A stretch of DNA of 64,000 nucleotides from Cryomorphaceae bacterium 1068 (GTDB lineage: Bacteria > Bacteroidota > Bacteroidia > Flavobacteriales_D > Cryomorphaceae): assembly GCA_027214385.1 (NCBI GenBank), contig JAPVXR010000003.1, positions 248,001 through 312,000 on the forward strand, read 5' to 3'. Of this stretch, positions 1 to 64,000 are shown in pieces. Both the position numbers and the translations under genes were made by a program. Numbering within the stretch: position 1 is the stretch's first letter; each line of letters begins with the position of its first letter. Under the pieces are notes generated by a model. The model saw only the letters and a program-made list of their open reading frames with translations, searched no databases and was not told the DNA's origin.

Positions 1-946
1 AGATTCGCTTTACGAAGGTTTTGGTCAAATCGCCATAGGCTGATTCATCTTCCGACATACGGAGCAATGCAAAGATATTGGCATTGATTGCGCTAGAGGT
101 GGAGAGGAGGGCAGTGATAGCCATAATTGAAAATCCTATCTTACCGAAGGCGGGTAAGGCTGCTTGTGCCAGGGCCGTTTCTTTAGAAACCATGACCTCG
201 TCGGGAGTCATATTTCCAAATACAACTAAGGCTAAACCAACATAGAGTACTGTGGTGAAACCAATTGCCAATAAAATAGCCTTCATCAAATCCTTCTTCG
301 GATTGGCCATGTCTCCCGCTGTGGTAGTGATTACCGCGAATCCCGTAAAAGCAAAATAAGTGATGGCAAGGCTCCCGAAAATACTCTGTGAGCCTGGATA
401 AGTGGCAGGTGCGAAGCTATACCAATCGGCATAAGTGAGCCCGGCGATCATAAACACGGTGAGGATAATTACTTTGATTACGACGATGATCCCTTCTGCT
501 TTACTTACCACACTGCTTCCTATAAAGTTTAGGAATATGAAAATGCAGATTACCCCGACGGTTAATGCATCAGCTGCGTAGACGCTCCCTTCCAGATGGA
601 AAACAGAAACCGCATAATTCCCAAAGGTTTTGGCTACCATCGCTAATCCGATCAACATGGAAACCATAAACAGCATGGAGGCCGTAGCCGACTTTGAATT
701 GTTTCCCAAACCTCTGTGTAAGTATTCAATGATACCTCCCGAACTGGGAAAACGAGCACCAATCTTGCCATAAGAATAGCCCGAAAGAAGGGCGATAACC
801 CCAGCGATTAAAAACGATAGGTAAGTGGCCGAACCCGCCATTGCACCTGCTTCGCCTAGCAGTGTAAAAATTCCTGCGCCTATCATTGAGCCTACACCCA
901 GAGCTGCAGCAGAGAAAACGCTTATTCTATTTTTTGGATTGGACAT
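1..946 (-). CDS. APC-superfamily amino acid permease (3' end outside window)
   Basis: Inner-membrane transporter for amino acids or related amines. The frame opens at the ATG at 946 (MSNPKNRISV) and runs off the left edge, so about 315 N-terminal residues are visible and the C-terminus is missing. Residues 17-34 (GVGSMIGAGIFTLLGEAG) are the glycine-rich first helix that binds the substrate backbone in this superfamily, and further hydrophobic helices follow throughout, with no large soluble insertion. The substrate cannot be told from sequence. The gene lies 99 bp upstream of the efflux fusion gene on the same strand. That gap holds only a weak 5-bp hairpin around a T-run and no clear terminator, so readthrough is possible. 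Confidence 0.85.
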   Translation of the reverse strand, partial: MSNPKNRISVFSAAALGVGSMIGAGIFTLLGEAGAMAGSATYLSFLIAGVIALLSGYSYGKIGARFPSSGGIIEYLHRGLGNNSKSATASMLFMVSMLIGLAMVAKTFGNYAVSVFHLEGSVYAADALTVGVICIFIFLNFIGSSVVSKAEGIIVVIKVIILTVFMIAGLTYADWYSFAPATYPGSQSIFGSLAITYFAFTGFAVITTTAGDMANPKKDLMKAILLAIGFTTVLYVGLALVVFGNMTPDEVMVSKETALAQAALPAFGKIGFSIMAITALLSTSSAINANIFALLRMSEDESAYGDLTKTFVKRI

Positions 947-1045
947 AGTAGTATTTGCGTTATCCTAAGACATCATACGATGTGAGCTGAATTGTAGAAT
1001 CCATTTTTTTGGATGAATGCAATGCTGACGTCAATTTCGAAAATC

Positions 1046-4000
1046 TCATTCGTTAAGACCTAGCAGTGCTTTTAATTCAAATTGCTTGATAATAATATTG
1101 GCCTTGGCGCGAGTAAGAGTGGTAAGACTTTCGAGGTTTTTCTTTTGAACTTCAGAGTAGTCATTGTAAGCCAATAATCCATTTTTAAACGCATCCGTTT
1201 TTATGCGTAGTTCTTCCTGGCGAAAGTCGTAGGCACGATTTGCAGTATTCAGAAGATTAAGAGAATTTCTTAATTCTAAAACTTTCGTTTGGATATCAAT
1301 TTCGGCTGATTGCTTTGACTGCTCAAGCTGCAGGCCAGCCTGCTTGAGCTGAATATCGGCCTGTTTTACATCCATTTGTTGTTTACCCCACTGAAGAATA
1401 GGCCAGCTCAAGGTTGCTCCAACGAAAACATTGTTTCTCGGAACGATGGGTAAATTCTCCAAGTAGAATCCTTGGGCTGTAAAAGTCAAATCAGGGATAA
1501 GCTGGTTCTTGTAGTAGCTCACACCACTCTGCGCCAGTCTCTCGGTAAGCTGGGCATTTTTAAACTGATAATTATTGAGCACCAAACTGTCATCAGCAGC
1601 TAGAAACAAGAGGTTCTGAATAGCAACGGTATCAATTGGAATATCCGTAGCTGACCATATGGAGTCGCTTTTGAAACTAAGTATTTGATTGAGCTTCATA
1701 AGGTAAGTCGCTCGATCAATCTTGGCCTGTTCTATTTGCGTTTTCTTATCCAATAAGTCTGCAGTAAGCCCTAGTTCATAGAGCTTTAAAACTTCACCTT
1801 CTTTAATGGCACTTTCTGCTTGCCTCAGTTGTTCTGAGACCAAATCAGACTGAGCCGTCATGTTCTCAATTTTCATGGATTCAATGACCATCCCTGCGTA
1901 TAGCTTGGCGACGGCTTCTTTGATCTTACTCGAAACCTCGTTGTATTGATTTTCGAGAATTGACTTTTCGTCTTCTTTTACATCTGACGCAGCATTGACT
2001 TTAAAAATTTGTGTGATAGGCTGATAGATACCCAGATTGGCCATCCCAATAAAACGGTTGCTCTCGGGGATAGTAAACTCCGTTCCCAAGCCAATGGGCG
2101 AAATACCTCCAATCAGTGGTAGATCGGTTATGGATATTTCCACGTCGGTGGTTCTTTCAGAATTGTAGTACCAAAAATAGCCACCGTCTAAATTAACCTT
2201 GGGTAAAAAATTGGTTCGGACCTGATCGATTTCGATTTGCTTTTTTTCGATTTCCATCTGAAGCAATTGCAAGTCCTTGTCTTCTTCCTGTGCAATTAGG
2301 ATGCATTCTTCTATACTAATTTCCTGAGCCTTGGCTGGAATAGAAACAACAAAAAGTAGGACAGTTGTTGCCACGACTTTTGCTGAAATACCTTTGGAAA
2401 CCTTACCGAATTTCCAATACAGCACTGGAATAACCAGTAGTGTCATTACCATTGAGAATATGAGCCCAACTGCAAGGACAGTGGCCAAAGGAGCCCACAA
2501 TGGTGAGCCTGAAATGATCATGGGGGTTACCCCAATCGCTGCGGCCATTGTTGTTAAGAAGATTGGTCTGATTCGTCTCTTGCCCGCATTTATTGCGGCA
2601 GTTTTCATGTCCATGTTTTGGGTTTTTACCAATTCATTTGCATAATCTACCAGTATGATGGAGTTTCTCACCGAGACTCCGATAAGGCTTGCCAAACCTA
2701 CAAAAGCCGTGAATCCGAAAGGATATCCCGTAATGTAAAGACCGAAGAAGGCTCCGAAAATACTCAGTGGAATGGCGGCCAGAACAATGAATACTTGATT
2801 CAAGTATTTGAACTGAATAAGAATGACAATGAAGATGATGAAAACGCTGTAAAGAATAACCTGATTCATCTCAGCAAAGGTCTCTCTTTGGCTCTCGTCT
2901 TCTCCTCCTACACTCATAGTATACCCCGCAGGAAGTTCAAACGCTGAAAGCTTATCGTCGATTGAACTGAGAATAGTTGAGGGCAGAACAGTGCTTGCCG
3001 CTTGTGACTGAACGGTTAGCGTGTGCACACCGTTTCTTCTTAGAATATTGGATGCTTCCCATTCTGTTTCAATTTCAGCTAGCTCACTTAAGGGTACGCT
3101 TGCTCCGCTGATGGGCGAGGTTAAGTAAAAGTTGCGCATACCGTCTATAGACTTTGACTGTGCCACACCATCTTGAATGATGATGCTCAAAGGATTGTCT
3201 CCTTCATAGATCTCTCCAACCGGCAGTCCTTGATAGGCTACCGCTAATTCGCGCGAAATGGCACCATCCGAAAAACCTAGCTGGTTCGCAGCAGACCGAT
3301 TCGTCTCAACCCGAATCGTTGGTCTGTTTTCATAAAAATCAGAAACGACATGAGATGAATTGGTCGCATTGGAAAGGATTGATTTCAAGCTATCCCCTAT
3401 GGCTTGCAGGGTAAGTAGGTCGGGGCCTGAAAGCCTCAATTCTACCGGTGCTCCTACCGTTGATCCCTGTTGCATTTTCTTAACGATAACATCCATTTCA
3501 GGAAACTGAGCTCCAATTGACTCCTCTAGGTCGAGAACCATAGACTCGGTATCGTCTATACTATGCGTATTTATTAAGATTTGAGCCTGATTTGACTGTG
3601 GGAATTTGGCGGCATAGTTATAATAGAACCGAGGTGCTGATGTTCCTACGAAAGATGCGTAGTCTTCAATCCGTTCATCATCTTTAATGTAATTTTCAAC
3701 CTTTTTGACGTAACCATCCATTTGATTGATAGATGTCCCTTCAATCGCACGTAATTCAAGAACGAATTGATCTCTTTCCGCCGCAGGGAATAGCTTTTGA
3801 TTGAGGAGCAGAAATACACCCCCACCTGCAATGACTGAGATCAAAGCAAAACCGAAAATCAAACCAGGTTTTCTAAAGGAGAAGTCGAGCGCTTTGTCAA
3901 ATCCAATCTGAAGATAATCCAGAAAGCTCTTTCGACTGCTGGCTTTTTTCTTCAGGCCACCCTTGATGAACGTATAGCATAGATAGGGCGTGAGAAACAT

Positions 4001-5437
4001 GGCCACTACAAATGAGGCATTTATCGCAATCGCCACCGTAATTGGTAAGGACTGTATGAATTCGCCCACGTAACCGGTAAGAAACAGGAGAGGAGCGAAG
4101 GCACCAACGATCGTAAGTCCTGCTGTAAACATGGGGATCTTAAGCTGATCTGCTGATTTCCATGCCGCTGAATAATTATCCATGCCTTCATCTAGTTTCT
4201 CAACGTAATTATCGGCAATCACGACTGCGTCGTCCACCAGCATTCCCAGCACTACAATGAGCGACGCGAGAGAAACTTGTTGAAGCTGAATTCCCACTCC
4301 GTCCAGAATGGTAAAAGTTAAGGCCACCGTCACTGGAATGGCAGCTGCAGCAATTATTGCCACACGGAACGGTAGCAATAAGAGAATCACTACCACCACG
4401 GCTATGATCGCTATGAAAAACTCACGTATAAAATCATTGATACTCTCAGAAACATTCTGTGGTTGGTTTACAATTTCTACGATCTCTACATCATCTGGGA
4501 TCTCTGATTTAAAACCATCAATTACACTCTCGACCTCTTTCCCAAAATCCACTATGTTGAAACCATTCTGCATTTCGAGCGACATCAGTACGCTTGAGGT
4601 GCCATTGACTCTGATGAATTGTTTCGGTTCTTCATATCCGCGTTCAATGGTCGCGACAGAAGCCAAATTAATCGCACCGCCGAGTGGATTCACTCCAATA
4701 ATTTGGTTCCTTAAATCCTCAATATTCTCAAAGCGATTAGGATTTCTAACATTTAAGGTCATGCCGTCCGAAGTCACTTTGCCGGAAGGAAACACGGTAT
4801 TGTCTCCCTTGATAGCTGCTAATACTTGCGGTAAAAAGATTTTATACTCACTCAATTTTTGGTTGTCAATATTGACGAAGAAACATTCCTTTTCGGCGCC
4901 TATCTTTTTGATCTTTGAAAGTGATCTTATGGCCCTCAACCGATCACCGAGTTCTTCCAGATATGTTTCTAATTCGCGGCTATCTCTCTTGTCGCTTTGG
5001 AAGCTAATCAACAGCGCAATGGTGTCGCCAAAATCTGATTCGACAATCGGGCCCACCAGTCCAATCGGAAGTTCAGTTAGTTTCAACAGATTGAGTCTAT
5101 GTTGGAGTTTGGACCAAAAGAGATCAGCATTGGTTACGAAAGACTCAAGCTCTACAACGATGTAGAGCACACCTTGTCTGGAATTTGCGTAGGTTTTTTC
5201 TTTTCGTACCTCTTCGTATGAAAATAGAATTCGCTCAATTTCTTCTGTCACCTCATTATCCATTTGCGAAGCAGATGCTCCGGGATAGGCGGCAACAATG
5301 AGGCCTTGTCGAATATTGAACTTAGGGTCTTCTCGCCTTGGCATTGTAAGCAAGGCGTATATCCCGAAAGCAAAAATGAGGAATGTAATACTCAGTACAA
5401 CCTGTTTGTTGTCGAGTGCATTTTTGATAAAAGACAT
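1046..5437 (-). CDS. RND efflux pump fused to a TolC-type outer-membrane channel
   Basis: One 1463-residue frame holding two components of a tripartite efflux pump. Residues 1 to about 1015 are an RND permease: N-terminal helix, periplasmic porter domain, and the proton-relay aspartates D402-D403 in helix 4 (GMLVDDAVVIADN). The Asp pair resembles the AcrB (HAE) group more than the heavy-metal CzcA group. After helix 12 come a basic stretch (KFGKVSKG) and a hydrophobic segment ending PAKAQ, a good signal-peptidase I site with the cut predicted between A1037 and Q1038. Residues 1038-1463 are a TolC/OprM-like factor with long heptad-rich helices. I infer cleavage into an inner-membrane pump and an outer-membrane channel. 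The start abuts the stop of the adaptor gene. RND-TolC fusions are known in Bacteroidota, best among CzcA-like pumps. Confidence 0.9.
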   Translation of the reverse strand: MSFIKNALDNKQVVLSITFLIFAFGIYALLTMPRREDPKFNIRQGLIVAAYPGASASQMDNEVTEEIERILFSYEEVRKEKTYANSRQGVLYIVVELESFVTNADLFWSKLQHRLNLLKLTELPIGLVGPIVESDFGDTIALLISFQSDKRDSRELETYLEELGDRLRAIRSLSKIKKIGAEKECFFVNIDNQKLSEYKIFLPQVLAAIKGDNTVFPSGKVTSDGMTLNVRNPNRFENIEDLRNQIIGVNPLGGAINLASVATIERGYEEPKQFIRVNGTSSVLMSLEMQNGFNIVDFGKEVESVIDGFKSEIPDDVEIVEIVNQPQNVSESINDFIREFFIAIIAVVVVILLLLPFRVAIIAAAAIPVTVALTFTILDGVGIQLQQVSLASLIVVLGMLVDDAVVIADNYVEKLDEGMDNYSAAWKSADQLKIPMFTAGLTIVGAFAPLLFLTGYVGEFIQSLPITVAIAINASFVVAMFLTPYLCYTFIKGGLKKKASSRKSFLDYLQIGFDKALDFSFRKPGLIFGFALISVIAGGGVFLLLNQKLFPAAERDQFVLELRAIEGTSINQMDGYVKKVENYIKDDERIEDYASFVGTSAPRFYYNYAAKFPQSNQAQILINTHSIDDTESMVLDLEESIGAQFPEMDVIVKKMQQGSTVGAPVELRLSGPDLLTLQAIGDSLKSILSNATNSSHVVSDFYENRPTIRVETNRSAANQLGFSDGAISRELAVAYQGLPVGEIYEGDNPLSIIIQDGVAQSKSIDGMRNFYLTSPISGASVPLSELAEIETEWEASNILRRNGVHTLTVQSQAASTVLPSTILSSIDDKLSAFELPAGYTMSVGGEDESQRETFAEMNQVILYSVFIIFIVILIQFKYLNQVFIVLAAIPLSIFGAFFGLYITGYPFGFTAFVGLASLIGVSVRNSIILVDYANELVKTQNMDMKTAAINAGKRRIRPIFLTTMAAAIGVTPMIISGSPLWAPLATVLAVGLIFSMVMTLLVIPVLYWKFGKVSKGISAKVVATTVLLFVVSIPAKAQEISIEECILIAQEEDKDLQLLQMEIEKKQIEIDQVRTNFLPKVNLDGGYFWYYNSERTTDVEISITDLPLIGGISPIGLGTEFTIPESNRFIGMANLGIYQPITQIFKVNAASDVKEDEKSILENQYNEVSSKIKEAVAKLYAGMVIESMKIENMTAQSDLVSEQLRQAESAIKEGEVLKLYELGLTADLLDKKTQIEQAKIDRATYLMKLNQILSFKSDSIWSATDIPIDTVAIQNLLFLAADDSLVLNNYQFKNAQLTERLAQSGVSYYKNQLIPDLTFTAQGFYLENLPIVPRNNVFVGATLSWPILQWGKQQMDVKQADIQLKQAGLQLEQSKQSAEIDIQTKVLELRNSLNLLNTANRAYDFRQEELRIKTDAFKNGLLAYNDYSEVQKKNLESLTTLTRAKANIIIKQFELKALLGLNE

Positions 5438-6475
5438 CTATTCAACTTTTATGGGTGTACCATCCAATAAATCAATGGGAGGGTTGACTATAAGTTCATC
5501 TCCCGGGTTTAAGCCAGTAGCCAGAATAGCGTTATCACCAACAATCCTCTCTGGCACCACTCTTTGCTTTCTGGCAATTCCGTCGCGGTTTACAAATACA
5601 AATTTCAACCCGTTGGGATCTGACTTTACATTGGAAACAGGAACTTGAATCACGGAATCCGTTGCGTGCTCCTTGACTTGTACGTTACAAAGCATGCCGT
5701 CTTTCAATTTCAGGTCTTGATTGATTATGGCAACAGAGGCTTCGTAGGTTCTCGTAAGCCTTGAGGCAGATGGGCTAATCTTATAAATCGTTCCATACAA
5801 GGTGTCTCGAATTGCAGGGATCTCAATGGTGCATGAATCATTGAGGTCAACCAAGTAAATGCTCTTTTCAGGGATTCCCACCTTAGCATAGACAGATTCG
5901 GCATTGATTACGGAAATCACAGGCTGCCCTTGCTCAACCCCGCTGCCTTTGCGGGCCCATATGCGTTGTACTATACCGTCAATCGGCGACTTTATTTCAG
6001 TGTAGGATCTCTTGTTTTGATAAAGCTTGTAGTTGGCCTGTGCCTCAGCTCTTAATAGTTTGATTTTTTCATATTCTGCTTCCGGTAAGCTTCCTGAAGC
6101 ATACATATTCGACAGTCGATCATATTGATCATTTGCTTCGTCAAGCTTTGACTTGGCAATGCTTAGCGCCTGATCATAGTCAATGGGATTTAGCTTTGCT
6201 AAATTTTGCCCTTCCTTTATTTCATCCCCTTCTTTTACCAGAATATCGGAAATCTTGCCGGGCACTAAAAAGGAAAGCTCGTGCTGAGAAGAGGCCGTGA
6301 TTTCTCCGGATAGATTCATCACAGGATGCACACCCTGTACTTTTACAATCTTCGATTTTACTACTACATCGGCTTTTACCGGCTCAGGACTATTCCCACA
6401 ACTTTGGAGTAATATGAAGAACAGTGTGATACCGCAAACGTTGGTGCGAATTGGTTTCTTTGGGATAAGAGGCAT
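5438..6475 (-). CDS. Efflux adaptor (membrane fusion protein), lipoprotein
   Basis: Periplasmic adaptor of the HlyD/AcrA family that should bridge the RND and TolC parts encoded by the next gene. The 345-residue product has a lipoprotein signal with lipobox LLQSC (C26). After it come a lipoyl-like half domain (about 65-95, with the VKEGDEIKEGQ turn), a coiled-coil hairpin (about 95-140), the second lipoyl half (SPIDGIVQ), and the beta-barrel and membrane-proximal domains. Its stop codon is followed directly by the ATG of the RND-TolC gene, so the two are surely cotranscribed and probably translationally coupled. No regulator gene is adjacent. A sequence close to the phylum's -7 box, TAAGTTTA, lies upstream on the minus strand. 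Confidence 0.92.
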   Translation of the reverse strand: MPLIPKKPIRTNVCGITLFFILLQSCGNSPEPVKADVVVKSKIVKVQGVHPVMNLSGEITASSQHELSFLVPGKISDILVKEGDEIKEGQNLAKLNPIDYDQALSIAKSKLDEANDQYDRLSNMYASGSLPEAEYEKIKLLRAEAQANYKLYQNKRSYTEIKSPIDGIVQRIWARKGSGVEQGQPVISVINAESVYAKVGIPEKSIYLVDLNDSCTIEIPAIRDTLYGTIYKISPSASRLTRTYEASVAIINQDLKLKDGMLCNVQVKEHATDSVIQVPVSNVKSDPNGLKFVFVNRDGIARKQRVVPERIVGDNAILATGLNPGDELIVNPPIDLLDGTPIKVE

Positions 6476-6742
6476 TCTAATAAGGCTAATTGTAACTATT
6501 GGCTAAACTTAGTGAAAATACTACCCTTACGACAAGTGAATGAGCAGTATGGTTCAGAGAATGATCCATATATAAACACAAAAAACTCTAGATATAAATC
6601 TAAACTCAGAATAATTGCGCTTAATCGACCTTTGAGAGTCTAAAATGAATTCGTGTCATCACTTGTGTAAGACATTCCATTCAGGTGAAAAAAAAATGTC
6701 GGCGCAAAGGTTCATTGCCTTATTGATTGATTCTTTGCACCA

Positions 6743-8005
6743 TTGACTGATTTAAATTCACAAAAAAGTAGCTTCGTAGCGAAAAAACATCCACGAATTT
6801 TGGCAAATAATAGTTTGATTAATCCAACCTCTCGACAAAACAGAATCCAAGAACTCGACATCTTCCGAGGCTTTGCCATATTCGGGATTTTCATGGTGAA
6901 TATTTTGGTGATGGATATCTCATTTGTCTATCGCGGTGAATGGGTGACAGAACAAACAGGTTGGATTCAAGACATTCCAAGGTTCATTTTGGAAGAGCTT
7001 TTCTTTGGCAAGTTCTTTACCATTTTCTCTTTCCTATTCGGAGCAGGCGTGGCCCTTCAGATTTCTAAAGCCAAGGAAAAAGGAAGCTTTTCAAATTTAT
7101 TTTTCGTCAGGAGATTTTTCAGTCTTTTTGTATTTGGGGTAGCGCACATCCTTTTTATTTGGTCGGGCGATATTCTCCACATCTATGGTGCTTTGGGGTT
7201 TCTCCTTCTCGCATTTTTCAGGCTCAAGGCAAAGAGTCTTATTTGGATTGCTTCGATAATCTTCCTCTTTCCATTTTATTTCCAACTCGTTGAGTGGTTG
7301 ATCAATAATCAGTTGGGGTTTGATCACATGGCACCTTTGGCTGATTTTTCAAGAGAGCAACTGGCAGAGCTGAAGCACAATGGATCCTACCTCAGTGGCA
7401 TTTCATTGCGGTTGAAGGAATACTCCTTTGTGATGATCTACGTTTATGCCGCTATGATTCCTGCTGCTCTTGCCATGATGCTGTTGGGTGGAGCTTTCGT
7501 GAAAAAAGGAATGCTAAACAATTTGACAATGTGGGTTCGAAAGGGCAGGATTATCATGCCTGCTGCCTTTGTTTTCTTTCTGGCCTACCGCCTCATTCTT
7601 CTCTATTACGTCAAACCCAATTTTGACGTCACACCTGGTTCAGGTTTGGCCACTTTTTTAATGACCATTTATTATTTGGCAGACCTGATTATCTCCCTTT
7701 GCTATTTATGGTTCTTAGCTCTTGTCCTCCAACATCCTTTTCCACGAAAGCTCCTTCAACCGCTGGCAAATGTGGGGCGAATGGCGCTTTCCAATTACAT
7801 TCTCCAAAGTCTTCTGGGCTATTTTATCATGAGGACGTTTAATAGATATGATACATTGAGTATTGCAGAATGCGTGCTGATCGTTATTGTGATTTTCTCC
7901 TTGCAAATAATCATAAGCAAGTGGTGGTTGAGTCGGTTCAAATTCGGGCCGTTGGAATGGCTTTGGAGGTGCATATCTTATTGGAAAATTCTCCCAATTC
8001 GGTAG
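6743..8005 (+). CDS. DUF418 (YeiB-like) multipass membrane protein
   Basis: Membrane protein of about 420 residues in the YeiB/DUF418 family, whose function is not settled. The N-terminal part has the family opening RIQELDIFRGFAIFGI, about ten hydrophobic helices follow, and the C-terminus carries the DUF418 signature FGPLEWLWR. The first ATG in frame lies inside the first helix, so the start must be upstream. TTG at 6743 is the longest option, with other TTG codons at residues 20 and 24, so the exact start is uncertain. It diverges from the efflux operon across about 270 bp of non-coding DNA that should hold both promoters. The glycosyltransferase gene follows 30 bp downstream and may be cotranscribed. 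Confidence 0.8.
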   Translation: MTDLNSQKSSFVAKKHPRILANNSLINPTSRQNRIQELDIFRGFAIFGIFMVNILVMDISFVYRGEWVTEQTGWIQDIPRFILEELFFGKFFTIFSFLFGAGVALQISKAKEKGSFSNLFFVRRFFSLFVFGVAHILFIWSGDILHIYGALGFLLLAFFRLKAKSLIWIASIIFLFPFYFQLVEWLINNQLGFDHMAPLADFSREQLAELKHNGSYLSGISLRLKEYSFVMIYVYAAMIPAALAMMLLGGAFVKKGMLNNLTMWVRKGRIIMPAAFVFFLAYRLILLYYVKPNFDVTPGSGLATFLMTIYYLADLIISLCYLWFLALVLQHPFPRKLLQPLANVGRMALSNYILQSLLGYFIMRTFNRYDTLSIAECVLIVIVIFSLQIIISKWWLSRFKFGPLEWLWRCISYWKILPIR

Positions 8006-8035
8006 CGAGTAAATTTGTAGTTGCAATACTTCCGA

Positions 8036-8728
8036 ATGAACCAAGCGCAAATCTCAATTATCATTCCCGTGCTCAATGAGGCCTCAACCATTGAGAAGAT
8101 TGTCAAATTCCTTTTCGAAGTAGTACTACAGGAGATGGTTGCGGAGATTATTCTGGTAGATGGCGGTAGCACGGATGGTTCTCTCGAGATGATGCGTAAA
8201 ATAGGTGGGGTGGTTGTTGTACAATCCGAAAAAGGCAGAGCGCTGCAATTGAACGCGGGTGCTGCTATTGCGAAAGGTGAGATCCTGTATTTTCTTCACG
8301 CCGATTCATTTCCACCCAAAGGGTTTGAGCAAATGATTGTGCAGTCCAAAGCCGAATCGGGATGCTTCAGACTCAGGTTTGATCCAGCCAATTCTCTCTG
8401 GCTTAGACTGGCTCCTTGGTTTACAAAATTTGACTCGTTCTTATTTAGGGGTGGAGATCAGTCACTATTCATCGAAAGAGAAGTGTTTGAGTCTCTCGGA
8501 GGTTTTGATGAGCGTTACAAAATCTATGAAGATGTGGAGTTTATCAACCGCATTAAGAGAAAGCATGACTTTGAAATTCTTAATGATTATGTGGTTACAT
8601 CGAGCCGCCGATTTCAGGAGAATGGAACTATGAGACTATACTTTCACTTTGCGGTTATTCACCTGAAAGCGCTGATGGGGAAGGATCCAGCCTCACTTTC
8701 TGTGTATTACGAGAATCACATAAAATGA
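8036..8728 (+). CDS. Family 2 glycosyltransferase, TIGR04283-like
   Basis: Cytoplasmic GT-A glycosyltransferase of 230 residues. The N-terminal ISIIIPVLNEASTI strand and the EIILVDGGSTDGS motif bind the nucleotide sugar, HADS is the DxD-like metal site, and GGDQSLFIERE plus the EDVEF acceptor motif are complete. The pattern AKGEILYFLHADSFPP is typical of the short TIGR04283 group that often sits beside radical-SAM or selenium-linked genes, but no such partner is seen here. I chose the ATG at 8036 over an upstream in-frame TTG at 8021 because the family begins directly before the first beta strand. Substrate unknown. Confidence 0.82.
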   Translation: MNQAQISIIIPVLNEASTIEKIVKFLFEVVLQEMVAEIILVDGGSTDGSLEMMRKIGGVVVVQSEKGRALQLNAGAAIAKGEILYFLHADSFPPKGFEQMIVQSKAESGCFRLRFDPANSLWLRLAPWFTKFDSFLFRGGDQSLFIEREVFESLGGFDERYKIYEDVEFINRIKRKHDFEILNDYVVTSSRRFQENGTMRLYFHFAVIHLKALMGKDPASLSVYYENHIK

Positions 8729-8852
8729 TCTGCGAGATAGCTTAAATCTGAAAATTCAAGCAAAACTCTTACAATCTCGATTTTAATAGTTTGAAAATAA
8801 AGTTTGTTAAGTGGATTGGCCAAGTACCAATAAAGACTGCATCTTTAGCACC

Positions 8853-10640
8853 ATGAGCTCCACAACAAATTTACGAACGAAATCTACAATCGTCCTCTTA
8901 TTTGTCTTTTCCATTTTCTCTAGCCTAGTCTGTCTGGCTCAACCCAATCACCAAGAGATTCGAGAAGACCTCTCAGAAATACTCAATGACATCGAGCAGA
9001 ATTACATCTATCTGCAAGACAAGAAGGTGGATTTGGAATGTATAAAGGCATTTTACTTTTCGCAGATTGAAAGAATTAAGTCTGAAGAAGAAACCGTCTT
9101 GTTCTTTGAGTACCTCCTGGACGAGTTTTATGACAATCATTTGATGTTGATGACCAACAGGAGTTCGTCATATCGCCTTTTTGCACCGATTTATCTCTCG
9201 ATGCAGAATGATCGCGCCGTGGTATCGAGTTTATGGCTCTCTCAAAGCAGTGGTTTTGTGCAAGAGCTTTTGGGAGCGGAACTCGTGGCATTTAACGGGG
9301 TTACTCTCGATCAACAGATTATTGATTTCCCAACGCATTGCCAAGACAAGGATGATCCTGAAGTGCGCGAATGGATAGTCAATAAAATCATTTCAGGGAG
9401 GTACAATAAGCCTAGAATACTAACCCTTAAAATGTCTGATGGAACCATATTCTACTTTGATTTGGATCGTGTGAAATTCAATGAGGATAAAAACTTATTA
9501 AGCCATACCATCAAAGAAGACATTGGTATCATCCGAATAAATAATTCCCTAGGAAGGGATGAAGTGATCAATGCTTTCGATGCAGCGTTGGATTCGCTTT
9601 GGGATACCAAAGGGTTGATTATCGACTTGAGAAATACACTCTCCGGAGGAGATACCTACGAGGCTCGTGGCATTATGAGTCGTTTTGTTGACGAACCCAG
9701 TCCTTACCAGCGTCATTCTTTTTTCGAAACAGGAGAAACCACTCCAGCGGTGGAGCGCTACTTCATAGAATATGTTACCCCCAGAGGTATTCAATACAAA
9801 AAACCTGTCGTGATTTTAGTTGGCCGCTGGACGGGAAGCATGGGTGAAGGGATGGCTATCGGTTTTGAAGGGATGGGTAGAGCCAAAGTTGTCGGGAGCG
9901 AAATGAGGCGCTTGGCAGGTGAGGTGTACAACTTTGGCTTTAAGCACCAATCATACGGATACAAAATCTCTACTGCCAAGCTATTTCATATCAACGGTAC
10001 TATCAGAGAATCATATGTGCCTGTGAATTATGTTTCACAAACGAGCCTTTCAACTGACGAAGTGCTCGATGCTGGAATAGAGTTGATTCTGAAAGAAAAT
10101 CTCAATCCCGACAGCCTTTTAGCTGAAGAATTGGAAATGCTGGGTATTCAGGATCAGATGCTCAGAAAACTTCTTCCTGAGACTGAAGAGCTTTTTGGAC
10201 GTGACTCCAGAGAGTATAAACACATGTGGGCATTGATCGATCAACAAGACAGTATCTGTACCAAGAAGCTACTGACTATTTTGGAAGATGAAGGATGGGT
10301 CGGCAAAAGCAGAGTTGGACCCGAGGCCAATCAGGCCATTTGGCTAATCATCCAACATGCGTCACTTCCAACACAAGAAAAATATCTGCCCCTTTTGATC
10401 GCTTCTGTTCGAGAAGGTGAATCGGAAGGCTGGCAGTTGGCCTACCTCCAAGATCGCGTTTCAGTCAGGAAGGGAGAAAAGCAAGTTTATGGCACCCAGG
10501 CATTGTGGGATGATGAGCTTAAGAAAAATGTGATTCAGCCGATTCGCGATGTGAAGAATGTAAATGAGCGAAGGTCTGAAATAGGTCTTGACTCTATTGA
10601 AGAGCACGCCGCATCCAATGGATATCTATTTGATCAATAG
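8853..10640 (+). CDS. S41 peptidase-like protein with C-terminal DUF6624-like domain
   Basis: Predicted secreted protein of 595 residues. The ATG at 8853 is preferred over an upstream TTG at 8811 because it places a signal peptide (SIFSSLVCLAQ) at the N-terminus. The helical S41 N-domain spans about 25-110, and the tail-specific-protease fold about 110-420 with the nucleophile region TGSMGEGMAIGF (Ser329). The PDZ domain of CtpA-type enzymes is not evident. From about residue 430 to the end runs a second domain (GKSRVGPEANQAIW, IQHASLPTQEKYLPL, QVYGTQ) resembling DUF6624 and clearly homologous to the C-terminus of the gene at 12224. Peptidase activity is inferred from the Ser motif only. A 124-bp gap separates it from the glycosyltransferase. 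Confidence 0.75.
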   Translation: MSSTTNLRTKSTIVLLFVFSIFSSLVCLAQPNHQEIREDLSEILNDIEQNYIYLQDKKVDLECIKAFYFSQIERIKSEEETVLFFEYLLDEFYDNHLMLMTNRSSSYRLFAPIYLSMQNDRAVVSSLWLSQSSGFVQELLGAELVAFNGVTLDQQIIDFPTHCQDKDDPEVREWIVNKIISGRYNKPRILTLKMSDGTIFYFDLDRVKFNEDKNLLSHTIKEDIGIIRINNSLGRDEVINAFDAALDSLWDTKGLIIDLRNTLSGGDTYEARGIMSRFVDEPSPYQRHSFFETGETTPAVERYFIEYVTPRGIQYKKPVVILVGRWTGSMGEGMAIGFEGMGRAKVVGSEMRRLAGEVYNFGFKHQSYGYKISTAKLFHINGTIRESYVPVNYVSQTSLSTDEVLDAGIELILKENLNPDSLLAEELEMLGIQDQMLRKLLPETEELFGRDSREYKHMWALIDQQDSICTKKLLTILEDEGWVGKSRVGPEANQAIWLIIQHASLPTQEKYLPLLIASVREGESEGWQLAYLQDRVSVRKGEKQVYGTQALWDDELKKNVIQPIRDVKNVNERRSEIGLDSIEEHAASNGYLFDQ

Positions 10641-10672
10641 CAGTATTCTCTAACACAATAGTCTCGATTCTC

Positions 10673-11383
10673 TTAAAGGGAATCTTTCAGATCTTGAACT
10701 TCGAATGTTTCAAAAGGCTCTTTCCCCTTGGTGAAAACTCGAACCGTGTGCTCTCCGATAATCTTCCATTCTTCATCTTGAATCTCAATCGCCGACCCTT
10801 CTCGAATGCCAAAGACGGGAATATCGCTTTGAGTGTGAAATTCTTTGATGCGGGTTTCTCGTGTTTCGCCCATGTGTTTGCTGGTAGGGTCGGGATCGAG
10901 GAAGTGGGGGTTGAGATTGAAAGGAACCAACCCCAATGCTTCAAAAGACTGGGGGTAAACAATCGGCATATCGTTGGTGTTGTTGATCGTTTTTCCAGCA
11001 ATGTTTGAGCCCGCGCTGGTTCCCATGTATGGGGTTCCTGACAATACCTTATCTCGAAGCGGTTCGACTAAGCCATTCTCTTGAAGAGTCTTTAAGAGTA
11101 AAAAAGTATTTCCACCACCGGTGAAAATCCCATCGCATTCATCAATCGCTTTTTGAGGAGTGTTCCAATTGTGAATTCCCTTTATCGATATTCCTGCATC
11201 TGCAAATGCTTTCGAAGCGGCATTGGAGTATTCTTCGATACTGATTCCACCTGGCCTGGCGTAGGGAATGAAAAGTAGATTCGTGCATCCTGAAAAAAAG
11301 CGAACCACATCGGGCATAACGTAGCTCAAGTATGGGCTTCCGTGTACCGTAGATGTGCTGACTAAGAGAATTTGTTTTGCCAT
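10673..11383 (-). CDS. pepE: Peptidase E (S51), alpha-aspartyl dipeptidase
   Basis: Cytoplasmic serine peptidase that hydrolyses Asp-X dipeptides. The 236-residue product matches the usual family length. The nucleophile elbow GTSAGSN contains Ser123, the FTGGGNTF motif precedes it, and LNPHFLDPDP and FGIREGSAI supply the conserved His and the binding-pocket region. The ATG at 11383 is the only sensible start (MAKQILLVSTST). It converges on the S41 gene with a 32-bp gap and diverges from the glyoxalase-like gene across a 339-bp intergenic region. The family and its catalytic pattern are well established, so the assignment is strong. Confidence 0.92.
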   Translation of the reverse strand: MAKQILLVSTSTVHGSPYLSYVMPDVVRFFSGCTNLLFIPYARPGGISIEEYSNAASKAFADAGISIKGIHNWNTPQKAIDECDGIFTGGGNTFLLLKTLQENGLVEPLRDKVLSGTPYMGTSAGSNIAGKTINNTNDMPIVYPQSFEALGLVPFNLNPHFLDPDPTSKHMGETRETRIKEFHTQSDIPVFGIREGSAIEIQDEEWKIIGEHTVRVFTKGKEPFETFEVQDLKDSL

Positions 11384-11537
11384 GGCACAAAGCTATAAGA
11401 TCGATTTAACTTATAGTGATTCCCCAGAAGCATACCAGTAGTTTGGAAATCTCGGCAATGAAGGTTGCTTGAAAAAGAAAAGTCACGAAAATCACCTGAC
11501 CTAGAAGTTAGAGATCAGAGACCGTGCGGTGGTTAGA

Positions 11538-11616
11538 CGAAAAATGTGCGAAGTTCGAGTTGACCAGCCTACGGGAAGGCTGCGTGTAAAGGTCAAGCTC
11601 GAATTTGGATTTTTCG
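11538..11616. repeat. Three-tier imperfect palindrome
   Basis: Outer arms CGAAAAAT (11538-11545) and ATTTTTCG (11609-11616) are perfect complements. Middle arms TTCGAG-TTGACC (11554-11565) pair with GGTCAA-g-CTCGAA (11591-11603) with one bulged base. The inner hairpin is AGCCT-acggga-AGGCT (11566-11581). Together they would fold into one long cruciform or RNA hairpin. The layout looks like a dispersed palindromic element (REP/BIME-like), which is inference because only one copy lies in this window. Confidence 0.6.
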
Positions 11617-11631
11617 GGGCCTTTTTTGTTT

Positions 11632-11653
11632 ACTTTTTGGGCCAACAAAAAGT
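11632..11653. repeat. Perfect 8-bp hairpin with GGCCAA loop
   Basis: ACTTTTTG, a GGCCAA loop, then CAAAAAGT. It lies 15 bp right of the large palindrome and resembles in design the 9-bp hairpin at 33222-33245 (CCACTTTTT, loop ATCAAG, AAAAAGTGG). It could be part of a mobile palindromic unit rather than a terminator, since no gene ends here on either strand. Confidence 0.6.
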
Positions 11654-11722
11654 GAAGAAAATTTCAACAAGAGAATCAGATAACTTATTATTGATAGATC
11701 GAAAAGCCCAATCTCATCGGCC

Positions 11723-12148
11723 ATGGAACCAATTATTGACCACATCCAGATTACCGTTAAAAATCTCGAAAAAGCGGAGGCATTCTACGATGCATTTTTA
11801 CCGCTTCTTGGTTTTGATCTAAGCAAAAAAGGAAAGGGTAGAGTAGAGGCCCACGATTTTGATGTGATCGAATATGTTCACCCCAACATAACCTTGGGGA
11901 TTAACTCTCCTCGAGAGCAGTTCAAAGATGATGATGTGCATCGCCGCAAACCAGGATCCTTGCACCACTTGGCCTTTCGAGCTGAATCTACAGAAGAAAT
12001 TGATCGGCTTTATCCAAAAGTCGTTGAGGCAGGGGCAAACATCGTAGAACCGCCTCAATACTATCCTCAACATGGGGAGAAATACTATGCCTTGTTCTTC
12101 AAAGATCCCAGTGGAATAAAGCTGGAAATCATGCACGAAGAGTGTTAA
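11723..12148 (+). CDS. VOC/glyoxalase-fold protein
   Basis: Protein of 141 residues with a single vicinal-oxygen-chelate module made of paired beta-alpha-beta-beta-beta units. It starts IIDHIQITVKNLEKAEAFY, has LHHLAFRAES in the second half, and ends FFKDPSGIKLEIMHE, so the metal-ligand positions His7, His (in HHLAF) and Glu (in KLEIM) are present. The family includes lactoylglutathione lyase, dioxygenases and resistance proteins. A single short module like this one is usually an uncharacterised lyase or dioxygenase, so the substrate is not called. The ATG at 11723 fits the family start. The DUF6624-like gene follows 75 bp downstream. Confidence 0.85.
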   Translation: MEPIIDHIQITVKNLEKAEAFYDAFLPLLGFDLSKKGKGRVEAHDFDVIEYVHPNITLGINSPREQFKDDDVHRRKPGSLHHLAFRAESTEEIDRLYPKVVEAGANIVEPPQYYPQHGEKYYALFFKDPSGIKLEIMHEEC

Positions 12149-12196
12149 GAATTCATTATTTAATTGCGCGTTGCGTTTTTGCCGTAGTCTGAGCCT

Positions 12197-12204
12197 TAAG
12201 TTTG
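12197..12204 (+). promoter_or_regulatory. Possible -7 box upstream of 12224 gene
   Basis: TAAGTTTG matches the Bacteroidota -7 consensus TAnnTTTG and would place the transcription start about 12-15 bases before the ATG at 12224. No well-spaced TTTG -33 element is seen, so the call is tentative. Confidence 0.3.
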
Positions 12205-12223
12205 GAAATAAATTACTGAGGAT

Positions 12224-13132
12224 ATGACAAAGCGCTGCATTCAAATCTCATTCTTTCTAAGTGGTTTTATCATTGTAAACTCTCTCTGCGCGCAGTCGGA
12301 TATGACAGCAACAAATTTTGAAGAGGTGGTAATGAACTACGAACCGAAACAGAGGCAAAATGTCTCTGATAAGGATTTCAACTTCGCTTCAATGGTTATT
12401 CGTGAGACTAAGCTGGTAGTAAGAGGGGACGAAGAGGGATTCAATCGGGCTGACTACATGAATGTCCTTACGGCTTTTTTGGCATTAAAGGAATCAAAAG
12501 AGAATATTGATTTGGCCTTCGCCAAACTGAGTAATTCGGATGGATCGTGTGAATATTTCTTAAGTTTTGGAGACGAACTGCTAGCTAAGGAATCATTTCA
12601 AACCATCCGTAAGAGTTTTGAGGCAAAGATTGCGGAATGCAAACGCGATGATACTCCCAAGGCTAGCTTTGAGTTGGATAACTACTGTTTAGAGTACAAA
12701 TTAGACTCGAAACTTGTGATGTTAATTTCAGAGGTCGATACGAAAGATAAGCTATACCGAAAAGGAGATTTCGATAACCATAAAGACGATCAGCGACTAC
12801 TGGATATGGAAAACCAACGGAACATCGATTCGCTATTCGCGGTGCACGAAAAGTACCTTGGCAAAAGCATGGTCGGACCCAAGTTTGAATCTGTGATGTG
12901 GGCTGTTATCCAACACTCCAATGAGGCTATGATGAAGAAATACCTCCCTGTCATGAAAGAATCGTTAGCTCGCGGAGATATGGGTGAAGCCATGTTAAAA
13001 ATGACCATAGATCGCTACTATGCTTTAGCCCATGGCTATCAAGTTTTTGGTTCTCAGGCGGGAATGAACGTAGATTTGGCTACGGTCGAAAAGAGAAATG
13101 AAATTGCCAGGTTTTACGGGATAAAGAATTAA
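12224..13132 (+). CDS. Secreted protein with C-terminal DUF6624-like domain
   Basis: Predicted exported protein of 302 residues with a signal peptide (ISFFLSGFIIVNSLCAQ). I do not recognise residues 25 to about 180. Residues about 185-302 resemble the C-terminus of the 8853 gene: GKSMVGPKFESVMWAVIQHS against GKSRVGPEANQAIWLIIQHA, then KKYLPVMKESLARGD and YQVFGSQ. That segment is DUF6624-like and of unknown function. The S41 gene follows 37 bp downstream on the same strand, so the pair places in two genes the two domains that are fused in the 8853 gene. This suggests that they act together outside the cytoplasm, which is inference. Confidence 0.75.
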   Translation: MTKRCIQISFFLSGFIIVNSLCAQSDMTATNFEEVVMNYEPKQRQNVSDKDFNFASMVIRETKLVVRGDEEGFNRADYMNVLTAFLALKESKENIDLAFAKLSNSDGSCEYFLSFGDELLAKESFQTIRKSFEAKIAECKRDDTPKASFELDNYCLEYKLDSKLVMLISEVDTKDKLYRKGDFDNHKDDQRLLDMENQRNIDSLFAVHEKYLGKSMVGPKFESVMWAVIQHSNEAMMKKYLPVMKESLARGDMGEAMLKMTIDRYYALAHGYQVFGSQAGMNVDLATVEKRNEIARFYGIKN

Positions 13133-13169
13133 CTTTCTCGAAGTCTCCCCGAAATAGTAATTTGAGAGA

Positions 13170-14207
13170 ATGAAAAGTCAGTTAATATATTCTACTTTTT
13201 TTTGGTCAGTCGCCTTCGTATTTCTATTCCAATGCTCACCGTTCGATTGCCTCGCTCAAAAATCAAAGGAAGTCAAATCTATACTAGACGAAATAATTTC
13301 CCATGCTGAAGAGTCATCGCTTTACCGCGATGGTGTAGACTGGAATTCTGTCAAGCAGGAAATGTATGCTTTAGCGGAAGAAGCCGACTCAATTTCGCAA
13401 TTAAAACCAGCGTTGGAATTAATGCTCAACGAACTCAACGACACCCATGGTCGTGTTTTTCACAACAACCAATACCTGGCTTATCACACAGGCAATCGAC
13501 CATCGAGGCCCGACGGTTTTGACTGGGATGTATACACGGACATTCAATCTGCTCAGGTCTATCCATTTATCGCCGAGAATCTAGAGAACGAAATTGGATA
13601 TGTACGTATCGTCGGTCTGCCCATGGGCGACAATCAAAAAATGTCAAATGATATCCAAGATGCTGTTTGTGAGATAATTAAAAATGGCGCTACCAAATGG
13701 ATCATCGATTTGCGATACAATGGCGGTGGCAATATGTTTCCGATGGTAGAAGGTCTCACCTCGATAATCGGTGATGGGCCAGTAGGTGGCACCAAGGGTG
13801 TCACTGAAGAGGAAAGCTCTGTCTGGAAAATTGAAGATGGAGATTTCTACTACGACGAACAAAATGTAGCAATTGACAATAGATGTCCGCTGGAAGAGCT
13901 ACCAAAAATCGCGGTTTTGACGAGCAGCTATACAGCAAGTTCAGGAGAAGCCCTAGCGGTTATTTTGAAAGGACGTCCTGATACCCGTTTTTTCGGAAAC
14001 AACAGCTATGGCATGATCACCGCAACGGATTATCATCCTATAGATAAGTCGACTGTGATGAGTATTTCGGTGAGTTATTACAAAGATCGAAGTGGAAAAG
14101 TCTATACCACCAATGTTGATGTGGATGAAGAAATTCGATTCGTCCCTGCAGCTAGTTTACCTAGTGATTTGGCAGTGGCAGCTGCTAAAAATTGGCTAAT
14201 AAGATAG
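13170..14207 (+). CDS. S41 family peptidase, secreted
   Basis: Exported serine peptidase-like protein of 345 residues. A signal peptide ending SPFDCLAQ is followed by the helical S41 N-domain (about 30-100, ending ELNDTHGRV) and the C-terminal processing-protease core. IGYVRIVGLPMG, WIIDLRYNGGGNMFPMVEG and the nucleophile segment SSYTASSGEAL (Ser257 expected) are the family landmarks. The fold is closer to the short S41B/tricorn-core type than to CtpA, with no clear PDZ domain. It shares domain type with the 8853 gene. A natural substrate cannot be named. It probably forms an operon with the DUF6624-like gene just upstream. Confidence 0.85.
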   Translation: MKSQLIYSTFFWSVAFVFLFQCSPFDCLAQKSKEVKSILDEIISHAEESSLYRDGVDWNSVKQEMYALAEEADSISQLKPALELMLNELNDTHGRVFHNNQYLAYHTGNRPSRPDGFDWDVYTDIQSAQVYPFIAENLENEIGYVRIVGLPMGDNQKMSNDIQDAVCEIIKNGATKWIIDLRYNGGGNMFPMVEGLTSIIGDGPVGGTKGVTEEESSVWKIEDGDFYYDEQNVAIDNRCPLEELPKIAVLTSSYTASSGEALAVILKGRPDTRFFGNNSYGMITATDYHPIDKSTVMSISVSYYKDRSGKVYTTNVDVDEEIRFVPAASLPSDLAVAAAKNWLIR

Positions 14208-14250
14208 ATCGAATCCAATTTTGCGGCAGATATCTATCCTGAACAAATAG

Positions 14251-14258
14251 TAAATTTG
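14251..14258 (+). promoter_or_regulatory. Possible -7 box of the Crp/Fnr gene
   Basis: TAAATTTG fits the TAnnTTTG consensus exactly and lies 25 bases before the TTG start at 14284. The nearest TTTG upstream is 27 bases away, longer than the usual 19-21, so the -33 element is unclear. Confidence 0.35.
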
Positions 14259-14283
14259 ATGTCCGCACTGAACGCGACAAGCA

Positions 14284-14853
14284 TTGACAGAACTTGAAAA
14301 ATACATCAACTCACATCTGGGCATAGCGCAATGCGATGTAGCTAAGGCCGCTTCCCTTTTCAAACCTTCCAAATTAGAAAAGGGGCAATACTTTGCCCGA
14401 ATTGGCGAACGTTGTGAGCGCCTTAGTTTTGTCCAGTCCGGATTCGTTCGCGTTTTTGCTTATACCGATTCAAAAGAGGTCACGCAATGGATATCTTCCA
14501 AAGGCTATTTTATTGCCGATCTTTCTAGTTTGATTTTTGGGACTCAATCGCGGTGGAACATTCAAGCCATAACTGATGTAGAATTGTTCACCATAGAAGG
14601 AGAAGACTACAAAAACCTGGCTACCGTAGTTCCCAACTGGCCTGCTATGGAAAAGCAGTTTATTTCGTCCTGTTTTATCACCTTGGAAAACAGAGTTTTC
14701 AATCATCTTTCTCTTAGCGCAGAGGAACGCTATGATCAGCTTTACACCTTCAATAAGGACTTGTTTCAGCATGTCCCACAGCAATATCTCGCTTCGATGC
14801 TGGGAATGACGCCCGAAACATTCAGTAGAATACGCGCCAAAAAGGTTTCTTGA
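14284..14853 (+). CDS. Crp/Fnr-family transcription regulator
   Basis: Regulator of 189 residues. Residues about 25-115 form a cyclic-nucleotide-binding beta barrel (LEKGQYFARIGERCERLSFV). A long dimer helix follows, and a short winged helix-turn-helix ends the protein (VPQQYLASMLGMTPETFSRIR). This length and recognition-helix style are typical of Bacteroidota Crp-like proteins. The usual cAMP-contacting Arg/Ser pair is not conserved, so the ligand is unknown. The only in-frame start is TTG at 14284. The SRPBCC gene 59 bp downstream is a plausible target or operon partner. Confidence 0.85.
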   Translation: MTELEKYINSHLGIAQCDVAKAASLFKPSKLEKGQYFARIGERCERLSFVQSGFVRVFAYTDSKEVTQWISSKGYFIADLSSLIFGTQSRWNIQAITDVELFTIEGEDYKNLATVVPNWPAMEKQFISSCFITLENRVFNHLSLSAEERYDQLYTFNKDLFQHVPQQYLASMLGMTPETFSRIRAKKVS

Positions 14854-14912
14854 TATAGATCAAGTGAATAGCAAACGGTATACTCCAACTTTGCCACAGC
14901 AAACAACAAAAC

Positions 14913-15341
14913 ATGGCAAAAGAACTATTCACATCGATTCAAATCAAAGCCAGCAAGGAGCTGGTTTGGAAAGTATTAACTGATTTTGACAAGTATCCCG
15001 AATGGAACCCATTGATCACCTCACTTAAAGGAGAAGTCGCGGCAGGAAAAAGGATAACGGCCAAGGTTGCCGGAACGACTTTCAAACCCGAAGTGCTCGT
15101 TTTCGAAGAGAATATAGAGCTCAAATGGCTCGGACACCTTTGGATCAAAGGACTCTTTGACGGGGAGCACCGCTTCCTTTTAACTGAAAACAAAGACGGT
15201 GTATGCTTTGAGCAAAGCGAAAAGTTCGGTGGCATACTCGTTCCGCTTTTCGCGAAAAGTCTAGATGGGAAAATCAAAACTGGTTTCGAAGAAATGAATA
15301 TTGCACTCAAAAGAAGAGTAGAAGAAATCCAAGGACAGTAG
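14913..15341 (+). CDS. SRPBCC-domain (START/Bet v1-like) protein
   Basis: Protein of 142 residues with a helix-grip fold for hydrophobic ligands. It begins with the family pattern [27 protein letters not shown] and ends with the long C-terminal helix ([17 protein letters not shown]). The [21 protein letters not shown] strand pair is typical of the group annotated as polyketide cyclase or SRPBCC proteins. No catalytic residue can be pointed to. It directly follows the Crp/Fnr regulator on the same strand, an arrangement suggesting shared control, which is inference. Confidence 0.85.
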
Positions 15342-15369
15342 AATCGACAACTTTATTTACTTTGGTCGT

Positions 15370-15705
15370 ATGTCCGACGAATCGATCCCTTGCCCAGAAT
15401 GTAAATCACCCTATGGTTACCCTACTGGAACAGGCCTTATGGCTTGCCCGGAATGCGGTCATGAGTGGAACCCTGAAGAACTAGCCGAGGAAAGTTTGGT
15501 GAAAGATTCCAATGGAAATGTTCTCAACGACGGTGATTCTGTCATTGTAATTAAACAACTGCCGGTAAAAGGCTCTTCTTCGCCAATCAAAGTTGGAACC
15601 AAGGTCAAGAACATCAAACTGGTAGAGGGCGACCACAATATCGCTTGTAAGATCGATGGATTTGGAGCGATGGGACTGAAGTCCGAGTTTGTGCGGAAGG
15701 CCTAA
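15370..15705 (+). CDS. PhnA/YjdM-like zinc-ribbon protein
   Basis: Protein of 111 residues. The N-terminal zinc ribbon has two CPEC pairs (C8, C11, C26, C29). The C-terminal SH3-like PhnA domain has the signature [24 protein letters not shown], followed by [18 protein letters not shown]. The family was first linked to phosphonate use, but E. coli YjdM is not required for it and its role is uncertain. The gene ends 2 bp before the convergent DoxX-like gene, leaving no room for a terminator. Confidence 0.9.
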
Positions 15706-15707
15706 GA

Positions 15708-16895
15708 TCAATCTATGCTAAGGTGCATTTGTGGCTTTAAGGCGGGTAATTCTCGCCAATTGACCGACTCAGATATTGCATAAAAACTGTTCGATCCATT
15801 AGCGATCCTCAGCTCTCCCGTGGTCCCGTTGTATGTGTAATGGAGAATATTCTCTTCTCTGTTGTAATCAATTAAGTTCATGGATTTCTCAATCGGATCG
15901 ATCTCCAGTTTGTAATCTTTCATCCTGAAGTCATTGTCTTGAAAAATCAAATAACCATCTCGATGGATGAAGATCATTTTCAAATTTGGGTCTGAAGAAT
16001 CCGTCACTTCATAAGCTCCATGGAGAAAAGGCCTTTCGGCAAGATCGTCGTTGTAAACTCCATTTTGCCAAAAGGGTAGGATTGATTGGATCAGAGCGAT
16101 TCCAATGATGATCACCTTCGCGATTACCTGAATCTTGGAAGAATTCCAATCGGAGGGAAGCGTAGGTAATTCGGTGAGCTTTGCGTTTTCTTGATAAGAG
16201 AAAACCGCCAAAAAACTACGTGCGAATGGAGCCAAGAGAACTACAGATATCAGCAGCAGTAAAAGCGAAAGGGCTTTCACCGAAATATCAAAACTAAAGT
16301 TCACTGCGACCACATTCACCAGAATGCCGAGTGCCAGAATAAGACCAATGACGCGCGTCTTCCGAACGAGTAAAAGCATAGCAGCCAGCACTTCGGCCCA
16401 ACCCAAAAAGAGATTGTATTCATATGAAATGCCCATCGTGCTCCAGTACAAGATGTCCTTGTCGAGCATCCCAAAGGGAGTAAATAGAATATTGGGCTCC
16501 GGAAGATAAAACTGCGCTTTAAAGACTTTGTCCACTCCATAATTCAGTAAAACGAATGCTAAGAAATAAGTCAGCACGATTTGAACCGAAGCCATCAATC
16601 GACTATTGTGCTTTTGGCGAAAGCCCAAAATCATTGAAAATGGTACAACCAGAGCTAGCAGCAGCCACATAAAGCTACTGTCTGAAGAAATCTCTTGAAT
16701 CCAATTCTCTGTTTGGTAAAAGAATCCACCCGCGAACTTTAGCAGTGGTAATAAAAGTGCATCTGCCAGGGATTTTTGCCAACCAAGGAAATCTAGTGGC
16801 CCGGGAATTAAAACAATGGCAAGAGCCGAATAGAATAATCCGGCTTGCCAAAGATGCTTGAATAGTCGCGATTTCAAATCTTCGCTGCCGCCCAT
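15708..16895 (-). CDS. DoxX-like multipass membrane protein
   Basis: Membrane protein of 395 residues with about eight hydrophobic helices in residues 15-285, followed by a soluble C-terminal tail rich in beta strands (about 290-395). The segment VDKVFKAQFYLPEP with the later GWAEVLAAMLLLVRKTRVIG recalls DoxX-type proteins, but the match is loose. The start overlaps the 3' end of the upstream gene by 22 bp, so translation is probably coupled. The tail (MIFIHRDGYLIFQDND) looks like a small lipocalin-like fold. Function unknown. Confidence 0.65.
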   Translation of the reverse strand: MGGSEDLKSRLFKHLWQAGLFYSALAIVLIPGPLDFLGWQKSLADALLLPLLKFAGGFFYQTENWIQEISSDSSFMWLLLALVVPFSMILGFRQKHNSRLMASVQIVLTYFLAFVLLNYGVDKVFKAQFYLPEPNILFTPFGMLDKDILYWSTMGISYEYNLFLGWAEVLAAMLLLVRKTRVIGLILALGILVNVVAVNFSFDISVKALSLLLLLISVVLLAPFARSFLAVFSYQENAKLTELPTLPSDWNSSKIQVIAKVIIIGIALIQSILPFWQNGVYNDDLAERPFLHGAYEVTDSSDPNLKMIFIHRDGYLIFQDNDFRMKDYKLEIDPIEKSMNLIDYNREENILHYTYNGTTGELRIANGSNSFYAISESVNWRELPALKPQMHLSID

Positions 16896-17458
16896 GATTT
16901 AGCGCTTACGGAATAAGCGATACCTGTCAAAGCTAGAACCAATAGCAGTATGAGTGGAGTATTGCCACGCGGAGGAAAGGTTGAAAAGGGAATGATCTCG
17001 TTCTCGTCAGTTGCCTTTTCTTCATTGTCGTAGCCCACGAATACTACCTTATCAATGTCGTTTTTGAAGTGATAGTCTCGCTTTACTACCATCTTGATGC
17101 TATCAAGCGAATGCTGTCGCGAAAAAAGCGGATGGTTATACACATACTCCCGATCTGGCTTCCAGCTAGATTTGTCCTTCTTGCTTTTCTTCGTCTTTAT
17201 TTCCTCGTTAAAGTAGCTTGTGACCAATATCACCCGGTGTTCATCGACATAGATCACGCTGTCGAGCTGAGCATTTATCACATAGCGATCGGGTGCTTCA
17301 CCAAAGTTTGATTCAATTGGATTGAAATCATCGCTGTTCAAGGCAAGCTGAAAATTCTCAGCCGTTCCGCTGTGACTCTTGTGCGCAATAAGTTTTGTCT
17401 GGGAAAAACCAGATAGTCCAATACTTAGAATGGACAGTGTTAAGGCAAGGTGTTTCAT
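16874..17458 (-). CDS. Secreted, membrane-anchored protein of unknown function
   Basis: Product of 194 residues. I start it at the ATG at 17458 because that gives a clean signal peptide (MKHLALTLSILSIGLSGFSQ). Upstream in-frame codons would add an implausible leader. The middle is hydrophilic, with lysine-rich EEIKTKKSKKDKSSWK. One C-terminal membrane helix (TPLILLLVLALTGIAYSVS) ends the protein, giving a periplasmic domain with a cytoplasmic tail. I recognise no family. It overlaps the DoxX-like gene by 22 bp and is likely its functional partner. Confidence 0.6.
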   Translation of the reverse strand: MKHLALTLSILSIGLSGFSQTKLIAHKSHSGTAENFQLALNSDDFNPIESNFGEAPDRYVINAQLDSVIYVDEHRVILVTSYFNEEIKTKKSKKDKSSWKPDREYVYNHPLFSRQHSLDSIKMVVKRDYHFKNDIDKVVFVGYDNEEKATDENEIIPFSTFPPRGNTPLILLLVLALTGIAYSVSAKSWAAAKI

Positions 17459-17521
17459 GGGAGTTGGATTTATTTTCCCTCCCAAATACCACAAACCATG
17501 CCTCAATCTTTTAAGACTCGA

Positions 17522-19699
17522 TTACTCCTTAAGCCCTTCCAGATCCAAAACGAAAGCATACTCCAAAGCGATTTCTTTGTAGCGATCAAATCGTCCTGAA
17601 GCTCCGCCATGTCCTACTTTCATGTTGCAGTCCATGACGAGAAGATTGTCATCCGTTTTTAGCTCTCTTAGCTTGGCTACCCATTTTGCGGGTTCCCAAT
17701 ACTGCACTTGGCTGTCCCAATATCCGGTCGTTACCAGCATGTTTGGATAATCCTTTGCTTCTACATTATCGTAAGGAGAATAAGACTTGATGTAGGTATA
17801 ATACTCGGCATCTTTTGGATTTCCCCATTCGTCAAATTCTCCTGTAGTTAGAGGAATAGACTCATCAAGCATAGTAGAAATCACATCGACGAAAGGAACT
17901 TGAGCAATCACACCATTCCACATATCGGGAGCCATGTTAGCGATGGCACCCATCAGCAATCCTCCTGCACTTCCACCTTGCGCGTAGAGGTGATCAGCAT
18001 TGGTGAACTGCTCATCAATTAAGAATTGTCCGCAGTCAATGAAATCCGTGAATGTGTTCTTCTTGTTCAGAAGTTTTCCGTCTTCGTACCACTCGCGACC
18101 TAAATCTTGGCCTCCGCGAATGTGCGCGATGGCAAAAGCAAATCCGCGATCGAGCAAACTAAGGCGCACGGAACTGAACGTTGGATCCATTGTGGCACCG
18201 TATGATCCGTAAGCATAAAGCAGGAGAGGAGCCTTGCCGTTTTTCTCGTATCCTTTCTTGTAAACTACTGAGATTGGAACCATTTTGCCATCGCGAGCAG
18301 GCGCCATCAATCTTTCAGAAACGTAGTTCGCGGCATCAAACTCACCGCCCAGAACTTCTTGTTGTTTCAAGATTTCCCTCTCCTTGGTCACCATATTGTA
18401 ATCGTAGGTCGTTCTCGGAGTGGTCATGGAGGTGTAGCCAAAACGAAGTGTTTCCGTTTCAAACTCAGGGTTTCCGGTGGTGTAAGCGGTATAAGTCGGA
18501 TCGTTGAATTCGATGTAGTGCTCTTCACTTCCGTTCCAAGGCATCACCCGAAGGTTGATCAACCCTTGCTTGCGCTCGGTCACCACAAGGTGGTTCTTGA
18601 AAATGTCGATTCCCTCGAGCAAAACATCCGCTCGATGAGGGATGATATCTTTCCAATTCTCTTTGCCCGGGTTTGAAACAGGTGCTTTTACAAGCTTGAA
18701 GTTCTTCGCATTCTCGTTGCATACAATGTAGAAGTCGTCCCCAAAATGATCCACACCGTATTCCAATCCACGAACTCGTGGTTGAATCATAGTCCACTCC
18801 CCATCGGGAGTATCGGCATCGAGGAAACGGTACTCATTGCTCATCGTTTGATAAGATCCTATGATAAGGTATTTCCTTGATTTGGTCTTGTAGATAAACG
18901 TTCCAAAGGTGTCATCTTTCTCCTCGTAAACCAGCTCGTCTTCGGAGATGTCGGTACCTAATTTGTGTTTGTAAATCCGATAAGAACGCAGCGTTACCGG
19001 GTCTTGCTTCGTGTAGAAAATGGTCTTATTGTCATTCGCCCAAGTGATTCCGCCAGTGGTTTCGGCTATTTCGTCCGAAAGGATTTCACCTGTCTCGAGA
19101 TTTTTGATGTGTATCGTGTATTCTCTTCGTGATACATAATCAGTGCTGTAAGCCATCATCTTATTGTCTTCGCTCACTTCATATCCGCCTATGGCAAAGT
19201 AGCTTTTGTCCTTGCCCATTTCGTTTCCGTTGAGCAAGATCTCTTCTTCAGCTCCTTCGGTTAAGGCCTTTCGGCAATAAAGCGCATAGTCGCCACCTAA
19301 TTCGTAGCGGGAGTAGTAGCTGTAGCCATTCGTGGAAACAGGGACAGACTGATCGTCTTCTTTTATTCTGGATTTGATTTCATTGAAGAGCTTGTCCTGA
19401 AGTGGCTCGGTATGCTTGAGCATCGCTTTGGTATAAGCATTCTCCTCATTCAGGTAGTCCAACACATCCTGAGTTTGGGCATCCGGCGTTTCTGCTTCTT
19501 TCTGCTCATCACTCAAACGCATCCAGAAATAGTTGTCAATTCGAGTGTCGCCGTGGGTCGTCAATTCTTCTGCTACTTTTTTGGCTATCGGTGCTTTCAT
19601 TTCCTTTTCGGCGCTTTGTTCTTTTTGTTCAGTTCCACAACTCATTACCGCAATAGCTATAGCAGATAGGGCGATTGTCTTACACACTTTATGGATCAT
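17522..19699 (-). CDS. ptrB: Oligopeptidase B-like S9A peptidase, lipoprotein
   Basis: Prolyl-oligopeptidase-family serine peptidase of 725 residues that should cut short peptides after basic residues. A lipoprotein signal with lipobox VMSC (C21) precedes the beta-propeller (about 60-430) and the alpha/beta-hydrolase domain (about 440-725). The catalytic triad is visible as Ser577 in QGGSAGG, Asp in GYWDSQVQYWEPAKW and His in KVGHGGASGRFD. E. coli PtrB is cytoplasmic, whereas this copy is predicted to be attached to a membrane outside the cytoplasm, as is common in Bacteroidota. It starts at the ATG at 19699 and is flanked by about 180 bp of non-coding DNA upstream. Confidence 0.9.
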   Translation of the reverse strand: MIHKVCKTIALSAIAIAVMSCGTEQKEQSAEKEMKAPIAKKVAEELTTHGDTRIDNYFWMRLSDEQKEAETPDAQTQDVLDYLNEENAYTKAMLKHTEPLQDKLFNEIKSRIKEDDQSVPVSTNGYSYYSRYELGGDYALYCRKALTEGAEEEILLNGNEMGKDKSYFAIGGYEVSEDNKMMAYSTDYVSRREYTIHIKNLETGEILSDEIAETTGGITWANDNKTIFYTKQDPVTLRSYRIYKHKLGTDISEDELVYEEKDDTFGTFIYKTKSRKYLIIGSYQTMSNEYRFLDADTPDGEWTMIQPRVRGLEYGVDHFGDDFYIVCNENAKNFKLVKAPVSNPGKENWKDIIPHRADVLLEGIDIFKNHLVVTERKQGLINLRVMPWNGSEEHYIEFNDPTYTAYTTGNPEFETETLRFGYTSMTTPRTTYDYNMVTKEREILKQQEVLGGEFDAANYVSERLMAPARDGKMVPISVVYKKGYEKNGKAPLLLYAYGSYGATMDPTFSSVRLSLLDRGFAFAIAHIRGGQDLGREWYEDGKLLNKKNTFTDFIDCGQFLIDEQFTNADHLYAQGGSAGGLLMGAIANMAPDMWNGVIAQVPFVDVISTMLDESIPLTTGEFDEWGNPKDAEYYTYIKSYSPYDNVEAKDYPNMLVTTGYWDSQVQYWEPAKWVAKLRELKTDDNLLVMDCNMKVGHGGASGRFDRYKEIALEYAFVLDLEGLKE

Positions 19700-19878
19700 G
19701 AGTTGTGGTTTTTTTTGGTTTGTGCCGCGAAGATAAAAGAAGTACGCGAGGTCAGATGCTTATCACATTTAGAAATAGTCGGGTACATGTCATTTCTTGG
19801 ATTGATTCGAGATTCAGCGCCTTTAGCAGGAAAAGTCAATTTTTCTTTTGTAAAATCGTCTTCTAGTTATCCCGATCT

Positions 19879-20859
19879 GTGTTTTTATTTTCTAAAAAGA
19901 GCAACCCCATTGTTATTCGTCCTTACGGAGGTTACGCCAATGATGCTCGATTTTTCGCGAAAGCGAGAGTACTCGAAGACAAGGGAATAGAGCATTTGGA
20001 AACTGATGGAATGCTGAGAACGCTCAGGAACTTCTACAAGAGAATGGGTAGCGATGAGAAGAAGGGAATGCAGGTAGAAGTAAGCTGGAACGGTGGGCAC
20101 AAGGAGCTTGTGTCAGACAGAGAAGGGTATATCAATCTCAATGCAGCGCACGGATTGGGCAGCTTACCATCATCAAATGATTGGCTTGATTTGGAATTTA
20201 AGTTAAGCGATGAGCAAGCTGATCATCCGTTTTCAACTAAAATATTACAGCCAGGGAAATCGGCAGAGTTTGCATTGATCTCCGACATAGACGACACGAT
20301 CATCCACACCGGCGTGGCCTCGCGACTGAAGTGGCGACTTTTGGTGAACTCCCTGGTGAAGAACCCATTTATTCGAAGACCCTTGCTAGGCGTTCGCGAT
20401 TTCTACCAGGCTCTCCACGAAGGGAAGTCAGGTAAGCCAACGAACCCGGTATTCTACGTTTCAAATAGCCCTTGGAATTTGTTCGGCTACCTCAATACTT
20501 TTCTGAATTATCACGCATTTCCGAAAGGCCCGCTCATCCTTCGGGATATCGGTGTAAAGCCGATGGAACACACCGAACACGGTGGTAAATATGGCAGAGT
20601 AAGAGAAATCATCGATGCCTTTCCCGACATGAAGTTTGTCCTTTCAGGCGATTCTGCGGAAGCGGATACGGATATCTACCTGCAGCTAGCACGAGAATAC
20701 CCCGATCAAATCCACAGTATTTTCATCCGAACGGTAAAACACAAGAAGCGCATGAGAAGAGTCAAAGCCTTGATAGAGGCGAACCAAGACGTAAATGTTC
20801 GATTGATCAGCCATTCATCAGAGGGCCTGGCTTTCGCCAAAGAATTAGATCTCCTTTAG
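19879..20859 (+). CDS. App1-like phosphatidate phosphatase domain protein (DUF2183)
   Basis: Protein of 326 residues. Residues about 10-115 are a beta-rich N-terminal domain. The catalytic DxDDT motif of the HAD-like App1 family is at residues 136-140 (SDIDDTI), followed by VFYVSNSPWNLFGYL and FVLSGDSAEADTDIY, both hallmark App1 motifs. In yeast App1 acts on phosphatidate; in bacteria the substrate is unproven. The only start in frame after the upstream stop at 19864 is GTG at 19879. The stop is separated from the pseudouridine-synthase TTG by 2 bp, so the two genes are one transcription unit. Confidence 0.88.
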   Translation: MFLFSKKSNPIVIRPYGGYANDARFFAKARVLEDKGIEHLETDGMLRTLRNFYKRMGSDEKKGMQVEVSWNGGHKELVSDREGYINLNAAHGLGSLPSSNDWLDLEFKLSDEQADHPFSTKILQPGKSAEFALISDIDDTIIHTGVASRLKWRLLVNSLVKNPFIRRPLLGVRDFYQALHEGKSGKPTNPVFYVSNSPWNLFGYLNTFLNYHAFPKGPLILRDIGVKPMEHTEHGGKYGRVREIIDAFPDMKFVLSGDSAEADTDIYLQLAREYPDQIHSIFIRTVKHKKRMRRVKALIEANQDVNVRLISHSSEGLAFAKELDLL

Positions 20860-20861
20860 TT

Positions 20862-21473
20862 TTGACGGATTCACTAAAAGCAGACTCAGGCTCGGCAGGT
20901 CAATTCCGTCATTTCGTTTTGCACAAACCTCATGGCTATTTGTCTCAATTGATCAATAACCAAGAACGCAGGAAAAACAAACGCTTATTAGGAGAGCTAT
21001 TCGATTTTCCACCCGGCACAATGTCCATTGGCAGGCTCGACGAAAAGTCGGAGGGACTATTGCTTCTCACCACGAATGGCAAGGTGAGTAAGCTGATTAG
21101 TAGCAACAAGTTTGAGAAAGAGTATTACGTGCAGGTGGATGGGGTAATTGATCAAACGGCAGTTGACCGTTTAAAAGTAGGAGTGAAGATCACAGTTAAG
21201 AAGGAGCCATACGTTACCACACCTTGTGAAGCGAGAATATTGAAAGAAATACCCTCATTTCTAGGCGAATCCAATCATGTGCGCGATGATCGGCACGGGC
21301 CTACCTCTTGGATTTCTGTCACACTTACTGAAGGCAAGTTCAGGCAGGTACGCAAGATGACCGCTGCCGTGGGTTTCCCAACATTGCGTTTGGTTCGAAT
21401 AAGAATAGGATCCACATGGCTCAAAGGTCTTCAGGTAGGGGAAGTAAAAGAAGTAGATCAGTTCAAACTTTAG
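20862..21473 (+). CDS. rRNA pseudouridine synthase, RluE/RsuA family
   Basis: Enzyme of 203 residues that isomerises uridine to pseudouridine in rRNA. The catalytic Asp60 lies in GRLDEKSEGLLLLT, with the opening FVLHKPHGYLSQ and the C-terminal EGKFRQVRKMTAAVGFPTLRLVRIRIG. It lacks an N-terminal S4 domain, which fits RluE more than RsuA or RluB. The start is TTG at 20862, since the first ATG lies just before the catalytic motif. It is coupled to the App1-like gene and followed 24 bp later by the FMN-binding oxidase-like gene. Confidence 0.88.
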   Translation: MTDSLKADSGSAGQFRHFVLHKPHGYLSQLINNQERRKNKRLLGELFDFPPGTMSIGRLDEKSEGLLLLTTNGKVSKLISSNKFEKEYYVQVDGVIDQTAVDRLKVGVKITVKKEPYVTTPCEARILKEIPSFLGESNHVRDDRHGPTSWISVTLTEGKFRQVRKMTAAVGFPTLRLVRIRIGSTWLKGLQVGEVKEVDQFKL

Positions 21474-21497
21474 CTGCGCCTTATTTGTTTTATCCTC

Positions 21498-22073
21498 ATG
21501 GGAAAGGTAATTGAAGCCCACCACGACTTAGAAACGGTACGCAGGCTCTGCATCGGACAGCTGGCGAGAGGCGTCCAAAAGAAAAACCATCCATTTCGAG
21601 AGGTGGCAATGGCTACGGTGGATGGTGTGCCGAATATCCGAATGGTGATTTTGAGAAAACTGAAGCAAGATCCATTGTCAATATTGGTTTACACGGATAA
21701 TCGATCAGGTAAAATTGCTGAACTGAAAGCCAACCCGCATGCTTCATTCCTGTTTTGGCATCCAACTTCCAAATTTCAGCTCAAGCTGAAAACCAAGGTG
21801 GTCATTCACCAAAACGATAAAATGGCAGCTCAACATTACCATTCAATAGGAGAGAGAGGAAGAGAATCCTACAATACGGTTAAAGCACCTGGCTCCGCAA
21901 TCAACGCAGAGAAAAATCCCTACTCAGAGTTAAAAGAGAAGTTTGACGACAGTGAATTCTGCGTATTGGAATGCAACGTAATGGAAATGGAGGCGCTTCA
22001 ATTAAGTCGTGAAGGGCATATTCGAGCTCACTTTAACATTAAGGATAATGAGTCGAACTTCATTGTTCCTTAG
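21498..22073 (+). CDS. FMN-binding protein of the pyridoxamine-phosphate-oxidase fold
   Basis: Protein of 191 residues with a split-barrel flavin fold: ATVDGVPNIRMVILRKL, then VYTDNRSGKIAELKANPHASFLFW and a C-terminal LQLSREGHIRAHF. It resembles the Alr4036 group rather than true PdxH, whose full-length copy lies at 62655 in this same window. It therefore probably does not make pyridoxal phosphate. Its stop overlaps the convergent sterol-desaturase-like stop by 4 bp (TTAG). Confidence 0.85.
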   Translation: MGKVIEAHHDLETVRRLCIGQLARGVQKKNHPFREVAMATVDGVPNIRMVILRKLKQDPLSILVYTDNRSGKIAELKANPHASFLFWHPTSKFQLKLKTKVVIHQNDKMAAQHYHSIGERGRESYNTVKAPGSAINAEKNPYSELKEKFDDSEFCVLECNVMEMEALQLSREGHIRAHFNIKDNESNFIVP

Positions 22074-22888
22074 TAATCGGTCTTGATCTTCTTATTAAAA
22101 GGCACCTTAAATTGATACCCTAAATCGCCCGAAGTAGAATCGTCTAATACATCGAGACCATACTTTACTTGCTTTGGATCTCCGATAACCAATGTGCCAA
22201 ATATTCGGTCCCAAATAGAAAAGATATTGCCATAATTGCTATCGGTCCAAGGGCGCTCAAAATGATGATGAAACTTGTGCATGTTAGGAGTTACAAAGAC
22301 CAACCCAATTGTATTATCCACCCACGAAGGAACCGTGATATTGGCATGAGTTGTGTAGGTGAAAAACACTGTGATGATCCTGTACATCAGGTAAAAGGAG
22401 AGGGGTGCGCCTATGATTAAGGCCGCAAGTAGTGAAAACAACTCCCTGAACATATAGTCTCCCGGGTGATGACGCGTGCCGCTCGTTACATCCACCTCCG
22501 TATCACTATGGTGTACCATGTGAAACCGCCACATGAAACTGACTTTGTGAAGAAGGAAATGAACAAAATATTGAGCAACTAAGTCAAACGCCAACAAGGA
22601 AATAATAAGGTTGACCCAAAGCGGAAAATCAAATAGAAACAGAAGGCCGAACTCGTGTTGCTGTGTCCAGCTAAAGACACCAACAGTCAAAATACCGAAA
22701 AGCACGTTGATGACCAAAGTAGTGGAAAGGAAAATGAGATTAACCTTAGCATGCTTCCATTTTTTGTAGCCGTGCGAAACAAGCGGGTAAACTCCTTCAG
22801 CGAGCCAACATACACCGATACAACCGATTACCCAAGCCAGCTTTTGCCAAGTCGGCATCGTTTCAAAAAACAACAGCATCTTATCCAT
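22070..22888 (-). CDS. Sterol desaturase / fatty acid hydroxylase family protein
   Basis: Integral-membrane di-iron enzyme of 272 residues. The histidine clusters are complete: H110xxxH114, H123xxH126H127, H140H141 and KFHHHFERPW near residue 220. Four to six membrane helices surround them. Family members hydroxylate or desaturate sterols, carotenoids, sphingoid bases or alkylglycerols. This length and the LFDFPLWVNLIISLLAFDLV segment are typical of bacterial members of unknown substrate. It starts at the ATG at 22888, with TACTTTTA upstream as a possible -7 box. The 109 bp upstream show no gene. Confidence 0.9.
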   Translation of the reverse strand: MDKMLLFFETMPTWQKLAWVIGCIGVCWLAEGVYPLVSHGYKKWKHAKVNLIFLSTTLVINVLFGILTVGVFSWTQQHEFGLLFLFDFPLWVNLIISLLAFDLVAQYFVHFLLHKVSFMWRFHMVHHSDTEVDVTSGTRHHPGDYMFRELFSLLAALIIGAPLSFYLMYRIITVFFTYTTHANITVPSWVDNTIGLVFVTPNMHKFHHHFERPWTDSNYGNIFSIWDRIFGTLVIGDPKQVKYGLDVLDDSTSGDLGYQFKVPFNKKIKTDY

Positions 22889-22997
22889 ACTACACTTATT
22901 TAATGCATAAAAGTAACGATTTCAGTGCTTTTTGGTTTAGCAAAGTAGCGGTGCTGGATGGATAACCTTCTATCTCTTCAATACCGCTTAAGTACAA

Positions 22998-24536
22998 TCA
23001 TTCTAGCAAAGGAATATCAATGCTCTCCACCATTATTTCTCGCTTTGGAGCAGTGTCAATAAATTCATGGATGACTTCAAGCGCATCATGATCTATTTGC
23101 TTCGTTCTGGATCCATCCAAAACTACAATACTGTTATCGGGAATCCTGTCCAGAGTTGTTCTCAAATCCGCTTTGTTTAAGAAGGATACGTGTTCACTCA
23201 GCCCTATTCTTATTTGATCAGTTTTGCCGTCTTTACCGGTTTCGTCCATATAAGTGTACGGTGTATGGTAATTGCTGCGTATAATGTAAAATATTCCAAT
23301 GCTCATCCCGATTAGAATTCCGATCAAGAGATCTGTAAACATGATGGAAACTACAGTAACGATAAAAGGAATAAACTGCTTATTACCCATTTTGAGATAA
23401 CTCTTGTAAATGGATGGTTTCGTCAATTTAAATCCGACGTAGATTAATATCCCTGCCAGTGAAGCAAGTGGTATCATCTCCATCACTCCCGGGATGAGTG
23501 CTACTGCCACTAAAAGAAATATTCCGTGTAATATGGCAGAGAGCTTCGTTTTTGCTCCGGCTTCAATGTTGGTAGAACTCCTAACTATTACAGCCGTAAT
23601 TGGGAGCCCACCGATCAGTCCACTTAATATATTACCTATACCTTGAGCTTTCAATTCGCTGTTTTGAGGTGAATGTCTTTTTTCAGGATCTAATCTATCA
23701 GCCGCTTCCAAACTCAAGAGTGTTTCCAAACTAGCTACAATAGCCAGAGTGACTGCAACGATATAGACATCGAGATTGGTAAACATAGACCAATCGGGAT
23801 GGATCATTTCACTCTTTAGCTCGGTAAAATCATTGATTATTGGTAATGAGACCAGATGTGTTGCATCAATGGCTAGTTCGGGAATGAAACTTTCGAATAA
23901 CAAATTGACAAAAACGCCAATAACCACTACCAATACACCACCGGGAATATCCTTTAGAACGGGAATCTTTTTCAAAGTAGGAGTGGCCCAGATAAACATA
24001 AGCGCCAAGGAAACAAAGCCGATGATGGCACTCCCTACTTGCATATTATCGATGGCGTCGAGTATCCCTGTGAACGTATTGCTACCATCGCGCTGTAAGA
24101 ACTCCATTTCCCCGAAAGCGTCATTATCAAATCCGATCAGGTGAGGAATTTGCTTGAGAATCAGTATGAGACCGATGGCGGCAAGCATGCCCTTGATCAC
24201 TGCAGAAGGGAAATATAGTCCGATAACACCTGCCTTTGCGAAGCCTAAAATCAACTGTAAAACTCCCGCTATAACTACGGCAAGCATAAACCCTTCTATT
24301 GTTCCAAGCGTATCGAGGGCATTTAAAACGATCACAACTAGTCCTGCTGCGGGTCCACTAACACTGGTAGAAGATTGACTCAAGGAGCCAATGATTATTC
24401 CACCAATGATACCTGAAATTAATCCTGAAAAAAGAGGGACGCCAGATGCCAAGGCAATTCCCAAACAGAGTGGGAGAGCGACTAAAAAAACTACAATGGA
24501 TGAAGCGAAATCTCGCTTAATGTGAGAAAAAATCAT
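22998..24536 (-). CDS. SulP-family anion transporter with STAS domain
   Basis: Inner-membrane anion carrier of 512 residues with 10-14 helices of the SLC26/SulP fold (LVALPLCLGIALASGVPLFSGLISG at the start). A short STAS domain follows at about 450-512 (VVLDGSRTKQIDHDALEVI). Substrates in the family include sulfate, bicarbonate and dicarboxylates. No carbonic anhydrase or sulfur gene is adjacent, so the substrate is not called. The ATG at 24536 fits the family start, and the next upstream gene is 56 bp away on the same strand. Confidence 0.9.
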   Translation of the reverse strand: MIFSHIKRDFASSIVVFLVALPLCLGIALASGVPLFSGLISGIIGGIIIGSLSQSSTSVSGPAAGLVVIVLNALDTLGTIEGFMLAVVIAGVLQLILGFAKAGVIGLYFPSAVIKGMLAAIGLILILKQIPHLIGFDNDAFGEMEFLQRDGSNTFTGILDAIDNMQVGSAIIGFVSLALMFIWATPTLKKIPVLKDIPGGVLVVVIGVFVNLLFESFIPELAIDATHLVSLPIINDFTELKSEMIHPDWSMFTNLDVYIVAVTLAIVASLETLLSLEAADRLDPEKRHSPQNSELKAQGIGNILSGLIGGLPITAVIVRSSTNIEAGAKTKLSAILHGIFLLVAVALIPGVMEMIPLASLAGILIYVGFKLTKPSIYKSYLKMGNKQFIPFIVTVVSIMFTDLLIGILIGMSIGIFYIIRSNYHTPYTYMDETGKDGKTDQIRIGLSEHVSFLNKADLRTTLDRIPDNSIVVLDGSRTKQIDHDALEVIHEFIDTAPKREIMVESIDIPLLE

Positions 24537-24592
24537 AAAACAAACGGGTGAAGAGTGAGTGAAGTCGGTGAAAGAATTTGGGGGTGCTGTAC

Positions 24593-24874
24593 TTACACTT
24601 TGGGGGGTGGAATAGGGACCTCAGGAAAGTTGATGAAGATTAAGTTCTCAGAATAAGCGACTGTATCATCGTCTATTGAACGATCTAAGCAATCCTGAGC
24701 TATCACCTGGATCATCGATAAACGGAGATCAACCGATTCAATTTCACTCTCCGATTCTTCCGCACAATCCATTAGAGCAGAATTGATTTTTTCATCAAAC
24801 CTAAGACCTACGCTACCATAGATGGTTGACAAGGCTATAATTCCTGCGACAATGGTTGTAATCAGTCTGTTCAT
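24593..24874 (-). CDS. Small exported or membrane-anchored protein, unknown
   Basis: Product of 93 residues. Residues 5-22 are hydrophobic (ITTIVAGIIALSTIYGSVG), forming a signal peptide or anchor. The rest is acidic (EESESEIESVD) with two cysteines, C37 and C62, which could form a disulfide outside the cytoplasm, and it ends in the proline-rich tail VPIPPPKV. I recognise no family. It lies between the SulP gene and a helical-repeat protein on the same strand with short gaps, so it is probably cotranscribed. Confidence 0.55.
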   Translation of the reverse strand: MNRLITTIVAGIIALSTIYGSVGLRFDEKINSALMDCAEESESEIESVDLRLSMIQVIAQDCLDRSIDDDTVAYSENLIFINFPEVPIPPPKV

Positions 24875-24897
24875 TTATTATAAGAAGAATGCGGAAT

Positions 24898-25434
24898 TTA
24901 CATATTTTCCTCAATCTTAAGCCCGTATGCTTTGGCGATTTTCAATGCTCTGTTTTTGAATCCTGCAGAACCTGTGTTAAACCTGAATTGAATAGCGGCT
25001 TCAAGCTCTACGCCTAGCTCGGGGTATCGCTTCATTTGATTGGCTATTACCGTCATTGAAAATACCTGAATTGCAATGGGTGAATGGGAGTCCTTAAGGG
25101 ACTCAAAAGAGAGATCTATTACCTCTCCAAGATTTTCTTCATCGATAAGAATCTCTGCAAGCACTCGATAAGTGAACCTCGGCCCGGCCGTGTGGACATT
25201 CTTTCTTATGACTTCAATTAGTTCCTTTTGAAATTGCTCAAAGAGAGTAGGAGAAACATCGCTAATCGCATGACACACAGCTGCGGCTTGTTGAACCTCG
25301 ATCGACTCGTCTGATCTTAGTTTATCCAACCATTCCATCAGCTTTTCTGTGTCAGCTTCATTTACGATTCTGACACCTTCAGACTTGAAATCCTGAAAGT
25401 TGTTATCTCCACCGAAGGCGGTTTGCTTGGGCAT
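24898..25434 (-). CDS. Helical-repeat (HEAT-like) protein, unknown
   Basis: Cytoplasmic protein of 178 residues that is almost all alpha-helical, with a repeat-like rhythm (KLMEWLDKLRSDESIEVQQAA, VIDLSFESLKDSHSPIAIQVF) typical of HEAT or ARM-type scaffolds. I recognise no named family. The ATG at 25434 is preferred over the TTG at 25440, two codons upstream. A strong terminator for the upstream YceI gene sits between them, so this gene must have its own promoter or depend on readthrough. Confidence 0.6.
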   Translation of the reverse strand: MPKQTAFGGDNNFQDFKSEGVRIVNEADTEKLMEWLDKLRSDESIEVQQAAAVCHAISDVSPTLFEQFQKELIEVIRKNVHTAGPRFTYRVLAEILIDEENLGEVIDLSFESLKDSHSPIAIQVFSMTVIANQMKRYPELGVELEAAIQFRFNTGSAGFKNRALKIAKAYGLKIEENM

Positions 25435-25446
25435 ATCCAAAAATAA

Positions 25447-25474
25447 AAAACCCTGATCATTTGATCAGGGTTTT
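25447..25474 (-). terminator. Rho-independent terminator after the YceI gene
   Basis: A perfect 13-bp stem, AAAACCCTGATCA, TT loop, TGATCAGGGTTTT, is followed on the minus strand by a T-run (TTTTTTATTTTT). It lies 22 bp past the stop of the YceI-like gene. Confidence 0.88.
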
Positions 25475-25496
25475 GAAATAAGATTGTTATCAATAC

Positions 25497-26174
25497 TTAC
25501 ATGGCAGCATCGGCTGTTGCAACAATTGTAAATTCCAAATCTAGATCATCAGAAAGGATTTTGTCTTCAGCTCCCATATCAAAAGCAACATTGTACTTCT
25601 GACGATCCAATGTCATAGAACCCGTGGCTTTCACCTTTCCGTTCATTGTTTCCATAACCACTCCTTCGATCGTTTCGGCGTTTGTGATTCCGCGGATGGT
25701 CATATCTCCCATAATTTTTCCATCTTCCATTCCCGTAACCTTGAAAGTAGCTGTAGGAAATGAGTCAACGGCAAAAAAGTCAGGTGAAGAAAGATGCCCA
25801 ACTAATTTTTCAGGTGTACTGCCTTCCTCGGGTTTATATGAGTCATCAGTAGGAGTAATTGTACTCATGTCAATAACGAAAGTACCATCAGTAATTTTAC
25901 CGTCAGTCATTGTCATCATTCCTTTTTGGAAATCGATAGTTCCGGTATGGCCGTATAGACTCACACCTCCGACCTTAAGCATGTTACCTGCCCAAATCAT
26001 TTGACTCTCATCCTGAGAAAGCGAATAAGCCCCTGATGGACCTTCAGTTTCTGTTGTTTCTTCATTCATTGAAGTGTCTTCCGTTCCGGTAGATTCCTCA
26101 GTAGCTCCTCCTCCGCAGGAAAACAAAAATAATCCTAACGTAAGGCTTAATGTAACGCTCAATACTCTTTTCAT
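25497..26174 (-). CDS. YceI-like lipoprotein
   Basis: Lipoprotein of 225 residues with lipobox LFSC (C20) followed by an acidic linker rich in Thr and Glu (about 24-45). The YceI beta-barrel, an isoprenoid-binding lipocalin-like fold, spans about 48-220 and shows the family pattern DFFAVDSFPTATFKVTGM and a MGDMTIRGITNAETIEGVV segment. Family members bind polyisoprenoids such as quinone precursors and often respond to stress; the exact role here is unknown. It is a single-gene unit: terminator directly downstream, about 330 bp of non-coding DNA upstream. Confidence 0.88.
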   Translation of the reverse strand: MKRVLSVTLSLTLGLFLFSCGGGATEESTGTEDTSMNEETTETEGPSGAYSLSQDESQMIWAGNMLKVGGVSLYGHTGTIDFQKGMMTMTDGKITDGTFVIDMSTITPTDDSYKPEEGSTPEKLVGHLSSPDFFAVDSFPTATFKVTGMEDGKIMGDMTIRGITNAETIEGVVMETMNGKVKATGSMTLDRQKYNVAFDMGAEDKILSDDLDLEFTIVATADAAM

Positions 26175-26274
26175 GGTATATTTATTTTGGGTTCGAATGT
26201 AGCTTTAACGATTGAACACGAATCTTGTTTAAATAGTGCTTGTACACTATACGATGTCAATAAAGCCCCAAAAC

Positions 26275-26409
26275 AAAAAAGCTCCGCTGGTTAGGCGGAG
26301 CAAGTGTAAGTTAGCATCTTGATTTCGTAATCAAAATCATTGGTTGCTTTTAAGACGGGCCATCTTGGAATGGTTGCCCTCCATCGATGAAAAAAAATAA
26401 TTCATCGAT
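26275..26409 (-). ncRNA. Candidate structured small RNA
   Basis: Read on the minus strand, four helices follow one another. The first is ATCGATGAA/TTCATCGAT (26409-26383). The second is GGGC with ATG/CAT around a 6-base loop (26379-26357, 3-base bulge). The third is TTGATT-ACGA-AATCAA (26334-26319). The last is the terminator GCTCCGC/GCGGAGC (26301-26281) followed by TTTTTTGTTTT. Its 5' end is not fixed: TAGGTTTA at 26507-26500 is a near-consensus -7 box, which would give a transcript of about 220 bases. A 22-codon frame (26405-26337) overlaps it and could be a leader peptide. No known RNA family is assigned. Confidence 0.45.
26281..26301 (-). terminator. Orphan Rho-independent terminator
   Basis: GCTCCGC, a 7-base loop and GCGGAGC are followed on the minus strand by TTTTTTGTTTT. 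No coding gene lies upstream in this direction before 26509, where an opposing gene starts, so it implies an unannotated minus-strand transcript. Confidence 0.75.
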
Positions 26410-26508
26410 TATTGTGTTGTCTATGAATAGCTTAGAGTTTAGATTAAATTTGTCTTCATTAGGGAATCACAATGCCCTCTTTGTACTAACAGGAGTAATT
26501 AAACCTAC

Positions 26509-26934
26509 ATGAAAATTATTTTAAGCCTTTGTATAGCCCTCATGGGCTTCTTTTCTGCCTCCAACGGTTCTGAAGAGCTGATCTCGCTCAAGGTCAGAAT
26601 TAAGAATGTAGAAAATGAAGATTCGAATATCATGATAGCTGTCTTCAGAAGCTATGATACCTTTTTGACGGAGGACATGCATAGGCAAGAAGTAATCGCA
26701 GTAAAGAATTTTACAGAAACGGAAGTGGAATTCAAACTGGCTAAAGGTGAATACGCCATTGCTGTATTTCAAGACAAGAATAAGAATGGCGATTTAGATC
26801 GAAATTTTTTCGCTTACCCTTCTGAGCCTTTTGGTTTCTCGAACAACTTTAGGCCATTAATAAAGCCTCCACATTGGACGGATGTCGCTTTTCAGGTAGA
26901 CAGCGAGAGTGCGATTGAAATTGAGCTAAAGTAG
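26509..26934 (+). CDS. DUF2141 secreted protein
   Basis: Exported protein of 141 residues. A signal peptide (SLCIALMGFFSASNGS) precedes a beta-sandwich of the DUF2141 family. Its signature is AVFQDKNKNGDLDRNFF followed by PSEPFGFSNN, and the DxNxNGxLD run looks like a calcium-binding loop. The family is common in Bacteroidota and alphaproteobacteria and its function is unknown. The ATG at 26509 gives the signal peptide, and a bidirectional terminator follows the gene. Confidence 0.9.
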   Translation: MKIILSLCIALMGFFSASNGSEELISLKVRIKNVENEDSNIMIAVFRSYDTFLTEDMHRQEVIAVKNFTETEVEFKLAKGEYAIAVFQDKNKNGDLDRNFFAYPSEPFGFSNNFRPLIKPPHWTDVAFQVDSESAIEIELK

Positions 26935-26985
26935 TTATCCTAAGAATAGCGTTGTTTTCGTTTTTGTCAAGCGTTAGAACATAAA

Positions 26986-27014
26986 AAAGCCATCAGATAT
27001 TTTCCGATGGCTTT
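26986..27014. terminator. Bidirectional terminator between DUF2141 gene and clpC
   Basis: AAAGCCATC, an 11-base loop, then GATGGCTTT, with A-rich sequence to the left and T-rich sequence to the right. It can serve both convergent genes. Confidence 0.85.
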
Positions 27015-27036
27015 CTATTTTATAGATTATTGAGTA

Positions 27037-29604
27037 TCAGTTTTCCTCCTTCTTAGGCTTCTTGCCTTTAGTGATGCGAATGTTTATTTCATCTGAGTCC
27101 TTTTTCTTTCCGATATGAATGGTATCGCCTTCTTCCAGATTGGAATTAATGATTTCCTCTGCCATCGGATCTTCGACGTATTTCTGTATAGCTCTCTTTA
27201 ACGGACGAGCGCCAAACTTTTCGTCATATCCTTTCTCTGCAATGAAATCTTTTGCGGCTTCACTCAACTTCACCTCGTAACCCAAAGAGTTTATTCTCTT
27301 GTAAAGTTTGCCCAGTTCGATGTCGATGATCTTATGGATATCTTCTTTCGATAAAGAGTTGAAGATGACCACATCGTCAATTCTGTTTAAGAATTCAGGT
27401 GCAAACGCCTTTTTCAAGGCATTTTGAATCACTGCCGCTTGAGCAGAGTTTTCATTTTCAATACGCGCTCTGGTACCAAATCCTACGCCCGTTCCAAAAT
27501 CAGAGAGTTGTCTAGCTCCAATATTAGAAGTCATAATAAGAATTGTATTTCTGAAGTCTATTTTACGACCCAAACTATCTGTAAGTTGGCCATCATCCAA
27601 CGCTTGTAGCAATAAGTTGAAAACGTCAGGGTGCGCCTTTTCGATCTCATCAAGCAAAATGATCGAGTAGGGGTGTCTTCTCACTTTTTCTGTAAGCTGA
27701 CCACCTTCTTCGTAACCAATATAGCCAGGAGGTGCTCCGATCAATCGGCTGATGGCAAATTTCTCCATGTACTCGCTCATGTCGATTCTTATAAGTGAGT
27801 CTTCCGAGTGAAATAAATACTTGGATAGTTCTTTTGCCAATTGAGTTTTACCAACTCCAGTAGGTCCTAAAAATATAAAGGATCCGATCGGCTTATTGGG
27901 ATCTTTCAATCCCGCTCTGTTTCTCTGAATAGCCTTTACCACTTTACCTACAGCACCTGATTGTCCGATTACAGAGTCGTGAAGCTCTTCGTTCATCTTG
28001 GCCAGTCGACCACTTTCTTTTTCAGCAATTCTTTGCATCGGAATCCCCGTCATCATTGCAACGACTTCCTCTACATGGTCTACTGTTACCGTAACACGGT
28101 GATTCTTGGCTTCTGCTTCCCACTTAGCCTTCGCCGTTTCGAGCTCTTCAATCAAGCTTCGCTCTTTATCACGTAATTTCGCCGCCTCTTCATACTTCTG
28201 ACTTCGAACTACTCGATTCTTTTCTTCCTTAATTTCTTCAATCGCCTTCTCCGCTTCGATAATCTCTTTTGGCACCTTGATATTCGTGATGTGCACGCGT
28301 GAACCTACTTCATCCAAAGCATCAATCGCTTTGTCCGGAAGGTGTCTGTCAGAAATATATCTGCTAGTGAGGGTAACACAAGCTTTAATGGCATCGTCAG
28401 TGTAGTTTACACTGTGGTGCTCCTCATATTTTTCCTTAATGTTATTGAGAATCTGAATGGTCTCTTCTTCATTGGTAGGTTCTACCATTACCTTTTGGAA
28501 TCGACGTTCCAGAGCTCCATCTTTTTCAATGTATTGTCGGTATTCATCCAATGTTGTGGCACCGATGCATTGTATTTCGCCTCGAGCGAGGGCGGGCTTA
28601 AACATATTGGATGCATCCAAAGAGCCACTCGCTCCCCCGGCTCCGACAATAGTGTGAATCTCATCGATAAAGAGAATGACCTCAGGAGACTTTTCCAATT
28701 CGTTCATCACCGCTTTCATCCGTTCTTCAAACTGGCCACGGTACTTGGTACCTGCCACCAATGAAGCTACGTCAAGCGAAACAATTCTTTTGTCAAATAA
28801 TACTCGTGATACCTTGCGCTGAACAATTCTGAGTGCAAGGCCTTCCGCAATCGCAGATTTACCCACACCAGGCTCACCTATTAATACAGGGTTATTTTTC
28901 TTTCTTCTTGAAAGTACTTGAGACACCCGCTCTATTTCTTTTTCACGGCCCACAATCGGGTCTAGCTTGTTGTCTTCAGCCATTTTCGTGAGATCGCGAC
29001 CAAAGTTGTCTAGGACCGGAGTCTTCGATTTAGAATCTGAAACGCGACGAGCTCCGCCGCCACCGGATCCACCTGAGAAACCACCACCCATATCATCATC
29101 GTCATCATCAGATGCGCTAGGGAACTCAGCTCGCGGACTATTCATGCTGCTGCCTGATAATTCATCGCCAGTGCCCATCGTTTCTAGTTCGTCTCGTACT
29201 GTATCGTACTCGACTCTGAATTTCGATAAAGCTCTAGTTGCGACATTGTCTTCATCCTTGAGTATACTCAGTAGAAGATGCTCAGTGCCTATAGTTGGGC
29301 TTTTGAAGAGCTTTGCTTCGAGGTACGTGATCTTCAAAACTTTTTCGGCCTGTTTAACCAAAGGTATATTACCCAAGTTACCTGACTTGGCAGAAGCCGA
29401 GCGCGTACTTGATTCAACAGCTCGTCGCAGTTCTTTCAGATCAATCCCTAAATTTTTCATTATTTGAATCGCCGTGCCTTCACCCTCTCGGATGATGCCC
29501 AGCAGTAAGTGTTCAACACCTATAAAATCATGCCCTAGTCTTAGGGCTTCTTCCCTGCTATAGCTGATTACGTCTTTTACTCTGGGAGAAAATTTTGCTT
29601 CCAT
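27037..29604 (-). CDS. clpC: ATP-dependent Clp protease ATP-binding subunit ClpC
   Basis: Hsp100 unfoldase of 855 residues that feeds proteins to ClpP. In order: two Clp N-repeats (1-145), an acidic then glycine-rich linker (about 165-186), the first AAA+ module with Walker A GEPGVGKS (243-250), a UVR coiled-coil segment (about 470-505, [13 protein letters not shown]), and the second AAA+ module with Walker A GPTGVGKT (580-587) and sensor regions. The C-terminal ClpB-type D2-small domain ends in a lysine-rich tail. The UVR motif distinguishes ClpC from ClpA and ClpB. The ATG at 29604 is preceded by a purine-rich AAGGAAGG, unusually Shine-Dalgarno-like for this phylum. It diverges from gyrA across 266 bp. 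Confidence 0.97.
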
Positions 29605-29870
29605 GAAATCCTTCCTTTCTAATTAACTTTGCACTCTCTCATTATAACTCGTTTCAGGCAAAGGTTGTTCTAAAGTTACACCGATAATGAGTATTTTCAA
29701 ATATAAGTCTGTCGATTCTGACAAGCTGTCATTTAGGGGTAGATTATTTCACAGATTTTTGTTGATAAAACACCCTTTAAAACCGCAGACAAACCTTGTT
29801 ATATCACTACTTTCGGCAATTGGCTTTGCGTAGTGCAAAAACCGTACAATTTTTCAATTGACATTATAAA

Positions 29871-32414
29871 ATGGCAGAAGGAGAAAAGATCATACCGATC
29901 AATATTGAAGATGAAATGCAGTCGGCCTACATCGATTACTCGATGTCGGTTATCGTTTCCAGAGCCCTCCCTGATGTAAGGGACGGTTTGAAACCTGTTC
30001 ATCGCCGTGTTCTCTACGGAATGATGGAGTTAGGTGTCTATTCTAACAGATCCTACAAGAAATCTGCCCGTATTGTCGGGGAGGTATTGGGTAAATTTCA
30101 CCCACACGGAGATAGCTCAGTCTACGACACTATGGTGCGTATGGCTCAGCCTTGGTCTATGCGCTACATGCTTGTAGATGGGCAAGGAAACTTCGGTTCG
30201 GTAGATGGTGACAGCCCTGCGGCAATGCGTTATACTGAGGCACGTCTGCAAAAGATTGCAGAAGAAATGCTCTCGGATATCGACAAAGAAACCGTTGACT
30301 ACCAGCTCAACTTTGACGATTCTTTAAAGGAGCCAACTGTTTTGCCTACCCGAATTCCGAACCTTTTGGCCAATGGCGCCAGCGGTATCGCTGTGGGTAT
30401 GGCAACAAATATGCCTCCACACAACCTCTCTGAGGTGATTGATGGAACCATAGCTTTTATTGATAATAGAGATATAGACATCGCGGGGCTCATGGAGCAC
30501 ATTAAAGCTCCTGATTTTCCAACAGGTGGTATTATTTACGGTTACGAAGGTGTAAAGCAAGCATTTGAGACAGGCCGTGGTCGTGTTGTAATGCGAGCTA
30601 AAGCAAATATTGAAGAAATCCGTGAGGGTCGCGAAGCAATCATCGTTACCGAAATCCCCTATCAGGTGAATAAAGCGGAAATGATCCGCAAGACAGCCGA
30701 TTTGGTTGTCGACAAAAAGATTGAAGGCATCAGTGATATTCGGGATGAGTCCGACCGTAAAGGGATGCGAATCGTTTATGAGTTGAAGCGTGATTCCATT
30801 CCGAATGTAGTGCTAAATAAGCTGTATAAGTATACCGCTCTACAGACCTCATTTTCAGTAAACAATATCGCGCTAGTGAAGGGGCGTCCAGAGATGTTGA
30901 ATCTCAAGGATATGATCTTCAATTTCGTAGAGCACCGTCACGATGTGGTGGTTCGCCGTACAACATACGAACTGCGTAAAGCGGAAGAAAGAGCCCATAT
31001 TTTAGAAGGATTGCTAATCGCCCTTGACAATATTGACGAGGTGATTGCTTTAATTCGTGCAAGCCAGAACCCTGAAGAAGCCCGCAACGGTTTGATGGAG
31101 AAGTTTGCTCTTTCTGAGCTTCAAGCCAGAGCTATCCTCGATATGCGTCTACAAAAGCTTACCGGTTTGGAAAGCGAAAAGATTCGAGAAGAGCATGCCG
31201 ACTTGATGAAATTGATTGATCACTTAAGACAGATTCTTAGTGATGAAGGGTTGAGAATGCAGATTATCAAGGATGAACTCATTGAGATCAAGGACAAATA
31301 CGGTGATGAGCGTCGTTCACGAATCGAGTACTCTGCTAGTGAAATGAGTATTGAGGATTTGATTCCCGATGAAGATGTGGTAATTACCATCTCTCACTTG
31401 GGCTATATCAAGCGTACTTCTTTGAATGAATACAAGACTCAAGCAAGGGGTGGAGTTGGTTCTCGTGGAAGCAAAACAAGAGATGAAGATTTCTTGGAGC
31501 ACCTGTTCGTAGCGACCAACCACAATTATCTCTTGATCTTTACAGAGAAAGGGAAGTGCTACTGGATGCGAATTTTTGAAATTCCCGAAGGGTCTAAAAC
31601 ATCTAAAGGAAGAGCCATTCAAAACCTGATCAACATCGAACAAGACGATAAGATCATGGCTTACATTAATACGCAAGACTTAAGAGACGAGGATTACATC
31701 AATAGCCACAATGTGATTATGGCAACAAAGAATGGTGTAGTTAAGAAGACATCGCTCGAAGCATACTCTCGTCCGCGTCAAAATGGAATCAACGCCATTA
31801 CTATTAAGGATGGTGACCAACTACTGGAAGCAAAGCTAACCAACGGAAGTAGCGAAATCATACTTGCAAAGAAGAGCGGTAAAGCCATTCGTTTCAACGA
31901 AGAAAAGGTTAGAGCTGTAGGTCGTACTTCGCAAGGAGTAAAGGGTGTTACCCTTGAAAGTAAAGATGACGAGGTAATTGGTATGATTTGTATCAGCGAT
32001 ACTTCAACCAATGTTCTGGTTGTTTCCGAAAAAGGCTACGGCAAGCGAAGTGATGTTGAGGAATACCGCATTACCAACCGTGGAGGAAAAGGTGTAAAAA
32101 CCCTGAACGTAACGGAAAAGACGGGAGCTTTGATTTCCATCAAATCTGTTACTGACGATGATGACTTGATGATCATCAACAGGAGCGGCCTAACCATCCG
32201 AATGAGCGTTGCAGATCTTCGTGTGATGGGTAGAGCAACTCAGGGAGTTCGATTGATCAACCTCAAGGGAAATGACGCGATTGCGGCTGTGGCCAAAGTG
32301 GTGGTTTCTGAGGATGATGAAGACATGACAGATGACCTGAATGAGGAAGGCGGAAATTCAGATGACTTAGGAGCTGCACCTAGCGGTGAAAACGACAGCG
32401 ATAGCGCCGAATAA
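29871..32414 (+). CDS. gyrA: DNA gyrase subunit A
   Basis: Breakage-reunion subunit of gyrase, 847 residues. The catalytic tyrosine is Y121 in [10 protein letters not shown]. The quinolone-contact positions Ser82 and Asp86 ([10 protein letters not shown]) are the sensitive-type residues. The winged-helix and tower domains run to about 500, and the C-terminal beta-pinwheel follows with the GyrA box [10 protein letters not shown] at about residue 523. The last 40 residues are strongly acidic ([15 protein letters not shown]), a known feature that tunes supercoiling in some gyrases. It starts at the ATG at 29871; TACTTTCG at 29807-29814 is a near-consensus -7 box. A terminator follows directly. 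gyrB is not in the window. Confidence 0.98.
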
Positions 32415-32434
32415 ATATTAGAAACCCCAAAGTG

Positions 32435-32466
32435 AAGCCCTGATCAACTTTGATCGGGGCTTTTTG
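32435..32466 (+). terminator. Rho-independent terminator after gyrA
   Basis: AAGCCCTGATCA, loop ACTT, TGATCGGGGCTT is a 12-bp stem with one T-G pair, followed by TTTTT. It begins 21 bp after the gyrA stop. Confidence 0.88.
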
Positions 32467-32478
32467 TTAAGAGGATAA

Positions 32479-32844
32479 ATGGAAAAAAAGAATACCGTTG
32501 TAATCGGCGCCAGTCCAAACCCCATGCGATACGCTTATCGCGCTGTAGAGATGCTCAAGTCAGCTGATCACCCTGTTGAGGCCGTCGGTCTTCGTCAAGG
32601 AGAAATTTCAGGCGTTTCTATATCCACAGAGCTCAAACCATTTCCTAATGTGGATACGGTAACACTGTATGTTGGTCCGCGAAATCAGGAGCACTGGAAA
32701 GAGTACATCAAATCTTTGAAGCCAAATAGGGTCATCTTTAATCCGGGAACGGAAAATGATGCCTTTCAAGAAGAGCTGACAAAAGAAGGAATTGAAGTAG
32801 AGGAGGCTTGCACGCTCGTTCTCCTTTCTATGGGGAATTACTAA
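32479..32844 (+). CDS. CoA-binding domain protein (YccU-like)
   Basis: Protein of 121 residues that is one Rossmann-type CoA_binding_2 domain: TVVIGASPNPMRYAYRAVEML at the nucleotide loop, then VDTVTLYVGPRNQEHW and RVIFNPGTEND. The family resembles the CoA-binding half of succinyl-CoA synthetase and ADP-forming acyl-CoA synthetases, but free-standing members have no assigned reaction. It starts at the ATG 12 bp after the gyrA terminator, so it may be reached by readthrough. Confidence 0.88.
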   Translation: MEKKNTVVIGASPNPMRYAYRAVEMLKSADHPVEAVGLRQGEISGVSISTELKPFPNVDTVTLYVGPRNQEHWKEYIKSLKPNRVIFNPGTENDAFQEELTKEGIEVEEACTLVLLSMGNY

Positions 32845-33152
32845 GTCAACTTTTAATTACTTTAGTGATCTGATTTTCCATATAGTCGATTAATTAAACA
32901 AAAAGACAACCCCCTTTATTGGATTCTTATGGGATCTTCCATTCAGTCTTTGCTGGCCAGCTTTTTCGGCTCAAGCCCGCACACTTTTTAGACCCTAAGG
33001 CGGAATTGTCCCTTAACCATAGATTGGACGTCGTCCAGCAATACCAGTAAAAAGGGATTAGAGACAAGCTAAACATGGTAGTAATTCTTATCCATCGGAA
33101 TAGTTTAACTGTGCAACTGCGTGCGTCCGTTTTTAACTGGGGTTTTGCGCTC

Positions 33153-33212
33153 ACCCAAATTGTTCTAATACAAGGACTTTCATAGCGCAAAAATTGCCTT
33201 TCGACGTCCTTG
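33153..33212. repeat. Overlapping nested inverted repeats
   Basis: TTTTGCGCT (33153-33161) is the exact complement of AGCGCAAAA (33184-33192). CAAGGAC (33171-33177) is the exact complement of GTCCTTG (33206-33212) and encloses GCAA-aaa-TTGC (33187-33197). The two outer pairings are mutually exclusive, so two alternative folds are possible. The make-up is unlike the surrounding genes and looks like a dispersed repeat, which is inference. Confidence 0.55.
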
Positions 33213-33221
33213 ATTTTTGCT

Positions 33222-33245
33222 CCACTTTTTATCAAGAAAAAGTGG
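33222..33245. repeat. 9-bp hairpin, possible bidirectional terminator
   Basis: CCACTTTTT, loop ATCAAG, AAAAAGTGG. It lies 17 bp beyond the aminotransferase stop on the minus strand. Its stem itself holds the T- and A-runs, so its efficiency as a terminator is doubtful. It is similar in design to the hairpin at 11632-11653. Confidence 0.5.
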
Positions 33246-33262
33246 AATGAGAAAAGCTCATT

Positions 33263-34459
33263 TCAAAGAAGGTCTGGAACAGCCTCCTGAATCGCCTCAT
33301 TAATCGCCTTCGCCGCTAAGCGAATTTCTTCATCGGAAATGGTGAGGGGAGGAGCCAACCTAAAGCTCTCAGGACAAGACAAGAAATAAAAGGTGATCAC
33401 TCCCTTTTCCAAACACTTCTCAACGATTTTATATACCAAATCGGCTGATTCAAACTCTACGGCAAACATCATCCCAATTCGTCTCACTTCAACAATTGCA
33501 GGATGATCGAGAAGTGATTCCAATAGTTCACCTTTTTCTTCGGCAGTTTCTATCAAGTTGCCTTCTTCAATGGCTTGGATATTTCCCAATGCCGCGGCGC
33601 AGCAAACGGGGTGACCACCAAAAGTGGTGATGTGCCCCAGAATGGGATCTTCTTTCAGGCAGGCCATAATCTCTCGATCACTCACAAAAGCACCCATAGC
33701 CATTCCGCCTGCCATGCTTTTGGCGATGGTTAAAATGTCGGGAGTAATTCCAAAATGTTCAAAGGCAAATAGTTTACCCGTTCGGCCAAAGCCCGTTTGG
33801 ATTTCATCCAATATGAGCAAAGCACCAACCTCCGTGCAGCGGGCGCGGAGAGCCAGCATAAATGCCTTCGAAGGTATTCTCACACCAGCATCACCTTGCA
33901 CCGTCTCGATGATGACACATGCGGTGGACTCATCGATTAAACTCAAGTCGTTCAATTCACCGTACCGCATAAAGTAGACCTCGGGTAGTAAGGGGCGAAA
34001 GGCGTATTTCTTTTTTTCATTTCCAGAAACACTGAGCGAGCCATGCGTAGACCCGTGGTAGGCCTTGTGGCAAGAGACGATTTTCCGTCTACCCGTAAAC
34101 CGTTTGGCCAGTTTTAGGGCAGCTTCGATGGCTTCGGTACCGCTGTTCACAAAGTAACAGGCATTGAGTGAATCGGGCAGGAGGGAAGTAAGCTTTCGAG
34201 CCAACTCTACCTGCGGACCTTGAATAAATTCGCCGTAAGGCATCACGTGGAGGTAGCGATCTACTTGATCTTTGATTGCCTTCACCACGGTCGGGTGTCG
34301 ATGTCCGACATTCGTCACGGCAATCCCTGAAATCATATCGAGGAAGCTCTTGCCTGCGGTATCGTAGATGTAGCAACCCGCAGCGTGGCTTACCTCTATC
34401 CCGATGGGGAAAGGTGAAGTTTGGGCTTGGAGCGCGAAGAAATCATCTCGAAGATTCAT
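33263..34459 (-). CDS. Class III (acetylornithine/ornithine-type) aminotransferase
   Basis: Pyridoxal-phosphate fold-type I aminotransferase of 398 residues. The ATG at 34459 (MNLRDDFFALQAQTSPFPIGIEV) is chosen over an upstream TTG at 34483. The Schiff-base lysine lies in LTIAKSMAGGMAMGAF, the phosphate loop in NSGTEAIEAALKLA and the cofactor Asp in LILDEIQTGFGRTG. Specificity among ornithine, acetylornithine, 4-aminobutyrate and lysine donors cannot be read from sequence. No arginine or proline gene is nearby. A TACCTTTG -7 box lies directly upstream of the ATG. Confidence 0.9.
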   Translation of the reverse strand: MNLRDDFFALQAQTSPFPIGIEVSHAAGCYIYDTAGKSFLDMISGIAVTNVGHRHPTVVKAIKDQVDRYLHVMPYGEFIQGPQVELARKLTSLLPDSLNACYFVNSGTEAIEAALKLAKRFTGRRKIVSCHKAYHGSTHGSLSVSGNEKKKYAFRPLLPEVYFMRYGELNDLSLIDESTACVIIETVQGDAGVRIPSKAFMLALRARCTEVGALLILDEIQTGFGRTGKLFAFEHFGITPDILTIAKSMAGGMAMGAFVSDREIMACLKEDPILGHITTFGGHPVCCAAALGNIQAIEEGNLIETAEEKGELLESLLDHPAIVEVRRIGMMFAVEFESADLVYKIVEKCLEKGVITFYFLSCPESFRLAPPLTISDEEIRLAAKAINEAIQEAVPDLL

Positions 34460-34464
34460 TGGGG

Positions 34465-34472
34465 CAAAGGTA
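34465..34472 (-). promoter_or_regulatory. -7 box of the aminotransferase gene
   Basis: On the minus strand TACCTTTGCCCCA runs straight into the ATG at 34459, so the transcript would be leaderless or nearly so. No clear TTTG -33 element is found. Confidence 0.4.
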
Positions 34473-34538
34473 AGCTTCAACAATCTTTGGAGATATAATT
34501 AATCTAATTCTTTAACTCCTGGAATAAAAAAGTCGAGA

Positions 34539-35012
34539 TCACCTTCCGCCACTGCCTCTCTCAGGCCTTTCCCCTCTGACTTTCCGTAACAATTCCCGCT
34601 TAAAACCTTCCTCGGCCTCCATCATTGCCAAAACTTTCTGCGGTGAGAGAATCTCGACAAACTGCTTGAAGTACTTTTCCTCAATGGCAATGCGTTCTCG
34701 TTCGTGATCAAACCTCGATTCCATCTGCTCGATCAATTCCTCGTCAGACAGTTCGGATTCATTGATCTTAAATAGTTGGTACTTCTTTCTTCCCTCACTT
34801 CTATGTGCATCCATCTCATCGCGGAATTGATTGTAAACAGGCCAAAAGACTTGCGCTTCTTCAGGCGACAAATCCATTTGCGAAGTGAGGTAAGCCACTT
34901 TCATTCCTTCGATCTCTTTTCTTTTTTCAGGAGAGAGTTCAGAAGGGTGTCCCATTTGCCCCCAGACTATTGCGGGAAGCAGAACTAGTAGAGTGATTAT
35001 TGCGTTTTTCAT
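34539..35012 (-). CDS. Spy/CpxP-like periplasmic protein linked to an ECF sigma factor
   Basis: Exported helical protein of 157 residues. The signal peptide is MKNAIITLLVLLPAIVWGQ, which fixes the start at the ATG at 35012. The mature part is charged and helical (SPEKRKEIEGMKVAYLTSQMDLSPEEAQVFWPVYNQF), with two segments resembling the LTxxQ motif of Spy/CpxP proteins. Such genes often follow an ECF sigma and anti-sigma pair in Bacteroidota and are annotated as envelope or metal sensors, a role not visible here directly. It starts 10 bp after the anti-sigma stop. Confidence 0.75.
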   Translation of the reverse strand: MKNAIITLLVLLPAIVWGQMGHPSELSPEKRKEIEGMKVAYLTSQMDLSPEEAQVFWPVYNQFRDEMDAHRSEGRKKYQLFKINESELSDEELIEQMESRFDHERERIAIEEKYFKQFVEILSPQKVLAMMEAEEGFKRELLRKVRGERPERGSGGR

Positions 35013-35022
35013 ATCAGTTGTT

Positions 35023-35514
35023 CTAAAGTGATTCGTATAAAACAGACTCAGATATTTCGGAGTCAAGTAGGTAATTCAAAATTTCTTCTTCAGTAAGATC
35101 TTCATTTGACGAGACTTCAGCTTCATCCAATTCAATGTCTGCAGCAATCGCTTCGAGATCGTATTCTTCAGCCAAATACAAGGAAGCCGCGTCTTCAGAA
35201 ATAGCATTTAATTGATGGTCAAAAGAAACCATCAATTCTGAGGAATTCTGGACATTATTATCCTTCAAAAGTGGAACAAGCGCGAGCAGAAGAGCCAATC
35301 CGGCTGCAACGGAAAGATTCCTGAAATTAATCAAAGAGCGAACTTTGCCTGAGGGCTTATGTTCAGATACTTTCTTGATCTTTGCTATAACTTGATCTTC
35401 CAGAGAATCAAAGTAGTCCTCCGGAATCTCACGCATCTCATCCATTTCTTTTGAGAATAAGCGAGGCGCTAGCTCTTTTAGGTAGTTCTTTTCTTTTTTA
35501 TCCTGTTCTGACAT
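35023..35514 (-). CDS. Putative membrane-bound anti-sigma factor
   Basis: Protein of 163 residues with a cytoplasmic N-terminal helical part (KELAPRLFSKEMDEMREIPEDYFDSLEDQV), one membrane helix at about 68-84 (LSVAAGLALLLALVPLL) and an acidic periplasmic tail. No zinc-binding anti-sigma motif (HxxxCxxC) is seen, so assignment rests on topology and on its position directly after the ECF sigma gene and before the Spy-like gene. It should bind the sigma factor and release it on an envelope signal. Confidence 0.65.
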   Translation of the reverse strand: MSEQDKKEKNYLKELAPRLFSKEMDEMREIPEDYFDSLEDQVIAKIKKVSEHKPSGKVRSLINFRNLSVAAGLALLLALVPLLKDNNVQNSSELMVSFDHQLNAISEDAASLYLAEEYDLEAIAADIELDEAEVSSNEDLTEEEILNYLLDSEISESVLYESL

Positions 35515-35585
35515 TTTTCAGTATTCAATTCTTTTGAGCGTAATCGTGTAGCTCTGTTTCTATGACTATTCCTTTGTCAAATGGT

Positions 35586-36119
35586 TTAATCTCCTGTTAG
35601 AAATGCTTCAATTTTGCGCACAGCATGAAAATAACTTGCTTTAAGAGCTCCCACACTTGTCCCCGTAATTTTCGATATTTCCTCGTATTTCATTTCAGAG
35701 AAGTACTTCATTTGAAAAACCCGCTGTTGTTTCTCGGGTAAGCTCAGAACCGCCTCATCCAGCTTCATTCTGATTTCGTCACCGTCAGGTCCGTCAGTCT
35801 GTCCGCCACTGTGGTAACTTTCTTCCATATCTACAGCGTGCATTTTATTACGCTTGCTCAATAGAGTTAAGGCCTCATTCGTAGCTATGCGGTAAAGCCA
35901 AGTATAAAGTGCTGAGTCGCCTTTGAATCCATCGATGTGTTTCCACACCTTCACAAAAGCATTTTGGAGAGAGTCGTCAGCGTCAGGATGATTGCCCGTC
36001 ATCGATCGAAGATGAGCATAGAGAGGCTTTTTGTACAAATTCATCATTTGTACAAAGGCTGCCTCCTTGGTTCGCTTGTTTCGGAGACCCTTAAGTATTT
36101 CCCGTTCTTCGGACTTCAT
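35586..36119 (-). CDS. ECF-type RNA polymerase sigma factor
   Basis: Sigma-70 family protein of 177 residues with only regions 2 and 4. Region 2 (about 25-95) contains DADDSLQNAFVKVWKHIDGF and TWLYRIATNEAL. Region 4 (about 120-172) contains LPEKQQRVFQMKYFSEMKYEEISKI and a helix-turn-helix ending SYFHAVRKIE. It should direct transcription of envelope-response genes. It begins the sigma/anti-sigma/Spy trio and lies 30 bp after the transketolase C half on the same strand, so it could also be carried by that transcript. Confidence 0.92.
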   Translation of the reverse strand: MKSEEREILKGLRNKRTKEAAFVQMMNLYKKPLYAHLRSMTGNHPDADDSLQNAFVKVWKHIDGFKGDSALYTWLYRIATNEALTLLSKRNKMHAVDMEESYHSGGQTDGPDGDEIRMKLDEAVLSLPEKQQRVFQMKYFSEMKYEEISKITGTSVGALKASYFHAVRKIEAFLTGD

Positions 36120-36149
36120 CTTCAGTTCCGGTGAACGGGAGAGGAAGTG

Positions 36150-37103
36150 TTATTTGCGTGAGATAGCCTTCTTAGCTGCCTCAACAACATTCGGAGTATC
36201 AATGCCATATTTTGTCATGAGCTCTTCCGGTGTGCCGCTTTCGCCAAAGCTGTCATTCACAGCTACAATTTCCATTGGAGCCGGATAGTTTCTCGACAAT
36301 ACCGAAGCGATGCTTTCGCCTAGACCGCCAAGAACCATATGTTCCTCCGCCGAAACGACACATCCCGTTTTCTTCACCGAATTTATGACTGCCTCAACAT
36401 CCAAAGGTTTAATCGTGTGGATATTTATTATTTCCGCACTTATTCCTTGTTCTGCGAGAATATGGCCTGCCTCAATGGCTTTCCATACCAAATGGCCCGT
36501 AGCAAAGATGGAAACATCCGTTCCTTCTGAAAGCATCAGTGCTTTACCAATTTGAAAATCCTGATCTACGGGTGTGAAGTTGGCCACTTTCGGTCGACCA
36601 AACCTAAGGTAAACAGGGCCTACATGATCGGCAATCGCAATCGTCGCTGCCTTCGTTTGGTTGTAGTCACAAGGATTGATTACCGTCATTCCGGGAAGCA
36701 TCTTCATCATTCCCAAGTCTTCCAAGATCTGGTGTGTGGCGCCGTCTTCACCCAAAGTCAACCCCGCATGAGAAGCACAAATCTTCACGTTCTTATCTGA
36801 ATAGGCGATAGATTGACGAATTTGATCGTAAACTCTCCCGGTCGAAAAATTAGCGAAGGTTCCCGTGAAGGGAATCTTGCCTCCGACAGTAAGTCCAGCT
36901 GCCACACCCATCATATTGGCTTCAGCTACACCACACTGAATAAATCTATCCGGGAATTCTTTTTTGAAATCGCCCATTTTTAATGAGCCGATCAAATCAG
37001 CACAAAGTCCAACCACATTAGGGTTTGTTCTTCCTAATTCTAAAAGCCCGGCGCCAAAGCCGCTTCTTGTATCTTGAGTGTTCTGAACGGTAAATTCTTT
37101 CAT
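36150..37103 (-). CDS. Transketolase, C-terminal half
   Basis: Subunit of a two-polypeptide transketolase in the pentose-phosphate pathway, 317 residues. It carries the pyrimidine-binding module with the activating glutamate region (FIQCGVAEANMMGVAAGL) and the C-terminal domain (about 195-317, IINIHTIKPLDVEAV). The thiamine-diphosphate module sits in the N-terminal half encoded at 38473. Its ATG overlaps the stop of the VWA gene by one base (TGATG), so translation of the two is coupled. Both halves are needed for one active site. Confidence 0.92.
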   Translation of the reverse strand: MKEFTVQNTQDTRSGFGAGLLELGRTNPNVVGLCADLIGSLKMGDFKKEFPDRFIQCGVAEANMMGVAAGLTVGGKIPFTGTFANFSTGRVYDQIRQSIAYSDKNVKICASHAGLTLGEDGATHQILEDLGMMKMLPGMTVINPCDYNQTKAATIAIADHVGPVYLRFGRPKVANFTPVDQDFQIGKALMLSEGTDVSIFATGHLVWKAIEAGHILAEQGISAEIINIHTIKPLDVEAVINSVKKTGCVVSAEEHMVLGGLGESIASVLSRNYPAPMEIVAVNDSFGESGTPEELMTKYGIDTPNVVEAAKKAISRK

Positions 37104-38467
37104 CAGAGTTTTAAATTGGTAGAAGAGCCTGACGTTATAGTAAAAGCTCTTTCTATGGTGTAAATGACTTGTTTGCTATTTTTTGACCTGTAGGTCAGTT
37201 TGTACTTCCCCGGTTGAAGTTGGAATTGCTGCTGAAGATTCGAGTTGTCGATATTAATGACCCATTCCAAATCACTTCCATTTTCCAAGGCGATGCTACC
37301 ATATCCTGCAGATGCCAGTGAGAGATTCAAAACGCCTGGCTCGGCAATGGTAATGGTAGTAGTCTTATTCTGATTCACTTCAATGTTAGGAATCTTAGTT
37401 CGTGGAAGCGTCAAAATTTCCAGATCATAGAAATCGGTCAAGAGTCTTTCTTTGACATTGGTAGACATCACGTGTGCCGTTTCCGCCTTACCTTTTTTCC
37501 TTACGATAATAGGCACATCCTTGGCGAGATTTCCGCCAACCTTTATGACCAAATCGCCCTGACCGGCATCGAGAGCAATAATGTTGTGCTGACCTGCGGT
37601 GATTTTAACATGTTCCTTTGTGAGTGTAGGAATGGTGTGCGCTTCCACTCGGTAGGTAATGATAGGATCCAGACTCAGCGTGTCAGGGTTCCCCTTGTGG
37701 TTGAGGGTGTGTACAAATCCATATGCCAGCTCTTCAGTGTTCTCGTCGAAGAGATTTACCGTTACATTCGACTCAGAAGGCTTTCCAAAATCGTCGATTA
37801 GATTAACTTGTGCAGTAGTGTTATTCAGGGCTTGTGTAACTACGATGTCCAGAATATTTTCAAAAGTCTCTTCGTTGGTAGCATCGTAGTAATTCCCCAC
37901 ACAGTTAAAGGTGTCTTTGAATTCATCTTCCAAGCCAACTCCGATCACGAACGGCTTTAGGATCACCCCTCGCCGTTGCAACGCTCTGGAAATGGCACAA
38001 GGATCTCCATCACAAGCTTCAATACCATCGGTGATGAGAATGATAATGTTTCTACAATCCGGGCACTCTGGAAAATCTCCTGCGGCTTTTTCCAGCGATC
38101 GCGCAATAGGTGTGGTACCCTTACAACTAATTCGGTCCAAGGTCTTCTCGATCAGAAGACCATTATTCGGTCTGAACGACACTTCAAGTTTGGTATCCTC
38201 ACAATCTTGCTTGCCCGGAGCAATGGCTACTTGATGCCCATATACGCGAAGTCCCATTTCCACATTTGGATTGCCATCCAATTCGCGAACGGATTCAGAC
38301 AATAGTCTTCTTGCTACGGTTATTTTACGATCGCTTTGCCAAGTTGCATTCATGCTGTTGCTCGCGTCAAAGACAAAGAGCAATCGCGTCAGCTGTTCAC
38401 CTTGAGCATATGACTCAAAAGAAAAGCTGAGTAATAGAATCGCTATGGCAAATAAAATACGCTTCAT
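37103..38467 (-). CDS. Von Willebrand A domain protein, secreted, between transketolase halves
   Basis: Exported protein of 454 residues with a signal peptide ending FESYAQ. Residues about 25-210 are a VWA domain with a full metal-ion-dependent adhesion site: DASNS at 34-38, the threonine in CKGTTPIARS and ITDGIEACDGD. Cysteine pairs (ISCKGTT, FPECPDCRN, CDGDPC) suggest disulfides. The C-terminal half is beta-rich with Ig- or carboxypeptidase-regulatory-like segments. The ligand is unknown. It sits 5 bp after the N half and one base into the C half of transketolase, so all three are one transcription unit, an odd pairing for a periplasmic protein. Confidence 0.85.
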   Translation of the reverse strand: MKRILFAIAILLLSFSFESYAQGEQLTRLLFVFDASNSMNATWQSDRKITVARRLLSESVRELDGNPNVEMGLRVYGHQVAIAPGKQDCEDTKLEVSFRPNNGLLIEKTLDRISCKGTTPIARSLEKAAGDFPECPDCRNIIILITDGIEACDGDPCAISRALQRRGVILKPFVIGVGLEDEFKDTFNCVGNYYDATNEETFENILDIVVTQALNNTTAQVNLIDDFGKPSESNVTVNLFDENTEELAYGFVHTLNHKGNPDTLSLDPIITYRVEAHTIPTLTKEHVKITAGQHNIIALDAGQGDLVIKVGGNLAKDVPIIVRKKGKAETAHVMSTNVKERLLTDFYDLEILTLPRTKIPNIEVNQNKTTTITIAEPGVLNLSLASAGYGSIALENGSDLEWVINIDNSNLQQQFQLQPGKYKLTYRSKNSKQVIYTIERAFTITSGSSTNLKL

Positions 38468-38472
38468 TAAAT

Positions 38473-39318
38473 TTAGTAGTCTCCCATAGTTTCGGGAAGT
38501 TGGGAAAGGGCGTCTTTCAGCTGCTCATCATTGGGAGCAACACCGTGCCACTTATGCGTTCCCATCATAAAGTCAACACCAGCACCCATTTCGGTTTTCA
38601 TGATAATCATCACGGGCTTTCCTTTTCCCGTTCTGGCCTTGGCTTCCTTGAGCTTTGAGATGACTTCCTCCATATGGTTGCCGTTCATTTCAAGCACGTC
38701 CCATCCAAAAGCGGACCATTTTGCATTTAGGTCGCCCAGACTGAGTACATCAGAAACGTCACCGTCTATTTGTCTATTGTTGAAATCAATAGTTGAAATG
38801 ATATTGTCCACCTTATTGTGGGCGCCAAACATAGCCGCTTCCCAAATCTGACCTTCTTGCAATTCGCCATCACCGTGAAGGCTGTAAACAATTCTGTCAT
38901 CTCCGTTTAATTTCTTTGCCATCGCAGCACCTAAGGCTACAGAAAGTCCTTGCCCTAGTGAGCCGGAAGCCACCCGAACACCAGGTAAACCTTCGTGAGT
39001 AGTTGGGTGGCCCTGAAGGCGAGTATTGAGTTTTCTAAACGTGTTGAGCTCGTCTACTTCGAAAAAGCCGTTTCGCGCTAGGACGCTGTACCATACAGGT
39101 GATATGTGTCCATTGGAGAGAAAGAAAAGGTCCTCACCTTTTCCGTCCATGCTAAAGTTATTGGGGTCATATTTCATGATTTCGCCGTAGAGAGCCACGA
39201 AATAGTCGGTACAACCAAGGCTTCCACCAGGATGCCCTGAGTTTACGGCGTGTACCATACGAACGATGTCCCGTCGCACTTGGTTGGCGAGGGATTTAAG
39301 GTTTTCAATATTGCTCAT
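38473..39318 (-). CDS. Transketolase, N-terminal half
   Basis: Thiamine-diphosphate-binding subunit of transketolase, 281 residues. It has the cofactor motif GDGELQEGQIWEAAMFGAHNKVDNI with the closing NN (IDFNNRQIDGD), the catalytic region NSGHPGGSLGCTDYF and HISPVWYSVLA, and ends before the pyrimidine module. Split transketolases of this form occur in archaea and several bacterial groups including Bacteroidota. The start is the ATG at 39318. TACTTTTG at 39355-39348 on the minus strand is the probable -7 box. The partner half is at 36150, after a VWA gene. Confidence 0.92.
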   Translation of the reverse strand: MSNIENLKSLANQVRRDIVRMVHAVNSGHPGGSLGCTDYFVALYGEIMKYDPNNFSMDGKGEDLFFLSNGHISPVWYSVLARNGFFEVDELNTFRKLNTRLQGHPTTHEGLPGVRVASGSLGQGLSVALGAAMAKKLNGDDRIVYSLHGDGELQEGQIWEAAMFGAHNKVDNIISTIDFNNRQIDGDVSDVLSLGDLNAKWSAFGWDVLEMNGNHMEEVISKLKEAKARTGKGKPVMIIMKTEMGAGVDFMMGTHKWHGVAPNDEQLKDALSQLPETMGDY

Positions 39319-39347
39319 GGAAAGAGATTAACAGTGCGCTTTGGCTG

Positions 39348-39355
39348 CAAAAGTA
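39348..39355 (-). promoter_or_regulatory. -7 box of the transketolase-VWA operon
   Basis: TACTTTTG on the minus strand, followed by CAGCC, places the transcription start about 20-25 bases before the ATG at 39318. No consensus -33 element at the usual 19-21-base spacing is seen. Confidence 0.4.
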
Positions 39356-39474
39356 GAATAAAGACTAAATTTTGAGGGAGTGATTTGCGCTTACTTATTA
39401 AGAATTTCCCTGCATTTTCCACACTTGTAAAACTTACGCGAAGGTCGATCCTGATTTTAGAGAAAGGATAACGC

Positions 39475-39504
39475 ATTTAATACAGTCAAAAACACCTACT
39501 TTTG
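39475..39504 (+). promoter_or_regulatory. Promoter of ychF
   Basis: TACTTTTG (39497-39504) is an exact TAnnTTTG -7 box. TTTA at 39475-39478, 18 bases upstream, is a near match to the TTTG -33 element. Transcription would begin about 10 bases before the ATG at 39522. Confidence 0.5.
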
Positions 39505-39521
39505 CGCCCAAATTTCTTTTT

Positions 39522-40619
39522 ATGGCTCTTAAGTGCGGAATCGTTGGATTACCCAATGTTGGAAAATCGACTCTCTTTAACTGTTTGTCCAATGCGAAAG
39601 CTCAGTCGGCAAACTTTCCTTTTTGTACCATTGAGCCAAATGTGGGAACAATAACTGTTCCTGATGAGCGCCTGAATAAACTCAGCGAGTTGGTTAACCC
39701 TGAGAGAATTGTTCCAACAACGATTGAAATTGTTGATATCGCGGGTCTGGTAAAAGGAGCCAGCAAAGGTGAAGGTCTCGGAAACAAATTCTTAGGAAAT
39801 ATTCGAGAGACTGATGCAATAATCCACGTTTTGCGATGCTTTGACGATGATAACGTCACCCATGTGGATGGTTCTGTTAATCCGGTCCGTGATAAAGAAA
39901 TCATCGATATTGAATTACAGCTAAAAGATCTTGAGACTGTGCAGAAAAGAGCGGAAGCATCAGCCAGAGCTGCAAAGGCAGGAGATAAGGTCGCTCAAAA
40001 GCAATTAGCCCTTTTGGAACGTTATTCTCAGGCATTGGAGGCGGGTAAATCTGCCAGAACAGTGGAGGTTGATGATACAGACTTACCGTTTTCAAAAGAG
40101 TTACAATTACTGACGAATAAGCCAATTCTATACGTCTGCAATGTAGATGAGGGGTCAGTAGCCGACGGAAATCAGTATGTGGATCAGGTGCGTGAAGCTG
40201 TAAAGGATGAGAATGCCGAGATCCTTATCATCGGAGCGGCAATCGAAGCAGACATTGCTGAATTGGAGACTTATGAGGAACGTCAGGAGTTTCTATCCGA
40301 TCTCGGATTGGATCAACCCGGTGTGAGTAAGCTTATCAAAGCCGCATACCACTTACTCAATTTAAGAACCTATTTTACAGCAGGAGTTAAAGAAGTGAGA
40401 GCTTGGACTATTAATAATGGATTTACGGCTCCGCAGGCTGCTGGTGTAATCCACAGCGATTTCGAAAAAGGTTTTATCCGTGCGGAGGTGATCAAGTACA
40501 ATGATTACATCTCCCTAGGTTCGGAGCCCGCGGTTAAAGAGGCAGGGAAGCTCGGAGTCGAGGGAAAAGAATACGTTGTGGAAGATGGCGACATTATGCA
40601 CTTCCGTTTCAACGTATAA
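39522..40619 (+). CDS. ychF: Ribosome-associated ATPase YchF
   Basis: Obg-family P-loop NTPase of 365 residues that prefers ATP over GTP and associates with ribosomes. The nucleotide loop is GLPNVGKST (8-16), with the switch and G3 region DIAGLVKGA. The coiled-coil insertion lies at about 130-170, the NVDEGS motif replaces the usual NKxD, and the C-terminal TGS domain (about 280-365) ends YVVEDGDIMHFRFNV. All landmarks and the length are standard. It is monocistronic: its own promoter is upstream and about 400 bp of non-coding DNA follow. Confidence 0.97.
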   Translation: MALKCGIVGLPNVGKSTLFNCLSNAKAQSANFPFCTIEPNVGTITVPDERLNKLSELVNPERIVPTTIEIVDIAGLVKGASKGEGLGNKFLGNIRETDAIIHVLRCFDDDNVTHVDGSVNPVRDKEIIDIELQLKDLETVQKRAEASARAAKAGDKVAQKQLALLERYSQALEAGKSARTVEVDDTDLPFSKELQLLTNKPILYVCNVDEGSVADGNQYVDQVREAVKDENAEILIIGAAIEADIAELETYEERQEFLSDLGLDQPGVSKLIKAAYHLLNLRTYFTAGVKEVRAWTINNGFTAPQAAGVIHSDFEKGFIRAEVIKYNDYISLGSEPAVKEAGKLGVEGKEYVVEDGDIMHFRFNV

Positions 40620-41018
40620 GAAGAGAACTCAAACACTAGAGCCTTATTTTGAGATTTGCTATCTGTGCACTGAGTACACAGAGGCGTGCAAGCACGCTTA
40701 TGAGCTGGACGAAGCTATTTAGTTTTGCTTCTCCTTCAATCGCGACTGCGATTCTCTCAGACCTCATGATTTTTTAACTTTCTACTTCAACATTTTTCAA
40801 TTTCCTCCACGCTATTACCGCGCTAACCAATTCCACCTTTTCTATCCTTCACCGCCATTAGTACGTGCACATCCGACGTATTAGGACTGTTTTCCGCTCT
40901 TTCGTGGATAAGTAGCCGCGATTGTTGATAAAACTCGCTCAGAGCTACCTCCAAACGCGGTATTTTAGAAGGTCGAAATTCTCTCCCTTTTTCTGATTTA
41001 AAATCTTGATCGAATTGC
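40620..41018. other. 399-bp intergenic region between ychF and parE
   Basis: No supported gene. A 69-codon minus-strand frame (40823-41032) overlaps the parE start and matches nothing I know. Three small hairpins lie in the left half: CTGTG/CACAG (40663-40681), GCGTG-CAAG-CACGC (40684-40697) and ATCGC-GACT-GCGAT (40739-40752). Two DnaA-box-like 9-mers sit at 40904-40912 and 40924-40932. The parE promoter must lie in the right part, but no TAnnTTTG box is clear. Confidence 0.6.
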
Positions 41019-42899
41019 ATGGCGGAAACCACTGATTATACTGAAGATGATATTAAATCCCTGGACTGGAAGGAGCACATTCGCCTCAGGCCCGGAATGT
41101 ACATTGGTAAGCTCGGAAACGGGAGTGCATACGATGACGGGATATACATTCTGATCAAGGAAGTTCTGGACAACTCCATCGACGAATTCGTTATGGGGAA
41201 TGGAAAGAAAATCGATATCACGGTAAAAGACGGCCATGTATTGGTGCGTGACTACGGCCGAGGTATTCCCCTGGGCAAGTTGGTAGATGTAGTTAGTAAA
41301 ATCAATACCGGAGCCAAATACGACAGCAAAGCATTTAAGAAATCTGTAGGTCTGAACGGTGTAGGAACCAAAGCAGTTAATGCTTTATCTGACTACTTCG
41401 AGATTGACTCGTTCCGAGAAGGAGAAGGGAAAAAAGCCATTTTTGAAAGGGGAGTACTTATTTCAGAAGAAAGCTTCAAAGCGCCCGATGAGAGAAACGG
41501 AACTCGAGTTTACTTTCGTCCGGATGCTGAAGTATTTAAGAGTTACAAGTTCAAGTCTGAATATATTGAAAGGCTACTTTGGAACTACTGCTACCTTAAT
41601 ACGGGGCTTAGCATTTGGTTCAATGGAACTAGATTTCATTCAAAGAATGGGCTGAAAGACCTTCTGGAAGAGAAGTCGTCTGACGAGCCTTTGTACCCGA
41701 TAGTGCACCTCAAAGGCGATGATATCGAGGTGGCATTTACACACTCCGGGTCTTATGGAGAGGAGTATTACAGTTTTGTGAATGGTCAGCACACCACACA
41801 AGGAGGTACCCATCAGGGAGCGTTTCGTGAAGCATTCGCCAGAGTGATCAAGGATTTCTATGGTAAGAATTACGAGCCTACCGACATTCGTTCTAGTGTT
41901 TCGGCTGCTATAGCCGTAAAAGTGATTGAGCCTGTTTTTGAGTCTCAGACCAAAACCAAACTCGGTTCTCACGAAATAGAGCCCGGAGGTAAGAGCATGC
42001 GCGCCTTTATCGGTGACTTCTTGAAGGAGAAGCTCGACAATTTCTTGCATAAGAATCCTGATGTGGCTGAGATCATCGAAAAGAAGATAAAAGCAAACGA
42101 GAAGGAAAGAAAAGACTTAGCGGGAATTAGAAAGCTTGCCAAGGAGCGCGCTAAGAAGGCCAATCTTCACAACAAGAAGTTACGCGATTGCCGCCAACAT
42201 TACAATGATGCGAAAAGCGGTGAGAAAGGAAAAGAAACGATGCTCTTCATCACAGAGGGAGATTCGGCATCAGGTTCCATTACCAAGTCGCGAGATGTCA
42301 ATACTCAAGCGGTTTTTTCCTTAAAGGGAAAGCCGTTAAACAGCTATGGACTAACGAAAAAGATCGTTTACGAAAACGAAGAGTTTAACTTGGTTCAAGC
42401 AGCTTTGAATATCGAAGATGGTTTAGAAGGATTACGGTACAACAAAATCGTGATAGCCACGGATGCTGATGTTGATGGCATGCACATACGACTATTGCTG
42501 ATGACATTCTTCCTGCAGTTTTTCCCTGACCTGGTGAAGAATAACCACCTTTACATTTTGCAAACGCCGCTGTTTCGCGTGAGAAACAAGAAAGAAACGA
42601 TTTATTGCTATTCAGAAGTTGAGAGGGTAAATGCAATTGAGCATATCGGGAAATCTGCTGAGATAACCCGATTTAAAGGGCTAGGTGAGATTTCTCCGGA
42701 TGAGTTTAAAAATTTCATTGGAGACGATATCCGGTTAGAGCCTGTAGTTCTCAATAAAGATTCTCAGTTGGCTGAGCTATTGAGATTCTATATGGGAAAG
42801 AATACCCAGGAAAGGCAAGAATTTATTATCGAAAATCTACGTGTGGAGAAGGATTCAGTTGAAGAAGTAGAGGAATTAATTGAAGAAGTAAATGCTTAA
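41019..42899 (+). CDS. parE: DNA topoisomerase IV subunit B
   Basis: ATPase subunit of topoisomerase IV, 626 residues. The GHKL domain (1 to about 220) has [17 protein letters not shown] and [12 protein letters not shown]. The transducer follows with the conserved lysine in QTKTKLGS, then the TOPRIM domain (about 405-520) with TEGDSASG and [11 protein letters not shown]. It ends [20 protein letters not shown]. The pairing with a ParC-type gene 7 bp downstream, and the separate gyrA in the window, mark it as ParE rather than GyrB. The ATG at 41019 is the family start. Confidence 0.96.
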
Positions 42900-42906
42900 G
42901 CACTAA

Positions 42907-45537
42907 ATGGCTGAAGAAGAAAAAGAAGATTTAAACGGACAAGAACCTGAGGGCTTTTTGGACGCTCGTACTGACGAGGAGGTAATACAGGTAAAAGGGC
43001 TGTATAAAAACTGGTTTCTGGATTACGCATCTTATGTTATTCTAGAAAGAGCTGTACCTGCCGTAAACGATGGCTTGAAGCCTGTTCAGCGCCGTATCCT
43101 TCATGCCATGAAGGATTTGGATGATGGGCGCTACAACAAGGTAGCCAACATCATCGGTCATACAATGAAATATCACCCTCACGGTGATGCCTCCATCGGA
43201 GACGCTCTGGTTCAACTAGGACAAAAAGATCTGCTGATCGATACCCAGGGAAACTGGGGAAATACTTTAACGGGTGATGGTTCGGCTGCACCGCGGTACA
43301 TCGAAGCACGCCTATCCAAGTTTGCGCTGGAAGTGGTCTTCAACCATAAGACCACTAAGTGGGGCTTGTCTTATGATGGTCGAAACAAAGAGCCTTTTTT
43401 CCTCCCTGTAAAGTTTCCGTTGCTACTCGCTCAAGGTGCTGAGGGCATTGCTGTGGGGCTTGCGTGTAAGATTCTTCCGCACAACTTCAATGAGCTCATT
43501 GATGCAAGTATTGGCATCCTCAGGGGAAAGAAGCCCAATATCCTGCCTGATTTTCCAAATGGCGGAATGGCTGATTTCACCAATTACAATGATGGTCTTC
43601 GAGGTGGCAAAGTTCGAATTCGAGCTAAAATGCGTCAGCAAGACAAGAAGACCTTAATCATCGACGAGATTCCCCATGGAACAACGACGGGCTCGTTGAT
43701 CGAAAGTATCATCAAAGCCAATGACAAAGGGAAGATTAAGATCAAGAAGATCGAGGACAATACTTCTGACAAAGCCGAAATCATAGTTCACCTTCCGCCG
43801 AATATCTCACCTGACAAAACCATGGATGCGCTTTATGCTTTCACGGATTGTGAAGTGAGTATTTCTCCTAACTCCTGTGTTATCGAAAACGAGAAGCCTC
43901 GATTTGTCGGGGTAAACGAAATTCTCAAAATCAATACCGAACAAACAGTTGAATTGCTCAAGCAAGAGCTGGATATACGCAAAAGCGAACTTGAGGAACA
44001 ATGGCATTTTTCATCGCTCGAGAAAATTTTCATCGAAAACCGAATATACCGTGATATAGAGGAAGCTGAGACTTGGGAAGAAGTGATTGGCAATATTGAT
44101 GAAGGTTTAAAGCCACATATCAAACATCTTAAAAGAGCTGTAACTGAAGATGATATTGTTCGCCTTACTGAAATCAGAATCAAGCGTATTTCCAAATTTG
44201 ATAAATTCAAGGCCGACGAAAAAATCGCTGGATTGGAAGCTGAACTTGAGGAGGTTCAGAATTACCTTGATAACTTGGTCGACTATGCCATCGACTATTA
44301 CAAAAAACTCAAAAAGAAGTACGGAGAAGGTCGAGACCGAAAAACAGAGATTAAAATTTTCGACAGCATTGAAGCCGCTAAAGTAGTCGTGGCCAATAAG
44401 AAGCTGTACGTTAATCGTGAAGAAGGCTTTATCGGATACGGATTGCGTAAAGATGAGTTTGTCTGCGACTGTTCTGACATTGACGATATCATCGTTTTCC
44501 GCAATGACGGCACCATGATGGTGACAAAAGTGGACACGAAGAAATTTGTGGGAAAGGATATTGTGCATGTAGGTGTCTGGAAAAAAGGGGACAAACGCAC
44601 CATTTACAATATGGTCTACCAAGACGGACCAAAAGGTGCTGCCTATGTAAAGCGGTTTCCTGTAAACAGCATTACGCGTGATAAAGAATACGACCTCACT
44701 GCAGGTAATAAAGGATCGAAGCTTCTCTATTTTACAGCAAACCCAAATGGTGAAGCAGAGGTCGTGCAAGTTCTTTTGCGCCCGAAGGCCAATTTGCGAA
44801 AGGCAAAATTTGATTACGACTTTGCCGATTTAGCGATAAAAGGTCGAGGTGCAAAGGGGAATACACTTTCGAAGCATCTGATCAGAAAGGTAGAAATGAA
44901 GGAAGAGGGAGCAAGTACCTTGGCTCCACGAAAAATTTGGTTTGATGATGTCGTCCAGCGTCTTAATCCCGACGGCAGAGGAACATTCTTAGGTTCGTTT
45001 AAAGGAGACAATAAAATACTATCGGTTTATCAAGGCGGTTACTACCGAATCAGCGGATATGATCTCAGCACCCGTTTTGACGAAGACTTGATTCTGATTG
45101 AAAAATTTGATCCTGAAATGGTTGTTACAGCCGTTTATTGGGAGGGAGAGAAGGAGCAGTATAATGTAAAGCGCTTCAACCCCGAGCTTTCGCAGAAGCC
45201 TGTTGAGTTTATTACTGAACACGAAAATTCAAGGTTGGAGTTTGCGACTACTCATCCGGCGCCCATTGCGAAAATTCAATTTGATAAACGAAGTGCAGAC
45301 CTCGAAGATGAGGAAGTTGAGCTAGCCGAATTCATTTCGGTAAAAGGTATTTCAGCAATGGGAAATCGACTTACACCGAATAAGGTGAAAGCGATTGACA
45401 GGATTGAACCTGAAATGCCTACAGAAGAACCTGATATTGAAGAAAACAAAGAAGGATTGAAATCCGATCAAGCCTCTGAAAACACAGAATCAGAAAATTC
45501 AGACGATTCGAGTGGAGGACAGGCTACGCTATTTTAG
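42907..45537 (+). CDS. parC: DNA topoisomerase IV subunit A
   Basis: Breakage-reunion subunit that decatenates chromosomes, 876 residues. The catalytic tyrosine is Y131 (AAPRYIEARL). At the quinolone-contact site the sequence is HPHGDASIGDA: Ala95 and Asp99 occupy the places of E. coli Ser80 and Glu84. The C-terminal half is an irregular beta-pinwheel without a clean GyrA box, followed by an acidic tail (EENKEGLKSDQASENTES). It begins 7 bp after parE. Its stop overlaps the convergent TPR gene by 4 bp (TTAG). Confidence 0.96.
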   Translation: MAEEEKEDLNGQEPEGFLDARTDEEVIQVKGLYKNWFLDYASYVILERAVPAVNDGLKPVQRRILHAMKDLDDGRYNKVANIIGHTMKYHPHGDASIGDALVQLGQKDLLIDTQGNWGNTLTGDGSAAPRYIEARLSKFALEVVFNHKTTKWGLSYDGRNKEPFFLPVKFPLLLAQGAEGIAVGLACKILPHNFNELIDASIGILRGKKPNILPDFPNGGMADFTNYNDGLRGGKVRIRAKMRQQDKKTLIIDEIPHGTTTGSLIESIIKANDKGKIKIKKIEDNTSDKAEIIVHLPPNISPDKTMDALYAFTDCEVSISPNSCVIENEKPRFVGVNEILKINTEQTVELLKQELDIRKSELEEQWHFSSLEKIFIENRIYRDIEEAETWEEVIGNIDEGLKPHIKHLKRAVTEDDIVRLTEIRIKRISKFDKFKADEKIAGLEAELEEVQNYLDNLVDYAIDYYKKLKKKYGEGRDRKTEIKIFDSIEAAKVVVANKKLYVNREEGFIGYGLRKDEFVCDCSDIDDIIVFRNDGTMMVTKVDTKKFVGKDIVHVGVWKKGDKRTIYNMVYQDGPKGAAYVKRFPVNSITRDKEYDLTAGNKGSKLLYFTANPNGEAEVVQVLLRPKANLRKAKFDYDFADLAIKGRGAKGNTLSKHLIRKVEMKEEGASTLAPRKIWFDDVVQRLNPDGRGTFLGSFKGDNKILSVYQGGYYRISGYDLSTRFDEDLILIEKFDPEMVVTAVYWEGEKEQYNVKRFNPELSQKPVEFITEHENSRLEFATTHPAPIAKIQFDKRSADLEDEEVELAEFISVKGISAMGNRLTPNKVKAIDRIEPEMPTEEPDIEENKEGLKSDQASENTESENSDDSSGGQATLF

Positions 45538-46493
45538 TCTTCTAGCATTTCAGGGCAATGGACAGCGACAAGAGCAGCCAGGGCACTTTCGCTTGCTTGA
45601 TCATAGCCTAGGTTAATTGCTTTGTCAAAGCACTTACAAGCTTTACTCGTTTCTTCTTCCATAGCGAGAAGAATTTCACCTTTACACTTGTACGCCAGAG
45701 GGTTAGTTCTATCACTTCGAATGGACTGGTTTATGTCCTCAAGAGCTCTGTCTGTCTCTCCTAGTTGAAAATATGCTAATGCCCTATTGCTCCTTGCGAG
45801 GGGCTCGGCCGGATCAAAAGTCAGTGCCATATTGCAATATTCAACAGATTGACGATAGTACTCGAGGTTATTATAGGTATAAGCTAGATTGATTAAAACC
45901 TCCAAATCTCTTGAATCATTAGTCAGAGCTTTCAATAAAAGAACTTCGGCCTGTTTAAAATCTCCTTGTCCCATTGCAATGAGAGCTGCTTTCTTAAATC
46001 CTCTATTGTTTGTGGTGTCCAGTTGGAGACTTTCAGAAAAGTATTCAAAGGCTTTGACCTCTTGATGTTTACTCAAAAAGACTTCACCTAATAAAGAACC
46101 TGCGCGTGCTTGTTCGTATTGACTTTCTGCCAAAATGTAGGCGATGTGTGCAACCATTAAGGCAGAATCCAATTCTTCATTGTACATGTGGCAAAGGCTC
46201 TTTCCAATCCAAGGTTCTACATTCATCGAATCAATACTCATGGCCACCTTAAAGTCTTGATATGCTTTTTTGTTTTTCTCTAAACCTAGGTAGACATGTC
46301 CTCTCTCCACATAATATTCGCACTGATCGGGTGCAAGCTCTATGGCTTTATTCATCATTTTTATGGCGCCCTGATAGTCAAGTTGTTGCTTCGATAACTT
46401 CGCCATCTGGTGAAAATCGTAATGTGTTTGACTCTGGCTTTGAGTATAGATCAGCAGAAAGAGAACTAGAAAAATCGAGCGGGGTGAGAACAT
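45534..46493 (-). CDS. Secreted tetratricopeptide-repeat protein
   Basis: Exported TPR protein of 319 residues. A signal peptide ending YTQSQSQ is followed by about eight 34-residue repeats, such as DYQGAIKMMNKAIELAPDQCEYYVERGHVYLGL and RQSVEYCNMALTFDPAEPLARSNRALAYFQLG. Such proteins act as scaffolds for protein-protein contacts in the periplasm, and the partner is not evident. The ATG at 46493 is consistent with the signal peptide. The gene diverges from the hydrolase gene across 63 bp and converges on parC. Confidence 0.85.
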   Translation of the reverse strand: MFSPRSIFLVLFLLIYTQSQSQTHYDFHQMAKLSKQQLDYQGAIKMMNKAIELAPDQCEYYVERGHVYLGLEKNKKAYQDFKVAMSIDSMNVEPWIGKSLCHMYNEELDSALMVAHIAYILAESQYEQARAGSLLGEVFLSKHQEVKAFEYFSESLQLDTTNNRGFKKAALIAMGQGDFKQAEVLLLKALTNDSRDLEVLINLAYTYNNLEYYRQSVEYCNMALTFDPAEPLARSNRALAYFQLGETDRALEDINQSIRSDRTNPLAYKCKGEILLAMEEETSKACKCFDKAINLGYDQASESALAALVAVHCPEMLED

Positions 46494-46556
46494 TTGGGTG
46501 ACTTATTTTATTTTATTGAGGCAATTTTTACGAAATTCAAGAGCTAATCATGGCTA

Positions 46557-47390
46557 ATGAAGTTTAAATCACTCTTCGTCGGCGCCTCAGGAAGGCGGTC
46601 AACTTTTGATATGACTTATTCTCCTATACGGAAAAATCAAGATTTAGTTATCTTCTGCCATGGTTATAAGGGGTTTAAGGACTGGGGGCCTTGGAATTTG
46701 GTCGCACAGCAATTTGCTTCATCAGGCTATGATTTTCTAAAATTCAATTTTTCGCACAATGGCGGAACCGTTGAAGATTCGATTGATTTCCCCGATACTG
46801 AAGCGTTCGCAAAAAACACTTATTCTAAAGAATTGGAAGACATCGGATACATCCTTAATAGAGTTGAAGGAGGTTTTCAAGTAAATGGTGAGTTGAGAAA
46901 ATATGATCAAATTCATTTAATCGGCCATAGTAGAGGAGGAGGTATGGCAATTCTGGCAGCCACTAAGTATGTTCAAATTGACAAACTCATAACTTGGGCA
47001 GCAGTTTCGGACTTTAGCAAACGCTTTAATTTCAACTTGGATAAGTGGAAATCTGACGGAGTTGCACATGTAAAGAATAGTCGCACAGGACAAATGCTTC
47101 CTCATAACTTCTCTTTTTATACCGATTTTATTGAACATCGGAATGAATTGGATATTCCCGTTGCAGCAAAAAAGGTCAAGATTCCTTGGCTTATTGCACA
47201 TGGTCAAAGTGACGAAGCTGTTTGTTTATCAAATGCAGACTATCTCAAGTCTTTGAATCAGGACGCAAAATTTCTGATTATCCAGAAAGCCGGTCACACA
47301 TTCGGGGGGACCCATCCATGGAAAGAAGAAACGCTTCCTACAAAATTGAAGGCATTAGCAGATCACACGATTGATTTTATTGCAGGTTAA
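46557..47390 (+). CDS. Alpha/beta hydrolase
   Basis: Cytoplasmic alpha/beta-hydrolase of 277 residues without signal peptide. The oxyanion loop is VIFCHGYKGFKDWG, the nucleophile elbow is GHSRGGG (Ser in HLIGHSRG), the acid is Asp in AHGQSDEAV and the histidine is in KAGHTFGG. The HGYKGFKDWGPWNLVAQQFA segment is characteristic of a dienelactone-hydrolase-like or BAAT-like group. The substrate is not called. The stop overlaps the tsaD stop by 4 bp (TTAA). Confidence 0.88.
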   Translation: MKFKSLFVGASGRRSTFDMTYSPIRKNQDLVIFCHGYKGFKDWGPWNLVAQQFASSGYDFLKFNFSHNGGTVEDSIDFPDTEAFAKNTYSKELEDIGYILNRVEGGFQVNGELRKYDQIHLIGHSRGGGMAILAATKYVQIDKLITWAAVSDFSKRFNFNLDKWKSDGVAHVKNSRTGQMLPHNFSFYTDFIEHRNELDIPVAAKKVKIPWLIAHGQSDEAVCLSNADYLKSLNQDAKFLIIQKAGHTFGGTHPWKEETLPTKLKALADHTIDFIAG

Positions 47391-48412
47391 TCCATTTTCC
47401 AGCGAGCTGTTGCAGCTACATCCATCTGGCCGGTCTCACCGGCAATTAGTTTATAATACCCTGCAATTGCGATCATAGCGCCATTGTCAGTGCAGTATTC
47501 CATCTTCGGAACATAAGTGGTCCAACCTAATTCTACAGCTTTCTCTTCAAGAGCTTTTCTCAATCCTCGGTTTGCCGATACGCCTCCGGCAAGCGCAATG
47601 TGTTTAAGACCTTGTTCTCGCGCTACTTCTACCAGCTCTTTCATCAGGATTTCGACGATGGTATACCTAACGGAAGCGCACAAATCTTCCAGATTCATTT
47701 TTACGAAATCAGGGTCCCGTCGTCTGTTTTTTTCGAGATAGTTGAGGATATTTGTTTTCAATCCGCTGAAACTGAAATTGTGACCGTTAACCTTGGGCCA
47801 CGAAAATATATGGGACAGCGGATCGCCCTTCTCTGCTAACTGATCAACCTCAGGCCCTCCCGGATATGGCAAGCCCATCATTTTTGCGGCTTTGTCAAAT
47901 GCTTCTCCCGCTGCGTCATCCATAGTCTCTCCCAAAATGATGAATGAATCGGCGTTTTGTACTTTGATCAGCTGAGTATGTCCACCACTTACAGTAAGGC
48001 ATAAAAATGGAAAAGGTGGAGTAGCACTTCCGTCATTGATGAAGTGCGCTAAAACATGGGCCTTCATATGATGTATCGGTAGCGCGGGAATACCCAATGA
48101 CTGAGCCATGCTCTTGGCAAATGAGCTGCCGACTAAAAGTGATCCTAGCAAACCCGGACCTCTTGTGTACGCAATGGCTGACAGCTCTTTAGCGTGAATA
48201 CCTGCCTCTTTCAAAGCAGCGTCGACAACTGGAATAATACTCTTTTGATGAGCCCGAGATGCGAGTTCGGGAACTACGCCTCCATATGCTTCGTGAATGG
48301 TTTGGGTGGCAACAACGTTGGCAAGAATTCTGTCATTCTTGATCACCGAAGCGGAAGTATCGTCGCAAGAAGATTCGATTCCCAATACAATAAAAGGCTC
48401 TCTCTCGTTCAA
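47387..48412 (-). CDS. tsaD: tRNA N6-adenosine threonylcarbamoyltransferase TsaD
   Basis: Catalytic subunit that transfers threonylcarbamoyl to A37 of ANN-decoding tRNAs, 341 residues. The ASKHA fold opens GIESSCDDTSASVI. The metal-binding HxxxH is H115-H119 (HMKAH), followed by TVSGGHTQLI, DDAAGEAFDKAAKMMGLPYPGGP and LAGGVSANRGLR. The frame starts at TTG 48412, the longest option consistent with the family. A TAGTTTTG box at 48445-48438 on the minus strand is the likely -7 element and lies inside the opposing tamB start. The partner genes tsaB, tsaC and tsaE are not in the window. Confidence 0.95.
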   Translation of the reverse strand: MNEREPFIVLGIESSCDDTSASVIKNDRILANVVATQTIHEAYGGVVPELASRAHQKSIIPVVDAALKEAGIHAKELSAIAYTRGPGLLGSLLVGSSFAKSMAQSLGIPALPIHHMKAHVLAHFINDGSATPPFPFLCLTVSGGHTQLIKVQNADSFIILGETMDDAAGEAFDKAAKMMGLPYPGGPEVDQLAEKGDPLSHIFSWPKVNGHNFSFSGLKTNILNYLEKNRRRDPDFVKMNLEDLCASVRYTIVEILMKELVEVAREQGLKHIALAGGVSANRGLRKALEEKAVELGWTTYVPKMEYCTDNGAMIAIAGYYKLIAGETGQMDVAATARWKMD

Positions 48413-48425
48413 AGGTGGTTGCGTT

Positions 48426-51400
48426 GTGTTAATTTCGCAAAACTACAAGGTTACGACAATTAAGAAACTCAAAAAAATAGCGATCGCATTAGGGATCATG
48501 ATTCTCTTGGTCACGCTTTTTTTGGCACTAGCCCTGAAGTCGAGCTTTGTTCAAACGAGACTCGCACGGGGAGCAGCTATTTATCTTTCGGGGCAACTCA
48601 ATGCCGAGGTTCAAGTAGAGAAATTGGATTTCAGGCCATTCAACGGTTTTACGTTAAAGGGCTTCCTGGTCAAGGACCAAAGATCAGACACCTTGCTCTT
48701 TGCGGAAACGCTTGAAACAGAAATTGAAAAACTGGATTTCAAAAAAGGAGTTTTTTCGTTCGAGGAACTGAATCTTACGAATGCCAAATTTTTCCTTTAC
48801 CGTATTGATTCCGCAGGTACTACAAATTTGGATTTTCTAACGGATTACTTCCGAACTGAAGAACCGACAAAGGACAAGAGCGGATCAGTTTCTCTCTTTG
48901 CCGAATCGCTGAATATAAAAGGCTCCCAATTCGTTTATGAAAATCTCTTCGGGCAGAACGCCGAGAACGGCATTGACTTCAACAACCTGAAAATAGTTTC
49001 AATTAATGCTCAATTCAGTGCTTTCAGAGCAGAAGGAGATTCGTTGAAAGTAGATATAAATCAACTGATTTTCGAAGAGCAATCAGGTTTTGGCGTCAAA
49101 GACTTTCAATCAAATCTGAAAATAGACTCTACAGGGATCTATGCCCATCAATTGTCATTGAAAACAGCCAATAGCAATATTCAAGGTAGAATAGGCCTTC
49201 TTCACGATTCCCTTCCTGACTATTCTGAGTTTATGACTTCCATTGAATGGGATGCTGAATTTTCTGCAAGTCAGGTCGATCTGCAGGATATAGGATACTT
49301 CACCAGTGGTTTATATGGTGTTGATGTGGATTTGATTGTTCATGGATTGATCAATGGGCCCATATCCAACCTCAATGGACGGCGCATGCTTATCCTTGCA
49401 GGTGATCGAACAGTGTTGCGCGGAGATATCGATCTAACGGGCTTACCCGATTTTGAAAATACCTTCATTGATTTCAGAATCGGAGAGCTCAGAACAGATT
49501 ATCAAGATCTTCTCAATATTGGGAGGGCTCTACCCATAGAGGAGTCATTGGCAGAGGTGTTGCCCATCGAAGTTGATCGAGCCGGAGATCTTATGTACAA
49601 TGGTTTTTTTACCGGATTCCCTCAGGATTTTGTGACATTCGGAACCCTTCAAACCGAAGCGGGCTCTTTTGGACTTGACCTTAACTTGGAGCGTGATACG
49701 ATTAAGGATGGGCTAAAATATGTAGGGGCGCTACAAGCGAATGCTGTTAATGCAGGCTTTTTATTTGATGTGGACAGCCTTGGGTTGGTATCAGGTGACT
49801 TCACTGTGAAGGCCTTTTCGCAAGAGACATTTGAATTTGCAGATATCCAAGGAACCATTACTGAGTTTGGCTATCGAGATTACAACTATCAGGACATTAC
49901 ATTGGATGGTAAATTATCGAAACAGCGGTTTTCAGGTTCGATCAGATCTGATGACCCGAATGTAGCGTTGAACTTCAAAGGCCTGGTAGATCTTTCTCAA
50001 GCTGTTCCATACTATGACTTTGATGCTGAGATTTTCAATCTAAATCTCACGGCCCTAAATATGGTCAATTTAAAACAAGAGTTGAGTGTCATGACCAATC
50101 TATCTCTTGATGGTCGTGGAAGTAGCATAGATAATGCTGCGGGGAAACTCGTAGCCACCCAAAGTCTTCTTTGCTATGGAGATAGTTCTGTAGCAATGAA
50201 TGATCTGGTATTTACCATATATGGAGATTCGATAAACCGAAAAGTGAGTTTCGATAGTGACATAGTTGATATATCCATCACAGGAGTTTTCAATCCATTA
50301 GAACTTCCTGATGCCTTTAGAAACCTTGTTGCCGAGGTGATGCCCTCTTTAGCAGAGCCAGTCCTTCTAGACGCAAAAGAAGTCTTTCAGTTTAGTATCA
50401 ATTATTCTACTGATAATGCTATTACATCTTTGCTGATTCCGGGCTTGAAAATCGATGCAAACACCTCGCTTTACGGAAGTTTCGATTCGGAGCAGAGAAA
50501 GCTTGAGCTATCCTTTTTAAGTCCGGGAGTTGACTACGGCAAGTTTTCGGTTGAAAACATTTCAGCTGATATGGGCAAGAATGGTGAAATCTTTAAGGGC
50601 AGAATATTCGCCAATAATTTTTTCATAGACAGTCTCAACTTTGGAAATCCCGATGTAGACATAGAAGCCTACAATGATTTTATAGAACTTAAAACAGGCT
50701 GGTTTGCGGCGACTGGAAATAACTCTGCAGAGCTCGAATTGCATGCGGACTTCTTCAGTAAGGACCACTTTATAGTGGAGCTTGAACCCGGATATTTCAA
50801 CATCAGAGATTTGAGATGGGATATTGATGAAAGAGCCATTTTTGAGAAAGATAGTACATCCATGATTTTCGATTCCTTTTTAATTCATTCAGGAGAGCAA
50901 ACGGTAATCTTGGACGGAAAAATAGGCCTGAGTCGATTAGACACCATCCATTTTAATATTGAAAACTTCGATTTGGCTTCTCTGGATTCGATGGGCCTCG
51001 GAATGCAGAAGGACATAGCGGGACTTGTTAATCTTAAAGGAGCTGTATCAAATTTCTACGAGTCAACTGCTATTGAAGCAGAGGGTGATGTTGAAAATTT
51101 TGTGTTTGGAAAACGGAGTATTGGCAATTTAATCTTCTCGAGCGCGTATCAAGGTGATTCGGAAGATTTGAAAATTAACGCTACTCTGGTTAACGAGGGT
51201 AGAAAGCTCGTAACTTTCGATGGAGTGTACAACACAAAAGGAGACGACGAGATGCATGGTGACTTAATTCTCGATGATTTTAACTTAGATATTTTGAATG
51301 AGCTTGGAATACCCCAAGTCTCAGATTTTTCAGGTAGAGCTGATGGACAGATTCAAGTTGAGGGTGTACTCGCAAAACCTCAACTAAAGGGCCATATTGA

Positions 51401-52877
51401 TTTTGATAAGGCCCTGTTCAAGATCGATTACCTCAATACGTATTTTGTCTTTGATGATCGCGTCAGGGTTGAACCTGATTTCTTTGGTATAGATTATAAG
51501 CCGCTTCTTGATTCAAAGGGAAACAAAGGTTTTGTGGTAGCTTCTGCCTTTCACGAGGACTTCGCAAATTGGTCATATGATATCAGTGCTGATGTCAATA
51601 ATTTCTACATTCTGAATACTACACGAGAAGAAAATAAACTCTATTTCGGTCAAGCTTTTGCTACAGGTTCCGTGCAGCTGGGTGGATATGAGGGTAAGCT
51701 GGAAGTCAATATCGATGCTACAACCGAAAAAGGTACAACGATCAATTTACCACTGGATGAAAATGAAGAAGTTGCCCTCGAGAATTTTGTGCACTTTGTA
51801 AATGAAGACAGAGAACTTGATACCGAGCGTGAAGTTGACCTTTCGGGTGTGAGTATGCGCTTGAATGTAGATGCCACTCCTGACGCTTTATTCCGAATCA
51901 TATTTGACGAGAAGTCAGGAGATATCCTCCAAGGAAGGGGTGCTGGAAAAATTTCTCTGGAAACCACAGAGTCAGGCGAGTTCAATATGTTCGGGCGGTA
52001 CGAGATTTTCAATGGAGATTACAATTTCACACTTAAAAGCCTGATTAGTAAAAGATTTAATTTGAGAGCTGGTGGAACTATCGGTTGGTATGGTGATCCT
52101 TATAATGCCGATTTGGATTTGTCGGCAGTGTACGCCATTCGAACTCCTCTTCAACCCATTATGATTGAAGATCAAAACATTTATCGTTCTCGAGAACTGG
52201 TAAATGTTTCGATGGCTCTTACAGGTAAGCTTCTTACGCCTTCCATCGGTTTTGAAATAGAATTACCTCAAGCAACTGAGAATGAGCGGACGCAGTTGGC
52301 AAGTGCTGTGAGTACCGTTAACCAGTTGAATCAGCAAGTATTCTCGCTTTTGATTCTAAACAAGTTTATCCCCATAGCAGCTCAAGATCAGGCAGGAACA
52401 GGAGTTGTTTCAGGTGTAGCTGCTTTTACCAATACAAGTACATCTGAATTTATCAGCAATCAATTGAGCGGATGGCTGAGCGAGATTAGCAACGAATTTG
52501 ATATAGGATTGAACTATCGTTCAGGCGATGTTATTACCAATCAAGAAATTGCCGTGGCCTTGAGCACTCAACTTTTTGATGAACGACTTTTGGTCAGCGG
52601 GAGTTTTGGCGTTACCCAAGCCACCGACGCTCAAATATCCCAAGGTCAAAGCGGAATACTAGGAGACTTCCTGCTTGAATACATGCTAACAAAGGATGGA
52701 AAAATCAGACTAAAAGTATTCAACGAAACCAATCCGTACGAAGTCTTCTCAACTTCTACCTCTATGTACACCCAAGGAGTCGGTTTAATTTATCAAGAAG
52801 ACTTTGATACCATTGATGAATTCTTCCGAAAAGTAGGGGAGTTGTTCAAAGACGATAAAGCTGAGGAGGTTCCTTAA
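48426..52877 (+). CDS. tamB: TamB-like envelope bridge protein (translocation and assembly module)
   Basis: Very large AsmA/TamB-family protein, about 1483 residues, anchored in the inner membrane by one helix (IAIALGIMILLVTLFLALAL, near residue 25). It is predicted to span the periplasm as a long hydrophobic beta-groove that carries phospholipid to the outer membrane. The C-terminal 350 residues are the DUF490/TamB translocation domain (GRGAGKISLETTESGEFNMFG, FNLRAGGTIGWYGDPYNADL). No ATG precedes the anchor downstream of tsaD; GTG at 48426 is my choice, and starts inside tsaD would be too long. The start is 13 bp from the opposing tsaD start, so the promoters overlap the neighbouring gene. 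No tamA (BamA-like) gene is adjacent. Confidence 0.9.
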   Translation: MLISQNYKVTTIKKLKKIAIALGIMILLVTLFLALALKSSFVQTRLARGAAIYLSGQLNAEVQVEKLDFRPFNGFTLKGFLVKDQRSDTLLFAETLETEIEKLDFKKGVFSFEELNLTNAKFFLYRIDSAGTTNLDFLTDYFRTEEPTKDKSGSVSLFAESLNIKGSQFVYENLFGQNAENGIDFNNLKIVSINAQFSAFRAEGDSLKVDINQLIFEEQSGFGVKDFQSNLKIDSTGIYAHQLSLKTANSNIQGRIGLLHDSLPDYSEFMTSIEWDAEFSASQVDLQDIGYFTSGLYGVDVDLIVHGLINGPISNLNGRRMLILAGDRTVLRGDIDLTGLPDFENTFIDFRIGELRTDYQDLLNIGRALPIEESLAEVLPIEVDRAGDLMYNGFFTGFPQDFVTFGTLQTEAGSFGLDLNLERDTIKDGLKYVGALQANAVNAGFLFDVDSLGLVSGDFTVKAFSQETFEFADIQGTITEFGYRDYNYQDITLDGKLSKQRFSGSIRSDDPNVALNFKGLVDLSQAVPYYDFDAEIFNLNLTALNMVNLKQELSVMTNLSLDGRGSSIDNAAGKLVATQSLLCYGDSSVAMNDLVFTIYGDSINRKVSFDSDIVDISITGVFNPLELPDAFRNLVAEVMPSLAEPVLLDAKEVFQFSINYSTDNAITSLLIPGLKIDANTSLYGSFDSEQRKLELSFLSPGVDYGKFSVENISADMGKNGEIFKGRIFANNFFIDSLNFGNPDVDIEAYNDFIELKTGWFAATGNNSAELELHADFFSKDHFIVELEPGYFNIRDLRWDIDERAIFEKDSTSMIFDSFLIHSGEQTVILDGKIGLSRLDTIHFNIENFDLASLDSMGLGMQKDIAGLVNLKGAVSNFYESTAIEAEGDVENFVFGKRSIGNLIFSSAYQGDSEDLKINATLVNEGRKLVTFDGVYNTKGDDEMHGDLILDDFNLDILNELGIPQVSDFSGRADGQIQVEGVLAKPQLKGHIDFDKALFKIDYLNTYFVFDDRVRVEPDFFGIDYKPLLDSKGNKGFVVASAFHEDFANWSYDISADVNNFYILNTTREENKLYFGQAFATGSVQLGGYEGKLEVNIDATTEKGTTINLPLDENEEVALENFVHFVNEDRELDTEREVDLSGVSMRLNVDATPDALFRIIFDEKSGDILQGRGAGKISLETTESGEFNMFGRYEIFNGDYNFTLKSLISKRFNLRAGGTIGWYGDPYNADLDLSAVYAIRTPLQPIMIEDQNIYRSRELVNVSMALTGKLLTPSIGFEIELPQATENERTQLASAVSTVNQLNQQVFSLLILNKFIPIAAQDQAGTGVVSGVAAFTNTSTSEFISNQLSGWLSEISNEFDIGLNYRSGDVITNQEIAVALSTQLFDERLLVSGSFGVTQATDAQISQGQSGILGDFLLEYMLTKDGKIRLKVFNETNPYEVFSTSTSMYTQGVGLIYQEDFDTIDEFFRKVGELFKDDKAEEVP
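48438..48445 (-). promoter_or_regulatory. Likely -7 box of tsaD inside the tamB start region
   Basis: TAGTTTTG on the minus strand, followed by CG, is an exact TAnnTTTG match and would start the tsaD transcript about 20 bases before its TTG. It overlaps the first codons of tamB. Confidence 0.4.
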
Positions 52878-52896
52878 ATCATTTGATAAATCTAAC

Positions 52897-53382
52897 TCAG
52901 GACTGAACAAGATGTGCTGACTTTTCTAGAAAGCCTTTTAACTCTTCTTCTTTTTGAGTTCCGATGACGAATTTGCGACCATCCTTCATTTTGACTGCCA
53001 TTCCGTAGTCTCCACCCGTTGAATAAACTGTACCGTACTTCGAGCTGTGCTTGATTCCCCAGCCGCCCTCGGTTCCGTACTCTAAGACTTTGGCAGATTC
53101 AACATTGGTCCATTTGAAAGACTTTTTTAAAAAAGGAACAAAATGGAAGCTGATACTCTCACTATCAATTGTTGTATCTAAACGAAGGATTCCAAATAGA
53201 ACGGGAAAAGTGTACATGGAAACTGCGAAAACTATCAATCCGGTATCGGACATTGGGTTGTCGCCAAAAGGTTCTCCTCTATAAAGCTGCTGATACAAAC
53301 CCAAGGTTGCTACTACTGCCAAGGACAGGAGTATGGCCCAAAGCCACCAATGGGTGAAACGTTGTTTTTCAGCGAAGGTCAT
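52897..53382 (-). CDS. Small membrane protein with PH-like domain
   Basis: Protein of 161 residues with two membrane helices (about 12-32, WWLWAILLSLAVVATLGLY, and about 48-66) followed by a soluble beta-rich domain (about 70-160: ESISFHFVPFLKKSFKWTNVESAKVLEY). The order of two helices and a small barrel is that of bacterial PH-domain or DUF6141-like proteins of unknown function. It converges on tamB with a 19-bp gap and no terminator is visible. The start is the ATG at 53382. Confidence 0.6.
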   Translation of the reverse strand: MTFAEKQRFTHWWLWAILLSLAVVATLGLYQQLYRGEPFGDNPMSDTGLIVFAVSMYTFPVLFGILRLDTTIDSESISFHFVPFLKKSFKWTNVESAKVLEYGTEGGWGIKHSSKYGTVYSTGGDYGMAVKMKDGRKFVIGTQKEEELKGFLEKSAHLVQS

Positions 53383-53442
53383 TTCAATCAGATGCTTTTA
53401 TTTGAGCCTAAATTAAAAACTTCAATGATCCCCTAAACTTCA

Positions 53443-54681
53443 TCAGGCTGTTCGTGTGTCCTCATCCAAGTTAAGAGAATGACCCATTTTGTCTCTCTTA
53501 GTTTCCAAGTACTTGCGGTTGTGCTTGTTGGCCTTGATCTCTAAAGGACATATTTCGGTAATCTCCAATCCGTAACCCACCAATCCTGTGCGCTTCTTCG
53601 GATTATTGGTCATCAATCTCATCTTTTTGACACCTAGGTCACGTAGAATTTGTGCACCAACTCCATAGTCTCTTTCGTCCATTTTGAAACCCAATTTTAA
53701 GTTAGCTTCTACCGTATCAAACCCTTGCTCTTGAAGCTTATAAGCTTTCAACTTATTCAATAAACCGATTCCTCGACCTTCTTGATTCATATAAACGACG
53801 ATGCCTTTTCCCTCTTCCTCCACTTTCTGCATAGCACTAGTGAGTTGAGGCCCACAATCGCAACGGCAAGAGCCAAATATATCTCCCGTGACACAACTGC
53901 TGTGCACACGTACCAAAACGGGCTCATCCTCATTCCATTCTCCCTTAACAAGAGCAATATGCTTTTCTCCGGTGGTTTTTTGGGTGTAAAGGTGGAGTTG
54001 GAAATCGCCCCATTCAGTCGGCATTTCTACCGCTATATCTTTTGAAATCAACGACTCGTGTTTTAGTCGATATGAGATCAAATCTTGAATGGAAACCAAT
54101 TTCAAACTAAAGCGATCAGCAATTTTGCGCAACTCAGGGAGTCGCGCCATGGTGCCGTCTTCATTCATGATTTCTACGATCACACCTGCGGGTTCAAAAC
54201 CCGCTAGTCTTGCCAGGTCTATAGCTGCTTCAGTATGACCGGCACGTCGAAGCACTCCACCGCTTCTCGCTTTCAGAGGGAAAATATGCCCGGGCTTTCC
54301 CAAATCGTTCGGATCAACGTCCGGGTCGATCAATGCCTGTACGGTCTTAGCTCGATCAGCTGCTGAAATGCCCGTGGTGCAACCGTGCCCAAGCAGGTCC
54401 ACAGAAACGGTGAAAGGGGTTTCGTGTAGAGCGTTGTTGCTTTGAACCATTAATTCGAGACCCAACTCTTCGCATCGGCTTTCTATCAAGGGAGTGCAGA
54501 TTAAGCCTCGACCATGAGTAGCCATGAAGTTGATCATTTCGGGAGTTACACATCGAGCCGCGGCCAGAAAGTCCCCTTCATTTTCGCGGTCTTCGTCGTC
54601 TACAACGATTACTACTTTACCATCTTTGATATCGGCAATTGCTTCCTCAATGGTGTCTAAAGCTATTTTGTTTTCGGCCAT
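53443..54681 (-). CDS. ribBA: Bifunctional riboflavin enzyme: DHBP synthase / GTP cyclohydrolase II
   Basis: First steps of riboflavin synthesis in one 412-residue protein. Residues 1 to about 205 form 3,4-dihydroxy-2-butanone-4-phosphate synthase ([43 protein letters not shown]). Residues about 206-405 form GTP cyclohydrolase II with the zinc cysteines in [18 protein letters not shown], the catalytic [10 protein letters not shown] and [12 protein letters not shown]. Both active sites look complete. No FMN riboswitch or other rib gene is seen nearby. It lies 17 bp downstream of the glycosyltransferase on the same strand. Confidence 0.97.
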
Positions 54682-54698
54682 GTTAGTCTTTGTGTAAT

Positions 54699-55889
54699 TT
54701 AAACAACCAATTCTTCAGATTGTGCGAACATTAGTTCTGCAAGTTCATGAGTTGATGATTCCCAAGAAAAGTTTTCTCGGACATATTTTCTTCCGTTTTC
54801 TCCTAATCTTTTACAAAGATCGGGGTTTCCCATGAGTTCGGAAATAAGTTTGGCATAGTCTTCGGGTGTTTCTCCAACCAAAATATTCTCGCGATGAGTA
54901 GCCATAAGTGCCTTATTGGCCAGATCAGAAGTTACGCACGGATTTTCCATAGCCATGGCTTCGAGAAGTTTATTTTGTAGTCCCGTGCCTATCAGCATCG
55001 GTGCGAAGAAGATCTTACCCGAACCGTAAGCTTCTCGAATATCTTCAAGACCTGCTTTTAATTCAACTCCCTTTTGGTTTGCCAATAATTGAACTCTCTT
55101 CGCAGGGTCAGCTCCTGCCAAAAGAAGTTTGATGTTTGGAAAATCCGGCTTTAAAAGGGGCAGCACTTTTTCTACTATAAATTCGGCTGTTTCAATATTA
55201 GGAGGGTAGGACATGTTTCCTACAAAAACCAGATCGAATTCTTCATTCCTATTTGCCCCCGGATGGAAAAAATCAGTATCAATACCATTGGTTATGATAT
55301 GAATGTACTGTCTTTCGGGATGATAGATGTACTTCCGATCCTCGTCGGAAATGATCACTTTGGTTTCGAAGTATTCGAATATGATGTTTTCATAGGCTAC
55401 TAAGCGCTTTCTCTCCAGGTTAAAAATCTCCCGAAAAGGAAAACTTGCGCGATCTGCTCGCCGTTCCATGCCTTTCGAAAAAGCATCTTGATAGTCGATG
55501 GTCTTTCGGTAATTGTGCTCATCCTTTGCATACTCAGCGGTGCGCAGCAACTGACAGAATATATGATCAGGCTCTGATTCGGCTATGATCTTCCGTATGG
55601 ACTTATGAATGGATCTTTGATAGAAGTAGTGAACTTGGAAGGGCTTTCGCGAAAAGAATGCGAAAAATAAGTTAAGATAGATTCTCCATGTCGAAAGCTT
55701 AAATACATGCAGTTCGCTGCAAACTTTTCTCACTTCGGCCATATGCCTTTCTTCACTGTCCTCAGTGGTGAGGCAACATAAAATCACCTCATTCTTCTTG
55801 TTCAACTCACGCAACTGGTGGTAGGCTCTCAGTTTATCGCCCTTTTCAAGTGGGTAGGGCAATCGGCTTAGGATGACTAGAAGCTTCAT
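54699..55889 (-). CDS. Family 4-like glycosyltransferase
   Basis: GT-B glycosyltransferase of 396 residues. The ATG at 55889 ([20 protein letters not shown]) is chosen because the upstream frame extends into lptF without a family motif. The N-terminal lobe spans about 1-200. The C-terminal lobe contains the nucleotide-sugar region [20 protein letters not shown], the catalytic loop [24 protein letters not shown] and [14 protein letters not shown]. It resembles the PEP-CTERM/EpsH1-associated transferase group, but substrate and polymer are unknown. The start overlaps the 3' end of the LptF-type gene, and a TACCTTTG box there suggests a separate promoter. Confidence 0.85.
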
Positions 55890-55896
55890 TTGGCCG

Positions 55897-55904
55897 CAAA
55901 GGTA
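55897..55904 (-). promoter_or_regulatory. -7 box of the glycosyltransferase gene
   Basis: On the minus strand TACCTTTGCGGCCAA leads straight into the ATG at 55889, the same layout as at 34465-34472. The initiation point would be within a few bases of the start codon. Confidence 0.4.
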
Positions 55905-55923
55905 AACCCTTTTTGGCGATCTT

Positions 55924-57357
55924 TTATTGGACCGACTTTCTACGTTTACTCTCAAAATATGCCTTTACACGATCTGCAAACTTCGTGTAGGTATCCCGAT
56001 CAAAGAGAGCAGCATCTTTTGCAGCCTTGTAGGTTAGAAAGAGAGAAATAGGTAGCAATATCAATGAGCTCATCCACATGCCTTCAGCAGCGGTAAGTAC
56101 TCCTGATTCTATCATCTTTTCTCCCGAAATCGAAGAAATATGCCAAATCAAGAAAAAGACTACCGAAAAAATTACGGGCAGACCGAGTCCGCCTTTTTTG
56201 ATGATCGCACCCAATGGAGCTCCAATAAAGAAGAGTAGGAGACAGGCGATGGATAAAGTGAGCTTGCGGTGCCATTCGATCTTGTGCTTATCGATGTACT
56301 CAACTCGTCCCTTCATCTCTTCCTTGGTGCGGTTCATGAAGTTCTTGGAGTTTCGCGTCATATTGATGGCTACATTGACTACCCTCCTTTTCTCCAGAAT
56401 TTCAAGAGAATCAAATGAAGCGGACTGAAGCTCACCAATTCTCAAATCAGTTTTCATACTGTCGCTCAGCGAGACAGAGCGATCCATGTAATTCAATAAG
56501 TCTTCCTGTCTGGATTCTTTTTGATTTTCCAAAGAATCGATAGCCACTTGAAGTTGTTCTAACGAGAGCATCTTCATATGGTTTTTCCAAAGATCTTCGT
56601 CGGTTCTCTGCAAGTCAAATGCCGACAAATCCAATAGAATTAAGTCTTTTTCAAATTCGCTGGTAATGTGCGGCACTCCTTCGTCTCTTCGTCGATTTCC
56701 CGCTTCATCGTAGCTTACCCCATCAGTGAGTTCTAGCGTTAAGTACCGACCGCTTTCTGACTTGAGCATTTTGCCTTGCTTAGCGCGAATCACATGACGG
56801 TTTCCAGGCTGAGATCTATCATGACGGTAAATGATCAAATCGTTGAGCATTCCCGTTTCTTCATCTTTATCGCTTACACGAATGGAGTAGCCTTCAAGAC
56901 CATTGTAAAAAACATCTTCCCGTAAATCCAGTGTTGGCTTCTTCTTTCTAACGTCCCACAGCAGTGATTTGAATTTCAAAGTGGCATGTGGCGAAATCGT
57001 ATTGGAAAAGTAAAAAGCACCCAATGACAGTAATCCGGTAAAAACTATGAGCGGAAGCATGATCCGAATGAGTGATAGGCCACTTGACTTCATGGCTACC
57101 AGCTCATAGTGCTCCGCCATACCACCAAAAGTCATGATACTACTCAAAAGCACGGCCAAGGGAAGGGCCATAGTCACCAAGTTTGCTGAAGCATAAACTA
57201 GCAATTCTGCGATAACGTACCACTCCAAACCCTTACCGACAAAATCATCAATATATGTCCATACAAACTGCATAAGCAGTATGAACATCACGATGAAAAA
57301 AGTCATTATGAAAGGCCCTATGTAGGACTTAATAATTAGAAGGTGAAGCTTCTTCAT
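55924..57357 (-). CDS. LptF/LptG-type permease (YjgP/YjgQ family)
   Basis: Inner-membrane subunit of the lipopolysaccharide export ABC transporter, 477 residues. The ATG at 57357 (MKKLHLLIIKSYIGPFIMTF) is the family start; an upstream TTG at 57378 adds only seven residues. Three N-terminal helices, a large periplasmic beta-jellyroll (about 105-330) with an unusually long charged coiled segment (about 255-330), and three C-terminal helices are seen. Bacteroidota often encode a single or distant second copy, so F or G is not decided. The ATPase gene lptB is not adjacent. Confidence 0.88.
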   Translation of the reverse strand: MKKLHLLIIKSYIGPFIMTFFIVMFILLMQFVWTYIDDFVGKGLEWYVIAELLVYASANLVTMALPLAVLLSSIMTFGGMAEHYELVAMKSSGLSLIRIMLPLIVFTGLLSLGAFYFSNTISPHATLKFKSLLWDVRKKKPTLDLREDVFYNGLEGYSIRVSDKDEETGMLNDLIIYRHDRSQPGNRHVIRAKQGKMLKSESGRYLTLELTDGVSYDEAGNRRRDEGVPHITSEFEKDLILLDLSAFDLQRTDEDLWKNHMKMLSLEQLQVAIDSLENQKESRQEDLLNYMDRSVSLSDSMKTDLRIGELQSASFDSLEILEKRRVVNVAINMTRNSKNFMNRTKEEMKGRVEYIDKHKIEWHRKLTLSIACLLLFFIGAPLGAIIKKGGLGLPVIFSVVFFLIWHISSISGEKMIESGVLTAAEGMWMSSLILLPISLFLTYKAAKDAALFDRDTYTKFADRVKAYFESKRRKSVQ

Positions 57358-57399
57358 ATAAGAGGGCAAAGTTGACAAAAACCATGCCTTCCGGCAAGC

Positions 57400-57786
57400 C
57401 TATGCTCCAAGTACTCGGCGCAAGTCATCGACTTGGCTTTCCCAAAGTCCCGAAACGCTATCTTCATCATCACCGGCATCAGGGAAATCAGTCACAATCA
57501 AGGCTACCTCGCGTGTAATCGCGTCGATTTTAATTCTCAATTCGAAGTAAACGTCTTCTCCTTCGTCGTACTCCCATTGAAAACGAATGAATTGGTCTTT
57601 CACCTTCGACAAAACCTTCGCTTTTTCTTCGGAGCCATCCCAGAAAAAGGTCATAACGTTGTCACGTATGTTTACATTATCTGCAAACCACTCAGATAAC
57701 CCGCTAGGGGTTGATATCATTGTATATAAGATCTTCGGAGAAGTCTTTAGAAGGTATTCAAGTTCAACTTTTTGTCTCTCAGACAT
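57400..57786 (-). CDS. START-like (Bacteroidota-type) domain protein
   Basis: Small protein of 128 residues with a helix-grip fold: VELEYLLKTSPKILYTMISTPSGLSEWFADNVN and a C-terminal amphipathic helix (SGLWESQVDDLRRVLGA). This is the START-like group widespread in Bacteroidota, with no known ligand. The ATG at 57786 is preferred over a TTG two codons upstream. It lies 42 bp from the LptF-type gene on the same strand and is probably cotranscribed. The tRNA promoter is divergent from it. Confidence 0.8.
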   Translation of the reverse strand: MSERQKVELEYLLKTSPKILYTMISTPSGLSEWFADNVNIRDNVMTFFWDGSEEKAKVLSKVKDQFIRFQWEYDEGEDVYFELRIKIDAITREVALIVTDFPDAGDDEDSVSGLWESQVDDLRRVLGA

Positions 57787-57893
57787 GGGCAATTAATCTG
57801 TTTAAATTCGGGAGGGACAATATATGAATTATAAAATCTCTGACTCACCAAAAATGCAGGATGCATCATTTTCACAAACTCTTTCATTTCAGC

Positions 57894-57924
57894 TTTGTGT
57901 CATCCCGTCAAAATTATATATTTG
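57894..57924 (+). promoter_or_regulatory. Promoter of the tRNA gene
   Basis: TTTG (57894-57897), 19 bases, then TATATTTG (57917-57924). This is a full match to the Bacteroidota consensus TTTG-N19-TAnnTTTG and lies 17 bases before the first tRNA base. Confidence 0.8.
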
Positions 57925-57941
57925 CGCCCGCAATTTCTTAT

Positions 57942-58015
57942 GGCGAGGTAGCTCAGTTGGTTAGAGCGCACGACTCATAATCGTGAGGTCTCGAGTTCAA
58001 ATCTCGATCTCGCTA
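57942..58015 (+). tRNA. tRNA with CAU anticodon, elongator Met most likely
   Basis: The 74-base cloverleaf is complete. The acceptor GGCGAGG pairs with TCTCGCT (terminal G-U pairs), the D-arm is GCTC/GAGC, the anticodon stem is CACGA/TCGTG with loop CTCATAA, and the T-arm is TCGAG/CTCGA with loop TTCAAAT. The discriminator is A. CCA is not encoded. It lacks the three G-C pairs in the anticodon stem expected of an initiator. A lysidine-type Ile tRNA (CAU) remains possible but is less likely. A terminator follows 8 bp later. Confidence 0.95.
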
Positions 58016-58023
58016 CAAATAAA

Positions 58024-58051
58024 AAAGAGAGGTTTTCGCCTCTCTTTTTTT
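58024..58051 (+). terminator. Rho-independent terminator after the tRNA
   Basis: AAAGAGAGG, loop TTTTCG, CCTCTCTTT, then a run of T. It begins 8 bp past the tRNA 3' end and ends about 30 bp before the next gene. Confidence 0.9.
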
Positions 58052-58083
58052 ATTCCCATCTTTGGCTAAACTCCTATCCACAC

Positions 58084-59406
58084 TTGCAATTCGCTGTAGT
58101 AGATATCGAAACCACAGGGCTATTCCATCAAGGACATGGCATTACAGAAGTATCTGTGGTCTTGGTCGAGGAAGGAAAGATTAAACCGCTTTATCACAGG
58201 CTTTTCAATCCGGGCAGAGATGTACCTGCATCTATTGAGGCGATAACCGGCATCAATACCAAGATGGTATCCGAGGCATTGCCGATCGAGGATTCGATAG
58301 ACGAGTTGGCCGACATTCTAAATGAGAAAGTCTTTGTCGCGCACAATGTCAATTTTGATTATCAGTTTCTCAAGTCGGTTTTCGATAAGAATAATAAGCC
58401 TTTTCGGCACAAGCGGCTGTGTACTTTGAGGTATGCCAGGAAGATATTTCCAGAATTTACTACCCACCGACTTGGAGAGCTCTGCGATCGATTAGGAATC
58501 GTAAATGAAGCGCAGCACCGAGCTCATGGAGATGCTATGGCCACCGCTCAACTCTTGCTTCAATTGCTCGAGAAGGATAACAATGCTTCAACACTTAAAA
58601 AACTGTTGGGAAGAGGAGAACACCATTTGGTTTTACCAGCCAATTTGGATGAACAGGAAGTTTTAAGCCTCCCGGATAGGCCGGGGGTGTATTACATGTA
58701 CGGTATTGGAGCTAAACCCATTTATATCGGAAAGGCCAAATCGCTGAAAAAAAGGGTGATAAGTCATTTTACCTCTTCGGGATCAACGCGAAGGAAACAG
58801 CTATTTCAAAGGCAAGTGCATAGGCTGGAGTATCGCGAGACTGATAGCGAATATCATGCCTTGCTGCTGGAAGACGCTGAGATAAAGAAGCATTGGCCTC
58901 GCTACAATCGTGCTCAGAAAGAGAAAACAGGAGCGATAGGAGTAGTGCCATACACTGACAGAGCTGGAGTAAGTCGGCTTGCTTTCGTCAATAAGCCCGG
59001 TGCAGAGCCCGATGTATTGGCTTGGTTCAATTCACTTCACTCCGCCAAAAGCTGGGTATACAAAGCATTCATGGAGTTCGGGATTAATCCACGAAGAGCA
59101 GGATTGCCACTTTCTGAAGATTTTGAAATGTTCGATGGTCAAGATGAGTCAGATGCTTTCGAAGCTTTTGTTCAAAGGTGTTTTAATGAAAAAAGTCGCT
59201 CCTTTGCTTTAATTGAATCTACCGCTAAACGTTATGCGTTAATCAAAGATGGACGCTATCGTGGTTATGGGAAGATAAAAGGAAAAACGGAGTCGAATAT
59301 CGAGTATTTCGAAAATCAACTTGAAGCCGCTCCCGACAGCCCTGCGGCGCGAGCAGTAATTCGCAATATGCTATCCGATGATCGAATTAAAAAAATTCAA
59401 CTTTAA
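58084..59406 (+). CDS. DnaQ-like exonuclease fused to a GIY-YIG nuclease domain
   Basis: Fusion protein of 440 residues. Residues 1 to about 165 are a DEDDh 3'-5' exonuclease: VVDIETTG with D7 and E9, AHNVNFDYQFL, and HRAHGDAMATA. Residues about 195-285 are a UvrC-type GIY-YIG module: DRPGVYYMY, KPIYIGKAKSLKKRV and ALLLEDAEIKKHWPRYNR. The C-terminal 150 residues are shared with similar Bacteroidota and actinobacterial fusions and carry no known motif. It has neither the UvrC RNase H-like half nor UvrBC helices, so it is closer to Cho. The start is TTG at 58084, the only one before the first exonuclease strand. A repair role is likely but unproven. Confidence 0.85.
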   Translation: MQFAVVDIETTGLFHQGHGITEVSVVLVEEGKIKPLYHRLFNPGRDVPASIEAITGINTKMVSEALPIEDSIDELADILNEKVFVAHNVNFDYQFLKSVFDKNNKPFRHKRLCTLRYARKIFPEFTTHRLGELCDRLGIVNEAQHRAHGDAMATAQLLLQLLEKDNNASTLKKLLGRGEHHLVLPANLDEQEVLSLPDRPGVYYMYGIGAKPIYIGKAKSLKKRVISHFTSSGSTRRKQLFQRQVHRLEYRETDSEYHALLLEDAEIKKHWPRYNRAQKEKTGAIGVVPYTDRAGVSRLAFVNKPGAEPDVLAWFNSLHSAKSWVYKAFMEFGINPRRAGLPLSEDFEMFDGQDESDAFEAFVQRCFNEKSRSFALIESTAKRYALIKDGRYRGYGKIKGKTESNIEYFENQLEAAPDSPAARAVIRNMLSDDRIKKIQL

Positions 59407-59832
59407 ATGAGAGCCTATTTACTTTTCCTTTTCGCCTTTTTGATGTGCTACTCTTGTATTATGGAACCAACAGCAGAAGAAGAAATCGTTAACGTTCTTA
59501 AACTTCAGCAAGAATCATGGAATCAGGGTGATGTGAATGGTTTCATGAATCACTACTTGAAGAGTGAAGGGTTGACTTTTGCAGGAGCGAGTGGAGTGAC
59601 TAAAGGACATCAACAGGTCTTAGATCGATACCTGAATAATTACGATACTCCTGAAAAGATGGGATCTCTGAATTTTAACGTATTGGAATTTCATCAGCTT
59701 TCATCGAGTTCAGCATATATAATTGGTGAATGGTCGCTACAAAGAGAATCTGACAATCCTTCAGGTTATTTCACGTTGATTTGGGAAAAGGTAAACGGGG
59801 AATGGAAAATCATACACGATCATACTAGTTAA
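59407..59832 (+). CDS. DUF4440/NTF2-like secreted protein
   Basis: Exported protein of 141 residues with an N-terminal signal (YLLFLFAFLMCYSC) and possible lipid attachment at C17, although the lipobox is poor. The rest is a cone-shaped NTF2/SnoaL-like fold: LQQESWNQGDVNGFMNHYLKSE and a C-terminal WEKVNGEWKIIHDHTS. Members bind small molecules or act as hydrolase-like accessories, and no catalytic residue is called. The ATG follows directly on the TAA of the exonuclease gene. Confidence 0.82.
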   Translation: MRAYLLFLFAFLMCYSCIMEPTAEEEIVNVLKLQQESWNQGDVNGFMNHYLKSEGLTFAGASGVTKGHQQVLDRYLNNYDTPEKMGSLNFNVLEFHQLSSSSAYIIGEWSLQRESDNPSGYFTLIWEKVNGEWKIIHDHTS

Positions 59833-60504
59833 ATGGAATTATCGCTCAATACCATCATTGTCATCATCAACGTAGTGGTTTCGCTGCTTGCTTTTCAAAA
59901 TCAGGATTTGATGTCGAAATTGATGTTTAATGCCTATCAGGTAAAGCATAGAAAGGAATACTATCGAGTGATCACTCACGCATTTATCCACGGTGATTTC
60001 ATGCATTTATTCTTCAATATGTACGTGCTCTGGAGCTTTGGAGGCTTGATTGAAACCATTTTCACCAACCCTAGTGCTTTCAGCTTCTATTTTCCTGAGT
60101 TGGAGTTTTGGGGAACGTCTACAGGCTACCTTTATTACCTTTTACTCTATTTAGGCGGAATTGTCTTCGCCACACTTCCTTCTTTGAAAAAGCATGGGGA
60201 TAACCCTCATTACAATTCACTGGGAGCTTCAGGAGCTGTGTCGGCCGTGGTTCTTGCTGCTATACTATTATTGCCTACGATGGATATTTACATATTCTTC
60301 ATCCCGATTGGTATTCCCGCATTTATCGTCGGGGGAGCATACCTTGGTTACGAGTACTATATGAGCAAGAATAGTCAAGGGCGCATCGCACATGATGCCC
60401 ATTATTTTGGAGCTGTGTATGGTTTGGCCTTGCTACTTATTATAAAACCCTATTTCGGTCTTCGATTTCTAGAATTGATTGGTTCCTTCATTGGTCTCTC
60501 TTAA
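59833..60504 (+). CDS. Rhomboid intramembrane serine protease
   Basis: Membrane protease of 223 residues with six hydrophobic helices. The catalytic serine S133 lies in GASGAVSAV and the histidine H190 in AHYFGAVYG of helix 6. HAFIHGDFMHLFFNMYVLWSFG is the family HxxxHxxxN helix 2 motif. Residues 80-105 form an extended loop between helices 2 and 3. Substrates are unknown. The ATG follows directly on the stop of the DUF4440-like gene, and the class IV aminotransferase follows 23 bp later. Confidence 0.93.
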   Translation: MELSLNTIIVIINVVVSLLAFQNQDLMSKLMFNAYQVKHRKEYYRVITHAFIHGDFMHLFFNMYVLWSFGGLIETIFTNPSAFSFYFPELEFWGTSTGYLYYLLLYLGGIVFATLPSLKKHGDNPHYNSLGASGAVSAVVLAAILLLPTMDIYIFFIPIGIPAFIVGGAYLGYEYYMSKNSQGRIAHDAHYFGAVYGLALLLIIKPYFGLRFLELIGSFIGLS

Positions 60505-60509
60505 ATTTG
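60479..60509 (+). promoter_or_regulatory. Possible internal promoter for the class IV aminotransferase
   Basis: TTG (60479-60481), 20 bases, then TAAATTTG (60502-60509), overlapping the 3' end of the rhomboid gene. It is followed by CCGAA, like other -7 boxes in the window. Confidence 0.4.
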
Positions 60510-60527
60510 CCGAACTTTTGAAAATTC

Positions 60528-61394
60528 ATGAGCTTAACGCAACCTAAATATTTGATTAACGGCTATTTGAGCGAAGGAGCTGAAAGTGACTTTCTGAGTC
60601 GCAATAGAGCTTTTCGCTTGGGCGATGGTTTCTTTGAAACGATCCGAGTCGTCGATGGTCATATTCCGTTTTGGGATGCGCATTACAAGAGGCTTTCGGC
60701 TACCTGTAAAGCCCTGCGAATGGAGATGTCACCTGTGTTTGAATCCAAGTTTCTTCGCAAGTCGTTGCAAGAATTGATTTCAGCCCAACAAATACGTGAA
60801 GGCGGTCGCCTGAGAATAACCGTTTTCAGAGAAGGTGGAGGTGCATACACCTCTGATTCCAACCGAGCCGGATATGTGGCAGAAGTAGTTTCTTATTTCC
60901 CAAATCGCTTTGTTGTTCCTGATCGAGGGGCATCCTTAGGAACCTTTACTGATCTTCAGAAGACTCCGGGAAAACTGTCGAAATTCAAATTGATGGGAAA
61001 CCACTATTCCCTTCAGGCAGCGGCGTGGGCTAAGGCCGAGAAATTCTCAGAGGCTCTTATTCTGAACGATTCAGGTCGTATTGCTGAAACGACTTCAGGG
61101 AATATCTTCACGGTGAAAGGAGGCAAAGTAAGAACCCCTGGCTTAAAAGAAGGTGGCGTGGCCGGTGTCATGCGAATGGCCTTAATCAATGTTTGCCTCC
61201 AAGAAGGAATACCTGTGTACGAATCAGATTTGGATGAAACTGATATTCTAGCTGCTGAGGAAGTCTTCTTCTCCAATGCTATTATCGGAGTCCAATGGGT
61301 TGGTAGTTTTAGACATAAGCGCTTCTATCACAAACTGAGTGACTTCCTGGTAGATGCTCTGAATGAGCGGGTAAAAAGCGGGGTAGAGGTCTAA
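60528..61394 (+). CDS. Class IV aminotransferase (PabC/IlvE-like)
   Basis: Pyridoxal-phosphate fold-type IV enzyme of 288 residues. NRAFRLGDGFFETIRV opens the domain, the cofactor lysine is in KFKLMGNHYSLQAA, and ILNDSGRIAETTSGNIFTVKGG together with GVAGVMRMALI and DETDILAAEEVFFSNAIIG complete the family pattern. The length and the absence of branched-chain markers favour aminodeoxychorismate lyase (folate synthesis), but a D-amino-acid or branched-chain transaminase is not excluded. The stop overlaps the yqgE stop by 4 bp (CTAA). Confidence 0.85.
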   Translation: MSLTQPKYLINGYLSEGAESDFLSRNRAFRLGDGFFETIRVVDGHIPFWDAHYKRLSATCKALRMEMSPVFESKFLRKSLQELISAQQIREGGRLRITVFREGGGAYTSDSNRAGYVAEVVSYFPNRFVVPDRGASLGTFTDLQKTPGKLSKFKLMGNHYSLQAAAWAKAEKFSEALILNDSGRIAETTSGNIFTVKGGKVRTPGLKEGGVAGVMRMALINVCLQEGIPVYESDLDETDILAAEEVFFSNAIIGVQWVGSFRHKRFYHKLSDFLVDALNERVKSGVEV

Positions 61395-61963
61395 TTCAAA
61401 CTCGGGTCAGATGGAAAGTTGGCCAGAACAGAAAAAGATCCTCCCATCTTCTTGAACGCCAAAGACCAAAGGTCATCTCGTGATGTATCCATCAAAGGCA
61501 AATCATTGATATCGCTCACGTACCAACTCTCTTCTTTCATTTCTTCAAGGAGCTGGCCTTCGCTCCAGCCACTGTAACCCACAAAAAAGCGTACTTCATC
61601 TTCACCAATCGACTTTGTGGCTAGTAAGCTTCTGAGTATTTCAAAGTCTCCACCAAAATATAGCCCCGAAGCAACTTCAGCACTCCCGGGCAGACGGTCG
61701 CCGAGAGTATGAAGAAAATAGAGCTGATCATTTTCAACAGGCCCTCCAATGCTTACGCGATTGGATATTTCGGGAACATCCTCCATCACGTCGGTTAAGT
61801 CCATCTCAATGTACTTGTTCAGGATAAAACCAAAGGAGCCTTCTTTATTGTGCTCACAAAGCAAAATCACCAAACGATTGAAATAGGGATCTCCCATAAA
61901 CGGATCAGAGATCAGCAGCTTACCCTTTGCGGGGCTTTCGATATTTTCTGGTTTGAAATCCAA
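61391..61963 (-). CDS. YqgE/AlgH family protein
   Basis: Protein of 190 residues in the YqgE family: KGKLLISDPFMGDPYFNRLVILLCEH, FGFILNKYIEMDLTDV and VRFFVGYSGWSEGQLLEEMKE. The function is unresolved; AlgH was linked to alginate control in Pseudomonas. The start is TTG at 61963, because the first ATG falls inside the domain. It begins 3 bp after the miaE stop, so the two genes are one unit. Confidence 0.92.
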   Translation of the reverse strand: MDFKPENIESPAKGKLLISDPFMGDPYFNRLVILLCEHNKEGSFGFILNKYIEMDLTDVMEDVPEISNRVSIGGPVENDQLYFLHTLGDRLPGSAEVASGLYFGGDFEILRSLLATKSIGEDEVRFFVGYSGWSEGQLLEEMKEESWYVSDINDLPLMDTSRDDLWSLAFKKMGGSFSVLANFPSDPSLN

Positions 61964-61966
61964 ATT

Positions 61967-62551
61967 CTAGTGCAGTGCGGCTCTCCAAGGTGTTGACTTA
62001 CAAATCTTACCTTCCTCGTCATTGAGGAAATTAAGACGTTCATAAACTTCGTTTTCAGGCCAGTAGTTCAAAGCAAACTTAACAAAAATGTGTCCATGCT
62101 TCGCTTCGGAAGTCCAAAGCTTTTTGTAGAACTTTTTAATCTCTTCATCCTCGGCTGCATCAGCGACTAGTTTAAACCGCTCAGCCCCTCTGCACTCCAA
62201 GATAGAAGCGATCAGCAATCGATCCATCAACCGTTCTTCAACAGATGAACGGCACAGCTTGATCAACCGATCTACGTAGGTATCCTTAGGCATGCGGTCG
62301 GGTAGACGAATACCACGCTTTTCCATTAACTGATACACTGATTGAAAATGCTCAAGCTCTTCTAAAGCCGTGTCGATTAACTCGGGAATGATTTCAACTT
62401 TATCAGGACATTTTGCTACAAAGCTCATAGCCATTGAAGATGCCTTGCGCTCGCAATCTGCATGATCTTGCAGAAAGCTGTCAAAATCGGTCATGACTTG
62501 TTCTGCCCATTCGGGTGGAGTTTTATATGCGAGGTCTAAAGAAAGCTTCAA
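61967..62551 (-). CDS. miaE: tRNA-(ms2io6A)-hydroxylase
   Basis: Di-iron ferritin-like enzyme that hydroxylates the isopentenyl side chain of A37 in certain tRNAs, 194 residues. The four-helix ligands show as DCERKASS, ELEHFQSVY, ECRGAERF and EAKHGHIF. The longer frame up to 62656 has a basic, low-complexity leader, so I start at TTG 62551 (KLSLDLAYKTPPEWA), the usual MiaE N-terminus. It implies that miaA and miaB are present elsewhere in the genome. It diverges from pdxH with a 103-bp gap. Confidence 0.9.
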   Translation of the reverse strand: MKLSLDLAYKTPPEWAEQVMTDFDSFLQDHADCERKASSMAMSFVAKCPDKVEIIPELIDTALEELEHFQSVYQLMEKRGIRLPDRMPKDTYVDRLIKLCRSSVEERLMDRLLIASILECRGAERFKLVADAAEDEEIKKFYKKLWTSEAKHGHIFVKFALNYWPENEVYERLNFLNDEEGKICKSTPWRAALH

Positions 62552-62601
62552 ATTGTTTTGTTTTGGTGCAAAAATAACATTTAACAAAGAGTTCAAGAGG
62601 C

Positions 62602-62632
62602 TTTGGGAACGCACTTGGGCTTTGTATTTTTG
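62602..62632 (+). promoter_or_regulatory. Promoter of pdxH
   Basis: TTTG (62602-62605), 19 bases, then TATTTTTG (62625-62632). This is the full TTTG-N19-TAnnTTTG consensus, with initiation expected about 15 bases before the ATG at 62655. Confidence 0.75.
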
Positions 62633-62654
62633 TGCCTCCAAACAACTAAGCCCC

Positions 62655-63311
62655 ATGAAAGAGGAACTTCGCTCATTCGTTCAACAAGACAGGAGAGATT
62701 TTAAAAATGAAACTCTCGAGGAGTCAAACATGGCAGAAAATCCATTCGATCAATTCGAAAAATGGTTTGAGCAGGCGCTGAAATCGGAAATTCAGGAGCC
62801 ATATGCATTTACTTTAGCTACAGCAAATAAGAATGGTTACCCCTCGGCTCGCGTAGTATATATGCGTGATGTCACCAAGCGCGGCATTTCCTTTTTCACC
62901 AATTACGACAGTGATAAGGGAAGTGATTTGTTGGAGAATCCGAAGTGCACGGCTAATATCTTTTGGATGGAATTGGAACGACAGATTAGATTTTCAGGAG
63001 TGGCCGAAAAGCTCACTACAGAAGAGTCTGATGCCTATTTTAATTCGCGTCCTCGGGGCAGTCAAATAGGTGCTTGGGCTAGCGACCAAAGTTCAAAATT
63101 GAAAAATCGTCAAGAATTGCTTGACAAAATCGAATCGTTAACGAAAAAATTCGAAGGCGAGGATGTTCCTCGTCCGGAACATTGGGGTGGCTATTTGATC
63201 AAACCAGAGCGCGTCGAATTTTGGCAAGGAAGAGAAAGCCGACTCCACGACAGAATTCTTTATACCCGAAACAGTGACGGAGATTGGGTTAAGCAGCGCT
63301 TATCTCCTTGA
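62655..63311 (+). CDS. pdxH: Pyridoxamine 5'-phosphate oxidase
   Basis: Flavin enzyme of 218 residues that makes pyridoxal 5'-phosphate from the pyridoxine or pyridoxamine phosphates. All standard motifs are present: FTLATANKNGYPSARVVYMRDVT (FMN contacts), FFTNYDSDKGSDLLENPKC, SRPRGSQIGAWASDQSS and the C-terminal EFWQGRESRLHDRILY (substrate binding). The ATG at 62655 is preferred over an upstream in-frame ATG at 62493 because it matches the family N-terminus and a consensus promoter lies just before it. Confidence 0.97.
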   Translation: MKEELRSFVQQDRRDFKNETLEESNMAENPFDQFEKWFEQALKSEIQEPYAFTLATANKNGYPSARVVYMRDVTKRGISFFTNYDSDKGSDLLENPKCTANIFWMELERQIRFSGVAEKLTTEESDAYFNSRPRGSQIGAWASDQSSKLKNRQELLDKIESLTKKFEGEDVPRPEHWGGYLIKPERVEFWQGRESRLHDRILYTRNSDGDWVKQRLSP

Positions 63312-63313
63312 CA

Positions 63314-64000
63314 TTGAAAGACTATCTCGAGAAGTATTCATTTCGGCCACGGTTGATTCAAACCGACCCACCTGAGGGTTTGGGCATAGTAGTGGTTATA
63401 CCGTCATATGCCGAGCCATCTATCAATTACGCGCTACTTTCCCTGCAAAGCTGCTCACGACCTCCTTGTGAGGTAGAAGTCATTGTAGTGGTGAATCAAA
63501 GTGAGGTTGAGAATGAGGAAATCTCAGCGATCAATTATCGGACTTTTGAGGAGGTGAAGAAATGGGAGGAGCGAACGATTGGATCGGGAGATCCGGGTTT
63601 CAGCGTCTTTGCCATTCTTGAAAAAGAGCTTCCCAAAAAGCACGCAGGTGTTGGTTTTGCGAGAAAAATCGGAATGGATGAGGCGGTCAGGAGATTTCAA
63701 ACAACAGGAAAAGAAGATGGGATCATCGCTTGCTTTGATGCCGATAGTAGCTGCCGATCTGATTATTTGACTGAACTCTACAAACACTTCAAGAAAAACC
63801 CCGGGACACCTGGTTGCTCCATTAGATACGAGCATCCCACCTTTGGTAGCGAGTTTGAGCCAAAGACTTATTTAGCCGTCACTTATTATGAGCTTCACTT
63901 GAGGTATTACAATCAAGCTATGAAAGCGACAGGCGTGCCATACGCTTACCATACGGTTGGCTCATCGATGGCGGTGCTATCATCTGCTTATCAAAAACAA
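63314..64000 (+). CDS. Family 2 glycosyltransferase (3' end outside window)
   Basis: The reading frame opens at TTG 63314, 2 bp after the pdxH stop, and is open to the right edge, so at least 229 residues are present and the C-terminus is missing. Features of the GT2 fold: IVVVIPSYAEPSINYALLSL, CEVEVIVVVNQSE, a DAD-type metal motif in IACFDADSSCRSDYLTEL, and HTVGSSMAVLSSAYQ. Between the first strand and the DxD motif there is a segment of about 50 residues (KHAGVGFARKIGMDEAVRRF) that in similar proteins contacts the sugar donor. Sugar and acceptor are unknown. Confidence 0.78.
   Translation, partial: MKDYLEKYSFRPRLIQTDPPEGLGIVVVIPSYAEPSINYALLSLQSCSRPPCEVEVIVVVNQSEVENEEISAINYRTFEEVKKWEERTIGSGDPGFSVFAILEKELPKKHAGVGFARKIGMDEAVRRFQTTGKEDGIIACFDADSSCRSDYLTELYKHFKKNPGTPGCSIRYEHPTFGSEFEPKTYLAVTYYELHLRYYNQAMKATGVPYAYHTVGSSMAVLSSAYQKQ

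Follow-up and report, generated by a model that had tools for sequence, protein, structure and literature searches.

The minus strand of the window, by which we mean the whole 64,000-nucleotide stretch that was analysed, carries at 5437..1046 a single open reading frame, running from ATG to stop, which encodes a 1463-residue fusion of an RND permease with a TolC-type channel (Pfam ACR_tran at residues 4-1010 and OEP up to residue 1460). Its parts are the permease (residues 1-1010; 2408..5437), a joint (residues 1011-1037; 2327..2407) and the predicted mature TolC-type outer-membrane channel with both OEP repeats (residues 1038-1463; 1049..2326), all on the minus strand. An earlier note on this DNA, which left out the strand, had described a frame leading from permease to TolC without a stop, and this description is borne out by the single ORF together with both Pfam domains; as no stop interrupts the frame, recoding or a frameshift at the joint need not be invoked. 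The calculated masses are 162 kDa for the full-length protein, 114 kDa for residues 1-1037 and 48 kDa for residues 1038-1463. Directly upstream on the same strand (5438..6475) there is a periplasmic adaptor gene (RND_mfp; TIGR01730, 178 bits against a cut-off of 94.9), whose product carries a lipobox-like LLQSC and whose stop codon is followed immediately by the ATG of the fused gene. The two are best explained as an operon of two genes for tripartite efflux, the first encoding a lipoprotein adaptor and the second, the fused gene, the permease-channel protein. PADLOC gave no match, and neither did a phage search with the joint and the channel part as query.

The permease part belongs to the HAE-1 class of RND permeases, with a full-length ACR_tran match (residues 4-1010, model positions 2-1020 of 1021; E 4.5e-174, 581 bits against a cut-off of 28) and twelve hydrophobic segments. 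Among solved permeases, those closest to it in sequence are TriC (6vej, E 8.5e-130) and MexK (E 4e-123), HAE-1 pumps of Pseudomonas for which the alignment spans residues 10-1008 of the fused protein and whose solved chains (~1020-1031 residues) have no channel part. The Asp-Asp pair in TM4, placed at D402 and D403 by the earlier note and found there, aligns with the TriC pair, and an arginine in TM10 is common to the two proteins (VRNSIILVDY in the fused permease, IIRNSVILV in TriC); because this residue is an arginine and not the lysine of AcrB (K940), the permease is TriC-like rather than AcrB-like. Scores fell far short of the cut-offs for the AcrB/MexB subfamily (TIGR00915, 336 against 940 bits), RND_permease_2 (NF033617, 492 against 1250 bits) and the CusA/CzcA heavy-metal RND family (TIGR00914, 334 against 701 bits). 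The designation 'AcrB-type' proposed earlier is thus right as to the class, HAE-1, but not as to close kinship with AcrB, given that TriC and MexK are nearest and TIGR00915 falls short of its cut-off.

In the C-terminal part, OEP matches in two stretches ending at residue 1460 (E 1.6e-36, 126 bits against a cut-off of 22), and a profile of the channel part built from 16 sequences has E. coli TolC as its best match (E about 1e-27, over about 350 residues). A phmmer search with the channel part alone as query found no solved relative, and an AlphaFold model of the channel part, made with 6 sequences, reached a pLDDT of 51, a confidence too low to support either a fold search or geometric arguments.

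The same fusion is found in Algoriphagus aestuarii (63% identity), four Flammeovirga (58-59%) and two Persicobacter plasmids (46%), preceded by an adaptor gene where looked at; the nearly identical length and layout in these records exclude an assembly error as its source. Persicobacter carries its fused pump (L064, L065), which is annotated only as a permease, on secondary replicons of very large size (380-859 kb). A TriC-like fused frame with 34% identity and the joint PTARA/QEA (here and below the slash marks the putative cut) is also present on plasmid 1 of Gemmatirosa kalamazoonensis (L066, Gemmatimonadota). Among the 392-394 sampled genomes of the phylum this genome is the only one with the TriC-type fusion, and a sample of 299 genomes from the order contained just one further genome with a related permease, which is unfused. 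The genome of the present gene also has two CzcA-type fusions, L003 (C22) and L004 (C16), with joints LKA/Q and ASA/Q; with one of these as query, the phylum sample yielded more than 50 fused frames from many families (about 55 examined, the two included). C22 also carries, near the CzcA-type fusion, another RND frame of 1286 aa.

Besides the 12 RND helices, the hydrophobicity profile of the fused protein has an extra peak at residues 1016-1037. In accordance with the order basic, hydrophobic, PAKAQ given in the earlier note, the joint consists of a basic n-region (GKVSKGISAK), a hydrophobic core (VVATTVLLFVVSI) and a c-region PAKA followed by QE, and the predicted cut site lies between A1037 and Q1038, residues that are numbered correctly there. 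We assessed the joint by hydrophobicity, charge and pattern. Relative to Algoriphagus and Flammeovirga, identity is 68% and 64% in the permease and 56% and 47% in the channel, but only 17% and 27% in the joint, where positive charge, a hydrophobic core, a small residue at -1 and Q at +1 are nevertheless kept; joint ends of this plan are AKA/Q, SKA/Q, LLA/Q, SNS/Q, SSG/Q and SWG/Q. A plan that is kept despite such low identity looks like that of a signal peptide under selection.

The whole set comprises 64 fused proteins (8 Bacteroidota TriC-type, 1 Gemmatimonadota and 55 CzcA-type), and in all 64 a small residue and then Q come after the hydrophobic stretch, 59 fitting a strict pattern and 5 (FKA, MQA, MYS, AKS and LPA) being recognised by eye. 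Homologues of all three groups thus share a hydrophobic joint with an AxA-type end, as the reading in the earlier note requires. Strict AxA is not the conserved feature; for the most part, positions -3 and -1 hold small residues and position +1 holds Q, as the ends in SNS, SSG and SWG indicate. Strict small-x-small-Q follows the joint stretch in 59 of 62 fused proteins, as against 33 of 983 (3.4%) other hydrophobic segments of the same proteins, and thus exceeds chance. When the residues at the end of the joint are permuted at random, the pattern still arises in 34% of cases, so that a single joint is weak evidence and the case depends on conservation across the set, within which the counts for CzcA-type fusions are not independent owing to their shared descent. 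Among 29 scored representatives (60% identity), Q occupies +1 in all and -1 is A in 21, S in 6, G in 1 and T in 1. The region before the core has a mean of 4.8 K/R against 1.2 D/E and is net positive in 58 of 59, and the uncharged hydrophobic stretch has a median of 19 residues over all joints. Glutamine at +1 is the Bacteroidetes rule, holding for a mean of 71% of signal peptidase I substrates (PMC5837995). With its basic n-region and hydrophobic core, the small residues at positions -3 and -1 and Gln at +1, the joint of the present protein has the features of such a Q-rule substrate. Both signal peptidase I and a glutaminyl cyclase of the plant type are encoded in the genome.

Judging from these sequence features, we consider it very probable that the protein is a polyprotein, in which signal peptidase I would cut an internal signal peptide to give a pump of ~114 kDa and a channel of ~48 kDa. 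The C-terminus of RND permeases is cytoplasmic, and the joint would therefore enter as a signal peptide, its positive end inside. The course of translocation, cleavage, cyclisation and assembly set out here, as well as any substrate of the pump-channel product, is what we infer. Ribosomes would make a single 1463-aa chain, whose first 1010 residues would insert as a 12-helix RND permease ending in the cytoplasm and whose next ~27 residues would act as the internal signal peptide, the basic stretch remaining inside while the hydrophobic core would pass into the translocon, forming a thirteenth helix for a time, and the channel part would be exported. Signal peptidase I would then cut between A1037 and Q1038, leaving a channel that starts with QEISIEEC and opens directly with the first channel helix region; the new N-terminal Gln would probably be cyclised, the 48-kDa channel would reach the outer membrane as a trimer, and the 114-kDa pump would remain an inner-membrane protein to which the signal peptide stays attached as a tail.

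A stretch with a median of 19 uncharged residues could also cross a membrane and persist there as an uncut thirteenth helix, in which case one 162-kDa chain would be anchored in the inner membrane with its channel part reaching the outer membrane. We hold this to be very unlikely, since small-x-small/Q and the positive-inside charge are conserved where the sequence otherwise is not, and since the two parts are separate proteins in related pumps. Geometry argues against it as well: in OprM the channel N-terminus lies at the equatorial domain, at mid-height of the ~100 Å periplasmic barrel (PMC8277102), so that the few residues between an uncut helix and the channel presumably could not span the distance from the inner membrane. 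We give almost no credence to cleavage by some different protease, or to a lack of processing owing to a degenerate channel part, for which no direct support was found: the predicted site is one that signal peptidase I would accept and agrees with the Q-rule of the phylum, and the channel retains both OEP repeats, the TolC match over about 350 residues and 47-56% conservation.

As to the origin of the proposed signal peptidase I-processed polyprotein, the closest unfused relatives of the permease are L049 and L050 (49%), L051 to L063 and a Parabacteroides permease (L067). In these the permease ends with a stop and, in most, the channel gene follows at once or after a short gap and starts with an ordinary signal peptide, the end of which is followed by Q, as in L049, where the permease is 49% identical and the separate channel begins with MNTVKINILILSMVFAFSGVFNSAQA/Q. 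Because the separate channels carry a signal peptide of the same type, the fusion looks like the result of stop-codon loss between neighbouring permease and channel genes, with the channel's signal peptide retained. In L015 and L053 another frame comes between the permease and what follows; at L053:4559-5335 (plus strand) it is a patatin-like frame (GGGxRGxxHLGVL, GASAGA) between an unfused TriC-like permease and the channel gene, and at the matching place on the minus strand of L015 a patatin-like frame lies directly after the unfused TriC-like permease.

In 13 of 28 non-redundant fusions a Met precedes the hydrophobic core (e.g. MKSVTTVIV), which is likely a relic of the old start codon. This relic-like look, and an ATG retained at joint position 1012 in Flammeovirga, would be consistent with the channel being made separately, or also separately, by internal initiation at the old start codon, the fusion being partly bypassed. 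Such initiation seems improbable, given that the joint of the present gene has no in-frame ATG (only GTG at 1005 and 1022), that Algoriphagus has no joint ATG either and over half of the non-redundant fusions lack a Met there, and that cleavage of the signal peptide would in any case fall at the same site.

In a quickly built tree of 57 permeases, some of whose branches are long, five transitions between the fused and the single state are required. The Bacteroidota TriC-type fusions group together there with support, separately from the CzcA-type clade. L095 and L096 lie inside the fused CzcA clade yet are split, with a channel that has its own signal peptide, suggesting that split and fused forms are interchangeable. 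The Gemmatirosa fusion groups with the unfused L049 and L050, which implies a separate fusion or a split; for this fusion, a separate origin or transfer are the candidates.

Extending the reading of the joint as a cleaved internal signal peptide to the phylum, we think it likely that many Bacteroidota RND pumps are polyproteins from which signal peptidase I frees the channel by cutting an internal signal peptide of the Q-rule type. This arrangement would have arisen at least twice (CzcA-type and TriC-type) and would give 1:1 synthesis of components destined for two membranes. If cut as proposed, a single bacterial polyprotein would deliver each of its halves to a different membrane with their synthesis ratio fixed, and the proposed cut can be checked from N-terminal proteomics of Bacteroidota. 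Fusions of this kind may carry an annotation as permeases and nothing more; the channel then goes unnoticed, and the size and location of the product would be misread.

Among known systems, the CzcA/CusA-type fusions of Bacteroidota likewise encode the permease ahead of the channel in a single frame, about 1420-1475 aa long, and their joint too is basic, then hydrophobic, then small-x-small/Q, but their permeases form a different clade of the tree from the TriC-type; most of the sampled CzcA clade is fused, whereas the TriC-like fusion is rare. A cleavable-looking joint is therefore commoner than the earlier note supposed and not peculiar to the present gene. The CzcA-type fusions are already known, and a literature search of open-licence papers found no description of RND-TolC fusions with an internal signal peptide; the joint seems to be the undescribed part. 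E. coli TolC is encoded by a separate gene and has its own N-terminal signal peptide, in contrast to the channel fused to a permease here. A literature search for the FbcH polyprotein of Bradyrhizobium japonicum found no paper. FbcH is a cytochrome b/c1 polyprotein that is cut at an internal signal peptide into two subunits, and it likewise joins an inner-membrane protein through an internal signal peptide to an exported partner. For an internal cut such as the one predicted here it provides at least one precedent from a different system. FbcH differs in belonging to a respiratory complex and not to efflux, and both of its products remain at the inner membrane.
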